Part shown: positions 1 through 64,000 of the stretch, one piece after another
How the letters are laid out: each line of letters starts with the position of its first letter
How positions within the stretch are numbered: position 1 is the stretch's first letter
NCBI GenBank assembly: GCA_013407085.1
Contig: JACCGJ010013225.1
Location: forward strand, 48,305 to 112,304
Direction: 5' to 3'
Length of the DNA stretch: 64,000 bases
Source: Atriophallophorus winterbourni
Lineage: Eukaryota; Platyhelminthes; Trematoda; Plagiorchiida; Microphallidae
Made by a program: the position numbers and the translations under genes
Notes under the pieces: model-generated
Seen by the model: only the letters and a program-made list of their open reading frames with translations
Databases searched by the model: none
What the model was told of the DNA's origin: nothing

Positions 1-71
1 AGCTTGGAGAACAAATTCAAGTAAGCTACAACAACGACCGGAGCTACAAATATTCCAAACAATACTAACAA

Positions 72-2480
72 ACTCTGGGCGTTTTGCACTCAAACACGCT
101 CGTCGAGGGGAAACTTTTGCAAAAAGGCTCGCCTCAACGAAAGAACAACTCTTATTCTTACATGAGTGCCTACGGAGAAGAGTACTACCAAAAAGCGTTC
201 GCTATCGACCATCCATCAATACCCCAATAGCTCACAAGCTGGCTGAAGACAATGGCCGCCGCATATTGATCACGAATGCACATGATCGCTTAAGAAAATA
301 TACGGAAGTCATTGAGGAAGCACAAACATATTGCCACCAACTACTAAATGAAGATACGCTAGAACAGTTACGACTTGCAATCGCAATCTCGACTGAAACA
401 ACCAGGAGAAGAAAACGCCAAAATTTAACGGACAAGCTCCAGAGACTCACTCCAAAACACACAGAACAAGAGACAGGGAACTGGATAAAGAATATTTCAA
501 ATAGACCCCTCACAGACACCGAACAAAGGGTACCGACGCGCGGCCTAAACTTCAACTGCAAGAACGCAGACCCAGTCGAGTTCCTAGCATATTTGGAATC
601 AACGATGAGACGGGCTGGCCTGACACCGGAAACCAAGATTGAATGCCGACGGAAAATCGTACCCATGATGAAAGCAAACAACAACTTATCGAACACTTTG
701 GACAAAGAAGAGCGTCACGCCCTGAATAAAATAAAGCAAGACAAACAAATTGTAATTCTACCAGCAGACAAAGGTCAGATGACAGTTGTAATGAACAGAA
801 CCGAATATATCGCGAAAGCTGAACAACTCCTCCAGTAAAACCTGACCAATAGGAAAATTGCATCAGCTACAACAAAAAACTAGAACGAAAAATCATAAAT
901 ACTCTGCAAAAGTTAAAGACATTGGTGCGCCTCACAGAGGAAGAATACTTTCGTATGAAACCGTAAGATTCTACAACACCCAGGTTTTATGGACTCATGA
1001 AGATCCACAAAGAAGGTATACCACTTCGCCCAATCGTATCGCTACCAGGAGCACCCTCATACAAGCTATCCAAAGAATTGAGAAGAAGACTACTATACCT
1101 TACCCATGGGTCAGAACACTCAATTCAATCAGCCGAAGAATTTCTACATAAGATCAATGGAACCAAGATCCAAGATGACGAAATTATGGTCTCATTCGAT
1201 GTTGTCGCAATCTTTACCTCGATCGACACCATCCTAGCAAAGCAAACTGTGGCATCACTTTTGAACGAACGATTGATGGCCGACGGAGAAAGACTTAACA
1301 AAGAAGACCTATTAGAATTGCTAGACTTATGCCTTACAACAGAATTCACCTTCAACGGACAAGCATACGAACAAATAAGAGGCACCCCAATGTGCTCACC
1401 AATCTCAGAACTATTCGCTGAAATCGTAATGCAAAGGCTAGAGCAGATCTCTTAACAATTGATACAACCCACCCTATGGGTACGCTACGTAGACGATACC
1501 TTCGTGATTATTAAACGATCAAGACTCCAGGGAACTTCACGATTACTCAACTGTGTATTCAATGGTATACAGTTCACAATGGAAAAAGAAACAAGCGGTC
1601 AATTACCATTCATAGACGTGCAAGTCACCAGACTGAGTAACGGCGAACTACAAATCAATGTCTATAGAAATCAGAGTCACACCGACCAGATCTTGAACTT
1701 TAAAATTAACCACCCAACAGCTCACAAAAAAGCTGCGTTCGGACGTTGTTTCAACGCGCTAGAACACACTGCAGCACGCTCACACTGCAAAAAGAGGAAG
1801 TACAATATCTATACAAGCTATTCCAGAAGAACTCTTACCCGAAGAACTTTCTCCGTAGATACCTAACGACACGGCCTAGGCGAGACCAGACTGATATTAT
1901 GCAACGGGCGGCGTTAGCGTACGTCAAAAACATCTCGGAAATGACATCAAGACTCCTACGACCTCAGGTTATTTTTATCGCCCACAAACCAACAACAACC
2001 CTACGTAACGTGCTTACAAAAGTGAAATATGTAATACCCAAAGATGAAAACACAAACGTAGTGTACAGAATACAGTGCACGCACTGTGAAAAACACTACA
2101 TCCGGCAAACCGGTCGAAAACTAAAAACTCGAATCCATGAGCATCAACTAGCAGTACGACGTCACGACACCAAGTCTCTCATCTCAACGCACGTCGACAA
2201 CGAAAATCACGAGATGGACTGGCATAATTGCCACATCTTGGACCGAGCTGATAACAAAGCAGCATGAGAGTTCATCTAAGCCTGGCACTCCGGTGAACGA
2301 TCGATCAACGAACATGTGATCTTGGACGACATCTACGCACGGATGCGACTGAGAGGAAGAACCGAAAAGGCAACCAATCACATGCGATCACGCGACCAAT
2401 GGTCGGCCGGCCAAACACAATCGTCAGTGCCACTTGGAGCAGTCATTTTGCCAACAATCGCTGAAGATGTTGCCTAGTCT
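72..2480 (+). pseudogene. PLE 1 reverse transcriptase plus GIY-YIG endonuclease, broken
   Basis: The frame is open from about 72 to 838 and holds the N-terminal region and the motif IVILPADKGQMTVVM. Frameshifts near 840-1000 and a stop at 1453 follow. RT landmarks are LMKIHKEGIPLRPIVS, the motif A region VSFDVVAIFTSID, a GTPM-x-SPIS segment, WVRYVDDTFVI (catalytic YVDD at about 1489-1500) and the LPFIDVQV block. The endonuclease is NVVYRIQCTHCEKHYIRQTG, where the usual YIG glycine is replaced by Arg. A further stop at 2265 breaks the tail. The catalytic Asp residues of RT survive, but the ORF cannot be translated whole. Confidence 0.85.
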
Positions 2481-2498
2481 GGCAACGAAACGTCCGAT
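2457..2498 (+). ncRNA. Hammerhead ribozyme motif in PLE 1
   Basis: CTGAAGA (2461-2467) fits the CUGANGA core. Stem II is GTTGCC/GGCAAC with a 6-base loop, then GAAAC and GTC at 2492-2494 as cleavage triplet. Short stem I pairs ATCG/CGAT. One extra T lies between the core and stem II. PLEs are known to carry hammerheads in their pLTRs with a very short stem III, as here. Confidence 0.65.
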
Positions 2499-2510
2499 GC
2501 AAACTCAACA

Positions 2511-2580
2511 AGCTCGGAGAACAAACTCAAGTAAGGTCCAACAACGACCCGAGCTACAAATATTCCAAACAATACTAAAA
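2511..2580 (+). repeat. PLE 1 downstream pLTR, direct copy of 1-70
   Basis: Ungapped match to the first 70 bases of the window; the match stops abruptly at 2580. Confidence 0.85.
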
Positions 2581-2599
2581 TCAATAAAGATTGCTTCAC

Positions 2600-5070
2600 A
2601 CACAATCAAACTAACATCGGTATTTCCTACTATCACTAGGAGGAGACGGGCACTTGCTTGTGCTTATAGAAGCCCGATTGCTTCACCATTAGACGATCAA
2701 TTACTGAGGGACACATTGGAAGTACTAAAAGGGCAATACAACCCATTACTAATTGATGAAGACTTCAATCTCCCTGGAGTACCAAAATTTCTTCGCCAGA
2801 GTCAGCTGAGACGCTTAATCTGGACTGTATTCATGTTGGGGCCTTTCAGCTGCATGTCAGGGAACCTACGAGTTTTAGGTCAAGACATACTCCATTCATT
2901 TTAGATTTGGTTCTATTGAGTCATGAAAGTGATATTTATGGGATCAAATACACATCGCCACTAGACAAGAGCGACCACGTCCTAATTCTTCTTGACTTGA
3001 ATTTAGTGCACCCTAGTCACAAAGTGAAGATGTCCGACAACTTTTGTCGAATGGACATCGTCCAACTACAAACTCAAGCAATGAATCTAAGTTGGGAACC
3101 AGACAAATTGAAACCTAGTGTAGAAATCAGGTGGAATAATGTAAGAGGGCACCTTTTAAAATACAAGAATGTTTTGCTAGTCTACAACCAGGGAGAACGC
3201 GAGGAAAACCCCCCTGGTTAAGCGCGTCTATTCGCAAGGCTATTAGATGGCGTGATCGAAGCTGGAGGGCTTACAAATTCTATAGAACTCACAGATCTAT
3301 TTTGCAGTACATACATACCAGAAATACATCTGTTCCGCTGCAAAGGAAAGCTAAAAGGGATGTCGAATCCAAAGTTGCCCAAAACGCAGTGATTAACTTG
3401 AAAACGTTTCATTGCTATGTTCATTCCAAACGATCTTTAAGATAAGAAATAGTTAAGTTACTCCTGGTTGATGGCAACACGGCTTTGACTGCACAGGAAA
3501 AACCGATGCTTCGCATTCATTCTTCTGCAGTGTTTATCGGCGCGATTCAGGTGACCGATTAGAAACTCACGAGTGCAGAGTACCTCTCTTTAGCTCTGAG
3601 GAGGTTAATCAGGAAACGTTCACCACAGTTCTGTCGCAGCTGGATAAAACTAAGTCGGCTGGCCATGACGGTATGCATCCGGCTATTCTTCAACCTTGTA
3701 ATCAGCAATCTTTTTGCAGCTACCTTACTCCAGGGTATACTACCGGATGATTGGAAACGAGCGGCGGTAGTAGCTATATACAAAAAATGTCCCACTTCGG
3801 ATGTACGCAACTATAGGCCAGTAAGCCGGACTAGAATTCTTTGCAAGTGCTTAGAAAAAATCATTCGGCACCAGATATGTAAACATTTGGTAGCCAATTC
3901 CTCATTATCAGATGTCCAGAACGGATTATGGAAAGGAAGGTCGTGCCTAACCAATCTGCTAGGCTTTCTTGATGAAGTGACATTACGCATCAAGAAGGGA
4001 GAGTAGTCGAAGTATGCTATTTTGATTTTCAAAAGGCCTTTGACTCAGTGAACCATAGGTACCTTCTGCACAAACTGAGGATGTGTGGCGTCACAGATGA
4101 ACTACATCGATGGTTAGACAGCTTCTTAACTAATCGCACTAACTATGTTAGAATTGCAGGGGTGTGCTCGGAAGGATCACTGATACACATTGGAGTGCCT
4201 CAAGGCTTGGTGCTTGGTCCACTTTGATTTTTTATTTTTGTATACCACCTGGCAGCCTGCTTGAGTTCACGTTGCTTCCTGTTCGCTGATGATGTTAAGA
4301 TCCTAGGAACCGACAGTACATATACGCTTTTCTCTGGTTTAGAGTAAGTAATCGAGTGGACAAAAACATGGAACTTGCCACTTAACTTGGGGAAGAGCAG
4401 CGTTCTGACGACTGATTTACCGACAACCCAACTGGAATTTGTCGAGGGAACTATCAGAATAGCTGCTGCTCAGAAAGTAAAGGAAATCGGTATTAATATA
4501 TCAGGAGATTTTAAGTGGGCTACTCAATGCGCTGAAGCTGCAAACAAGGCTTGCAGAGAATTTTTTAGACTGTGCTCCGCGTTGTCTTAACGGAAACCTT
4601 CAATCTTCATTCCCTTACTCAATTGGAATACTGTTTTCAATCTTGGACACCGTACTTAAAAAGATATCGCATGTCTCGAAAGGGTCCACTGCCTTGCGAC
4701 TAGGATGGTTGAGGGTCAAACAGGTAAAACCTATGAGGCATGACTCAAGGACCTGGATCTGTTCTCACCAAAGGGACATCAGCTGCAAGGCGACCTAATA
4801 GAAACCTTCAAGATTCTAAAGGGTCCTATGGGTGATAATATTACTGAACTCCTCAACCTGCCCCTAAAGCAACTACAAGGGGTAATTATGTGAAACTTCT
4901 TAAGAGTAGGCCCAGGTTGCTGGCAGGTGAGCACTTTTTCAGCAACCGTGTGGTCAAATTCTGGAACAAGCTCCTAGATTGTATAGTAAACCTTCCAAAT
5001 GTTGAGCTTTAAAATGGAATGAAACGCTAAATGGCCTAACATATCTCCGCATATTGTCTAATAAAAAACT
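2600..5070 (+). pseudogene. CR1/Perere-like LINE, near full length, broken
   Basis: In order: an apurinic-type endonuclease remnant (ACAYRSPIASPLDD; LIDEDFNLPGV; KSDHVLILLDL), then RT with KSAGHDGMHP near 3655, LPDDWKRAAVVAIYKK, NYRPVS, YFDFQKAFDSVNH near 4017, GVPQGLVLGPL and FADDVKILG near 4281. A thumb and tail follow, ending FSNRVVKFWNKL near 4935. Several frameshifts and stops interrupt it, at 2902, 4003, 4225 and 4588 among others. It follows the PLE directly. A decayed copy of the same family lies at 49030-50430. Confidence 0.82.
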
Positions 5071-5815
5071 TAAAAACAACAAAAAACGTATTGTTACATT
5101 TTTTTATCTCATATCTGTCTATGCCTGGGCAATCTGACAGCATCTTAGCCCTCATACAGTCTATGACTGTGCTTCACTTTGCCTCGACTAGGTTAGTGAT
5201 TTCTTAAATCATACATTGTTCACGCATAATCTTGCATTGTTTCCGAACTAGATGACATCTCACCGTGCTAGTGAAGCGAACCCTTACCTTACTTACAAGA
5301 TATCCGGAAACAAGAACGTGTGAAAAATACTAACTGTATACTCAATATCGAAGTGCCGTGTGCTCAACCGCAAACCGTCGAAGAAAATCTGGGCGCGTGA
5401 TTAGCATTTAGCCACTTTCAGCCATGTGCAATTTGAACTAGGAGCACATACATATAAAGACGTAATATTATATCATCGGTCTGTTAATGTTAGGTAATTA
5501 GCCTCCTTATAACCGGAGCAGAAATAATGTGAACTTTTGACCAGCCTGACAAGAAGTCAGCAACAAAAGAATCGGAATTACGCGGTATATTTACTGATAT
5601 ATAAGTTTAAATATGAGAATATGAATAACAGTATTTTTGATTGTCATTTGAACAATCACCACCTCCACCTCAGTTAACATTCATCCTCAGAATATTGTTA
5701 TTTCGAATAGGTTTTTTACTCAGTCTTTCAGCTCACTTGACAAGTTCACTTAATTTAGTATTCTCGGAAGAATTCGGAAGTGTTGTTTTATGCTTGGTAA
5801 CGCAACCATTATTAG
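5071..5815. other. No gene; LINE 3' flank repeat at 5290-5440
   Basis: AT-rich. Bases 5290-5440 are similar to 50250-50430, at the same distance after the second LINE copy, so they are probably part of the element's 3' end. The rest shows nothing recognisable. Confidence 0.45.
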
Positions 5816-6854
5816 AACGCAACTGAACAGAATCCTTGTTGATGATTTGATCTGCATGACGCTTGTGCAACGCTCCGTGTTCCAGATCAAGTATTTTTGC
5901 CATAGTTCTTCCGACTTTGTCTAATACGATACCGGTTCTTGAACGATAACCATTCCCACGATACTTCGACGGATCTATGTTTCAGCAGATTATATCTCGT
6001 TGCTCGAGATTTTGATAACATGGATTGTGTATTTTCAGTAGTTGAGTTGAGCTAATAAACGTTGATCATGAACACAATTATCGTGTGTATGAATAACAAT
6101 GTCGTTTTAATAGGCTTCCACACCTGGGAGACCATCAAGAATATTGTCCATCACATGTTGAAATACAGCTGCTGAAACAGATAATTTAACCTGAAGATAC
6201 TTAAAACGATATAATCCAAATGGTTTGTTAATGGTTGTAGCTTCACTCATTGCTGCATCAAGTGGTATATCCAAATAGGTATGAGCTAGATCGATTTTTG
6301 AGACAACACATGAACCATATACACGAGATAGGGAAGCTTTTGGCTCCTAATTGTACAATCAATCAAGCTTAATCAATCGAGCGTTCGGTGTCACTCCATA
6401 ATCTCATCAAACACGTGGCGTTTGACCATCTCTTTTCATAGGCGTAACTATTGGTGTGGCACATTTGGAGACTTCCACGGAAACAAGAATACAACGTTCA
6501 CGCAGATAATTAATAACTTTCTGATCAGATTTCCTTAAACCATATGCAATCGGACGACGTTTCAAAAATATAGGTTCACTATTTTTTAAATAAATACGTT
6601 TCATTTTCATCCCAGCTGAAAGCGATGCACGCTAATGAATTAAATCTTTTATTGAACGAAAGTCATATTTTGATGGTGAAATTGCAGATAAAAAGGAAAA
6701 TCAATATTGAACAGTTTCAACGATATTAAACCAAGGATAGGTGGACCAGATTTCATGACAATCAATGAATACTCAACTGGTTTTGCAGTGTCATATCTTA
6801 CTGGAATAGATCAAAATCCGACAACAGGTACAGAATGTCCGGTAACGCCGTTAA

Positions 6855-7076
6855 TCAAAATGTCAGATTGATGAGTAGAGCTTCAGGGGCAAAACTTTGC
6901 AAGTCATTCAATGAAATTAATGATTCCACATTTCCTGTATCAAGTATAAATACTTTCAAACAACAACGACTAAATATACGTTTGCGAATATGAGAAACGG
7001 TGGATGGTAAGACCAATAAAGATGACGATTGGATTTGATTTTCGACATTGACGACTTTCGTATCATTATTATTCAC
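6855..7076 (-). pseudogene. Gypsy A aspartic protease fragment
   Basis: The motif FILDTG with SLISLNDLQSF matches retropepsin around the active-site DTG, which is intact. It sits between the gag zinc knuckles and RT, as expected. Confidence 0.7.
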
Positions 7077-7367
7077 ATAACATGACTTAGAATTTGGACA
7101 AACTAACGGAATATGTCCAAGTTTACCACATTTATAACATTTAGCATTACGAAATTAACAAGTAATACGAGAATGTAACTTGCCACAATATGTACATCCC
7201 CAAACTTCTGATTGTCAAAATTGAAATTTCCCTTGCTGATTTTGCGAATTCTTTCTGGTATGACCTCGGAATCACTTTGTTGTTGTGTTCGGTTGCTTGA
7301 CTAACATTTACGTTTGGAGAAATCCAAACCAAACAGATTGAGTGTCAATATCACTTTGACGATTGGT

Positions 7368-7643
7368 TTATTTTGTAACATCATCATAACATTCACATGT
7401 GAATGTTCGTTTAACAGTTTCAGAATTTGCATTATTCGCCATCAATAACTGACGATATAAATCAGATTCATTGACACCAGCGAATAAGCGATCTCTTAAA
7501 TGATCATTTAGTCTATCTTCACAAGCACAACGTAAAGCTCGTGTTTGCAATTCCAGAATAAATTGAGGAATAGTTTTATTTTCGTTTCGTTGCATTGGAA
7601 TAAAGCGAACACGTTTAGCAATTTCAAAAATTGTGTGTGACAT
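7368..7643 (-). pseudogene. Gypsy A gag fragment
   Basis: RFIPMQRNENKTIPQFILEL and LNDHLRDRLFAGVNESDLY followed by CECYDDVTK match the capsid region of gypsy gag. Upstream gag (7880-7645) is in another frame (GTPREIEDYLEAFEL), so there is at least one frameshift. Confidence 0.7.
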
Positions 7644-8042
7644 AGGCTAATAAAATTGATTTCAATTCATTTGAAGTCAACTTAGCAGGTGTCATAAGAA
7701 TTGATAAATTTTCCAACAGAGAATAAGCTGAAGTACGGAAATGCGCACTTATAATTAAATCAGTCATTTTGCCCTTAGTAAGACATCAAAGTTCAAACGC
7801 TTCCAGATAATCTTCGATTTCTCTGGGGGTTCCACGAATATTGAGAGATCCGAAATTTTGAGGACATGACAGCTAATCGCGACGACAATTGAAATGAATT
7901 GGATTGTATTGAATAAAACTACCAACCCAATAATAGAAGTGAGCAAAAACCACTCTCAGTATTTTATTTAGGCGGTATATAAATTGATGAGTATTAGTTT
8001 AACAAAGAGAATATGAATTAGTAGTCACAAATATGAACAACA

Positions 8043-8447
8043 TATTCTCTAAATATCCTTTAAACAACAATGCCCACCAGATCTAATCAGTGTTAGCTTA
8101 CACTCTATCGATGGGAAGATCTGACACGGATATTTGTTCGGTTGGGCGACAACAACAGATGTTGCTGGCTTCTTCTGGACTGGTCGGGCAAACAAAGCTA
8201 CTCAAATGTGCCAGTCTGGAAAACAGTTCATAAACGCTTAATTGCAATCGGTCAAACGGTGGACGGTAGCCAAGGTCGTTAAGACGTGGGACTGCAATAG
8301 TGATGGTAGGGGGTTCGAACCCCACATGAAACGGAAGGATATGCACTGCTGATGAGCTCAAATAAGAGCAAAACCCGAGTCCAGTGCTTCCATTATGGAC
8401 CGTCATGATCAACTTTGTGAATAGTTCGATGAGCCTGGCACGGATGA
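8043..8447 (+). mobile_element. tRNA-type SINE with hammerhead ribozyme (Sm-alpha-like)
   Basis: Near-identical 22-base direct repeats (8021-8042 and 8448-8469; one mismatch by eye, at 8037/8464) flank the segment and look like a target-site duplication. Inside are a box A-like TAGCCAAGGTCG at 8267-8278, a perfect box B GGTTCGAACC at 8312-8321, and a hammerhead 11 bases later. tRNA-like promoter plus hammerhead is the hallmark of the schistosome Sm-alpha SINE. The left 220 bases are unexplained and may belong to an older host element. Confidence 0.72.
8333..8391 (+). ncRNA. Hammerhead ribozyme of the SINE, core mutated
   Basis: Stem I is GCACTG/CAGTGC plus GGAA/TTCC with an internal bulge. 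The core CTGATGA is intact at 8349-8355. Stem II is GCTC/GAGC closing a loop AAATAA. Where GAAA is expected the sequence is AAAA (8370-8373), a change of the essential first G. GTC at 8379-8381 is the cleavage triplet. The copy is probably inactive. Confidence 0.72.
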
Positions 8448-8484
8448 GTAGTCACAAATATGAAAAACAGTATAATTGATTAGA

Positions 8485-8735
8485 GTAATGTGTTGCTCAC
8501 ATCCCCCGCACTTACACTCCACTACCGGTTTCGGGCTGTTTGCAGTCATCAGGTGGATAGAGTAAGAGTAGGTTCAGTGAGCCTTGAAAAAGTGGATGTG
8601 AGCAACACATTACTTTGGTCATCCATAATGGCCTTGAGTGCTTGACCAATATTCACTTTGTGATTCTGTGTTTGAACATTGTGGTTCGTTGTACGCACCC
8701 TATGTAACAGTGGCATTCAAGTATAAATTAGTATT
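8485..8735. repeat. Retrozyme family A, head-to-head foldback copy
   Basis: Bases 8485-8592 match the plus-oriented unit seen at 9400-9510. From 8593 the same family continues in the opposite orientation. An 18-base inverted repeat (8487-8504 and 8594-8611) marks the switch. A hammerhead lies on the minus strand at 8519-8556. Confidence 0.7.
8519..8556 (-). ncRNA. Hammerhead ribozyme motif, retrozyme copy 1
   Basis: CCAC/GTGG stem I, intact CTGATGA, AAACA loop, intact CGAAA, palindromic ACCGGT as minimal stem III and GTA as cleavage triplet. Stem II keeps only its two loop-proximal pairs. Confidence 0.65.
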
Positions 8736-8899
8736 ATTGGTTGTTATTCAAACACACAAACAATTCAAACACCACAATAACGCCACAGGGAATCCGCTGA
8801 TTAGGTGAAGTGACACCGTTAACGTGAACTGAAAAGGTGCGATCAGAGCAAAAAGAACGAAACCAGCGTAATTAAGGCTTATAAATACCTAAATATGAT

Positions 8900-9271
8900 A
8901 ACTTCAAAATGAGTAGCGTGTATGGGAACCCGATTGAAGGCGTTGATCATGTCTAGAAATACAATAATCACTGCTAATACTTGGTCTAGAGAAATGGTTA
9001 TGTGATTAAATTATTCCAATTGGCAGGTTACACAAGACTTCTGGTTTAAGAAACCATATTGGACTGAAGAGAACGCCTCTGAGCCAAGGTAGTCCAACAA
9101 AGATTCATTAATTAACTTTTCAAATAACCTAGAGAGAATATGAGTATGTTTAATAGGGCGATGATTCGTAACGAGGTTCGAATAACCTGATTTTAAACGG
9201 GGGATATTAACAGAGTGTTTTCGATGGGTTGGAAAAATTCCGGATTTGAAAGAAATATTAAAAACATTCAA
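8900..9271 (-). pseudogene. LINE reverse transcriptase fragment
   Basis: Minus frame reads SGIFPTHRKHSVNIPRLKSG, NHRPIKHTHILSRLFEKLIN and VQYGFLNQKSC, then FLDMINAFN near 8950. These are RT motifs of a CR1/Jockey-type LINE up to motif A. The adjacent retrozyme dimer begins where this fragment stops. Confidence 0.75.
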
Positions 9272-9750
9272 AAAGCGTAAGGAACAATCTTCGCCTTTGT
9301 TGCATAGGGTTCTTACAACGAACCACGATGTTCAAACACAGAATCACATAGTTATTCGTGGTCAAGCACTTAAGGCGATTATGGATGACCAAAGTGATGT
9401 GTTGCTCACATCCCCCGAGATTACACTCCACTACCGGTTTCTGGCTGTTTGCCCTATCGGGTGGAGACAGTAAGCTTAGGTTCAGTGAGCCTTGAAACAG
9501 TGGATAAACGGTAAACAAGGTAATACTTGAATGCCACTGTTGCATCGGGTTCGTACAACGAACCACGATGTTTAAACACAGAATCACATAGTGATTCGTG
9601 GTCAAGCACTCAAGGCGCTTATGGATGACCAAAGTGATGTGTTGCTCACATACCCCGAAATTACACTCCACTACCGGTTTCAGGCTGTTTGCCCTAATCG
9701 GGTGGAGACATTAAGATTAGGTTCAGTGAGCCTTGAAAAAGTGGATAAAT
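9265..9750. repeat. Retrozyme family A, tandem dimer, period 240 bp
   Basis: Two head-to-tail units: bases 9301-9500 align with 9541-9740 at an exact offset of 240 with few differences. The hammerhead region (minus strand, about 9432-9466 and 9672-9707) keeps the GAAACCGG part, but the CTGATGA core has decayed to CCGAT-type sequence in both units. The dimer sits between two LINE fragments. Confidence 0.78.
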
Positions 9751-9932
9751 GGTATTTCCGACTTGCAAGGATGACGACGGCTGTTGCTGGAATTTCGAAT
9801 GTGGAATATTTTGTCCAGGGGGTGGGAAAAACTCTTGAGATTTTTGTATGCGAGAATGTGATCACCTCAGGTTCTCCTTTATGCACGTGTGCTCAGCTAC
9901 ATTTGTCCGTGTCTTCCGGCGAATGTCGTAGT

Positions 9933-10235
9933 TTAGAGTCCATTAACAAGCTTTGAAGCTCTCTGATATATGCTATCCAGAAGTAAAATGTGTTTTGAAA
10001 GCCATGGTGTCCAGGCTTGTGCAGCATAGTCTAGAACCAGGTGTATATATGTGTCCATCATGAGAGCAAAACACTTCCGGGAAGAACGTCCAAATATCCG
10101 TCGTAATATATCGAACACCAGAGACGTGATTTTGTAAACGGCTTCGCATTGTTTACCATTTTTGAAACTACCGCAAGTCCAGACGCTCAGGTATTTTTCT
10201 TCCTTTTTACCTGTTATATTATTCGTAGTTCCCAT
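9933..10235 (-). pseudogene. CR1-like LINE C-terminal fragment
   Basis: EKYLSVWTCGSFKNGKQCEA and LRRIFGRSSRKCFALMM then LDYAAQAWTPWLSKHILLL match the conserved post-RT region of CR1-type LINEs. It is not collinear with the RT piece at 8900-9271, since the C-terminal part lies upstream on the same strand, so the two come from different insertions or a rearrangement. Confidence 0.72.
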
Positions 10236-10875
10236 ATTATTCTGTGGGTTTTGTAAAACTGTATGCTTTTTAGACCATTACAATTGAATTTAATTGAATA
10301 CATCCCAAATATAAATTCTGGGATCATAAAAGGTAGCACACAGGAACTGACAAATTTCTTTGATTTAATAGTTGATATTATGGGGAAGTTATAACGCAAT
10401 TTTCAGCAATTTCGTTCGTGATGTCAAGAATTTGATGAGCCATCTGTCAAAACGTGATACATCAAACAGGTTAAATATTGCATTCGAAAAATAGGAAAGG
10501 GTTAGATAACGTAAAGATTACCACACACAATCTCTTATCCTCAGATGAGAATGAACCTGTTACACTGAGATGTTATCAGTGTATTTTACTTCAGTTTCAT
10601 TACAGCCTACTCTTAGCCTGAAAGTAGAGTCGTTAGAGCTTTTCCAGTCGACCAATCGGACTTCTAATAGGTTTCGAATTTTTTGGATGCCTTTATGATA
10701 TGATTTGAAGACATGTGTTTTTGTTTTTATCAGAAACGACCAAGTTCGCAAACTCCTGCATCCTCAATACACTTGAAGATTCCTGGTGATTGTCAGACAA
10801 ACCAAATATTTTGTAATGGACAAAAATGGTACGCAAAATGCGGTTGGAATAGACTGTTTAAAAGCTGATATCATG
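10236..10875. other. No recognisable gene
   Basis: AT-rich sequence between two LINE fragments; no motif or reading frame worth naming. Confidence 0.4.
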
Positions 10876-10879
10876 CCAT

Positions 10880-11560
10880 TTATAATAGCTGTCTGTGAAG
10901 ACAAAGATGATGGCATACAGCGCGTGCCTACTAAACGTTTTACTGTACGGTAGTGAAATCTGGACCACCCACACAAGGCACGAACGGAAGCTGAATGCTT
11001 TCCATCTACGAAGCATCCGTCGTATGTTGAACATATCGTGGATGGACAGAATGACTAATGCTGAAGTGCTTTCAAAAGCTGGTCTACAGAGCATGTTCAC
11101 TCTATTGCGACAGCGCCGCCTGCGCTGGCTTGGTCATGTCTATAGGATGGAAAATGGTCGTATTCCGAAAGATCTACTCTACGGTGAGCTGCAACTAGGA
11201 AGTCGACCATTGGGCAGACCGCAATTGCGGTACAAAGACGTTTACAAAAGAAATATGAAAGTTCTTGGCATTGAACCCGCGAGTTGGGAAGAACTTGCTC
11301 TTGACCGCTCACATCGGAGGCATTGTGTTAAGTGTCGTCTGCAAGCTGGGGAGGAGCAGATACAGCTCTTGACTGCTGAACGCAGATCACGCCGACGGCG
11401 TGCAACTGATGCAATACAACCGAGATCTGACTATCGTTGCTAGCGCTGTGGGAGAGATTGTTCCTCCCTAATCGAACTGTTTAGCCATTCGAAAAGCTCT
11501 AGAACATGAAAATTCAAGCAGTGATGTACATCTATGGTCGACATCGACCGAAGGAGGCCA
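10880..11560 (+). pseudogene. C2HC-tailed LINE, 3' end, copy 1 (most intact)
   Basis: The open frame 10895-11443 reads YGSEIWTTHTRHERKLNAF, LRWLGHVYRMENGRIPK, GRPQLRYKDVYKRNMKVLGI, then a TAG at 11441. After the stop the frame continues into a finger-like RCGRDC...H remnant. This is the C-terminal domain of an RTE-like LINE family with a terminal CX2CX12HX3C finger, complete in the copy at 28015-28590. The element is 5' truncated. Copies also lie at 15870, 26790, 28015, 36190, 43190 and 48130. Confidence 0.78.
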
Positions 11561-12480
11561 ACATATTAGCTTGAGAGTTTATCTAATTGCTTATCAAAAA
11601 TCACATCGGGACGTGTGTTATATATATTAATTAGATAAGAATACCGGTTCGAAAAAAATATGTAATTTGTATCGTATTTATTTATCATAAACGGACGAAG
11701 TTGCGCGTGATGCACACGTCTTCAGCTTGTAAGCAGTTCAACTACTAAAGTGTTGATTTGCAAAATTTTTCAACAGCAATTGGTAATCAGACTCGTGAAA
11801 ACACTGGTGGAATTTCATACACAATAGGAGGAATCTTGAGTTAGATAGCGATGTCACAACGAAACAGAGAATTCTCATGTGCTTGTTAATGTACCATTTT
11901 GACACACAAGTTGCACTCCCGGTATGAAAATTCCTAGAGAAACCTAACGTCTGGAATATACAAGTCTAGAAACCAGTTATACACCTCTAAAGAGATATAG
12001 ATCTCTTATTATTGGACATTTGATCAAATTTTACCGTTTTACACATCTACTTGTTATTTTTAAGGTGGTTTCGTTAGTTCAACTTCTCTGCATTTTCCAA
12101 TTCCTTTTGCAACCCAAAGTATTTAATGAGTTTCCGGGTATCCAAAACCCAATTCAATCAACTATCTGATGGGTAATTAACCAAAACAGCGCAGCTGGAT
12201 CCTCTGTGAAGTTAAATGTTATGAGTGTTGTTAACCATTCTAATGTCATGAAAATTTTTAATGTTGATTTAAATCTCTTGAAATATGTTTGAGTCCAATC
12301 AAGTAGTCATTATTATGACTATATATCCGAAAGCAATCGATATGAGCAGTTTTGGATAGCGTTTAATTCAGACAAAAAAGCTTCGCCAGACCAGAGGTAT
12401 TTTGTCAGAACAACGTTAAAACGTTGTACCCCATCCACTATCTCAAAATAGTCGTTTCACTTCTAGGTTATAAAAAATAT
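11561..12480. other. No recognisable gene
   Basis: AT-rich, stop-dense in all frames; nothing identified. Confidence 0.4.
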
Positions 12481-12489
12481 TAATTAAAA

Positions 12490-13000
12490 TTTGTACAGAA
12501 TTTCAAATTTGATTAATATATGTCCGTCGCAGTGCCAATTGCCATCTAATAAGCATTGTTTAATCATCGATTATGTTTTTAACCACATTTGTAACAGCAT
12601 TGGGAATTTCAGATTCATCCGTGTGCTGGAGTTCCATACGCCGAACCATCCCTTACAGGATTTATTCACGCGAAGGGATACGAGGAGTTATCGGACCCAT
12701 GAATATGTGCTGGTTGTACCCCATTCCCGCCTAAAATGTAGAAGGTATTTTTACTCTGTCCGTGTCTGTTTTACTTGGAACAGTTTACCTTCAACCGTTG
12801 CTCACGCCACTAACTTGCATGACTTTAAAACGAAATTAGACGAATTTTTATTGCATTATTCGTTTCCAGAACACTTAATATACTGTTTAATCTATGTTCT
12901 TATATTGTTGATACACTTAAATTTTAATTTTTACCATCCTATGGTTGTTGTTAAGCTTGTTGCTTTTTAGACCATTAAAAACCTTGAACTACCTTGAATA
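12490..13000 (+). pseudogene. CR1-like LINE 3' tail
   Basis: The open frame ends RRYFYSVRVCFTWNSLPSTV and LHDFKTKLDEFLL, the conserved C-terminus of CR1/Perere-type LINEs. It is followed by a TTGAA-rich tail near 12985-13000 like that after the copy at 33660-34090. Confidence 0.7.
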
Positions 13001-13009
13001 AGGCTTAGT

Positions 13010-13265
13010 GCTACGCCGCACCACCTCCTTATTGTCAAAGCCTACGCTTTGGCCAGTGGCCAGCATATGTTCACCTGATGCTGAATTCCAGATTATTGTC
13101 TGATAGTCCCTCTCATCCTGCAGACATGGGTTAACGCGTTTATCGTGCTCTTTAATCCTTGTGTGAAGTTCCTTGATAGTCTATTCGATGTTGACACCGG
13201 AGCAATGTTACACATGTGTCTATAAGAGCAATTAGACGAGCTGTATAAATGTAAGCTATACTGCA
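13010..13265 (-). pseudogene. PLE GIY-YIG endonuclease C-terminal fragment
   Basis: Minus frame TIKELHTRIKEHDKRVNPCL and DYQTIIWNSASGEHML match the second half of a PLE endonuclease (R-x-K-EH and WN-S). The YIG half is decayed. It belongs to a different subfamily from PLE 1. Confidence 0.55.
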
Positions 13266-15790
13266 GGTTTTTGTTTCAAACGTATAAGGTTGTCCTAAAC
13301 CGCTCTTACCAAGTGCATTCAAATTGATTTAAATAAGTTACATTGTAATTTGCGTGAATTCAAATAAAGGATGTCAGACTTCTTTATCTAATAATGTTTT
13401 GGAGATTAGAAAGTAAAGGTAATTGTGAATTTTACTTGGTAACATCAAACTTCTATTATACATTGAATTCGTTATTGTTCATTGTATGGATTTATTAATA
13501 TTAGTTCGAGTGCCTTCGTGCTGCATATTAATAAAATCTGACTTCAAACAAAAAATTACTATCCTGCTGTTTCTGGAATGTTTAAAAAATATTCCAAACA
13601 ATTACCAGTGCTACAATGCACTGGTTTTGGGACTTCGCCTTGTCCCCATATGGAAGCTAAATTTCAATGAGGATTTATCCTCGAAGTCGAAATTCATGTT
13701 AATAATTTATGGCCAGTATTTAGCTCGCATGTTAAACTTTCGGAAAACTCGTAGCACGTGTTACACGACAATTCACGTTTTGTGTGTCGGTCCAATACCT
13801 GGCTGATCATATGTGAATAGGCACATACAATTATGCGTATGGTAAACTGTTAATATAGGCATGGAGGCACTACTCATTGTTTTGAGCCAACTGACAACAA
13901 TTATTAACGATTTCTCTATGAAGAAATTCATGATTTATTTAGGTAGATACCTGAATACACTTGAGTGTCAGGTTTATCGCGTCAAACCTTTTAGTCTGAT
14001 CCACAAAACGCGTTTTCGGGTATTTAGATTCCTAATATTAATCACGCACAACTCTTACCTCATTGTTTTGTTCTAAGTTTGAAATAATGAGAACTTGAAA
14101 ATGATGTCACAAATCATATTTAACGAATCATTCTAACAAATAAAGGTATATGGTTTCTCATTAACTTGCTAAATTTGCTCGAAATAATTACAGTTACACC
14201 AATATAATTACAATTTAAGTTTCATTATTGTTTAGCTTACAATAGTATATGTGTGAGTATATGGTTGCTGCTCCTGAAAATATTGCTCATATCATATTAT
14301 TTTCATGAAGTAGAACTTGATTTGGATTTCCGGGATGCCAACATAGGTCTCACATTCATTTTTTATTACCCTACAATGCATTACACAACCACACAAACAT
14401 GCATGACCATTGGACTATAGGACCACGCCACCCATTACACTTGACTCGGTAATTTTAAGACTAATGCAGTAATCGTGACTCATAACTATGGAGTTTACCG
14501 GCTGATGTTAAAAACATTTTAATTGTTGATATCCAAAGAAAAACAGTGATTAAGAGCAAGTATTTGCAGATTCACGGAATAAATTGAAATAAATGTCGTC
14601 AACGTGGCGCAACAGTTCACGGGAATGTTGCTTTTCGGTCCTTGCAAATCTGAACATTTCCTGAAATTCAAGCAGATCAAATCATTGAAATACGCACCAA
14701 TATTAAACAGTTAAGACTAAATTTAACAAAGTATGGAGGATTTGAACAGTACATAAATCAACATTAATCTATGAATGTGCTCAATTTTGCCAATTATTGA
14801 AACCCACACACTGAGTTACCGATTACGTAAAGTAGCGTGGATGTTAATATTCTAACGATTATGATGAAAGTGAATTCTTATTTGAAAATGCACACGATTA
14901 CGACTTTAATAAATAATTTTAATCGGATAAAAAGTATTTCGATTTTTGATATATCAAGGAATCTGTCATATCTCATTTTGTGCGATAGCTATTGTTCCAC
15001 ATACCTGTAAATTGAAAAGCAGTAGCAGTGCTTTCCATACCAAAATATATTTCTACACAGAGAATCACAAGCCCAATCAGCATAATATCCGGCGTTCTGA
15101 TCAAATCATTCACTACCAAACCTGCACGCATTTACAGAATAGTTTCTCACTGTGTGCTGCTCTGACTGAGTCCCTCAATTTGATGGTCATTGTAAACTAA
15201 ATGTCTAAACTTTATGGTCAAGTAACATTGGTGCTAGAATAATAATGCGGTAGGATTATGCTACCTAGACTTACAACAGACATTTGTTTCAGTGAAGTAC
15301 TAGTTTTTCATCAAGAAATGGCTTTGATAGGAGAATTTAATTGTAGTTATTTAGGGATCCATATGACCTATCTGGTCTATAATTTCAACATTTGAAAGGC
15401 TGCCTAGTAGAACGCCTTATGACTCGTTGCTTGATACTCTGCTACCTAGACTAACAACAAACAGTTTATTCCTCAAGAAGTAGATAGGATTGAATAATTT
15501 CATAGTAGTTATTTAGGCTTACAACTGACCAATTTCATCCATTATGCGAAAATTAGAAGGACTGGCTAGTGGAACGCCTTATGATTCGTTGCTTGAATCT
15601 CTGCAATTTAAATCATTGTTATTAACCTGGCAGCTCGCTAAAGTTTACTTTGGTTTTGAATTTCAGAGAACGTGAAAATCTCGTGTTCAATAACATCGCC
15701 AAACTCAATTTACCTAATGCAAAATTATCGGAATGTACATGAAATATAGATTTTCAACTAGAATTGTGAATGTGCTGCATTCACGCGAAC
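13266..15790. other. No recognisable gene
   Basis: 2.5 kb of AT-rich sequence. Short open frames (13486-13806, 13861-14076, 14946-15200) show no domain, codon bias or splice context. Two similar blocks at 15235-15440 and 15440-15600 are an imperfect internal duplication. Confidence 0.4.
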
Positions 15791-15794
15791 AATT

Positions 15795-15855
15795 AATCTT
15801 GATCGGGTTTTATGTGTGTGATGGAAATGCATGCAAAAGTGCTTTTTTAATTTCG
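15795..15855 (+). repeat. Retrozyme family B fragment
   Basis: GTGTGTGATGGAAATGCATG followed by AAAAGTGCTTTTTT matches the segment just after the hammerhead in the copy at 18485-18770. Confidence 0.5.
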
Positions 15856-15869
15856 ATATTGTTATCATT

Positions 15870-16190
15870 CTTCTGTCGATGTCGACCATGGATGTACATC
15901 ATAGACGCCTGATTGTTTCATGCTCCACAGCATTTAGAAAGACTAAATAGACCGACTCGGGAGGAAAAATCTCTCCCGAACCGTTTACAGCGATAATCAG
16001 TACTCCGGCGATCGACGGCAGTTGCACGCTGAAGGCATGATCTATGATCAGCACCCGATAGCAAAATCTGTTCTTTCTCAATCTGCAGACGACGTTTTAC
16101 ATAGTGCCTCTAAAATGAGCGATCAAGAGCAAGTTCTTTTTAATTCTCATGGTCCATGTCAATAGATTTCATATCTAAGTATTGTGCTGC
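15870..16190 (-). pseudogene. C2HC-tailed LINE, 3' end, copy 2
   Basis: Reverse-strand match to 11290-11560: the helical LQ-x-E segment, the finger region and the tail ending at the GTCGACATCGAC box. It is truncated at its 5' side near 16190. Confidence 0.65.
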
Positions 16191-16630
16191 TTACATGTAC
16201 CGCAATTACAAAACACAACCAGCTTTCATTTTACTCCCAAATGAATTATAATAACCATGATCTATCTTTTATTCGCATAATTTCGGTCATTGTCTTACGT
16301 AATTATGTACTGATATTGGTGATTTGAATCACTTCATTTATTCGGGGATTTGCGAGTTTTTTTATTTCAAATCAGAGGAATATCGACCATGCTGCTCAAT
16401 GCATTCGCAAAAGATTTTGTCAAATGGTGATCTCGGAATACAATCAGCTAAATTTGCTACACATAAACGTTGCATAAAATATCAACAGCAAAGCTGGAGA
16501 ATCATCAGAAAACAAATGCATTTGAAACAATAGTAGATTTTCAATATAAAGTACTGATTTCTAACTAAGAATTTCGAGGGGTTAGTTATTACCAATGTAT
16601 TGTGGTGCTCACATCCCCATCTCTCACACA

Positions 16631-16668
16631 CCACTACCGGTTTCTGGCTGTTTGCCGTCATCAGGTGG
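16631..16668 (-). ncRNA. Hammerhead ribozyme, retrozyme dimer unit 1
   Basis: CCAC/GTGG stem I, intact CTGATGA, stem II GGC/GCC closing AAACA, intact GAAA, palindromic ACCGGT minimal stem III, GTA cleavage triplet. The pair next to the core is C-A instead of G-C. Confidence 0.75.
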
Positions 16669-16871
16669 AGACAGTAAGATCAGGTTCAGTGAGCCTTGAA
16701 ACAGTGGAAAAGCGGTAAACAAAGTTAAACTTGTATGCCACTGTTATATAGGGTTCTTACAAAAAACCACGATGTTCAAATACAGAATCACAAAGTGATT
16801 CCTGGCCAAGCGCTAGAGGCGCATGTAAAAGACCAATGTATTGTGGTGCTCACATCCTCATCCCTTAGACA

Positions 16872-16909
16872 CCACTACCGGTTTCTGGCTGTTTGCCGTC
16901 ATCAGGTGG
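16872..16909 (-). ncRNA. Hammerhead ribozyme, retrozyme dimer unit 2
   Basis: Identical in the 38-base core to unit 1, 241 bases away. Two ribozymes one unit apart would release a unit-length RNA. Confidence 0.75.
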
Positions 16910-17129
16910 AGACAGTAAGATCAGGTTAAGTGAGCCTTGAAACAGTGGAAAAGTGGTAAACAAAGTTAAACTTGTATGCCACTGTTATATAGTGTTAGTT
17001 ATTAATTTAGCTTTTTTAAAAAGACGATCACTTTGAAACCACAGAAGAGCGAAAGTAACTTTAATTTATTTTGTGATTGAAAAGTATACGATACCCCGCG
17101 TGAATAATAATAATTCCAATAGAGCTATC

Positions 17130-17135
17130 TTTATT
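17130..17135 (-). promoter_or_regulatory. Polyadenylation signal AATAAA for the TOGARAM-like gene
   Basis: AATAAA on the minus strand 77 bases after the reconstructed stop codon. Position and spacing fit a short 3' UTR. Confidence 0.55.
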
Positions 17136-17211
17136 CGAATAAAATTTAACTCACTTCAAGAAAATACCGAAGAATGTATAAATTGTTTTGTAAATTCGAT
17201 TCATTTGTAAT

Positions 17212-17266
17212 CTACTCCGAACTTCTTAGTTTTGTTAGGATTCCCATTACTTCCTTGGCAGTCGCT
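17212..17266 (-). CDS. TOGARAM-like exon 10, C-terminus and stop
   Basis: The acceptor ATTGTTTAG has phase 2, matching exon 9. The exon adds ATAKEVMGILTKLRSSE and a TAG stop at 17214-17212. The amphipathic helix caps the TOG domain. An AATAAA lies 77 bases downstream. Confidence 0.68.
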
Positions 17267-20200
17267 CTAAACAATTGAGAGTTGAGATTTAAAACAAAAC
17301 GGTTGTTTTTAAAATGAACATTTAATATTTCAACGTTTTATCTATTCCATGCCAAACATTTGATGGAATAAAAAATTGAAATTTAATTCTTAAGTGTTTG
17401 AACTGAAATTTCGAACCGAATATAGATTATTCTTAAGCAACTTTCGTAAATTTTCTTATTAAACAATAATATTTGTTTTGCTCAGACTATAGCGGTATTT
17501 CAGTCAATAAGATCCTTTATCAGCAATTTTAACTGAGAAATTGTTTTTTTAAATTCTACATGCATAGTTATATCAAGTTCGCCCATAATAATAATGTAAG
17601 TTATAATCATAGGAGAATAATAGTACTCTAACTGCATGTTGACTTATGTATGATATATGAGTCCATCGTCCAGCTCTTACTGGTTTGTCCAAGAAATTGG
17701 CAATACAGATCTCATCTTTTTAATGAACGTCTCACCTGATTTTAGAACACCCATCTTCCATGAACAATTGTGCCAATTTCACCACCTTCTCCAATGAGTT
17801 CTGTCCAATTATCTTCTCTGCACATCTCACATTGTTCAATTTGGCAGCATTACAATGAAATACCAGGAGCAAGGATGAGATGACTGTTTCACGCACAGAA
17901 GCGGACAGACTGCGGGAGACTAGCACAGAATCGCAGAGTATTGAGACAGATTTTGCAGGCGAAACACAAAGGATGACAACGTTGATGCAGTCCTTCGCAT
18001 CGATTTTCAAAAATTTCGTTGCGGAATCGCCCCCAGCTTTGGCTATTAAAGGTGGGAGTATAAAATGAGCGAAATTGTTCCAAAGCGCCCCTTTGTTTGC
18101 GAGAAACAGAAAATGCCCAAGCAAATGAAGAGCATGTATAGACATTCGAGACATCTGAAAGTAAATAATTAAAGACGATAGTATAATTTGAAGTAAGAAA
18201 CTAGAGAATACATAAAGTTTCTAACATTATTTCGATTTATTAGATGTTGGTTTAAAAAAAGTAAATTTTAATATCCCCTGAGAAACGAACTGTTTTGAAA
18301 TACACCCGCAAAATTATATTAATATTGTATTTTTATTAATATTAGCGCATACTTTGATATTACATTTATGAAAAGCTGGACAGGAATAGATTCGGGAATG
18401 TTTATTGTTTCCAACTAATACTTTTCCGCCCACATTTGCTATTTCCGATCAACAAGGCAGCGGCTTTGTCACATCAAGCTGAAGCTATATACTTTACAAT
18501 GAATGTAAATGAGTTTTTCTGTTCATGATCATGGGGTTAAACCCTATCCAAGTGAGTTCGGGCACATGTGATTGAATAGGTTGGTCGTAACAACCTTATC
18601 CAACAGTGGCATACAAGTGCAACTTGCTTTCCAATCTTCCACTGTTTCAAGCGCATGCCGATCCTGATAATACTCTCCCTACCTGATGAGTACAAACAGC
18701 CCGAAACCGGTCGTGGCGTGTGTGTGACGGAAAAACATGCAAATGAATATTTTGTTTCAGGGTGAACAGTAGTTATACACAACATAAAACGATAAATATT
18801 AGCAAAACAAAGTCGTTCATTTTTGTGAATTTCAAAACTGTTCCACATTGTTTCTGGTTCTGCGTGATGGAAATGCATGCAAATGAGCTTTTTTACATAC
18901 TTTAAAATGTCTTGATCGATTCATTTATCCTTTGAACCGCGATTACAACGAGACAATGTCAAGCATTGAAGAACAATCCTCATTTTGCATTTTTAGGTTA
19001 AAAGATTAAAAAATCTCATAGATTGTGTGAAATCTAGCAATTAACTATTATTGAAATGTCAAAATGATTTGAAATCACCTTTTACATCTCGTAGAAAATA
19101 TGCAGCTTCATTTCCACTGGTGATGCTTAACGTTGATTTTCAGTGTTAGTGATAACAGTTTCATAAATAAGGAATACATTAGAATTTCATTATAAAGTGA
19201 ATTAAGTTCACATACTCTTCAGTATAAAATCCTCTTAAACAACGTTTAACGGAAAATTTCGATCTGCCTAAATAGCTCAATGCTTCAATAATGGCCGAAA
19301 AATAGTTTTTTCTAAATATTTGCAATCATATACCGTATAGTCAAGCATTCAACTGGAATATACGTGACAATACATCATTATGAGTTATTGCATGTCCCTA
19401 AACGAATATATCCCAGGATATGATAATTGTGAAGCCATGCGCATTTTGTCACCATAGAATTCTAAAATCTTGAATACATTCGAAACTTCATTGAGGCTCG
19501 TTTCGTAGAGAAACAGTGTTTATTCCTGATGGAAGATTTGAGCATGCACGTTATTGATTGAATTTGTATCTACTCAGCCATTAGATCTCTAATCGGTGTA
19601 TAAGTTTCAAATGCAAGATTTTTTCGAAAAATACGACGTAAGGATTGCAGCCCGATTCGAAATAAATCGGGATCGCGATCATTCCATTGTGACACGGAAG
19701 TTATATCGATTTATAAAATATGAACCTTTTGGACGCATTTTATTTACCTGAGACCGGAGACTTTGCACGGATGTTGAAAGGGCAATTGTCACAGAACCAA
19801 AGCGCTCCACATTTTGAATCAGCCGGAAAGCTCTGTCGTAACGAGCGTCTTGAAATAACCCGATTAGGTTTTTCAATCCATTCAGTTGCACCGTCCAATC
19901 TGCTGACGTCAAATCATCCGCTAATTTATTAACGACGGTGGAATCGTTATTCGTAAAAAAGGGCCTCATCGATAAGTGTGAATCATCTTTCAACTCGGAC
20001 GAAAAATAATCATTCATCGAGTTAATTTCATTTATGAGCACGCTCTGTGACCTTGGTCTGAGCACTACTTCAGGAGCCATTCTAGAATTAAATGAAAAAA
20101 TAAACATACAGTAAAATACATATGCTCGACAACAAAATGAAATTTCAAATAAAGTTACAGAATTTTGCTGCTAATATTAACATACGAGATTATGCAATAA

Positions 20201-23200
20201 TTTTTGGATTGGTTTCTCTCAGAAAATAGTAAATTGAAGAACCGAATTTAAATGTTGGTTTTAAAGTAGCTTTCACTCACAGAAAATCTTAAGATTGCAC
20301 AAGTGTTTAGAATGAGTTTCGTAATCAACAGATACTGGTTCAAGAACCGGAACTGCGAAGATAAAAATCATGCTCATGTCCACATACAAGAATTAGGTTC
20401 GCTGTGAGTTGGAATGTTATCGTATAGTACATCGCCTTTTTCGTTTGCCTAGAAGAATCATTTGATAATAAAATGTAATAAAAAGCAAGTTTGCATTGAC
20501 CTTTTCAAACCGCCCGATAGTATATGCTCAACATACCTTGAAGATTCCGAAACGGGTTCCGGGAAACTGAAAACGCTATTTTCATCTTGGATTGCTGCAA
20601 AACGAGTTTAATTAAAAACATGAAACGATGTCCCACAAACAGCAATATTTTTGTTGAATGTAAATATGGAATTAATTGAAATTTAAGGGTCATTCTAATA
20701 ACATTGTCATAGTTAACACTTAGATTACTTGGAGACACATTGATCCTCTGTCATCCAAGTATTCTATGCTAGCACTGTTTTGAGATATTCCAATCACGCT
20801 TCTAATGTAAATTAACCGTGTTATTGGGATTCATTTAATAAATTAAGTGTGGTGTAATTGTAAATGATTTCTTTGTGCAACAAATAAACGAATAGGGTGT
20901 TATAATCTAGTAAAATTAAACAACCAACTCATTGAGTTATCACATTGTCATCTGTTTAAAACATAAATACGTATCCGGATTTTCAACTTTATTAGGGTTT
21001 TCACCAATAACGAATCTAAATACACACAATCATCAACAATAACGCTGCATTTCAGTATGATTATGTAAGCCACGAAAAAAATTTGATATTCAACATGCGT
21101 TTCAAAGCTTTTCCTAAAATTATTTAAAACTAAATTTGGAAAAATTAGTCTTTCGTATGAAAACATTTCAACGGGTGTTCGAGTAAATCTTGCATCAATA
21201 ATTCATCACTCTCTACATGCTGAGGGGAAAATCCGATCACAGTAAAAGACTGTAATTGTTGGAATCAATATAACATACTTTTATTCTTTTATGATCAAAT
21301 GGGTCACCGAACTTGTATGATTTTTTATTTGAGTAATGGTTCTTAGATTGTAATCCATCTGAGACGAGTGTGTTTAGAATATTTGTTGCTAATGATAGAG
21401 TATCATTGATGCTGAATTGTTCGCACTGCGTTTCCTACATTTTACGTACATGAAGTTTCCCAACGTACAAAATTGAATTGAATTGAATTGAAAGTTCATT
21501 AACGTGAGTGCATTTCACAATAGATGAGCGCATAGAATTTTTATACGGGTATATGTCTAGCATTCATTTAACTAATGCTCAAACGTCTGCCTAATAGTCT
21601 TCAAACTTTTACTGAGTAAATTGCGTATAATCAAAACAAATTTTATAAAGTGATTGTACTAAAAAGTAACTTGAAAAGCAGCTTGTATAAAAATAAAACG
21701 CCAAAAATGACCGTAATTGGGCGTTCCATTTGAAAAAAAATTACACAAGAAATGTCGGTCGTTCAAACTTAACAGCAGAGATGCTACAACTAAGTTTCAA
21801 CAGGTACAAAAATACTTAAATGATGGTAAAACTTTTTTAAGGTTGGAAGCCTTATGGAGGAAAAGAAATGGTCAAACCAATATATTCAATCATATATACT
21901 GAAAGTGCAAATTTGCATAATCTGGCTCACAAATTACATTTCCGCGCACTTTTTATTCGCGCCAAACAACCATTCAATACTATTCAATAAGCAACAGCCC
22001 GCGAACGCGTGTTAATGGGTTTCTTATTTGAATATATACCAAATTAAAGGTTGAAAATCTGACGAGATGCTTTAAATCTGATCATTTTACCCGGGCGCTT
22101 GAATCAAAATCCTCATTCAGATGCATTTCCATCCATGACCGCTTTTATTTTGTGTGCACTCATCAGGTAGGGAATATACGATCACGTTGCCTCAACTTTG
22201 TCCCTTTTAAAAATTCCGCATTAATTCATGGGTTTATTTCCGGTCGGACTACCAGAATCTTCTACAAAATTACGATAGCATTCAATATAGGAGAATATGC
22301 GTAGCTCAGGATGAGGATGTTGTTCAGATGGTATTCGCCGAGCTTGTATAGTTGTTGTTGGACGTTTCGTCATCAAGCTAGATGTCGTCTAGCAAGCTCG
22401 GCGAACACCATCTGAACGATAGCATTCAGTCCATGTTGCAAATGGATAGTTTTGGTAACACAACACCGAGCCAGCGATGCCTTTATAAATATTTTCACTA
22501 TTCCAAACCAGATTTTGTTGATTTTCAGTTATATAAATAAAGTTGTACAAAATGCACAAGTTGTTCTGAAAGAATGAATAGTAAGCAAACTGGATTTAAG
22601 CATATTAGATAAACCACAACAGATATTGCTGCAGATTCATCACATTTTACAAAAGCACATTATGACTCGAAGCGAATAAGCGAATGGAATTCAATACACT
22701 CACGCATCTTTTTCGAGAAAATCGCTGAGTCGAATCGGTCTCGGTCTGCTTTTATGCGCCTTTGTGGCGGTTTCGGTTTCACAAGTAAAGGTAGTGTCAC
22801 ATTGAGGTCCATCGTCACTTGCGTGTGATTAATTGAACGTTGAGGCTGGCAAGTTTGTCCTTGTATGATATAATCCATTCTTGCTTCAGATGTGTTATTG
22901 CTGCGTTGCCATTCACTATATAAGCAATATGTTCAAATACTTCATTTGGATTAGTTATAATTATGTTTAATAAATAATGATCGTTTAAATTACTTACAAC
23001 CACCTGTAATATTGTGTTGAACAATATGGAAACAACAGTATTGCTATATTTAGAAGTTATTTCAATATGGAATCTTTAGAGAATATATATTTTTATAATT
23101 TTTGTTGCAAACATAAATACAATTTATTATTAAAGTTTTCTTACTTTTGTGTCTGGACGCAACTACTTTGATCAGACTGATATACGTATCTCGTTTCGCT

Positions 23201-26200
23201 ATTTGAGTTAACAAAACCCCGAACCGTGTACGCTGAGAGAATATTTTTAAATTAAATGCTGGCCAGGGCTACTCCATTAGACTAAGTAATCTCAACTTCC
23301 ACATTCAGGCGAAAATTTTCCACAAGCAGAACTGAAACTTTCAAATTTGACCGAAGACTTGAACTTTTTCTAACGATTTTAGGTGATTTATCTGCCATAT
23401 CAAGAAATAACATTTTTGGGACAGAGAAATTTTGTATCACTGCGCACTGTGTAATGGGGATCCGCTCAATTTAAATCGATTCAAATTGTGAAACAGGGTT
23501 GAACAGTGCGATTATCTTTGTTTATTCAAATGGCCAGCTCTATTCGTTTGTGAATTGCGTGTAGAGGCCCCAACTTAGCTCAAATGGAACCGTTGCTTTC
23601 CTTCATCATGAATGGGCGTTATCTATTTAAACATAAACAAAGCTTTGATTTAACATCTTGAGCATGGACACAAAGCTCTTGTAATAAGTCGAGACTAAAA
23701 ACGATATGCCACAAATACGAAACCGTCCCGTCTACACATCCGACTCCCTTGCATACTCAGATCAAATATAAGGGCAAAAACGATCGTTGACATTGCCTGT
23801 GTCGTAAATGCAGCAATATGTGAGAGTAAATCACACACATCACTCATATAAAAATAATAGCAGTTATCCAGTTCCCATAATACCGTAGTATATAAAAGCG
23901 TTTTAGTTGACCAGAAAAGTCATGTTTGACAACGTAACATTAAATCTTTCTGAAATAGCCACCCATAATTACATCGAAAAATTAGCGTGTGCTAGTATAG
24001 GTATAAAAATGGTGTAGACAGCTTGAAGTACATTGAAATAAAAAAATTGTCTTGAATCGGTGAGAGCAGTTCATTGGTAAGGTTTTGTTTCTGACACAGA
24101 AGCTTAGTCAAACCAAGGGTGTCAGTAAGAAGAGAGATCGAGCTTTAATTCCATTCACCTAACCAATCCTAAGCTGGCTAAGAAATCGCACAGGCCATGG
24201 TGGGTGCTGCACTCGCTTAGATAGACAGGCGCTATCAATATCAACTGACGCACTGCCCCATAAATCCGTATAATCCCTTAATTGTTTTGATCGTGGCAGG
24301 TGTGAATGATATCTGCTGACAGATTTGCTCGATTACGTAATCCATGATCACATTAAGGGTCACGCACGTTAATGTGTATCGGTTGTAGAACCGGACGCCA
24401 GATTGTAGAGTAATCAGCCCCATCCACTTGATTGACTACATTCTTACCAGCATTCTCTAGCCCAACCGCGTAGATTTACCCATCGTCTCATCATTTCTAC
24501 GTTAATAGGATCAACGCTGTGACCAGTTTCCACCAAGTTTTCAGATAGTGCCGCATCTCTGATCAGTGATTGATATTCACTGGAATTGCGTGCCAGCTTA
24601 CCGAATCGAATTCGTTTATTTATCCTAGTACTGAGTTATCTTAATGTTTGTCCGATATAAACTCCCGAAAAACTCTTGCAGCTGATTTTATATATGCAAT
24701 TCTTCGCGAAGCCTGGAAGTGTCGTATCCCTGAGATGCGTTAATAGAGATCGGGGCGCTCTAGCCCTTTTATACGCTACTAGTATACCTAGATTTTTCAA
24801 GATTCTGCTTATCAAATGAGACGCTTTATTAACGTAATGTTTGGAAACTGTTGCACGCCATATAATTTCGTGTCACGTTAAAACTGTACGCGAGCAATTC
24901 ACACAAAAGCGTTGTTTGAACACCATATCGGATTTAGAATTTCGCCAGCTATTGAACTATATGCGATTCGGTGAGAGTTCGAGCGGAATTGGTTGGCACG
25001 AAATTGCCAGGTCAGTCAGTTTGAACAACCAACTGCGACGGACACATTGAGCACCTTTACAGTAAGTCCAGATTAGTCTATAAAAGAGAAGCCGGTGTTG
25101 TATTTTGCGTCGCTTGCTTAACACGTCTTAAAACGCTTTCGCGTGTGCAGTAGATATCGGGAGTTAGGTGCTTAACGTGAGAAAATATGACCATAAGGAA
25201 GAATCTTGATTTAATCGAATTATGTAAATGCGATCGGGGTGACAAGGTTGATTGACGTTGGATCGAATGTCTCCAGCTGTGAGTCGAGAATGTTATAACA
25301 ATTAAGGCCGGAAACGGTATCATGCATCGATTAAACTGACTAAATATTTAATTATAGTTCATCGAATGAAATTTGAACTCGGGAACTCGAACATTGTGGA
25401 GAGAATTTTGGAGAATCCAATACTGTGGAAGATAGAATAAACAGGGTTTATTGAACATTTGTGACGGCACAGGATGAGGGCAAACATCTATAAACCAGTC
25501 TTAGAGTGTAAATGCAGGGAAAATTCGTACCATAATACATTTTTACCAAGTTCGCAAATATTAAACATAGTCACGAAAAAAGGTTCTCCTTTAAACGGAA
25601 TGTAACTAAAATTTTCATTCGGAGTGATCTGTCATTTTTAAATATTTGGACAGAGCTTCGATGGTGTGTTTTCCTTAGGCGGTTGCTATCTTTGAAAAGC
25701 AATTCTGGTAAATTATATGAGTGCGATGTGGCGAATATTATTAAGAAGTTGAGGCACAAGATGAAACATTTAAACTTTCTATTCGAATCGATATCTTACT
25801 GTTTCTTTTTTCTAAATTGATAAAATTGTAAACTTCAGCAGAAATAATATTGAATTATAAAAATGTAAACGTTCCAATTTTCAAAAGTCAGTTTTACTTG
25901 ATTGATTCAATTTACTTCGAAACTTACTCCACCATCATTTTTATTTGAAACTTAATAACGTTTGAACTTTTACCTGCTTTCCAAGCATTCTGATTCTTCT
26001 GTGTTACAAAAGCCATCATTGTCTTCTTCGGTAGCAATGTAATCGTTGCGAGAACATGACAGCTGCATATACGTGGAAAAAATGGAGAGACGCTAACAAA
26101 TTATTCTAAATGATGAAAGCAAACATAAAATGCTGAGCGAAATTACGTTTCCTCGAAAATAATTTTCTTTGGTCCAATTGTGATCACAGATACGGATCTA

Positions 26201-29200
26201 AAAGCAATGGCCCGGAGATTTGAATTAAATAAATCTAGCTGGTTTTTGCATGGGGTACAGCACACAGTTAATGCAACCATACGTATGAAACGCAACAGAC
26301 GGCTTGCAGAAATATACATTCACCTTGACATACTACAAAGCAGTCCGGTTAACAACACACTAACACTATCCAATATTCATGTCATGCAACTTTGACAGTG
26401 TTCTTTCAAAATTCACTCAAATTTCAATCAGATTGATTCAGAAATTTGTTCCGTGAAAAATGTATTTTAAAGAAACATTGTTGTATTGAGGTACTTAGTA
26501 TATCTCTAATTACACACTACAACCTCAAATAGCCTGCCCGTCGTCGTCAGGTAGACACACTGAAGATTAGCTCAAGTAAGACTTGTCGTTCTCCCAAACG
26601 ATCACGATTTGTAAATACAGAATCGCAGAGTGATTGACCTTCAAGCGCTCAAGTAGCTAAAAATGACCAACGTATTGTCGTGCTCACATCTCCGAACCAG
26701 TTTCTGGATGTTTGCCACCATCAAATAAAGGCAGTGAAACATATGTATAGTGTTTTGAAACAATGGAGAAATAGTACAAATTCATCCTTCGAAGCCACTA
26801 TGAAGCAAGTAAGTAAGATAGGCTGAAGATCAGCATGAGCAAGAAAGAAGTCCTTGGTCAAGGGATTCTATCGCCTCTAATGATCACTGTTGGAAACTGT
26901 CAGCTTGAACCAGTACATCTGTTCAAATATCTTGGTTCAACCATTCCGGATAACCTCTCACTAGATACGATAATTGATAAGCGAATCGGCAGAGCAACTG
27001 TAGTTTTGTCCAGATTGAACTCTCGTGTTTGTGGTAACCGCAAGTTGACTGTAAATACAAAGATTATGGTATACAGCGCGTGCGTAATAAATGCTTTTCT
27101 GTACGGCATTGAAACCTGGATCACGCACGCAAGACACGAGCGGAAGCCGAATGCTTTCCGTCTACGAAGCATTCGTCGAATCATGAACACATCCCGGATG
27201 GATTAACTGACTAATGCTGAATTGCTTTTAAAATCTGGTCTCCAGAGCATGTTCACGACAGCGCTGCCTGCGGTGGCTTGGCCACGGAAAATGGTTGTAT
27301 TCCGAAGGATCTACTTATTGGTGAGTTGAACTCAGGAGGACAACCAAAGGGCAGACCGCATTTGCGTTACAAAGACGTTTGCAAAAGAGATATGGAAGCT
27401 CTTGGCAATGACCCCGCTTGACAACTCAGATTGAAAGCATTGTGTAAACCGTCGTCTGCAAGCTTCAGAGGATAAGATGCAACCACTGGCTGCTGAAGGT
27501 CGATCATGCCACCTGTGTGTAACTGACGCCGATCGATCGAGTACTGCCTACCTTTGCGAGCAGAACGAGAGAGATTTTTTCTCCGGAATCGGACTGTTTA
27601 GTCGTTTGAAAAGCTGTGGAACATGAAAAAAGAATCATGCGATTGTGATGACATTCATGATCGACATCGACCGAAGGAGGTCAACAAACTCTCGCGTGAT
27701 ATAAGCAATACATTAAATTGGTTCTTCTTCTTCGCTTGACCAACAATGACTTTTGTTTCTCTACACAAGAACCGCGTGGCTATGCAACATTCCTTTTTAA
27801 CAGTTGCTCAAAATAAACCTTTGGTAACCAGTATGCTACCACCTTATAGTTAACAGAAAGTAATCTTACTTTCTTTATGATGAAGGCCAAAAGAGAAACC
27901 ATGTGTGGAGTTTATCTGTTAGGATGTGAGCAACGTTATAAGAGATGCGGAATCTACAGTTTATATATTGCAAACCTACATTTGTATAAAGATCCCATTG
28001 TTGTTGTTGTTGGCCTTCTTCGGTTGATGTCGACCATGGATGTACATCACAAGCGCATGAATGTTCATGTTCTACAGCTTTTTGAATGACTAAGCAGTCC
28101 GATTCGGAAGGAACAATCTCTCCCGCAGCGCTTGCAACGATAGTCAGATCTCGGTTGTAGGGCGTCAGTTGCACGCCGGCGGAGCGATTTACGTTCAGTA
28201 GCCAAGAGCTCTATCTGTTCCTCCCCAGCTTGCAGACGACGCTTACACAATGCCTCCTATGTGAGCGGTCAAGAGCAAGTTCATCCCAACTCGCCGGGTC
28301 AATGCCAAGAGCTTTCATATCTCTTTTGCAAACGTCTTTGTACCGCAATTGCGGTCTGCCCAATGGTTGACTTCCTAATTGCAACTCACCATAGAGTGGA
28401 TCTTCCGATATACGACCATTTTCCATGCTGTAGACATGTCCAAGCCACCGCAGGTGGCGCTGTCGTAATAGGGTGAACACGCTTTGTAGGCCAGCTTTTG
28501 AAGCACTTCAACATTATCACTCTGTCCATCCACGATATGTTCAAAATACGACGGATGCTTCGTAGATGGAGAGCATTCAGCTGAATTTTCCTGAAAATTT
28601 CTTAGGTCAAATACTAATTTAGTTTTATTAGATATTGCTGGAGATGATATTGCTCGAAATTGATCAAAAATTACGGTAACCATTTTCTTATGTTCCTAGT
28701 ACTACAAAATATTCAAGCCAAGATCATTTTCCATTCCCATTCAGTTGAGATCAAAAGCCTGAAAACATAGAAAACGTTAAGTGTTAATGGCGAACCTGGT
28801 AAAGTTTCGCTTTCCTCAACTTCGCTAGATAACTTTTAGTAAGTTGTGGCTTGCACGAATCGTTATTGCGGATCATGGGGATGGGAGATTCACGAATTTT
28901 ATGACGTTTGACCATTGTTTTCCGCATGAATTCATTCTTTTCTTCGGAATCTTGCGTGCCATCGGGAGAATAGCTCCTTAGCCATGACGAGCACACGTCT
29001 TGTTTTATTAAACCGCAATGACTGTGTATCTGTTTTTTAGTGTTGCGTTCAAAACTGGGCTTTCTATCTAAATAATAATAAAAAAGATTACGAACATTAC
29101 ATCATGTTCAACACTAGTGATAGATCAATTCATGTTTTTATGCTTGATGACATTTATCATATATGTCTTTGTAAAAAGGCATATTATAACATCTTGTCTG

Positions 29201-32200
29201 CTACAATTATATTACACTCCTAATTGCTGAATATGATTTAGCCAAAAGTCGTTCCATTCTACTCGGAATGTTTATAATAAATCCTAGCATTTAATATATC
29301 AACAAATTTCATTTGTATTAGCTTGGACATCTTGATCATGAAGCTCGTTTAGAAACTCAGTTCAAATCTTAGTTCAGATGAGGATGTTTGGTCGCAAATT
29401 ACAATTTGAAAAAGAAGTAAAACTCATATAAACTCGGGTAAACATCTCATTGATATGTTCTCTAAACAGTTGAAGATTATGCTGTATATAAAGATTCCAT
29501 CTTTTGTGGGGTACAAGCGGACGTGGGCTGTTTAAAACGGTTTGATTTCGTTGTGTATTATGTGTTTGAAGACTTTTTCACATAAGATTGCTTCCAATTT
29601 TGGAAAATCGAGTAGTATGGGTTATCACGAATGCAGTGATTTTCAACGAAATCATTGATGCCTCATGCTGCAGTATAACGTATACCAGCTATATCTAACT
29701 CCATATTTTTAAACGTTTAGTCAAACTTTTCGTTTCTACATCCTAAAGGGTAGGAAAACAATGGGGCCATCTAACTCAAACTACGATGAATATGAATTTC
29801 CTTCATACCTTCGCGACGTTCTTAAATAAATTTACAACGCGTCGTTCAAAATAAATCTGTTTTTCTACCACGAAAACGATGCTCTTTTTTCTGAATACAT
29901 TGTAAATTGTAGATGTAAGGTTTTTCGACATTTTACGTTGCAATTATGCAACTTTAAAGGTTGTAGTTTAGGAACTGAATCGAACTGAAAATAAATACTT
30001 GTATTTATCCAGACAAGTCACGTGGTCTTTTGAATGACATAGTTGGATCACTTGTACTGGATTAATATTAGGTCTAATCATTTATTTTTAGAAGTGATGA
30101 ACCATTCAATCGAATCTTTTGATATGATGCGAAAATAAGCATGGTTACATTAATCAATATTCACAGGGAATACAATATATAAATGACTTTAACACATTAA
30201 CGGCCAGATCTGTTATTATAATTAGTGTTCGTTCAAGTAACAATAAACTAGATACTAATTCAGGTCTCCCTAACACTCAGGTGCATAAAAATTATTGAGG
30301 TTAAAAACTTCTTCATTTCCGTGCTGTTTACGGATAATTATATTTTACTATATCTGATTTAACACACAGAATGATATGCCGATAAAACGCTCGTAAAATA
30401 ATGTTGATGTGCGAAGTGCTTTAACGATCAGTGGTATCATGACCTTTCGTAACCACCGTCTAGCACAACACAGGTAGCGCCAAAAAGACGGACGACGACA
30501 ATTGCGAACGCGTACTATTTCGGGTTTCTGATGGATTTCATTCAAACAGTTACCGCGAAAATATGAGATGTTGGAGAAGTTCAGCCGCTACAGAACGATA
30601 TGCAAATCGTCAAGGTCAGCAATAAAAGAGCCCTGTGTAGTAAATTCTTAAAGCTTACTGGTTGGCACAAACAAAATCGACAAAAAGCTCATTTTCATGA
30701 ATTTCCATCACACACACACACCATGAGATTTTAATTCTGATTAGCCCGTGTTTAGTTCCCGTCAAACCAACAGGTTGTAGTATGGATGCGCAGCAGCAAA
30801 GAAGTCCGATTATTAATCATTTCTGAAACCGGCCAACATGACGTCCGTAGCTGCTCAATTCCAAAACTGGTGTGACACCGAGATGTTTCGTGTAACAAAG
30901 TGAGGGATGTAAATCAACTCAACATTTATCAATTAATTAACCGTGACCGATGTGGATTATAAAAATAGCCTGCTTCTGCCAAAATTTCAAAATATTTAAT
31001 AAACGTATGTTAGTCAAAATGAATCGAAAGACTAATTAGAGTATTTCAGAGATGTTTACTTACCGATTTTCTGAACAGATATATCGTTTTCTGAAATGAC
31101 ACTTCGATTTCTTTTATGTAGACGAATGTATGACGATTCCAAATTTACCTTAAATGTTCAAACGACAAAACAGTTACCAAATCTATTGTAGAGCACATAT
31201 TCAAACTCGTGGACATTAGATTATTACTAAGACAACTAAAATTGCAATACAATTATGATACTCAGAACACAGAACGCAGAAATTTTTATGGTGGAAAAAG
31301 CAACCAGCTTAGTCAAAAATACGGGATCACGAAGAATTTGAAGCAAGAACAACGTTCAAATGTAAACAAGGACGGTCATGTATGGCGCATGTTTCGTGAT
31401 GTATTCAGCGAACGTTGAAGCGGAAACTACAACCGATTTCGTACGTATGACTTGTACGAGTAAGGCGTTCTTCGTGAAGCAAATTCTAACAGATAAAATA
31501 TTACGCGAATATCCAATCGAAAATGTGGAATGTTCAAAGCCTTTGAATGTTTCACGTATCCCTTTAATATCTTCCGGTTTGGTTAAACATTTGAAAGGAT
31601 TATTTTTGGTGTAATAATAATCTTAAAGGCTAAAATAAGGTCACTTCATGTGTGTTAAAACATGCTGTATTTGAATTGATATTAGCCCATAGAATAGCGA
31701 ATTCTGATAACAAGGTTCCAAATTAGTTGTACGTTGGTAAATGCTTTCAAGGAGTTTCATATCCTTCTGAAACGATGTTGCTTCAGCAGGTCTCACATAT
31801 GTATTTAGTATCCGGGGTAAGGTTTATTTGTGTGAAACTACTGAATATCCTATTTAATAGACACACGATACTTGAGGCTTTATTACAATCCTAATGGAAA
31901 TTGTCCAGGCTTAAGTTTCAAAGACACACAGATGCCAAGATCTTTTTCTGTGATAGTCCAGACAGGATCTTGCGTGCCAAGTTGATGGTATGGTGCAACT
32001 ATATGCCAAGTTTCATCATATTCCATTTTGCATGATCAAAGTGCAATTCGTTCGCCGGGGCAAAAGGCAAGAGTTATCCATATCCTGCTGTAATGCCATA
32101 CCGACGTCAATTAAACTAACACGCTTACATTGACCAATTCGATAATGATCACCAGGAAAATGAAGCTAAAATTCCTCAGTCAATTATTAGGAGTGAATTT

Positions 32201-35200
32201 GCCGTTGTTAATTAAAATTGCTTCATAGGGCTCAATTAAGTATCCTTCACCAACTGTCAAAAATCAGCTTCGCTTAACATTTATACTTTATAGAATTTAC
32301 CCCAAAACTCATAAAAATGATTTTCCAGCAATTTCAATGTTTTTTCAAACTCTCGAATGTTCAATAGCTTGAGTAATCAAACTAATGTTCACGACCGACA
32401 AGACCTGTGAAAGGTCCGTGGGGAAAGACATTTCTTCTGTTAATCTAGCTCAATTGACCTCTGCTATTCGGCTCGCATTTGTGCTGCTAAGTTAGAAGAC
32501 TCGATGAATTCAAACTGATCCCCTGCTTCGTCCAATGCCGTCACCTAAACCAATCTGTTCAAATTTGAATTGTTTGAACGTCTTTGCTGCAAAACGGCGG
32601 ATATCACACTTCATTGCAAGAAGAAATATCTAGGTCTTTCCAATTGAATTTTCCAAGCAGACCATATTGTTCACAAAACGTTTGCTTACAGTATGTTTTA
32701 TTTCTTTCAACATTCAAGTCGGTTTAACACAGCAATATAGACACAGACACCTTGAACATTATAATGACTTAAAACTCACACGTATCGAAAAATTGAGTTC
32801 CAGTGCCACCATCACAAATCAAAATGAACGGCATCCGTTGAGGTTAGTTACTCTTTCACTTAAATTGCATATGAACTGTGCACAAGAGCATTCAAGATGA
32901 AAATAGTTTTGGGTCATCACAAAAAGCATCAACATTCAGCATAAATGATTGCTATGCACACAAAACGAACTACTCATTCTGAGATAAATGCAGCATCTAT
33001 GAGATAATGCAACCTAACTCTATCGAGCGTAAATAAGTTCAACCAACAGCACCACAACGAGGTCTCATCTGGTGCGATTGCAGAAACATCTCCATCGAAC
33101 AAGATCAATGAACATAGCCGATTGCTTTGCATGTCACCTTGGATGCCGCAATTTGAAAGCGACAAGCTTATCCGAATATGTCGCCAACTATTGGCCAATA
33201 CGATTGATGAAAAGCGAGTTTGTGAAAGTCTAGAGCAGCAGGCACTTGAAAATTATACGCACCGCTATCGATCATCAGGGCCGCCAACGCTGCGATTCCG
33301 TTCCAGTACTAATAGAATGCAAATGAAGCATGCACAGTATGTACATCTACAAGCATTCTTAAACGATAGCTTCAAAGATGCAGCGAATAGAATTCTATCC
33401 ACAAGATGGACAATTAATGGACACACTTCTTTCAGTACCGGGAGAAGAAATTAATTGAACCCATTCGTATTGACTAAAGTCCTTTTGGACAATCATTGAA
33501 CGTTTACCAAGACATTCTTGATGCAATACCGATCGATCAAGTGAAATTTGCTCTTAGAGAAATCCGAGGAAGTGCTACAGGCTTAGATCGAGTCAAACCC
33601 GATGCGCTTGTAGTTTCGAACAGACTCATTTAAATTTCGCAAATTGTGAATGCCAGCAAACGCCATCAGACTACAGGAGGATACGTCGCGATATTATTCT
33701 GACCTATAGAATTGTATCTACCGAAGGACATCCACTAAAACACTTGCTTGATGCGTGTGATGGGAAAGTGACACGCGGACATACCTTATCCCTTTACGTT
33801 CCAAGTTCCCATATTAATTGTCGGCGCCATTTTTTCGCAGTACGAGCTATATTTCTTTGGATTTCCCAACCCCAACATGTGGTGGACTCTCCTTGCCTGG
33901 CGATTTTTAGAGCGAAATTGGACTTGCACATGCAAACAAACATCATTCGTGAGCCTTACATTTGATATTCTCTATTGCTTTTATACTATTATAGTTTTCA
34001 TTTTGTATTCATACCGTAATCCTGTGGTGCTGTAAACTATTAACTTTTTAAACCATAAATCCTTGAATACTTGAATACTTGATTTCAGTTACTTCAGTCT
34101 TGGTACATTGTCTAAATAATACATTGGCATAAAAAAGAGGCTTCACCAATGTGAACAACTCGGAAAGCAATAGGCCTTCCTTCAACTCGAAATATGCTCA
34201 TGAGCAATAGTTGTACTGCATGATATTCAGCACACCACTCAAGCTGACTTTATGCCTGCCTCCTTGGCTAGTATAGATCTGGCAAAGACTTTGGACTGGG
34301 TTTCTCACAAGCCCATCTTCCGCTCCAATGTTACATGTGGTGCCCCACCACTGCTATTAAAATGCATTGAGAACTCGTATTCTACAGCTTCAACGAAGTT
34401 ACCGAATGCTGTTTGCTTTAAACCAAAAAGTGGTGTTAAAAAAGGTGATCCACATTCATCTCTATTATTCGTTAAGACCATCGACTAGATTCTGGAACTG
34501 TTTGATCTGAACATAAAAATCGCAAACCAGTCAATCGATTCAATTACTTTTGCAGATGATCTGCTGGTATTTATTAGTCCACAAAAGAAGAAGAAAGCAG
34601 CTTTATTCGATTTAACGAATTTCAGCGAATAATTTAAATAAGCAAGAAAAAAAACTTCTGGCAACCGGTGAGGACGGACTAACGGTCAACATTCCGAAAA
34701 GTCATGTGCTGAACATGGTGGTAATCAAGAAAGAACATCTAACGTCTGTATTACCGGATAATGTCAAACTTGATAGCGGAAAGGGCTATAAAGGTGAGAG
34801 ACATCTTTCTCTATCTTGAGGTTTAATTCACCCTTCACGGAAAAGCACCAGTCAATCTTCGTTTTGAATATCAGGACAATTCAATTTCGGCGCCACCAAA
34901 GCCAAAGGATATACATGTTATGCCTAAATGCAATACCGAAGCTTTAACATTGTGTGTGCCTTAGTGACATCCGCAAGGAAGCGTTGCAAGTGTTGGATCA
35001 ATCACTACCAATGGCTGCGTCAACCACCGGACACACCCATTGCGTATTTACACGCAACAATAGCATCTGATGGTCAAGGAATTCCACGTTACACATCGTC
35101 TATAATGCATATGTGGTGAAAGAGATCTTATGTCATGAGTAGAAAACCCTCGTCGATCATTCTCTGGGCTGCTATATCTGAATGAACGAAGATTATTACC

Positions 35201-38200
35201 GTATAGTATTGATTTCTGTGGAGGATGTGGCCATCCGGAATAATATATATTCTAAAACCACGATGAGAGATGTCGGCGAAACAACGAATTTTGAAAACTT
35301 ATCCACAATTTTCTCGTTCGTCGCTGAGTAGAAGATTTGTACGAGGTTCATACACTGCTCCAATCCAGTTACCGTAAAACTGATTTAATTACTGTGAAGG
35401 ACGGGATTGCATTTGTAATGGACAATCAAATTAGCGATCCAGAACTGATACAATCCGCTTGGGAAAGCAAACGAAGCAAATACGAAACTCGAGAAATCAG
35501 CAAGTGTATGGCTAACATGTTACAAAATATGGGTTACATATTGGCTTGTATTAAGCTTCATCCGATTATGCTGACGTTTAACGGATTGCTTTACCAGAAG
35601 AGTTAACATGTTTTGCAGCATTGCGGTTTTAGCAGACAACCTATTTGCGATGTTGGTTTGAGCAGACTATCTGGCTAACTGAAAATTTATGATTGCTACA
35701 TGAGTGGAACTCATACATTATGAGCAGATTGATTTTATTATTTTCAACACCTGGCGTTGCACTTACATTGCATCGGTTTTGTACGCTTATCTTCTGCATG
35801 ACTGATTTCATGAAATTAATGTTAATAGATATGCCAATGGTCTAAAATGTCTCATCAAGAACATAATCTCTGACAAATACTGCGCAATTTGTTGTCTTGA
35901 TGCGGGATGTTAATGTTGCATCCGAAGGTTTTCATCTAATGGAATCCGTTTAAAAATAGTCATTGTAAAGGACGGAAATAATTTGAGTTTACTAAGTGAA
36001 CTCACATTTTGTCGTTCGGGAATCTGAATTGACTTTCCTTTTGAGCGCGCCCGGCGATTGGCTGGAATATATATAAATATAATCAAATGAAAATCCATAA
36101 ATGCCAACACACACGATTATTAAAACGATATATATCTTTGCGATAAACAGTGATTATTTATGTGGGCTCAGTTTGCATGATTAAAACAAACTACATTGTA
36201 GGGAGACTTTATCGCCTCTCATCATCACTGATTAAAACCGTCAGATTGATCCAGTACATCATTTTTCATATCTTGGTTCAACCATTGCTGATTATCTCTC
36301 GCTTGTCACGGAGATTGATAAACGGATTGTCAGAGCAGCAGGCATTTTTCCCGGCTAAACTCTCGTGTATGGAGCAACCACAAGTTGAGTGTGAAGACAA
36401 AGATGATGGTATACTGCTCCTATGTACTAAATGCTCTTTTTTACGGAGGTGAGGCCTGAACCATCCATGCAAGACACGAAAGTAATTTGAATGTATTCCA
36501 TTTACGAAGCATCCGCAGTATCTTTAACATATCATGGATGGGCAAAGAAACGAATTCTGAATTGCTTACAAAATCTGGTCTTCAGAGCATGTTCACCCAG
36601 CTACGACAGTGCCACCTACGCTGGGTGGGTTATGGTACCGAACATAAAATTGTTGTATCCCAAAAGATGTAGTCTATGTAGATTTGACATCAGGAAGTCA
36701 ACCTTTGGACAGACACCATTTGCGGTACAAATGCGTTTGCAAAAGAGAGAATAAATCGCTCTGATTTAAGCCTACAAGTTGTGATGAACTTTTTCTTGAC
36801 CGCTCACTTTAGAGGCACTGTGTAAATCATGTCCAAGATGGGGAACACCAGATACAGCTCTTGTCTCCTGACACCATCTGGGGTGCAACTAACGCCGTTA
36901 GACAGAGTATTGCTTATCGCTGTGAGCGCTGCGGGAGAGATTGTTCCTCCCGAATCGGACTGCTTAGTCATTCTAAAGGCTGCGGAGCATGAAACCATCA
37001 TGCGCTTGTGGTGTACATCCATGGTCGAAGTCAACCAAAGGAGACCAACAACAACGACAATTTATGGTGGCTATCATGAGACGAATTAGACTCACAATTC
37101 AGCCATACTCCATCATAAATCGTCAAAATCAACTATTCATCCAATATTTGTCTGAGAAAGGTATAGAGATCGAGAGCAATATAGTGTGTGATGCTTTATT
37201 AACTTATACTAAATGCTCTACAATAGAATTACAGTTAATTTAACATAACGATTTGATTTTGTCAAAATCTTATCAAACTAAACCAAATCACGTTAGACGC
37301 TACAAATTGGGGAGTTGTGTTACCTCGAGTACCTCGTTGAATTGTTTTGTCTAATTGAGGTAATTTAAGATCTTCACAACCTTGCTCGTCCTCATTTCGA
37401 GTAGACAAATTTTCCAGAATTGCCACGAAGAAGTTGATAACGGAATTTCTCACCTTTTAAAGAAATTTCATGAACTACGGTTACATGTTATAAGCTATTC
37501 AAAAGCAATGAATTATAACAAATTATTTCAAGTGGTGTGAAAATTATTTCAACTGATTACACTACAACATCCACAGTTTTATCAAATTTGCAGAATTTCT
37601 TTATCATTCCATTTTTCCAGTACACATATTATTTACTATTTTACGAAACATGTATTTATTATGAACCATTCACGAAGTTTAATACACCCGAACATTAATA
37701 GTGCCAAAAAGAACGATGAATGAATTCTGATATGGTATAATATACTCAGGGAATTAATGGTGCAAGAAGATATATCCCAAAAATCACGCATATAGAGGAA
37801 GTTGATAAAGTAATTTTGCTGTTCAGGCAGTGTTCAACGCCTAATTGTTGTTGAAAGCATCGTCATCACGATAGATGACATCATATTTTCGATGTGACTT
37901 GTAATTGAAATTCTTCGGTTTTGTAGAGTGTCCGTCTGTCGGTCAGCATCATTGCAGGATGTTCAGCGAGTTCACAATCGGTCATCGATAGCGGCCAATT
38001 GTAGTTGGTGGCAGATTGAGGTCATTGTTAAATGCTTTGCTTATGAAAATTCTATCACGCGTCAACTTTTTGGCTATTAACTTTGTGTTGTCTCAATCTG
38101 GTGACTTTGTTGATAGAGATGTATTGAGATCAATGACTTCTCGTCGTGTCTGCTTTCCACTACTGGTTTTCCTTTCTCTTATTGTTAGCGATTGGTTCGT

Positions 38201-40594
38201 CCGATGTTGTTCATTTCACAATCTCCACACGCAAGCTTTTATATGATATTCGGCCATTTTTCACAGCAAGCTTTGTCTCCAATAATGCTGAAACATTTGT
38301 GTAATGAAATTTCTGAGATAAGTTGAATACGAGGTAACGCGCGAACTGATGCTCGAATCATCGCGGATTTTGTTGTGATCAATTAAACCTTTTTTCGTCA
38401 AAGAACGCTACATATTACTTCATTTTTCTACTGAAACTTGAACAATTGTGGACCTTATTGCATTTTCGGTTCAGCGTGTTTTCTGAAGATAATCTATAGT
38501 GAACGTTTGCTTTCATTGAGCAAGTTTAGTCTGTGTATATTATATATTATTCTACTCGCACCCTTGATACAAACAGCCGCAAAGCTGGTGTGGAGTTTAA
38601 TTTCTATTCTTAAAATATGGATCATATCTCAGCAAATTTTGTAAATTTTAGTAAAAAACGGTGGCATATCCTAATTATGTAAATCCAGCGGTGACGATTT
38701 TGTATATCTGAAAAATTAATTTCTCTTTTTAAACTGGTATTTTAATGCAATTGAGTGACACTACACAACGTATTAATTTCAAATCAACTCGGAATTCGCG
38801 AAACCTGACCTGCTAGTGAGATTTCAATTCAATCAACTTCTATTGACAGGTCACGTGAAGCATTTTTTGTGATGGTCTTACCATGGGGTCATTGTTTCTC
38901 AGTGATGCAATTATGCAATTCTTTATCGCGGTCGAGTTGACCTTATCGTGTGATTTGAATCCAAGCATATTGCATAACGCATCGAATAGTAGGACCAGTC
39001 TTTGTGGGTTTTTGTTTTTACCGAACAGCATTCGAAATACCTTGCATATTGTTTCAAGGGGTAGTTTCAAAAGAATCGCAGTGATCAGGGCTCTTCTTTG
39101 TTGTGTATTGTAGTCTCCTGTGTGATCGCAATCCAGTAGACAGTTAAAAATGAACACGGCGTGTTTCTCCACAATCTTGGGTGGAACAATATCGAGTAAG
39201 CACTGTAACCAGACAGAAAATTCCGTTAAGATTTATTGATTGCATTTGGAAAATAAACAGATTTTCGCGAATTTTTATCAGATGATTTCAGGAAATAACT
39301 CATTTATGCTGTTAAGTTGTCACTCTAAACGAAATATACTATCGTTGATAAGAATGCAGTACTATGCGTGATATTATCATATGGAAAAACTAATTAATTA
39401 CAAAAGATGATACTGGTAATAATCGTAGGAGCGAACCTTTAAATATTTTGTCACATTCACCACGACGTGCTCCCTTTCATCACCCAGAAGTGGGCATAGC
39501 GTTTTTAGCAGGGCTTCAAATTCCATGGCTCTGAAATTGTAGGATTTTCCATAAGCTTTGAGCAGATAACTTCGAAAAGTATCCTGCAAGTTTTTTCCTC
39601 TCAGAGTAGCAGATATGCTTCTTTGAAAAATTTCAGGAAACGGATGCTGCCTTATCGCTGGCATGATAACTTCACCGGTTATTTCTTCCTCGGCATTTAT
39701 TTGAGTCCTAGTTTCGGTGGTAAATAAAGAAGAAACTTTTTTATTGATTCTTTCATATAAGCGGGACTTCGATTTCGGTGCTTTCACTATTTGTCTTGCT
39801 CTGACTTGATAAATTTGCAAATAGTTTTTGTTGTTGATGTTGGAGTGACCACGTTCATGAACGCATTTCGCAGCGAAGCTGCTCAATGCTCTGTAAGATG
39901 TTTGTACATTGTTCGGTAGTGTGTCAATTAAATTTTCAAACTCTTCAACATTTGTGTACGCGGTTAGGGACTGCATTATATTTGTGCATGCCATCCACAC
40001 TTCAGACTTTTCATTCATCGACGCAAAGTTGAGTAGGTTTTCAATTAATATTGCGAGATCCGCAAAATCGATATAACCATCGGACACTTCCTTGAGAACA
40101 AATTCCCAACATGCAATCCCAGGTTGATCAAAGAGTTTGCAAACAAATTTTGATTTGATTAGGCGTTTCAAGATGAACTTCAAAAGAGGACCCATATTCT
40201 TTGTGCGTTTTGCATGTACCAACAAACATTCAGCCGATTCATTCACCAAATCTTGGTTTGAGTTCCCAACAACCGTGAAAAAATTCCGTTCGATGTGTTG
40301 GATTATCTGATTTTTCCAGAATAGTGAACAATTACTTTGCAAAATCTTGCGTACAATGTTCAAAGTCATCTGTTTGTTCGGTAGGTGTGAACTGAATCCT
40401 AACACATGAGTCAATTTTTCGATAAGCGTTTTCAAATTACCCGGATCAAGGTACGAAATTGCGCAAGGATCAGCCAAATGTGTATACAAATGTTGCAGAG
40501 CACCGAAAGTATGTTGATCGTCCGATGGTATCCATGTATTTCTCAACGTCTGAATAATATGTAGATAATCCGGTGAACACTGTGAGTTGAGCAT
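17212..40594 (-). CDS. TOG-array protein, TOGARAM/crescerin-like, 10 coding exons
   Basis: Ten minus-strand exons join with matching phases into an ORF of about 1015 residues (1012 if the inner exon 3 donor is used). Exons: 40594-39437, 39202-38882, 37453-37324 (or -37333), 29067-28796, 26062-25974, 22915-22704, 20594-20537, 20081-19748, 18154-17736, 17266-17212. HEAT/TOG-like helical repeats fill roughly residues 1-235 and 345-530. A charged, low-complexity linker covers about 540-800. A C-terminal TOG domain at about 800-1010 has the helix motif LADDLTSADW and later SRMSIHALHLLGHF. TOG domains bind tubulin; TOGARAM proteins act in cilia and flagella on axonemal microtubules, which is family knowledge. 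TOGARAM1 is longer, while TOGARAM2 is near this length. CLASP-like is the main alternative. Exon 5 and 7 calls rest on splice sites and phase only. An upstream coding exon is not excluded, because no stop lies within about 130 bases 5' of the first ATG. Confidence 0.75.
17736..18154 (-). CDS. TOGARAM-like exon 9, C-terminal TOG helices
   Basis: The acceptor TTTACTTTCAG opens in phase 0 with MSRMSIHALHLLGHFLFL, then FILPPLIAKAGGDSATKF. These match TOG HEAT repeats in order (SR-x-A-x-L-LG; LP-L-KAGD-S-F). The donor is CAG|GTGAGA, phase 2. Confidence 0.78.
18485..18770 (+). repeat. Retrozyme family B copy in intron 8
   Basis: The part at 18610-18680 (AACAGTGGCATACAAG, then CACTGTTTCAAG) is shared with family A on its hammerhead strand. 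The flanks differ: here they include TTGGTCGTAACAACC and GCATGCAAATGA-type blocks that recur at 62525-62675. It carries a hammerhead on the plus strand, antisense to the host gene. Confidence 0.65.
18679..18716 (+). ncRNA. Hammerhead ribozyme motif, retrozyme family B
   Basis: Stem I CTAC/GTGG, CTGATGAG, loop AAACA, CGAAACCGG and a GTC cleavage triplet. The core is intact. The stem II outer and inner pairs remain (G-C, C-G) but the middle two are mismatched. Confidence 0.65.
18850..18905 (+). repeat. Retrozyme family B fragment
   Basis: GATGGAAATGCATGCAAATG and the following T-run repeat the post-hammerhead segment of the neighbouring copy. Confidence 0.5.
19748..20081 (-). CDS. TOGARAM-like exon 8, start of C-terminal TOG domain
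   Basis: The acceptor TTTAATTCTAG enters in phase 2 and the first codons give MAPEVVLRPRSQ. From about residue 800 the sequence LADDLTSADWTVQLNGLKNL is a textbook first TOG helix pair, with the conserved DW before the helix that packs the domain. The donor is CAG|GTAAAT, phase 0. Confidence 0.78.
20537..20594 (-). CDS. TOGARAM-like exon 7 (residues 728-746, microexon)
   Basis: A 58-base exon between TTTTGCAG and AG|GTATGT, phase 1 in and phase 2 out, both matching neighbours. It encodes PIQDENSVFSFPEPVSESS, a serine/proline-rich linker piece. The other frames of this stretch give no continuous exon-to-exon reading. Confidence 0.62.
21470..21492. repeat. TTGAA pentanucleotide run
   Basis: About four repeats of TTGAA/ATTGA, similar to tails that close CR1-type insertions here. 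No LINE coding sequence precedes it. Confidence 0.5.
22105..22200 (-). repeat. Decayed retrozyme family B hammerhead region
   Basis: Minus strand reads CCTACCTGATGAG, then degenerate stem II and GATGGAAATGCAT, in the same order as the copy at 18679-18740. Confidence 0.45.
22323..22418 (-). repeat. Long hairpin around a PLE-type hammerhead core
   Basis: Arms 22323-22347 and 22394-22418 pair at 24 of 25 positions. The 46-base loop, read on the minus strand, has CTAGACGA (CUGANGA with one inserted A), a CATC/GATG stem II and CGAAACGTC. The sequence after the ribozyme (ACAAGCTCGG) matches the start of the PLE 1 pLTR. It lies in intron 6 of the TOGARAM-like gene. Confidence 0.6.
22704..22915 (-). 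CDS. TOGARAM-like exon 6 (residues 657-727, linker)
   Basis: The acceptor TTATATAG gives phase 2 and the donor ATGC|GTGAGT at 22703 is a full consensus, phase 1. The exon encodes a proline- and basic-rich linker (VKPKPPQRRIKADRDRF) followed by SAIFSKKM. Codon use and composition are unlike the surrounding AT-rich intron. Confidence 0.68.
24420..24850 (-). pseudogene. Divergent PLE fragment with GIY-YIG motif
   Basis: Minus frame: NKASHLISRILKNLGILVAY and LLTHLRDTTLPGFAKN form the RT-endonuclease connector. NCIYKISCKSFSGVYIGQT then carries an intact GIY-YIG signature, ended by a stop. The frame resumes STRINKRIRFGKL and VETGHSVDPINVEMMRRW. It is from another PLE subfamily than the copies at 1-2580 and 46560-47480. 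It sits in intron 5. Confidence 0.72.
25974..26062 (-). CDS. TOGARAM-like exon 5 (residues 628-657, linker)
   Basis: A short acidic exon (NDYIATEEDNDGFCNTEESE) found by phase and splice sites. The acceptor ATATGCAG gives phase 0 in; the donor CAG|GTAAAA at 25973 gives phase 2 out, exactly what exons 4 and 6 require. There is no domain match; the support is the phase fit. Confidence 0.6.
26500..26810. repeat. Old retrozyme family A copy, more than one unit
   Basis: Recognisable blocks in family order: GTCGTCAGGTAGACA near 26550, ACAGAATCGCAGAGTGATT at 26620, then TGCTCACATC and CCAGTTTCTGGATGTTTGCC near 26700. Substitutions have destroyed both hammerheads. It is in intron 4. Confidence 0.55.
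26820..27690 (+). pseudogene. C2HC-tailed LINE, copy 3
   Basis: LFKYLGSTIPDNLSLDTIID and IGRATVVLSRLNSRVCGN give the post-RT region; LRSIRRIMNTSRMD follows, then a stop and decayed C-terminal sequence to the GTCGACATCGAC-type tail box. It is longer at the 5' side than copy 1. It lies in intron 4, inverted relative to copy 4. Confidence 0.75.
28015..28590 (-). pseudogene. C2HC-tailed LINE, copy 4, finger intact
   Basis: Minus frame SMENGRISEDPLYGELQLGS, GRPQLRYKDVCKRDMKALGI and SHRRHC, then YRCKRCGRDCSFRIGLLSHS followed by KSC, which gives the complete CX2CX12HX3C finger. The element ends at the GTCGACATCGAC-type box near 28030. It lies in intron 4, 200 bp downstream of exon 4. Confidence 0.78.
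28796..29067 (-). CDS. TOGARAM-like exon 4 (residues 537-627, linker)
   Basis: The acceptor is TTATTATTATTTAG with phase 1, matching exon 3. The encoded segment is polar and basic, with no HEAT pattern, as expected for the inter-TOG linker (SWLRSYSPDGTQDSEE; TKSYLAKLRKAKLYQ). The donor CAG|GTTCGC at 28795 is phase 0 and has the same six intronic bases as the exon 1 donor. The upstream 8.3-kb intron is full of retroelements. Confidence 0.66.
29068..33110. other. Intron 3, AT-rich, no gene
   Basis: No domain-bearing frame. A retrozyme family B scrap occurs at 30680-30730 (minus strand) next to a short CA run. Short frames at 30348-30545 and 31209-31614 have no support. Confidence 0.4.
30680..30730 (-). 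repeat. Retrozyme family B scrap with CA run
   Basis: Minus strand GTGTGTGTGATGGAAAT and AATGAGCTTTT match the segment after the family B hammerhead. Confidence 0.42.
33120..35610 (+). pseudogene. R2-like LINE with REL endonuclease, split by an insertion
   Basis: The N-terminal part (33122-33650) has RILSTRWTINGHTSF and REIRGSATGLDRVKPDAL, R2/NeSL-type pre-RT and RT start. RT continues at 34250 with SIDLAKTLDWVSHKPIF, GVKKGDPHSSLLF and SITFADDLLVF. The C-terminus has a zinc-knuckle remnant CGGCGHPE (about 35217) and a restriction-like endonuclease core at 35337-35606: KTDLITVKDGIAFVMDNQI then ESKRSKY. Stops and frameshifts are present. A CR1 tail (33660-34090) interrupts it. Not near rDNA. 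It lies in intron 3 on the strand opposite the gene. Confidence 0.75.
33660..34090 (+). pseudogene. CR1-like LINE 3' tail inserted in the R2-like LINE
   Basis: VPSSHINCRRHFFAVRAIFL and QHVVDSPCLAIFRAKLDLHM give the CR1 C-terminus, ending in a CTTGAATA repeat at about 34062-34082. The R2-like frame resumes afterwards. Confidence 0.72.
36190..37070 (+). pseudogene. C2HC-tailed LINE, copy 5
   Basis: FSYLGSTIADYLS-like sequence near 36260 in a broken frame, MYSIYEASAVSLTYHGWAKK (36491), ACSPSYDSATYAGW, then the finger region CERCGRDCSSRIGLLSHS-like near 36930-36970 and the tail box at 37020-37045. Multiple frameshifts. It lies in intron 3, 250 bp from exon 3. Confidence 0.7.
37324..37453 (-). 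CDS. TOGARAM-like exon 3 (residues 494-537)
   Basis: The exon starts after TTTAAAAG in phase 0 with VRNSVINFFVAILENL. Joined to the end of exon 2 this gives NDPMVRNSVINFF, a typical HEAT turn and helix, so the junction is well supported. Two donors, at 37332 and 37323, share phase 1 and would differ by three residues. Confidence 0.72.
38882..39202 (-). CDS. TOGARAM-like exon 2 (residues 387-493)
   Basis: The acceptor is a strong pyrimidine tract ending TTACAG, followed in phase 0 by CLLDIVPPKIVEKHAVF. The donor is canonical ATG|GTAAGA at 38881. Content is HEAT helices (LLFDALCNMLGF; NCIIASLRNNDPM) continuing the second TOG array. Intron 1 is only 234 bp. Confidence 0.78.
39437..40594 (-). 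CDS. TOGARAM-like exon 1 (residues 1-386)
   Basis: This is the longest open frame in the window and its first Met codon is at 40594. It is rich in amphipathic helices typical of HEAT repeats. It covers an N-terminal TOG-like array (about 1-235), a basic linker (KAPKSKSRLYERINKK) and the first helices of a second array (EALLKTLCPLLGDEREHVVV). The donor is AG|GTTCGC at 39436, phase 0. The frame runs on to a stop at 39398, but those residues do not fit the helical pattern and phase 0 matches the next acceptor. Confidence 0.78.
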
Positions 40595-40666
40595 TATTCC
40601 CGTGCAGAATACTGAGCTTCTGCAAACAACTGAACTTTCCGAATCACAAAAGTCAAGTGGTTGTAC

Positions 40667-40673
40667 TTTTATA
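40667..40673 (-). promoter_or_regulatory. TATA-like box upstream of the TOGARAM-like start
   Basis: Minus-strand TATAAAA sits 73 bases before the ATG at 40594. If used it would give a short 5' UTR. A single motif in AT-rich DNA is weak evidence. Confidence 0.35.
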
Positions 40674-41375
40674 TTGATCGATAGATTTAATCAACACAAA
40701 AACGATTTGATTAACCAATAGACGAGCGGCTACTAAGATCCGAATGCAATCCAACGGTTAAAAAAATTTTTACAAGCCCAATAGAATTTTAAGAAAAGAT
40801 AAACACTTGTTTCCAGATTCATTTTCCACGAAAACTGCATTGTATTTGAATATTAACGTTTGGTCCATTTGGGAACCATCACCTTTGCCAACGTGGTATA
40901 GAGCTATGAAGTAAACGCAACTCTTCTCAGCCATCACTTACTGATTCTATAAATGTGTATACTTTTCACTGACCTACTCAATGGGATTACTTGTCAAATG
41001 TTCTCTGCATGAGTTTGAAACACGCAATGCTTGGTTTATACAAAATTAAGCAAACTGAGGCCATTATTTCGAAACGAATCGCAGCTAGAATAACCATCTT
41101 CCAGTGTTCGTGTCAATGAGCTTAAAATAAAATGATCTTTGAATTCGATTATTCTTTGTTCGCTAAGCCTATTATTGATTTATTTTGATAAATACGCAGC
41201 GTCATATTTAAATTTTTATATAAGATTCTGTTGTGATTCATGAAATACGGGTGGGAAAAACTATTCCATCAACAGTTATTTAGATCAGTTAAAATAATTG
41301 TACGCTCGGTTGTGGTGTGGCAATAAAACAACAATTTTCTGAGCTCAATTTCATTTACAAATTTGCCTGTCAAGT
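40674..41375. other. Upstream flank of the TOGARAM-like gene
   Basis: AT-rich, no motif recognised beyond the TATA-like box noted separately. Confidence 0.35.
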
Positions 41376-41379
41376 TTTC

Positions 41380-41860
41380 ATTTTATTTTGTTGTTCACAT
41401 CCTTACCAACTTGCAAATCACAACCGGTTTGTAGCTGTTTGCTGATATCACGTTGAGACAGTAAACGCAGGTTCGGTGAGCTGTGACACAGTTGTAAAGC
41501 GATAAGCGGAGGTGTACATAAAAGCAACTGTTATATCGGGTTCGTAGAACAAAACCAAGGTGTTCGAATGCAGAATCACAAAGCGTTTAAGACACTTACA
41601 AAATTGCAAATGTCAAGTGTTGCTCACACAACCCGCACTTTCACTATACAAACAGTTTGTATCTGTTTGTCGTCATCGGGTGGAAAGAGTAAAATTAGAT
41701 CTAATGTGCCGTGTAACATTGAAAAAGTGATGAATTAAATTAGACTTTGAAGCCACCTCCGCGAACGCTCGAGAAATAATCATTTCGTGATTCTATATTT
41801 GAACACCGTGATTCGTTGTATCGGTTGTTGTGTGAACGTTTATGATGACGCTAGCAACAC
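41380..41860. repeat. Old retrozyme family A dimer
   Basis: GTTGTTCACATCC at 41391 recurs as GTTGCTCACAC near 41620. Each is followed by the CGGTTTG-TA-CTGTTTG-block of the hammerhead region and by GAGACAGTAAA or GGAAAGAGTAAA. About 230-bp spacing. Both ribozyme cores are mutated. Confidence 0.6.
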
Positions 41861-43185
41861 ATGACATTGGTAGTTTCTAAGCGTTGTGTCTTCAATAACT
41901 AACTTTTTTATCAGCCCTTTTTAGTATTTTTTTTATTTTTGCAGCTGGGCAAAACTTTTTATCGCGAAATAACGCAAACTTTGTTAAGTTGAGTAAGCAT
42001 ATATGATTTAAAAACCATTTGAATCTGTTGTTCAGTAATTTAAAAATTGAATCCGGAACGCACTAAGAAATTAGAATTTTTGACAAGTTTTCAATCTCCT
42101 TTAAAAACCTCGATTGTAGACCCTTTATAAACATTTCCTATGGGATGTAATTAAATGATGTGAACTCACTCTCAATAAATTAGTTCATAAATTACAAATG
42201 TGGATGCTTATCAGATCCTGATCAATCAAAACTCACAACTAATACAAAATTTGCTTTGTGTTAGGAAAATCCACATTAATCTAAAACTCACACCTACTTC
42301 ATTCGGTTACCCCATTATAAATGATGTTACGTTTGTAACATTTAAATCGATCCCCATTAAATGGCCATAATTATGGATTACAACTTTTGAAAAATGAACA
42401 CTCAGAATTATAGAGCCTATCTATATTAATTCATTTTCGCAATCTTTAACTTTAGAACTTACGTTATATATTCCCACTGATCACGAAATCTTAAGTAGAT
42501 GCTACGGTGAAACTATAGCCTACTTAATGCGCAACAGTAATCAGAATGGCTGTATTTTTCTCAAAACTAACACGGATAAAGAATAGCAGCTGCTATGGAT
42601 CCCATGTCAAATAATGTTTTGTTACAGTAAAGAATATCAATTTCCTTAGAAAACTAAATATTCAGCGCTCTTGACTAGTAAGCTGTATATATGGTGATAA
42701 AAAGCGGAAACATTGTTGCATGATAAATAACCGTCGATTAGTTATTTAATGAATTAAGCAAACACTAACAAATTTTTTTATATTTTACTTAGCCTCTCAA
42801 TTTTGTAACGCATATATTAGTTGGATTGATTATTCAATCAGCTGATGATGAAGTGTTTCACTATCTACGAGTGTCGGTTTCACAAGCAATGACTTACATG
42901 CAATTATAAAAATAAATAATTCTTTTCTCAATATCCGAGACATGCTGAGCAGCATTACAAATAATTACCAAAATGTTAGTACAATGAAATCAAAATTTGT
43001 ACAGTCATAAATAGAAATGAATGTCAAATTTTCAGAGGAATTATTTTATTCGGTTAAAAATCTACAGGTCAAAATATTTTGCCTCGATGGTTTTAATTTT
43101 TCCTTCTTCGTAATTACCCAGTAACTAGCCGGAATCGAAAAATCGAAATTGATACTATATTTTGTATCGCACTTACGATCTGACT
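41861..43185. other. No recognisable gene
   Basis: AT-rich; nothing identified. Confidence 0.4.
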
Positions 43186-43189
43186 GATA

Positions 43190-43560
43190 ATCGCCTTTCA
43201 TGATCTCAACTCACTGTAAAGTAGACCTTTTGGAATTTGACGATGTTCTATTTTGTACACATGATCCAGCCAGTATATACAGCGGTATCGTAGTAGCGTG
43301 AACATGATGCTTTAGAAAGCACTTCAGCGTCCGTTGTTTTGTCCACCCACAATACACTTAACATGCGTCAAATTATTTTTTAATTGAAAAACATTCAGCT
43401 CCTGTTTGTGTTTCGCTTGAATGGTCAAGGTTTCACTGTCGTACGTAATGATGGAAAGCAAAAACGTCCATTGACTTGAGACTTTGGTAATTTTTATGCT
43501 AATCGTCGGCCCAAAGTCTTTCCAGGCCATTGAATAGTAGTTCATTAGCGATTGGAGCTT
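43190..43560 (-). pseudogene. C2HC-tailed LINE, copy 6, decayed
   Basis: Minus frame SSQWTFLLSIITYDSETLTI, KHKQELNVFQLK, then IMFTLLRYRCIYWLDHVYKI, a diverged form of the FTLLRQRRLRWLGHVYRM block. Finger and tail are lost. Confidence 0.65.
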
Positions 43561-43564
43561 TTTT

Positions 43565-46200
43565 TCAGATCAAGCAATGCAGGTTGCATCGTTGGCACGC
43601 AGCAAGCAACAGATTAGCACATCCAGTACCTACGTTTGTGTTCTAAAACGGTTCAGGTTAAAAAGGTTGTCATCACATCGCGTTCGTTGATAAATATTTT
43701 CGTTTCTCTTCCTAAAGCGTGCTTCAGCAGCGAAGCAAAAACTATGCTCTACAGCATGGCAGCAATAATACATCATTGTTTAAAGCCGCTGCAAACTTGG
43801 AAAGCTTCCATGCTGCAACGATTGAAGTAGACTGACCACTTTTACGACAATTTGAAAATGAATATCAAATTTGAACAGTTTTGAAGGAAGGTCTACAAGA
43901 TCAAGCAATTCGCCGATACCCTAAACTCTAACTCAATGAAGACAGTGAATAATGACATAGTCAATAACAAATACATTTTTGGAGTGCTACCTTTTTCAAA
44001 GGATGTTTCCAATATACTATTATGCATAATTGGCCTCCTGATATTCACGAATACTTGAGGTAGCGTGTATTCAACAACCCTCTGTTTTTTTATTTTCTGT
44101 TCTTGTTACTGTGGTTCATTTTTTACCGGCACTTGATTCCGAATAGTTTCTTATTTAGAAATTGTATCCGATCAACATGGTAGCATTGGACATTCAGCAA
44201 GAGAATCAATAATCACAAATTTGGCTGGTGGTCGCACTCACTTGATGAAAAATTTGAATTCAAAAGAACATTTTTTCGTCGACTTCATTGGTTCACAATA
44301 TGAAGCCTTGCATCTAAGAATTGGATGGGTTCTATTTTAGGATTTATAGAGGCAGTAGTTTTTAATACTTGGCCTCAACTGGACCAATCATGTGCCTGCA
44401 TAGTGGTCAAAAGCTCGCTAGCAACATTCCGACACTGCGCCTTGGTTACCTTGCCGTCGAGCATGAATCACACACGAACCCGTTTTCCTCAGTTTATTTA
44501 TAACCTACACTATGCATCTCTGATGAATTTCCCGTTCTTCTTGGAAAGGATTTCTTGAGAATTTAAATTGGCAGAAGGTTAATACACACGACGGAGCTGT
44601 GTCTCAACTGAGTTATTCCAAGATGTGCCCGACGATTTACGCTGACGTAAATTCGGAGGACTTATTAGAATTGAGAAATTTCTTACTCGTCCACCCTACT
44701 GAGGGCTGCTTGTTAATAAATTAAAGGTATGAAATCATTCGTGTGCAAACACGAGACTGTTTCATAGTCATGATGAAACACCAAGTCATGCGAATTATTA
44801 TTAGTTAGTTTTACGCAGAACAACATTTCAATAAATATTTATTTCACAAACATAATGTCTGCATATATTTCTATATTCTATTCGTTAGCAACGGAAAATG
44901 GCATGTTGAGCATGATGAATTGTGATTTATGTATGTAAAATTTACACATATGAATGTTCGCGAAATCAACCGAAATATTATTATAAAAAATTTATATTTT
45001 TCAAAATAATGTCATGCGTGCGAAATATAGACAAGGGAAAATAGCGAACGATCGGAACCCAGAAAAGTTTGTATTGCACCGTTTGAACTCTGGAAAGATG
45101 CTTATTTAGTTAGTATAAATGGGAACATTTAAACCGGACTTTATTAACTAGGCTCAAGGACACGATGATTAGGTCATAAACAGTAGAATGAAAAGGCTGT
45201 TTTCCTTGAATTTCCGAAATTTTGGAAGGTTAATTCTCAAGATGAAGTAAATTTGTCATTTCAAAATAAATGATAAAAACAAAAAAGTATGTCGACAAAG
45301 TATATTTTTCTTGAAATTAATTTAACATTCAGCAGTTAAATAACTTTTCTGTTGACTATTTATGTACGTACTCATCAGTAGTTGACAAGTTGGCATGTTT
45401 CTTGATTTAATACATACTCATTCTAAATGAAATAGTTTGGTGTTACAAATGCAGAAACATTTAAAATATTCTCAATAGTATTTCTTTATGGTTCATGTGC
45501 CGATAGTTTCATTCCGTATGCGTCTTTTTTGCTATCAGAACAAAATTATTCCATTTTAATTGAAAGGGTCATGATTTCACCATTATTGATTAAAAAATTT
45601 TTAACGATATTTGAGAGATATTATTTTAGAATTAGTATTAATAAAGATACTGCTGCACGACAATATTAGCTGGAAATTGCCACCTTTGATCATAAGAGAA
45701 GCATTACATTGTTTTTAACTAAAATTTTCAAAATTTAACCTCATGTTTTAAAATTAATTATTGATCATTTAACTATTTTGTGGCTACACATAATTAGCGT
45801 CAGTTAATATTGAAAGCGCTTCATGAAATATCCGGCACAATTTGATTAATTTTGCACTAAAAGGGCGTGTTCATACCAGCAAAATTTAATGTTTGTATCA
45901 AGCGTGGTTTCTTTACTACAAATTTGATAATTTCCTGCTTCAAATTGTGCAACACCTCGATATACGTATCATTTATTCTAAGCAATAGAAACATTAATTT
46001 TATTAACGATAACTATCTATTGCATTATTCGGACGAAGTCTTATAGGTTGAAAACCTTTCGAGTAAATCGAGGAAATCTAAGTTTTTATTAAAGCTCCGA
46101 CAATTGAGTTCTCCCCCCAAGACCGCAGGTACGATAAAAATAGACTGGAAACAGATACTGGTGGATCTTGATTTGAAGAGGCAATTATGAATAAATAAAA
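43565..46200. other. No recognisable gene
   Basis: AT-rich, with short frames at 43636-43830 and 44325-44558 that have no supporting feature. Confidence 0.4.
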
Positions 46201-46215
46201 GCTTTGAAATTGGTA

Positions 46216-46325
46216 GGTGTTATACCAGCTGGTATGGATGATTGCAGACGTTTCGTAATCAAACCAGGTGACATCATCAGCGAAACGTCTTTCGAATCAA
46301 CTTCGCGATGGACATCATTCGAATT
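46216..46325 (-). repeat. PLE 2 terminal repeat with hammerhead, sense orientation
   Basis: It lies just downstream of the PLE 2 endonuclease (minus strand). It is an inverted match to 47548-47660. It contains the hammerhead core described separately. The open frame across it on the plus strand is a by-product. Confidence 0.65.
46241..46289 (-). ncRNA. Hammerhead motif, PLE 2 downstream end
   Basis: Minus strand CTGATGA (46280-46274), T, a weak GT..AC stem, GAAAC (46254-46250) and GTC. Nine-base arms GACGTTTCG/CGAAACGTC (46247-46255, 46281-46289) can also pair with each other, a possible alternative fold. Confidence 0.5.
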
Positions 46326-46564
46326 TATCTGCTGTTTGCGGCCTCAACTAGGGTGGATAGCTAGAATTCTTGCATGTCCTCGTTTTTAGCGTGTTCTCAT
46401 TGAATACCACGCTTTGAGGAACTATAGGATGTGACGAGTTCTGCCTTTGGCAATGATTCCTGTTTTATCATAACTGAATTAGTGTCCTTCGTTAGCCATG
46501 TATACTAATATTTTTGATTTGTGTTCATTTCGTCGTTTACCCTGTTTGTGATCTTTATCCTGTT

Positions 46565-47480
46565 TTATAACCTTCCAATCTGTCCGATATAATATTTCTC
46601 AGAATGGAAATACGGGATTGTATACACGACTTTATTTTTTTCCTCCTTGATAAACGTGTCCTTGACTTTGACTAAATGTCTTCCCAGCGTTGATTCCTGT
46701 TTGTGAGCTATATTAATTACGAGCAAGCTTGGAATTATTGCGATGATCTCCGATGTTTTTTGTTTATAGGGGATTGGCAATCTGGCTGTGTTTGTTTTGT
46801 TCTTTTGCCATTGGAATGTTCAGTCCTTGTTGCGATTGATGACGTTGTTTGGGTAACCATTCTCTTGCAAGAGTTTGAATAAATATCTCTCCTCTTATTT
46901 CTTGAGTTTGTCGATACTTCAGTGTGTTCTCGGTGGTTAAATAATGTTCGCGCATAGCTTCACTTGTGAGTGGTGGGGTGCTTGCTTCTAAGTTTGAAAA
47001 TGTGATCGGTGTGTGTTCGTTTCCAGTATACAATTGTTTCTGTTCTTCGCACGTTCACATCAAGAAATAATAGGTAATTTTTTCATTCTGTCTCATTCAT
47101 AAATTAAATTCCAGTGAAGATGCGATTCAGCAAATTGTGCGCATCCTCCAAGTTTTTATTCTCCAGAATCACGAAAGTATCATCGACTTATCGGACTCAG
47201 AGTTTGGTTTTAATTAACAGTAATGCGTTACGTTTAAGTCTTTGCATTACGGACTCCATTAGCAACCCAGAGATTGGCGATCCAATTGGGGTTCCTTTCA
47301 TAAAAACAATCATTGAATTTGAAATTCGTCTACAAACACAATTTCGATAACTGCAGTATACTGTCCTTGATCCGTCTGTTGCCATTCTGCTGAATTACGC
47401 GTTCGCCCTTCAGTTGTGATATGGTTTGCAGCGGTAAAGTTGTGTCGATCGATGTGAAAAACGTTGTAACATCAAAATAA
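46565..47480 (-). pseudogene. PLE 2 reverse transcriptase and GIY-YIG endonuclease, broken
   Basis: Read leftward: motif A MVYFDVTTFFTSID (about 47475), KGTPIGSPISGLLMESVMQR (47310), then VR*VDDTFVILENKN near 47190, in which the Tyr of YVDD is a stop codon. LFLDVNV follows, then HKQESTLGRHLVKVKDTF and KVVYTIPYFHSEKYYIGQIG, the GIY-YIG core, at 46565-46650. The 5' part of the ORF is absent. Inactive. Confidence 0.8.
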
Positions 47481-47547
47481 ACCATGATTTCTCCAACTTC
47501 TATATTCACAGATTTTACCTTCTGTATAAGACGTGCGATTAAGTGTG

Positions 47548-47660
47548 ATAATGTACATTCGAATGATGTCCATCGGCAAGTTGCTTCGAAAGAAGTTACG
47601 CTGATGAGGTCTAGTTTGATAACGAAACCTCTGCAGTCAACAATACCTGCTAGGAGAACA
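47548..47660 (+). repeat. PLE 2 upstream terminal repeat, inverted, with hammerhead core
   Basis: Inverted copy of 46216-46325 placed 60 bp before RT motif A, so it replaces the missing 5' half of the ORF. CTGATGAG at 47601-47608 and GAAA at 47624-47627 form a hammerhead core antisense to the PLE. Confidence 0.6.
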
Positions 47661-48129
47661 TGTATGACATACAATCCCGTACTGAGACACAAGTTTTTAA
47701 CGCTTAAAATGCCTTCCTACTGTGCTAATTCGATTATTAATTTGCCCAACTAATCCTACTTGGCCAGGGATTTTCTACTGTTGCTAGGATGAGACTTGTA
47801 CATGCATTTGTTTATAGATGCTTAACTGCTCTTCACTTAGGTGATGACTACTGGATGACACTAAAAAATATTTAATCAGCATTCTGATTCTGTTAACATC
47901 TTAAGATATTTGAATCTTTCGAGCATTTCAGGGTACAGAAATTACTTTAGCCTAGTCAGTAAAATTTCAAAATCTTAAATGACTTCATTACATTAGGATT
48001 CATTGGCAAGTCATTAAGTTCACAAGGTTTCAGCTCGAGACAAACCCTCTATGTTGGGTGATATTACATTATCATAATCAAAAACGAGATTTACTTTGCG
48101 TGAAATATCCCTTTCTACCTGGAACAAGC

Positions 48130-48240
48130 CAGGTAGAATGTTTAACCATTTAAAAAGCTGTAAAATATGAAAATACATTCGATTGTGATGTACATCAATG
48201 GTCGACAGCGACCGAAGGAGGCAAACAACAACAACATAAC
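48130..48240 (+). repeat. C2HC-tailed LINE, tail only, copy 7
   Basis: Terminal 80-100 bases: GTTTAACCATTTAAAAAGCT, GATGTACATCAATGGTCGAC, AGCGACCGAAGGAGG. No coding part remains. Confidence 0.6.
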
Positions 48241-49025
48241 ACCAACGTGTAGATGATCTGTGTTATGCCAATATGCCCCGCTCTTCTATGCCTACTGGAC
48301 AGCCGTGAGTAAAGAGAAAATCACAACCGTCAATAAAATTGTCTATTCCCTGAAAACATGAATATTACATTATCTCTACAATAAACGATACTCATATGCG
48401 TCCGCGATCAATATCATTTGATGCTCGAACGATAGTTCATATACTGACTATACTTCAGTCTGCCTCACTCTTGCTTCGACGTATGGGTATGTTTGTACGC
48501 TTTTCTCCCTCTAAGTCGTAGCACCAACTTTCGTAATCCTTTTGTCGGTCAGCTACATTATAAAGTTAGTCCTTAATTTTTAAATTTTTTATGTACAACT
48601 TGGTCAAGGCGTATTAACGAGGTTTTATTGTTGTTGAAGTTGATTTTTGTTTAAATGATTATATTACTAAACTTGTAGTTTTAAAATTATTTTGTGTTAT
48701 TGTATTTTTTCTTTCACATATAGCGGTCATTTTCTTGTTTAAATCTCTGTTCTCGTCATCTGGATCAATCATGTACACTACCATATTTTACTCTGAATTT
48801 TTTTACAGTACTTTGTGTCATTTTTAATTTTAAAAAAATCGGACAATGCTCCGGTAAATTAATCAATTTAATTTATTATCTTAGATCTTCATTTATTTTA
48901 TTTTGGGTTTTAAATGACTATGAATGGAGCATTTGTCTTCATTTATATCAGTATCAGTATCACTGGGCGATGACGACGAGGTCGAAACGAGGGCCCAGAT
49001 TCTTGCTGAGGTGCGCTTGAAAACA
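48241..49025. other. No recognisable gene
   Basis: AT-rich, with poly-T stretches; nothing identified. Confidence 0.4.
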
Positions 49026-49029
49026 CCCG

Positions 49030-50430
49030 CAAATACCAGGATTGATTAGTAGCAAATTTACTCCAGGGTATAATACCTGATGACTAGAAACGAGCGTCGG
49101 TGATTGCTATAAAAATGGGTCATATTTCTATAGAGAAATAAGCGTGATTATCATTCTTTTTTAATGTTTGGGAAAAACAAATTCATCACCAGGTATATTA
49201 GCATTTTTAGTGAATTTCTTACTATGCAATGCTCAGCACGGATTAGGTAATGTAATATCCTGTCAAATGTATTTCCTGAGATTTCTTGATAAATTTAATT
49301 TAATTGATACCCAGTGTAGTGCCTCGGGTAGAAGTGCTTGGTTCACAATAATTTCTCATCTTTGTAAACGAACTGGTTGTCTGTATAAGTTCATGTTTAT
49401 TACTGTTTATAGATAATGTTGAGATCTAGGGTTTTGACAGCAGAGATAATATGATCTAGGGTTCAGAAAAAGCTAATGGGATTGACTGAGAAATTGAAGA
49501 TACTACTGAACTTGTGGAAGAGCTGCATTCTGACAACCGATTTGTCAATGATACAAATAAGAGTCAGCGATCAAACCACTTGAGTCCCTGCGGCTCAGAT
49601 GTTAAAAGATCTCATCATCCCTTTTACGGGAAGTTTCAAGTGGTCTGCTCACTATGTCGAAGCTAAAAAGAAGACAAGCTTGAAACATTCAGTACTGTCT
49701 TGCTGGAAACCTTCGATATTCACTATCCTATACAAGATGGTTGAGCGATTTCATTTAGAATACTGTGTTTAATCCCATAAACCGTACTTAAAAAGATATT
49801 TAGCTCCCAGAGAAGTCCACTGCCTTGCAAATAAGATTGTTGAGTTTCAGACATGGAAACGTAGGAGTAAAGACGAATGGATCTCGATCTGTTCTTACTT
49901 CATGTGGAGGCTGCGATTAGATGTCTTTGAGATATAGAAGGATTTATGGGAGATAATATTACTGTCTCACTTAGGTTTGATTTAAAACTGTGATACCGAT
50001 TAGCTCAATAAAACTGTTGGAAGCTGGACCCAAGCAGCTGCATGGTCAGCACATATTCAGCAACTAGTTGATTAAGCAATAAAATATTCTCTCAGTTGGC
50101 ATGATAAATAACACAAACATCCTAAGCTTCAAAATTGAATTAGATGCCTTGTTTCTAAATACTGTCTCAAAAATGGAAAGACGAAAAACATATTTTTATT
50201 GTCCACGCAGTTTTTGTTTAAAGGGGTTTCTGATGTGAATCCAAACCTTATTTTCAGATATCCAGAAACAAGCGGGTGTAAACCATATTAACTCTATAAA
50301 TTCCATTTTGAAGTGTTGTCTGCTCAATGGAATATCACCGTAACAATTTCTGGGTGTATAAGAAGCTTTCTTATACTGATCCTAATTCAGACACCTTCAG
50401 CAATGTGCAACTTGAACTTGAACGACGATT
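49030..50430 (+). pseudogene. CR1/Perere-like LINE, second copy, heavily decayed
   Basis: Nucleotide match in order to 3705-5440: the GGGTATA-TACC-GATGA-T-GAAACGAGCG block near 49065, later CTGAACTTGTGGAAGAGC near 49510, AAGTGGTCTGCTCACTATG near 49640 and the tail near 50230-50430. No frame survives beyond 80 codons. Confidence 0.7.
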
Positions 50431-50489
50431 AGTTATTTCTGTTCAATTTGATGATTTCTTTCAGTTCTAATTTTTGGTTTGCACACGAA

Positions 50490-50830
50490 GGCACATTCAA
50501 CAGTTAAGTAAGTAGTGTACGAGGCTGAAATCCAGCACACACATTTTATCATCCGTGTAGTATCGCGCTGAACACACTCTCTGAAGAACTAGTTTCGGTA
50601 GCTTCAGTACGTGTATCTCCTCGCCTATTGGTGAAGATAGATTTTCTGTTGCATTCCAGATTAACCTCATACCAGAGGAAATTCGTAGAGATATTGTTTG
50701 AAATAATGGACGCTCTTCTGTAGGATACCACCGTAAGAAATCTGGACGCTCGATTGGAGACTCAGCCACAAATTTTCCTGTGCAAAATAAACTGTACTTA
50801 AACACTGGCCCGATAAACGTTGGCAGGGGC
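50490..50830 (-). repeat. TTCAG-family repeat copy
   Basis: Minus strand GTGGCTGAGTCTCCAATCGA and GCGTCCAGATTTCTTACGG match 54970-55030. The pentanucleotide tail is missing. Confidence 0.55.
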
Positions 50831-51535
50831 TCTTTATGAACTATTACAAAAAATAATCAATTTTTTATTCTGAAAAAAACGACAAAACAGCGTGAAATTC
50901 TTTCATAAATATCAAAAACTTTTTGTCTGAGATTTTCGTTTTTGATGAAATTAGCTGCCTGCTATCATCTTATCAACCGATTAGATGTGCAACATGCATT
51001 AAATTTTTCACCTTTCGCTGATGTGACTGTAATGGATAGATGTGAGTTTTCCTATTATATCCACATAAATCATGGACTCCGAGGCAACCACAGAAACACG
51101 AGGACTTCGCATGGAGAAATGTTATAATGTTATTATTGTGTGTTGTCTATGTACAGATGGTAGTCTACAGATGAATATTGTTAACTGAGTGAAGAAACAG
51201 AAAATCAATGAATTGTCGGTGATGACGATAAAATGTCTACAGATCAATAAAGTGCTAGGGGTAATCGAGATATTACGTTAATGTCAAAGTTAACAAACTA
51301 AGATGATACAACGCATAAGACTGTAAATATCACTAAAGACCACCCTTCGTTAGAGCGTCGGAAGGTTAAAAAGGCGCTTGATATCAGCTGACGTTGTAAA
51401 TGAGGGTTTCCAGGCCAGTGAACAGTTCGGTTATAACGTGCGTATAAACAGAAAATGGGACGTTTTCATCATTATAATAGAATTTGTCAGATGGTACAAT
51501 GGTCCGTCACCTTTTTCGGCCATTTGACTTCAGGG
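50831..51535. other. No recognisable gene
   Basis: AT-rich flank between a repeat copy and the gypsy remnant. Confidence 0.35.
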
Positions 51536-51536
51536 T

Positions 51537-51935
51537 CTAAAAGATTTTGTCCCAATGAAGGGGATTGTTAGAGACTGATTGTGATCGTTTCGGGGGTTGA
51601 GTTGACCGTAGAAAAACATCAGTGGGAATAGATGAAATACGGTGTTTAGGGTCTGTGGCATTTGAGAGATATATAGTTGTTTGGGGCGTGAGGGCAGATT
51701 TGACAAAGACAGCTATTAAACGGTCAATGCTAACTGTATCTTGCGCATCACTTTTGTGGATGACAAAATATTTCGGTTGTTTAGAAATCACCTTGAATTG
51801 CCTAGTGTATGGCAGTTGGAGGTATTTTCGAATTCGGTCGCTTCTGACATAAACGGAATCACATGTTTTCAAATCACTTGGGACATAGACAGGAGGGGAG
51901 TGTGGTGCACTTCGAAGATCGGGTAATTCACGCAT
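51537..51935 (-). pseudogene. Gypsy B integrase C-terminal domain
   Basis: VYVPSDLKTCDSVYVRSDRI, PYTRQFKVISKQPKYFVI and DTVSIDRLIAVFVK match the post-core domain of trematode gypsy integrases. The piece is open for 132 codons. Confidence 0.68.
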
Positions 51936-52109
51936 GGATGTACGTAAGCCGTTGACGTAATTCGGAATGTAGACGTCAACAAGTATATCGGAGGATTTTA
52001 TGACTTCACCAGGAAAGCAAGGAGGGGTGTCATATACCTTATCTGCTGTTGAACACCCGAAATCACTTATAGAGGTACGAATACCGAAAAAAATGAAGGT
52101 TAGGTATTC

Positions 52110-52690
52110 TGACTGTTACGTCTGTGACGTGAGTAACGTGTATTCCACCCGTTTCTCAGTTCGACAAATTCAAAACCACAATTCGGATGTTATACGGTAC
52201 TGTAATTAGCAACAATTAAAACAACAATAATTATACAAACCTCAACTGTAAAGGAACTTCAGCAAACAGGAGACAAAATACTCCAGAATCAATTATATCA
52301 AATGCAAACAAGTTCAATGACGATCTGAGATATAAATAGAATGAAAGGAGTTACCAAAATTGCCGTTGAAAATGTCTATTAAAGACAAGACACCCAAAAG
52401 TGGCGTCAAAATGCAAGCCAATTACAAGTGCCAAAAATGGCAACCAAATTAAACAACAATGACCGAAAATTGCCAAAACGAACAATTCAAACAAATAATT
52501 GACCAAAGGCGTGTAAAGAAAAGATTTACAATATCAAGTTTTTAATAACAAAAGAAATGTTTTCCATCAAATACAGCATAAATATAAATTAGCGGAAAAT
52601 GTAATCAACAAAATTTAGATTCTGGAAATTGTTTCAAAATATAAGGTAAAGACGAAGGAAAAGAAAGAATTTCATAAAGTTGCATCTTAC
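52110..52690. repeat. Diverged LTR relative inside gypsy B integrase
   Basis: Shares ordered blocks with the LTRs at 57497 and 59663: CCACCCGTTTCT-AGTTCGAC, ACAAACCTCAACTGTA, AAAATGTCTAT, AGACACCCAAA and ATGGCAACCAAATT. It lies between integrase core and C-terminal domain, so it is a solo-LTR-like insertion. Confidence 0.6.
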
Positions 52691-52825
52691 ACTGACCAGT
52701 ACTCTATCTTTTCATGTTACATATAGGTGGCTTTCAGTTGACTGTGGAATCTCTCAACTAGACCGTTAGAGCGAGGGTGATACGTAGTAGACTGAATTTG
52801 GTTTGCTCATACCAACTTATTCAAT

Positions 52826-53270
52826 TTAAGAAACAATGTGGATTGAAATTGCTACCTCGCGATTAGTATCAATGGTAGATGGGGTACCATAATTGCTAAT
52901 CCAATTTTTCAGGAAAGATTTAGCGATAGTTTGTGCTGTGGTGTCGGTAATGGTATCAGCAATGAACCAGAGGGTGGAACGGTCAATGTAAGTGAGAATA
53001 TATGTGAAACCGCTTGATTCAGCATGATGGCCGATTAAGTCGATGTGCAAATGTAGGAAACATTCGTGTGCTTGAGTTAAAGATCCAGAGGCGCTTATTG
53101 AACGGCGCTGGACTTAACTGTGTTGACACTGGATGCAATATTTGGTCTACAATTAAATATCTTTCGACATGTTTGGCCATAAAACGGTCACTGGTCAATT
53201 CGCGGTGGCTCGAATACCAGAATTGGATAAACCTTGGAGTTGATTACATACCTGACGTCTGACAGATTGG
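52826..53270 (-). pseudogene. Gypsy B integrase zinc finger and core
   Basis: The finger region (53270-53060) has VRRQVCNQLQGLSNSGIRAT in a broken frame. The core (53050-52826) reads HIDLIGHHAESSGFTYILTY and NYGTPSTIDTNREVAI, the latter where T-DRG is usual. Confidence 0.7.
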
Positions 53271-53547
53271 GGAATAATGGGAGATGGTTCTTTGGTTGGG
53301 AAGGCACAAAGTATGGACAAATATGAATCACGAAGAGGAACTTGGTTTTCAAGGTTAGAACTAGTATGTCGATAGTGTTGATGCCATTGTCCTTCTGTTG
53401 GGCAAATGCTAATTGCCTGAGACTGAATGGTTGGTGGTTGACTGCATGTATTTACATACGGGAAATTGCGTCTGCATCTGTTTCAGACGATGCAGATGGA
53501 TAACAAACGTCGGTGTTTAATTGTGAGATATAATCCAAGTGACAAAT

Positions 53548-53811
53548 TTATCGAGCTAAATATCGATACAGTGGTGCAGCTACAGCCAACGTTTGGGCTT
53601 TGTGATCTGTCATTACTGTGAAATCACGGCCTTCAAGCAAATGTCTGAAATGTCGTATCGCCAGTAACTCACGACCGAACGTACTGTATCGAATTTGAGC
53701 TGCTTGAAGACGACGACTGAAGAAAGCGAGTGGCGAGCATTGGGTTTCGTTGATAGATAAGTCAGTGAAGTAACTTTGTTTAGAGCAGATTGCTCGAATG
53801 ATCTGATTCAT
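53548..53811 (-). pseudogene. Gypsy B RNase H fragment
   Basis: PLAFFSRRLQAAQIRYSTFG, RELLAIRHFRHLLEGRDFTV and MTDHKAQTL, a standard gypsy RNase H. Confidence 0.78.
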
Positions 53812-53890
53812 TTTAAATTCACGTTTTTCCCACGTAACAATCAGTCAATGGTCGTGAAATCATAGCACATTGTGGAACAAAGCGTCTATA

Positions 53891-54469
53891 TTAGTTGACC
53901 AAACCCAAGAAACGTCTGACATGACGGATGTAGCTGAGACATCGATATTGTTCGAACAGACCAAATGCTGTGGTTATGGCAGTTTTGAGAACATCGTCCT
54001 CAGCTACGGGAATTTGATGATATGTGCGCACTAAATCTAACTTCGAAAACACAGATTTTCCGTGAAGAAAGAGTGCAAAGTCATGTACGTGCGAAATAGG
54101 ATATCGAGCTGCGATCGTTACATGATTTAAAGCACGATAATCGCCACATGAACGCCAGGCATCCGTTTTGTTCTTTTCGACCATGTGGAGAGGTGTAGCC
54201 CGAGGTGAATTTAATAGGCGGATTATTCCGTGGTACATCATATGTTCGAATTCTCGTTTGGCAGCTTCAAGTTTGTTAGGTGCCAGTCTGCGTGGTTTAC
54301 TAAAAACCGGGGGTCCACGGTTTGAAATATGGTGTTTGAGGTCATGATACAGAGGGGTGTCGTGTGCACAGGATTTGAAGATATCCGAAAATTCTCTACT
54401 GAGGGAAACGTAATTCGGTGCCGTTTCTGGAATCAGGACTCGAATAGTTTGTATAGGTAACTTACACAA
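53891..54469 (-). pseudogene. Gypsy B reverse transcriptase fragment, catalytic part deleted
   Basis: [54 protein letters not shown] and [16 protein letters not shown]. It then jumps to [11 protein letters not shown], skipping the YxDD-bearing palm segment. Confidence 0.8.
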
Positions 54470-54944
54470 ATGCCGATGGCGTTAATCATTTTGACATTGT
54501 CGGTGAGTTTTCGTGTACTCACGTTGACCAAAAGATTAACATTTGAGAGGAATGTCTAAATACGCGTTAGTTTGTAAAAGTCACTACAAACTAACATTGT
54601 CTTTAAAAAAGCAACACGTGTCCTAAATCTACTCATACAGGTATTTGGGAAATTTTCGCTTAAAATATTCCCAAGGATCATGCTTCCAATGAACCACTAG
54701 GTTGAAGTTATGGGAAATGGCCAAGAAGCTCCATAGTGTAAACGGTGCCGTCTCAATGTATAAAATTACCGCTTTCGTGTCCAGACATTCACAAAAAATT
54801 GGCGCAGGTTTTACATTAGTCGCTCTTGGCAGCATTAAATTGTTTCAATCCGACTATGAAATGCTGTTGCACTGGTCATTGATGAATCGAAGTGGTATTG
54901 AAGAACGGATACCATCTGTTCACCTTTCACGTTTTTTTAATGAG

Positions 54945-55145
54945 GTTCAGTTCAGTTCAGTTCAGTTTGCACAGGACGATATGTGGCAGAGTCGCCAATC
55001 GAGCGTCCAGATTTCTTCCGGTGGTATTCCAAAAAGAGCGCCCACCACTTCAAACAAAATAGGTTCACAGATTTCTTCTGGTAGGATGGTTACCTGGAAT
55101 GTAGAGCAAAAACTCCCCTCACCAAAGGTGAGGAGACATTAGTGC
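54945..55145 (+). repeat. TTCAG-tailed repeat copy
   Basis: It begins with a TTCAG run (54949-54970) followed by GCACAGGACGATATGTGGCA, CCAATCGAGCGTCCAGATTT and a small CCTCACC/GGTGAGG hairpin near 55118-55135. Copies at 50490 and 61515. Confidence 0.6.
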
Positions 55146-55182
55146 ATTTCAAAGACCAGGTAAATACAATATCATTACTCAG

Positions 55183-55545
55183 TTAGGGGCAAAATGCAGG
55201 AAATAATGAGCTCCATACGGCATCAAGTCTATTCTTGAAACACATTACAGAGTTGGAGTTCACGACATCTTCAGGTAGGCAGTTCCAGTAGCTTACTACT
55301 CTTTCAATGAAGAAGTGCTTACGAGCATTTGACCTGACATGTGGTCTGCGATCATTTCCTTCTGACTGATATCCAACGTTCGAACTTAGATTTGTTTTTC
55401 GACAGGCGTGGATCAATCATGTTCCGTAGGTTCCTTATCCTCGGATGGTTACACCTACGTTGGCCTGCCGTAATTTGCCTCATATTCAGAATCTGTGATA
55501 TTTCGGTTGATAGTCCGGCCCACAAAACACCCATTTTCATCCATT
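55183..55545 (-). pseudogene. CR1/Perere-like LINE 3' tail
   Basis: Two minus frames join as RNLRNMI and SEGNDRRPHVRSNARKHFFI, then ERVVSYWNCLPEDVV, the conserved LINE C-terminus of trematode CR1-type elements. Confidence 0.75.
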
Positions 55546-55639
55546 CACCCTATTCTGAAATTGGTCAAGAACGCTTCAATTTGATGGTCATCCCTGAACC
55601 AGCTTAACGTTTCTTGATCGCTCGTGAGCTGGTGCGTTT

Positions 55640-56122
55640 TGAGGATAAATATAAAAATGGTGGTTGCAGGACCGTGTCAGCCAGAGATCTTTCCACGATT
55701 GGTGCAACTTTCTTGATTCTAAGCATGTATGCTGCTTATCAGATTTCCTACATTGGTAACAGTAAATTGCTTCTCGGTGCTCGCTGATGCTCTTCTCGCC
55801 CGCTTCTTTACACTGGCGTGACGTTGTTGGAGTTCATCGTTGACTGGCAAACTTGTTCAGCAGTGCACCGCTCACATTTTGCGCAGGCAGATCGCTGGGT
55901 AGCGCACATGGGTCCCGCTCTCATCCTTGGAGACATTGACTACTACGATTGACGTCTTCGTTGGAAACGTTTCTGGTAAGATCGAATCGCAGAATGGGTT
56001 GTTTGGAGGAAACGTCCGACACCGGATGATCCACTGAAATAACTGCATGAACGGAAGGCAGAGAAAGGCGCCAAAGCCGATTTGGACGATAAAACAGAGT
56101 ATTACGTGCCCTTAGCTCCCTA
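55640..56122 (+). pseudogene. Unidentified coding-like remnant
   Basis: Plus frames carry a hydrophobic segment (TIGATFLILSMYAAYQISYI, 55700) and end EWVVWRKRPTPDDPL, then KAEKGAKADLDDKTEYYVPL, AP and a TAG at 56120. It contains internal stops and frame changes. The composition looks like a real small membrane protein turned pseudogene, but the family is not recognised. It lies between a CR1 tail and the gypsy protease. Confidence 0.3.
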
Positions 56123-56128
56123 GGCTGT

Positions 56129-56604
56129 CTATAACAAAATCTCAGCGGCTAAAGAAATAAATCCCGCAACCGTGAAAATCCATCGCAAGTTATGTAGCAG
56201 ACCGAGGTCGATGAAGAGTGATCGTTGGCCGTATGTGGTTATTCGAGTACCGTTTGCCGCTTGCAGGGTCAATAAAGAGTGGTTTCTGCTTTCTGAGTTC
56301 GTGGGTGGGATGACGCTCAGTTTTGCTACCGTGTCGATAAAAAAACGCATCTTTGTTGAACAATCAGTAACGTAAGATAATCGGCTAGTGGTACTGCCAG
56401 GCAGAGCTGATTGTCATCTTGTGTTTTGAAGCTGAATGAGGAGGTGGAAAAAATGACTTTTGCACCAAAACGGCGATGACAGTAGCGTACACCTGATTTT
56501 CGTGTTCGAATATCTGATCTGGTGTTAAAGTGTTGGTTCGTTTCACTGCGAGAACAGCTTCTACTTCTGTTTTTGTTTTGGATATGTTGAGTCATTTTGC
56601 TCAT
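56129..56604 (-). pseudogene. Gypsy B gag end and protease, active site altered
   Basis: GVRYCHRRFGAKV near 56500 is a degenerate gag knuckle. MRFFIDTVAKLSVIPP then LQAANGTRITTYGQRSL is retropepsin with DTG changed to DTV. Confidence 0.75.
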
Positions 56605-57496
56605 CTAGGATAAAACCTCGTTTAAATGTTCGCTGAAAGTAATAGGAGTGTAAAGGTGTTTGTTGAGTTTGCAGATTGATGTAATACAAGAGTTGTTTCA
56701 GAATTGAACTGCAACTTCGGAAGGCCTGTCTAGGTTACTATCGGCATCCATGATAGCCCAAACTTAGCTCAAAGCATTTAGCAAACTCTGCGACCAGATC
56801 TGTCGTAACACAAGATTGTCGTATTTCTGTGTCCCCTGTAATTTAATCATATGGCGAAATATTTTGGAAGTGAATGCCGAATAACCTCAGAGCCTCGGAA
56901 GTTTTGCTTATCAGTGTAACCAAATCAAGAGATTACTGTAGGTTTGTGTCTATGGAAATGATCTGTGTTTCGTTGATCGTGAATAACATTAACAACTTCT
57001 ATGGCAAAGGTGGTATGAAGAAGAAAAAAAGGATAATGACTTTATTAATGTAGATGAATTTTCAGTAAATTAATTAATTTCTCCGAAAAACCAAGAAAAC
57101 GTGAAATGTATAAAATCACTAGCGTGATCCAAAGCGGTATCGCACAACAAATAAAGTACGGGGCCTAAATTCTTTCGGCTTAGTTAGGCCAAGATGAATA
57201 TGCGGAGGAAATTGAAAAATAAAAATAGAAAATTGAGGAGGAGATTTCAACATCAGTTATCAAAACGTGAGACGCATATTGAACTCTGAAACATCCATCG
57301 ATTAATTAACCATTTATCGGAACAGGTAAAAAAAGAGTTCCTGGATTTATTGGTTCGTGGAAAATGAATGAAATATTGACTTCGTGTGAAGAAAAAGGTT
57401 TTTTTCAAGTAACGATGATCTTGTTAAGTTTATGTTGCATTCACGGAATTGACGATCAATAATTTTGTCGAGAATTAAATCCGCGGAATCACAACT

Positions 57497-58059
57497 TGTA
57501 ACGACTAAAGTCGCTGTTTAACGCGTAGACCACCCGTTTCTTAGTTCGACCATTCAAAACAATGATCCGAGTTTACTACGGTTCTATTAACAAGATCAAT
57601 AGACAATAACAATGGACAAACCTCAACTGTACCGGGTTGTAAAAATGATGTGAGCCAAAAATGCTCAAATGTTCCAAATCACAACAATAAATTCAGCCAA
57701 TGCTGACAAGATAGACTGCCAAATTATAAATGCAAAGGGATAAAATTACCGTCAAAATGTCTATCAAATACTAGACACCCAAATTGGTGTCAAAATCCAA
57801 GTGCCCAAAATGACAACCAAATTTTTAACAACAATGTCTGATAATTGCATTAATAATGAATTAAAACAAAAGGTACACCAAATATGTGAACAGATTTCCG
57901 ATAAGACAATTACAGAAAGCGAGGTTTAACATCTTAATTATAAAGAAATATTAAACAAAAACAAATTCAAGTCACAAAAATCAGTATTTTATAAAAGTCG
58001 GAAATAGAAAGGAAAAAGAAGAATTTCAAAGCTACATGACACTAAACATGTCTCTTAAA
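57497..58059 (-). repeat. LTR (left copy)
   Basis: Starts TGTAACGACTAAAGTCGCTG. Near-identical to the right copy at an offset of 2166. Confidence 0.78.
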
Positions 58060-58626
58060 CCTCCCACCAAATTCTTTCACGGATTCAAAATGTGTAATCA
58101 ACTTAGCTAAAGTGTCTGCAACTTACAATTCGTAAAGCAAACAAAAGGACAATAGAATAAATCAAGTGACTTTATTTAGTGGCGAGTCACACACGCCACG
58201 TCGCATCACCATCACTGGACACATGTGGCTTTTTATAGGGAAAACGTTTGCTAGACAAAGTCCCACCACGTGCTCCGGTTTTGCCACCGTCCCATACAAT
58301 AAGCTCATGCATGTTATCCCACCCGAACGAGCCTTGTGTATTGCATCCTCAAACAACGATATTTCGCGCCATCTAAACAAGACTAATCTACAAAATATTA
58401 TCGTATCCGGTTTTCGAAACACAAATAGTTCATCAGTTATACAACCGTACGGCTTACGCCAATCATACGGATTGTCAAGCTGACCATCTGTCGCCCCGAT
58501 TAAGGCTGGTTCAGTGTCATGTGAACCAGGCCTACATTTTATCTGGGCTGATTTGGTGTCAGGTGAGCCAGGCGTGCTCTCTATTTGATCCGAATTATTG
58601 TCTGGAAATTCAGTCGCAAAATCCGA

Positions 58627-59328
58627 CTAGGCTAATTCAGTGTCAGGTAACTTAGCTTTCCGACAACAACCGACAACACAAACGTCAAGATTCTTCCACT
58701 TAACATCAATAGGAACTATTTCTTGACCATCAACGAGGCTAACAGGCCTTGCTATAGAATCACTTATGCAACCGCTGCACACCTGAGCAAATCTGATCCA
58801 ATCAAATCGCGCTCGACGTAACAAACATTTTGTGAGTTGCTGAAACGTAACGTCTAATCCTTCGCAGGATATAGCGTCCTTCAAATCAGCCCACTGTTGC
58901 TGGAACGCAGTCGGTAAAATATGCACAATATACTCTAAAGTAGTACTTGCGTTCAAAACCGACTGGCACTCCAATAGAGAGAGTATAACTTGACATTTAT
59001 GGATTGACGAAGCGAGAATCGCGAAGCCTTCTGACTGGCCAACCAATAGTCGGGCCTCTCCAAATAACTCATCTAAAACTGAGTGGACCAAAGTACAAGC
59101 TAGGACTGAAGTTCGTCTATGACAGGTGCCATGAGTTAATTTAGAAATTGTAGTATGAGCAACCGCTAAATCCTTTTCCAATTCAAGTTCCGTTTTAGAA
59201 AGTGCACAGTTGCAGTCGAGTCCATGTCTACCAACAGATGGAGATTCAAATTCGTCCGCGCCATTGTGACTATCTTCTACGGACATAACCGAACCACGCC
59301 CTAAGCTTCCTAAACGTTCAGGCATCAT
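58627..59328 (-). CDS. Gag-like ORF of the LTR element (BEL/Pao-type)
   Basis: A 233-codon open frame, ATG at 59328, 335 bp inside the right LTR. VLNASTTLEYIVHILPTAFQ, QQWADLKDAI and LDVTFQQLTKCLLRRARFDW resemble the capsid segment of BEL/Pao Gag (LP-x-Q-W-x... then TF-x-L-F-x-R-A). No zinc knuckle or protease follows in frame; LPDTELA then stop. One of the few long open frames in the window, consistent with a recent insertion. Confidence 0.5.
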   Translation of the reverse strand: MMPERLGSLGRGSVMSVEDSHNGADEFESPSVGRHGLDCNCALSKTELELEKDLAVAHTTISKLTHGTCHRRTSVLACTLVHSVLDELFGEARLLVGQSEGFAILASSIHKCQVILSLLECQSVLNASTTLEYIVHILPTAFQQQWADLKDAISCEGLDVTFQQLTKCLLRRARFDWIRFAQVCSGCISDSIARPVSLVDGQEIVPIDVKWKNLDVCVVGCCRKAKLPDTELA

Positions 59329-59340
59329 AGATGTACAATA

Positions 59341-59616
59341 ATGATTTTAAAACACAAAATAAATGACCGTCACCAGGTGTTCAACAAAATTTTCGAAAAG
59401 ATTCGAGCTTCAATTTTCGAATCCGCATTTAGCATTTCTGATGACGAAGTTGAGCCGTGGATCGACCAAGTTGAATACTGCTTCGATTGCAACGAACCAA
59501 ATAGTATTTTCTCTGAGACAAATACGAGAAGGAAGCAGAACAGAATGGCGGCACGAAGATCCAAGTTGATCCTTGTTCAAATAGGCAGACGATCCAAATT
59601 GACCGTTTCCAATTGA
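59341..59616 (+). pseudogene. Possible gypsy gag N-terminal fragment
   Basis: DEVEPWIDQVEYCFDCNEP resembles the W-x-x-QVE-x-F start of gypsy gag. It runs opposite to the neighbouring gag-like ORF and only 12 bp from it. Weak. Confidence 0.3.
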
Positions 59617-59662
59617 GCAATTCAATTTTGTTTCTCCAAATAGAACAATCAGAGTTGAGAAC

Positions 59663-60223
59663 TGTAGCGACTAAAGTCGCTGTTTACCGCGTAGACCACC
59701 CGTTTCTTAGTTCGACCATTCAAAACAATGATTCGAGTTTACTACGGTTCTATTAACAAGATCAATAGACAATAACAATGGACAAACCTCAACTGTACCG
59801 GGTTGTACAAATGATGTGAGCCAAAAATGCTCAAATGTTCCAAATGACAACAATAAATTCAGCCAATGCTGACAAGATAGACTGCCAAATTATAAATGCA
59901 AAGGGATAAAATTACCGTCAAAATGTCTATCAAATACTAGACACCCAAATTGGTGTCAAAATCCAAGTGCCCAAAATGGCAACCAAATTCAACAACAATG
60001 TCTGACAATTGCATTAATAATGAATTAAAACAAAAGGTACACCAAATATGTGAACAGATTTCCGATAAGACAATTACAGAAAGCGAGGTTTAACATCTTA
60101 ATTATAAAGAAATAATAAACAAAACCAAATTCAAGTCACAAAAATCAGTATTTTATAAAAGTCGGAAATAGAAAGGAAAAAGAAGAATTTCATAGCTACA
60201 TGATATTTAACATGTCTCTTACA
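59663..60223 (-). repeat. LTR (right copy)
   Basis: Starts TGTAGCGACTAAAGTCGCTG and ends TCTCTTACA. Confidence 0.78.
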
Positions 60224-60243
60224 CAACTCAATCTTAAGATAAC

Positions 60244-60510
60244 CTAATTCCCTCTTCTAATCTGCAGAAAATCTTTATTCAGGTGGCCGTGAAAAACTAC
60301 GATGGATGCGCATAATAATTGCCTCTGATTCGACTTACGAATGTCAGCTAAGAATTGAGAAATGTGATGCAAGTGTTGAATCTCTCGTGGTGAATGGCGA
60401 TCAAGTTTCGAATACAACTCAAATGTCAGTGGATTGTGATCCGTGCAAGGAATAGAAACACGATCTCTTAAAAGATGACGGAAAATGCCGATTGGCAATA
60501 TATATCGCAA
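60244..60510 (-). pseudogene. Gypsy RNase H fragment C
   Basis: IGIFRHLLRDRVSIPCTDHN, PLTFELYSKLDRHSPREIQH and LADIRKSNQRQ match the end of gypsy RNase H. It directly abuts the LTR element. It does not continue fragment B. Confidence 0.75.
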
Positions 60511-61220
60511 GTAGATAACGGGCTAATGTGCTGTATCAGGTTTGAGCCGGTTTAAGGTTGTGCGAAAATAATGCCACTGGATGGTCTGTGTTTATATGGC
60601 GTTGCAAAACAGCTTCAAAGCCTAATTACAGGTATCAGTGGTAAAGAAAAAGAAAAGATCGGATCATGATCACCTTAAAAACAGGAAAATGGATAATCGC
60701 ATAGGATTGTGTGTTGCTTCGTGTGAGAAATAGTTGAACATGACATGTATTGAGTGAGTATTCCAATTATATGCCAAAATTGAATAAATACGAACGAATA
60801 GTAATTTGAATAAATGGTGCGTTGTCGGGCTCACCAATTATGTTGTGGACCAATAAGAAGTCTGCACTAAACAAATATACAACAAAAATGGAATGACCTC
60901 ACAAAAAGAGCAAAAGAACAAATATCCAACGGAAGATTCAGTTAATTTCAATGATAGCAAAATAATCCACAAATGAAAAACCAGGAGATGGAATCCAAGG
61001 TACAAAGTCTGTTGATCACAATTCCCGGATGAATTAACGCACACGAAATTCGCAACCAAAGAAACAGACAAATCCTAAAGGTTCCAAATTATATTTTATC
61101 CACCAAAAAGTATATTTTACAAGCAGTAATTCGAATAAAGCAAACAATGCAAAAACGAATCCTAGTGTACAAAGTGGAAAGATCAAAAATGTTGATTCAC
61201 TACCTTGGGTGCTCGAATAG
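60511..61220. other. No recognisable gene
   Basis: AT-rich; nothing identified. Confidence 0.35.
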
Positions 61221-61224
61221 GAAT

Positions 61225-61430
61225 CAATAATCCATTTTGTGTTTGAACACCGTGGTTTTCCGTACGAACCCCATGCAACAATGGCATTCAAGTACAACTT
61301 TATTTACTACTTGTACACTGTTTCACTAAACCCCGTTTCCTTATCTCCACCTGATGATGGCAAACAATCTGAAATCGGTATTGAAATGTAAATGCCGGGG
61401 TGTGAGTATCACATTATATAGATTTCATTT
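61225..61430 (+). repeat. Retrozyme family A, single decayed unit
   Basis: TGTGTTTGAACACCGTGGTT, CAACAATGGCATTCAAGTAC, then a hammerhead-like CCACCTGATGATGGC at 61347 with loop AAACA, GAAA and TCGGTA. The stem I 3' strand is TTGA, not GTGG, so the ribozyme is broken. Confidence 0.6.
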
Positions 61431-61514
61431 AATTTAGTTTTAAGTTTGTTTAACTTTGGGTGTCACAGAAAGGTTTGCTGAGGCAGTCAGCATAGCATCC
61501 AGAATGATAATAGT

Positions 61515-61800
61515 TAATGGTCACCGTTACTTAACGATGGAATTAACTTCAGATTAGCTGGTGATAGGTTGGTGGGCGCTCCTTTGAAGCTTTCCACAGA
61601 CGGAAATTCTGGACGCTCGAATGGCTTATCCCTGGGCGGCGCGATCGTCGAGGATATCGATATCACAATAAGAAAAAACGCTTTGGCAGTGGTGGTTGCT
61701 TCTCTGCAGCTTCCCATCGAAAGAAATTCTGGACGCTCGATTGGCTCGTTAGCCACATACTGTCCTGTGCAAACTGAACTGAACTGAACTGAAGATAAGT
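61515..61800 (-). repeat. TTCAG-tailed repeat with internal duplication
   Basis: The core AAATTCTGGACGCTCGA appears twice, near 61605 and 61723, so an approximately 118-bp unit is duplicated. The right end carries four GAACT/CTGAA repeats (61777-61796). Confidence 0.6.
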
Positions 61801-62524
61801 ATAGAATATTGTTATTTCTATTAGGGTTGTTGATATATTGTTCTATCCTGGTGATTCGAGTGTCATGATAACAGATGTTTGGCATCTGTAATGCTCGTCA
61901 CCTTGCACTTTTAATTTTGGCATGCTAAACACACAAGTGATTATTTAATATGACACTTCATTTGCGCGGTATGTTCAACTTGGTTGTGTTTCACATGCGG
62001 TGATAAAATATAATTAGGAATTTTCCCGATTCTGCGATATTGCTGTAGAATATACTAACTATTTTTCCATATTTTTAGAAACAAAACGTTCATTAAATTC
62101 CCGTTATTTTTTGCTGCTTAATTACGCTAATGATAAAATCAACCTATTTTTTCTGGTACATTATCGTTACTCAAACATCTCACTGTTAGGAATGAATACA
62201 TATAATTCTTGCCTAATCGGCAACTGCAGCAAAAAATAGTCAGGGGTTTTGAGTGCACGCTTGCAATCGTTGGGTTTACTCTAGCTGCTCTGGTATACAT
62301 AAATCTCTGGGATGTAGGCAAAATACCGCTGGTTGCAGGTTGATCAGGGCTTATCATTTTAGTCAGTTACTGAAATTTCAATCAGCCATCAATACAGTTA
62401 TTACTGCCTCAGTACAGTGCTGCGTCTACCCATTAGACTTCATTGGAGTAAGAGATTTCAAGTGTTTTTCTACTGAGATTAAAAACTAAATCGTCGGGAA
62501 AGTACGGGATTTTCGTTTTACTTA

Positions 62525-62675
62525 TTCAAATGTGCATGCAAATGAGCTTTTTGTTCATGGTCATGGGTTTAAACACAGTCTACATGAGTGTGGGCTCATG
62601 TGATTAAAAAGGTTGGTCGTACCAATCTTACCCAACAGTGACATACAAGCGCCACTTGCTCATGTGTACAAACTG
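62525..62675 (+). repeat. Retrozyme family B fragment
   Basis: GCATGCAAATGAGCTTTTTG, TTCATGGTCATGGGTTTAAA, GTTGGTCGTACCAA and CAACAGTGACATACAAG follow the same order as 18500-18630. No hammerhead retained. Confidence 0.55.
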
Positions 62676-62819
62676 TTTGGTTCTTTCTTGGAGACTGATG
62701 TTTTCCCGTCATGCTGGGGTTCTCTGTCATTCTGCTCAGAGATAAATCTTTGTTCTAAGTGCCGCACAATTCGGATTTATTTGTGATTGTCATGGTGATA
62801 TGTGTATGTAATTACAGCG

Positions 62820-63370
62820 CAATAAGCCCAATCAATTCTGCAGCTAATACGTTTGTGACGTTGCTGCTAACCCCGTTCTCTCCCGAACGTCGTCTTCGTA
62901 GCACGGTCAAACAAGGTAGGTTTTACCCCGTGATGCGGTATGTAGACCAAATATACCATTCGCGTGGGATTTTAGAGCATTAAGCTCGGTATTAGCAACA
63001 CACGGTTGCCTGTTTTATCGATTTTCGTGCTGCTTCTGACTCAATAGACGGTTGCTTGTGAGACATCATCCTATCGGTAGAATACTCTTGAAACTCATTA
63101 GCCTAATCAAAGCCAGTTACAACTTAACGCAGACCTGGGATCACTCTGTAAAATGAAGCACGTGTTTATCACGCAGTAATCTGCCTTATGCCACGAAAGT
63201 CACATGATATTCAATCTTTGGTGTTGGAATGTTTTTACTATAGGATTATCCTGAGCTTTGGAAATTTTGACAGGGTATTTAATGATGTCGTTCATACGCG
63301 ATGTAGCGGAATACTTCCATTCTCCGTTTACATCAAACGGCGAAGAATGCAGTATGTATGTATGAAAGCA
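62820..63370 (+). pseudogene. RTE-like LINE reverse transcriptase fragment
   Basis: KQGRFYPVMRYVDQIYHSRG and ILEH match the GF-x-RG-x-VDQI-LR-LEHR block. After a stop a motif A remnant FIDFRAA-SID precedes SLIKASYNLTQTWD. Probably the RT of the C2HC-tailed LINE family, but linkage is not shown. Confidence 0.65.
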
Positions 63371-63374
63371 CATG

Positions 63375-64000
63375 CCTGATCCAGGCGAAGTGCCGCACAG
63401 TCAGAGACTGCACGTGGGCTATGAAACTGTCAGGTTGCCCAAAGGTTGTCATAGCCGGGGGTGGCAGTGGGGATAAGCTCCCACTGTTTATAAAATGCTC
63501 CCATATGGCATGCGTCTCAAATAGCCTCTGACAACCAAGTCCAGCTTCTGGCCTGCACGAGTGGCTCTCCTGAGCCCGGCGGAACTGCTTCTACCAACAG
63601 GAGAAGGGGCGAGGGCGAGTGACTGGCGCCTGAAAACCAGTTTGCTTCGGGCAGATGTAGCTCGTTAGCCTGGGAGGGCATTTCATCTAAGGGAAGAAAA
63701 CCCTGATTTTAAACCTCCGCTGCCTTGCGGGATACCCGATCGCGGGAATGGCTTCGGGAGAAAACCCTGAGGAAAAATCTGAAACAGAGTCTGGCAGACG
63801 GTTAGTTGGTGCACACCACCTCTTTCTGGCAACTTCCTGCTGCCTTGCGAGTTGCACTTGGTTGTGCAAAGGCTAGAGAAGCTGACTCGAACAAACGCCG
63901 AGTGGTGCTGGGGACGCCGCTTTGTACACAAATTTCCAAGAATCTTCATTGAAGCCGACTCATCCTCCAGGAGGAGATAGTTGCACAAAAGTAAAGTAAA
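63375..64000 (+). repeat. GC-rich block, probable 5' UTR of a LINE
   Basis: About 55% GC against an AT-rich background, with sharp left boundary near 63380. No convincing ORF and a short AGTAAAGTAAA run at the window end. The composition and position after RT fragments suggest a LINE 5' UTR running out of the window. Confidence 0.4.

Follow-up and report, generated by a model that had tools for sequence, protein, structure and literature searches.

The 402-bp stretch at positions 16592-16993 of the window, by which we mean the whole 64-kb stretch of DNA that was analysed, is almost certainly an insertion of an animal non-LTR retrozyme, a known kind of element of which it is by itself a real and ordinary member. 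What seems to be new is the manner in which copies of this retrozyme insert, and its relatives in the host genome show, in their structure, clear evidence of a Penelope type of insertion that uses preferred sites and often two ends. The original prediction had described two head-to-tail units 241 bp apart, each with a hammerhead, and self-comparison together with the relatives elsewhere in the genome returned the same arrangement. The RNA sense of the insertion is the minus strand, with the RNA 5' end at 16993 and the RNA 3' end at 16592, and its 1.67 units, with a period of 241, comprise a full 3' unit of 241 bp (16592-16832, minus strand), delimited by self-comparison, and a 5' partial unit that covers unit positions 81-241 (16833-16993, minus strand) and was delimited by its agreement with the 3' unit. 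The two units agree at 157 of 164 aligned bases, the G+C content of the 241-bp unit is 44%, and a hammerhead descriptor matched once in each. The exact 11-bp repeats that had been noted around the block were likewise recovered, as GTTAGTTATTA abuts both edges directly in the form of a target-site duplication, with its left copy at 16581-16591 and its right copy at 16994-17004, and no further exact copy was found within the 64-kb window. In a looser search, which tolerated up to 30 bases between the repeat and an edge, 11 bp were attained at 5 of 2,000 randomly chosen pairs of positions. This region has no repeats other than the units and the 11-mer. The reading of the block as a retrozyme thus holds, given the type I hammerhead, the tandem 241-bp units, the G+C content, the duplication and thousands of relatives. 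The more specific proposal of a retrotransposed RNA dimer is less secure: the two units point to one template sequence or two close ones, but the insert measures 1.67 units and its 3' end is not the ribozyme cut.

The predicted hammerhead motifs (CUGAUGA, a paired stem I and ACCGGU) are present in both units, on the minus strand. They were located with a descriptor and a motif table at 16864-16919 in the 5' unit (predicted cut between 16876 and 16875) and at 16623-16678 in the 3' unit (predicted cut between 16635 and 16634), the latter also coinciding in register with a sub-threshold Rfam HH9 match. Both are type I hammerheads with an intact core, made up of CUGAUGA, GAA, ACCGGU and A (A17). 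In stem I, the helix CCAC/GUGG is extended by a U.U and a single additional pair; beyond these lie the internal loop UGU/U and an outer helix, which reads CUUAC/GUGAG in the 3' unit and has one pair fewer in the 5' unit; stem II has 3 bp (GGC-AAACA-GCC) and a C.A mismatch at its base. The internal loop UGU/U and the loop AAACA are present as possible elements of a contact between helices I and II. Because the ACCGGU of stem III is self-complementary and loopless, it can pair only between two motifs, and judging from the sequence the hammerhead here should act as a dimer.

The strict type I descriptor matched exactly twice in the 64 kb, both times within 16592-16993, and 200 dinucleotide shuffles of the window gave a mean of 0.015 matches with a maximum of 1. 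Covariance models, which had been suggested as a check on the hammerheads, gave no Rfam match at the gathering score, and a search of 801 bases against the Rfam hammerhead families with E values up to 10 also gave none; on 101 bases the best family was Hammerhead_HH9, in the same register, with 13.2 bits (gathering 52) and E 0.71. Folding energy was ordinary for the units of the window (z -0.42 and -0.83), and the two copies near 9.4 kb in the window gave z values of -2.46 and -2.37. Folds of 108 nt around each motif contained stem II and stem I with a further helix GCUCAC/GUGAGC; in the minimum-energy fold, however, stem III is paired with some of the core, and an open core costs 2.5 kcal/mol. 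Covariation was not above that of shuffles, as the observed score was reached by 64 of 500 (by stem, by 1000 of 1000 for outer stem I, 426 of 1000 for inner stem I and 1000 of 1000 for stem II). RNAalifold did not return the hammerhead fold, and conservation of the hammerhead did not exceed that of the remainder of the unit, 96 of 241 windows along the unit scoring higher. The predicted 241-nt circle is 54% paired (z -0.56), with 57 of 200 shuffles equally stable. Covariation, fold energy and conservation thus lend no support, and the case for the ribozyme is carried by its motif and by the rarity of that motif by chance.

A 34-base core pattern had 4,706 exact matches in the host assembly (537,331,230 bp in 15,840 contigs) and its reversed control had 0; the core scan of viral and prokaryote contigs also gave 0 matches. 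The copies that we analyzed, 30 loci from each of two genome searches and 17 further stretches, were drawn from the 40 top-scoring candidates per search and are therefore a sample biased towards well-preserved copies. Across 85 motifs from 23 loci, the core was intact in 66 and the base of stem II was U.U in 63 and C.A in 17, or one of the two in 80 of the 85, so the stem II mismatch is a feature of the family; among the core-pattern matches listed, C.A at this position was the commoner. Within the window, nhmmer (E up to 1) detected 16 stretches, 16592-16993 included, and the strict descriptor passed no window copy except that one. Older copies of the window include a tandem copy of subfamily B with a period of 240 (9292-9754, minus strand; blastn and nhmmer), a head-to-head copy at 8472-8732 (nhmmer and end mapping) and a tandem copy with an inverted arm at 41384-41883 (nhmmer). 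Retrozyme arrays of about 7-11 units were observed at L003, L010, L023 and L028, some of them at contig ends. In some arrays, variants were common to different loci (L004, L012, L023, L028), and the variants that the L023 and L028 arrays share with other loci suggest that satellites may also arise from the retrozyme. A sub-threshold match to the twister-P1 ribozyme was also noted in L018 (361-415, minus strand; 41.6 bits, gathering 67.2, E 9.4e-6).

For the mapping of insertion ends, units were numbered in the RNA sense from the base after CAUUGG, with the predicted cut after position 198. Ends were mapped in the window and in 68 fetched loci, 69 sequences in all; matches under 80% identity were dropped, and deduplication by 14-nt flanks reduced the 3' ends from 105 to 98 and the 5' ends from 102 to 87. 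The 98 non-redundant RNA 3' ends fell at two preferred sites, 60 at S1 (unit positions 231-241) and 20 at S2 (103-119), with 18 elsewhere, the bounds of both sites having been chosen after the ends had been seen; near the predicted cut (193-204) there was 1 of the 98. S1 is an 11-nt site that lies 43 nt downstream of the predicted cut and corresponds to 16592-16602 (minus strand), at the RNA 3' end of this insertion, and S2, about 117 nt from S1, corresponds to 16714-16730 (minus strand) and is internal here. The 87 non-redundant RNA 5' ends were scattered, with 5 within 193-204 against 4.3 expected. The clustering of 3' ends away from the ribozyme cut and the scatter of 5' ends indicate that copying begins at favored points and terminates at dispersed positions, and we infer that S1 is the start of reverse transcription. 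The unit positions adjoining S1 are the least conserved of the unit, so alignments may tend to stop at S1; where a duplication abuts, as at 16592-16993, the RNA end is exact. This set of 98 ends replaced a clustering observed in the window only (5 of 12 ends within 7 nt, P 0.0017).

Of 53 insertions, 16592-16993 included, 18 lie between exact duplications of 10-16 bp, against 1 of 2,756 cross-locus controls, and an earlier subset had given 7 of 18 against 0 of 306 controls. A count of duplications at other copies, of the kind that the original prediction had proposed, supports the retrozyme reading, with 17 of the 52 other insertions examined so flanked. The set of 53 excludes contig-edge clusters (L004, L009, L010, L023, L028, L032, L035), same-site repeats (L006, L016, L017, L020, L022, L027, L030, L042, L043, L059, L069), the window copies in L048 and complex or array copies (L055, L057, L066, L073, L075), and second clusters within a locus were left uncounted. 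Target-primed insertion from preferred sites is, on these data, very probable.

Head-to-head arms were recognized by eye in 18 loci, and in these copies both outer ends are RNA 3' ends. Half of them (9 of 18) combine S1 with S2 (102-119) as outer ends, namely L008, L013, L021, L024, L031, L033, L051, L074 and the window copy at 8472-8732, whose left outer end lies at unit position 236, near S1, and whose right outer end lies at 106-114, near S2. The remaining combinations were S1 with S1 (L041, L064), S2 with S2 (L070) and S1 with another point (L015, L040, L063, L068, L072 at 860-1091, L076). Duplications of 10-14 bp were found in 8 of the 18 loci (L008, L015, L021, L024, L031, L033, L040, L074). 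This set excludes L029 1259-1444, the diverged window copy at 41384-41883, the complex L073 and L075 and the tail-to-tail L067 and L069. The head-to-head copies are most simply explained by priming at both ends of the break.

A similar architecture was observed in Penelope-like elements of this genome. The right part of one such element occupies positions 1-2578 of the window (plus strand), with its reverse transcriptase recognized by homologues, and its left part lies outside the window (L078 4621-6005), the whole element being L078 4621-8583. Its GIY-YIG part was recognized by eye and had no match in Pfam. The element belongs to the type proposed here as mover of the retrozyme. A 14-bp duplication flanks the element, with 12 bases of play allowed at each edge; its left arm is inverted with respect to its own 3' part, to which it is 97.5% identical, and its outer ends lie 37 nt apart on the RNA. 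Its pseudo-LTR carries a hammerhead-like motif with a cut, predicted by eye, 47 and 84 nt before these ends, so that the distance from cut to first end is 47 nt in this element and 43 nt, from cut to S1, in the retrozyme. The octamer ACAAUACU occurs both at S1 of the subfamily of 16592-16993 and at the second end of the Penelope-like element; subfamily B copies of the window carry ACAUCACU or ACAUUACU in its place, and little weight is therefore given to the shared octamer. Many Penelope-like copies were detected in the genome (the best 150 of 3,869 candidates), and several have open frames of 800 or more codons. A type I hammerhead-like motif was present in all 10 of the pseudo-LTR stretches fetched (L079-L088), two of which are near-identical, and 8 of the 10 have ACGU as stem III. 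No reverse-transcriptase or GIY-YIG frame adjoins 16592-16993.

Several other features were recorded along the way in these sequences. Fragments 63-94% identical to the pseudo-LTR region of a second Penelope-like family lie at 22283-22384, 46216-46296, 47578-47660 and 37845-38151 of the window, and four contigs of the genome (C10209, C13126, C6359 and C2474 of G000) hold head-to-tail arrays of Penelope-like elements with a spacing of about 2.53 kb and long open frames. LINE-like and other reverse-transcriptase frames are located at 10889-11443, 3563-4006 and 53891-54481 of the window, with sub-cut-off Pfam RVT_1 matches at the last two. Additionally, several open frames on the minus strand between 17732 and 40690 resemble exons of one host gene, which may be TOG/CLASP-like; five of these frames had no match in Pfam, and a protein search with the frame 39398-40690 returned none.

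Three loci that join the two families (C3511, C8281 and C3925) were considered as Penelope-retrozyme chimeras produced by template jumping, and are read instead as Penelope-like insertions nested in retrozymes. In C3925 (L092), a 13-bp duplication, CTAATCTTACTGT, flanks a Penelope-like element inside the retrozyme, where it sits just 5' of the hammerhead; this locus is repetitive, and a match of at least 10 bp also arises in 14 of 300 random placements. In C8281 (L091), an 11-bp duplication surrounds the retrozyme, with the Penelope-like element within. The reading of C3511 (L086/L089/L090) was made by eye only: an antisense retrozyme resumes after the Penelope-like element, and no clear duplication was found, the inner edges sharing 5 bp and the outer edges 8 bp, a length attained by 36 of 2,000 random pairs. 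The nested loci show that both families meet, not that one enzyme copies both.

The sequences of the units themselves bear on the template. Relative to the family majority, six changes are common to both units of 16592-16993, and the units differ from each other at seven sites, which points to one template sequence or two close ones, whether in a circle or in a multimer. At each of the seven sites, one allele occurs in 0-2 of 22 other loci; in a wider set, both alleles were found in at least 3 other loci at three of the seven, and the template may thus still have been slightly mixed. The location of four of the seven differences in the strand of outer stem I (P 0.02) had been considered as a sign of a heterogeneous template and is weakened by the rarity of the alleles (0-2 of 22 loci). 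Among 14 insertions of the subfamily of 16592-16993 with duplications of 10 bp or more, the units were 0-1.2% apart in five (L005, L007, L021, L024, L047), against 4.0-7.3% between loci, and these near-identical units fit one template copied repeatedly. The arms of L021 differ by 1.6% and those of L024 by 2.1%. In the other nine (L001, L008, L015, L031, L033, L034, L039, L040, L046) the units were 3.3-10.2% apart, in several cases as different as units of different loci, a divergence that reflects either age or mixed templates.

Taken as a whole, we consider it probable that the element is a non-autonomous retrozyme with dimeric hammerhead cutting and Penelope-like, target-primed insertion at S1/S2. 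Paired (dimeric) type I hammerheads would cleave the transcripts of tandem units to give RNAs of 241 nt, and these RNAs may then be circularized. A putative Penelope-like reverse transcriptase/endonuclease encoded elsewhere in the genome would make a staggered break, and copying of the RNA would presumably start at the preferred internal S1 or S2, sometimes from both broken ends. As the copies show, it continues beyond one unit length, leaving partial tandems such as 16592-16993, and ends at scattered points. By analogy, a Penelope-like enzyme is likely to move the retrozyme, the link being one of parallel structure without shown co-transposition. A circular template is an evenly balanced proposition. 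Tentatively, and with more against it than for it at present, a broader idea may be put forward, in which animal retrozymes are trans-mobilized: Penelope-like proteins would bind the small RNA circle made by the hammerhead, cut both chromosome strands and prime both ends on it at two favored sites separated by about half its length, with one circle templating both arms. The start-site signal, at a Penelope-like distance from the hammerhead, would be all that the retrozyme keeps and the means by which it hijacks the enzyme.

The closest competitor concerns the template, which could be a linear multimeric transcript that is never circular, with ribozyme cutting dispensable for insertion. We give this slightly under an even chance, as the predicted cut shows no enrichment of 3' or of 5' ends, the units are heterogeneous in 9 of the 14 duplication-flanked insertions and RNAs with inactivated hammerheads were inserted like active ones in vitro, according to PMC11167929. 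The five young-looking insertions with units 0-1.2% apart speak against it, although a homogeneous multimer would give the same result, as do the close arms in two of them (L021 and L024) and the abundant retrozyme circles described for other animal species (PMC7229834). A different mover, namely a LINE acting on a SINE or satellite with the hammerhead as a passenger, is unlikely. LINEs also give 11-bp duplications, 5' truncation and 5' inversions, and LINE-like reverse-transcriptase frames are present in the window and long arrays in the genome (L003, L010, L023); LINE-like 15-bp duplications are also described around Nematostella repeats (PMC4918200). The Penelope-like pattern is nevertheless a better match for the two preferred 3' ends, which in head-to-head copies often occupy opposite outer ends. 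No tRNA gene was found in the 64-kb window, and the Pol III boxes of the unit in the RNA sense matched weakly, the best B box having 2 mismatches and the A box 1 in a comparison made without a control.

It is very unlikely that the repeat represents a pseudo-LTR, solo or in tandem, of a Penelope-like element and not a separate retrozyme family. The short hammerhead-like motifs of the Penelope-like pseudo-LTRs (10 of 10 fetched) and the similar insertion layout would agree with it, but blastn (E 0.1) matched the 241-bp unit nowhere in the 9.9 kb surrounding the nearest Penelope-like element, L051 is the only one among L001-L077 that matches three Penelope-like queries at E 1e-3, and stem I of the retrozyme, by reading, is longer than that of the pseudo-LTR motifs and has an internal loop. 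That an old satellite underwent segmental duplication or unequal crossing-over, with the flanking 11-mer present by chance, is highly improbable: the variants that some long arrays share between loci (L004, L012, L023, L028) are of the kind that such events would produce, but the copies are dispersed, the 11-mer is exact at both edges and duplications of at least 10 bp flank other insertions far beyond the cross-locus controls. A non-autonomous retrozyme inserted in the Penelope manner remains the preferred reading.

In comparison with known systems, the element resembles the metazoan non-LTR retrozymes in its type I hammerhead, in tandem units within the range of about 170-400 bp, in low G+C, in duplications of more than 4 bp and in thousands of copies, as these are described by Cervera and de la Pena (2020; PMC7229834). 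The U.U form of its stem II base recalls the axolotl HHR_Amex2, which has a U.U mismatch at that position and works best as a dimer (PMC7229834). It differs from those retrozymes in its stem III, a loopless self-complementary hexamer, and in the prevalence of U.U or C.A at the base of stem II. Retrozyme RNA is expected to be strongly self-paired, above 70% (PMC4918200), a trait that is typical of metazoan non-LTR retrozymes and not strictly defining, and of which the circle predicted here falls short. By description, the dispersed and tandem repeats with type I hammerheads are also like the SMalpha and W elements of Schistosoma, some of whose hammerheads have been shown to cleave (PMC8490949). 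The present element differs in the lack of a tRNA in the window and of a convincing Pol III promoter.

Penelope-like elements have been named as likely candidate movers of animal retrozymes (PMC7229834, PMC7761336). The accessible text of PMC7229834 describes no S1/S2-like ends or two-ended arms among metazoan retrozymes, and Penelope-style retrozyme insertion was unreported in the literature titles and abstract openings that were searched, subscription papers lying mostly outside that search. The two preferred 3' ends, the two-ended arms and the duplications across dozens of copies turn the guess of a Penelope-like mover into a testable proposition, and the same genome also holds similarly laid-out Penelope-like elements with long open frames. 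The retrozyme differs from Penelope-like elements in having no coding frame and in not matching the sequence of the element at the edge of the window, and its S1-S2 distance contrasts with the 37 nt of that element and with the published tails of 30-40 bp, which are related to the stretch between the two start sites (PMC11167929). Purified Penelope-like protein extended both strands and used two internal start sites, the Anolis element being cut at +26 and having starts at +111 to +118 (PMC11167929), and inverted pseudo-LTR arms, an optional one-sided tail of 31 bp and duplications of 8-10 bp have been described for these elements (PMC3846280). Duplications of about 8-14 bp are common to Penelope-like elements and the retrozyme, which, like Poseidon PAc/Adineta Penelope, also exhibits a hammerhead upstream of the putative starts, two preferred sites, probable extension on both strands and head-to-head arms (PMC11167929, PMC3846280).
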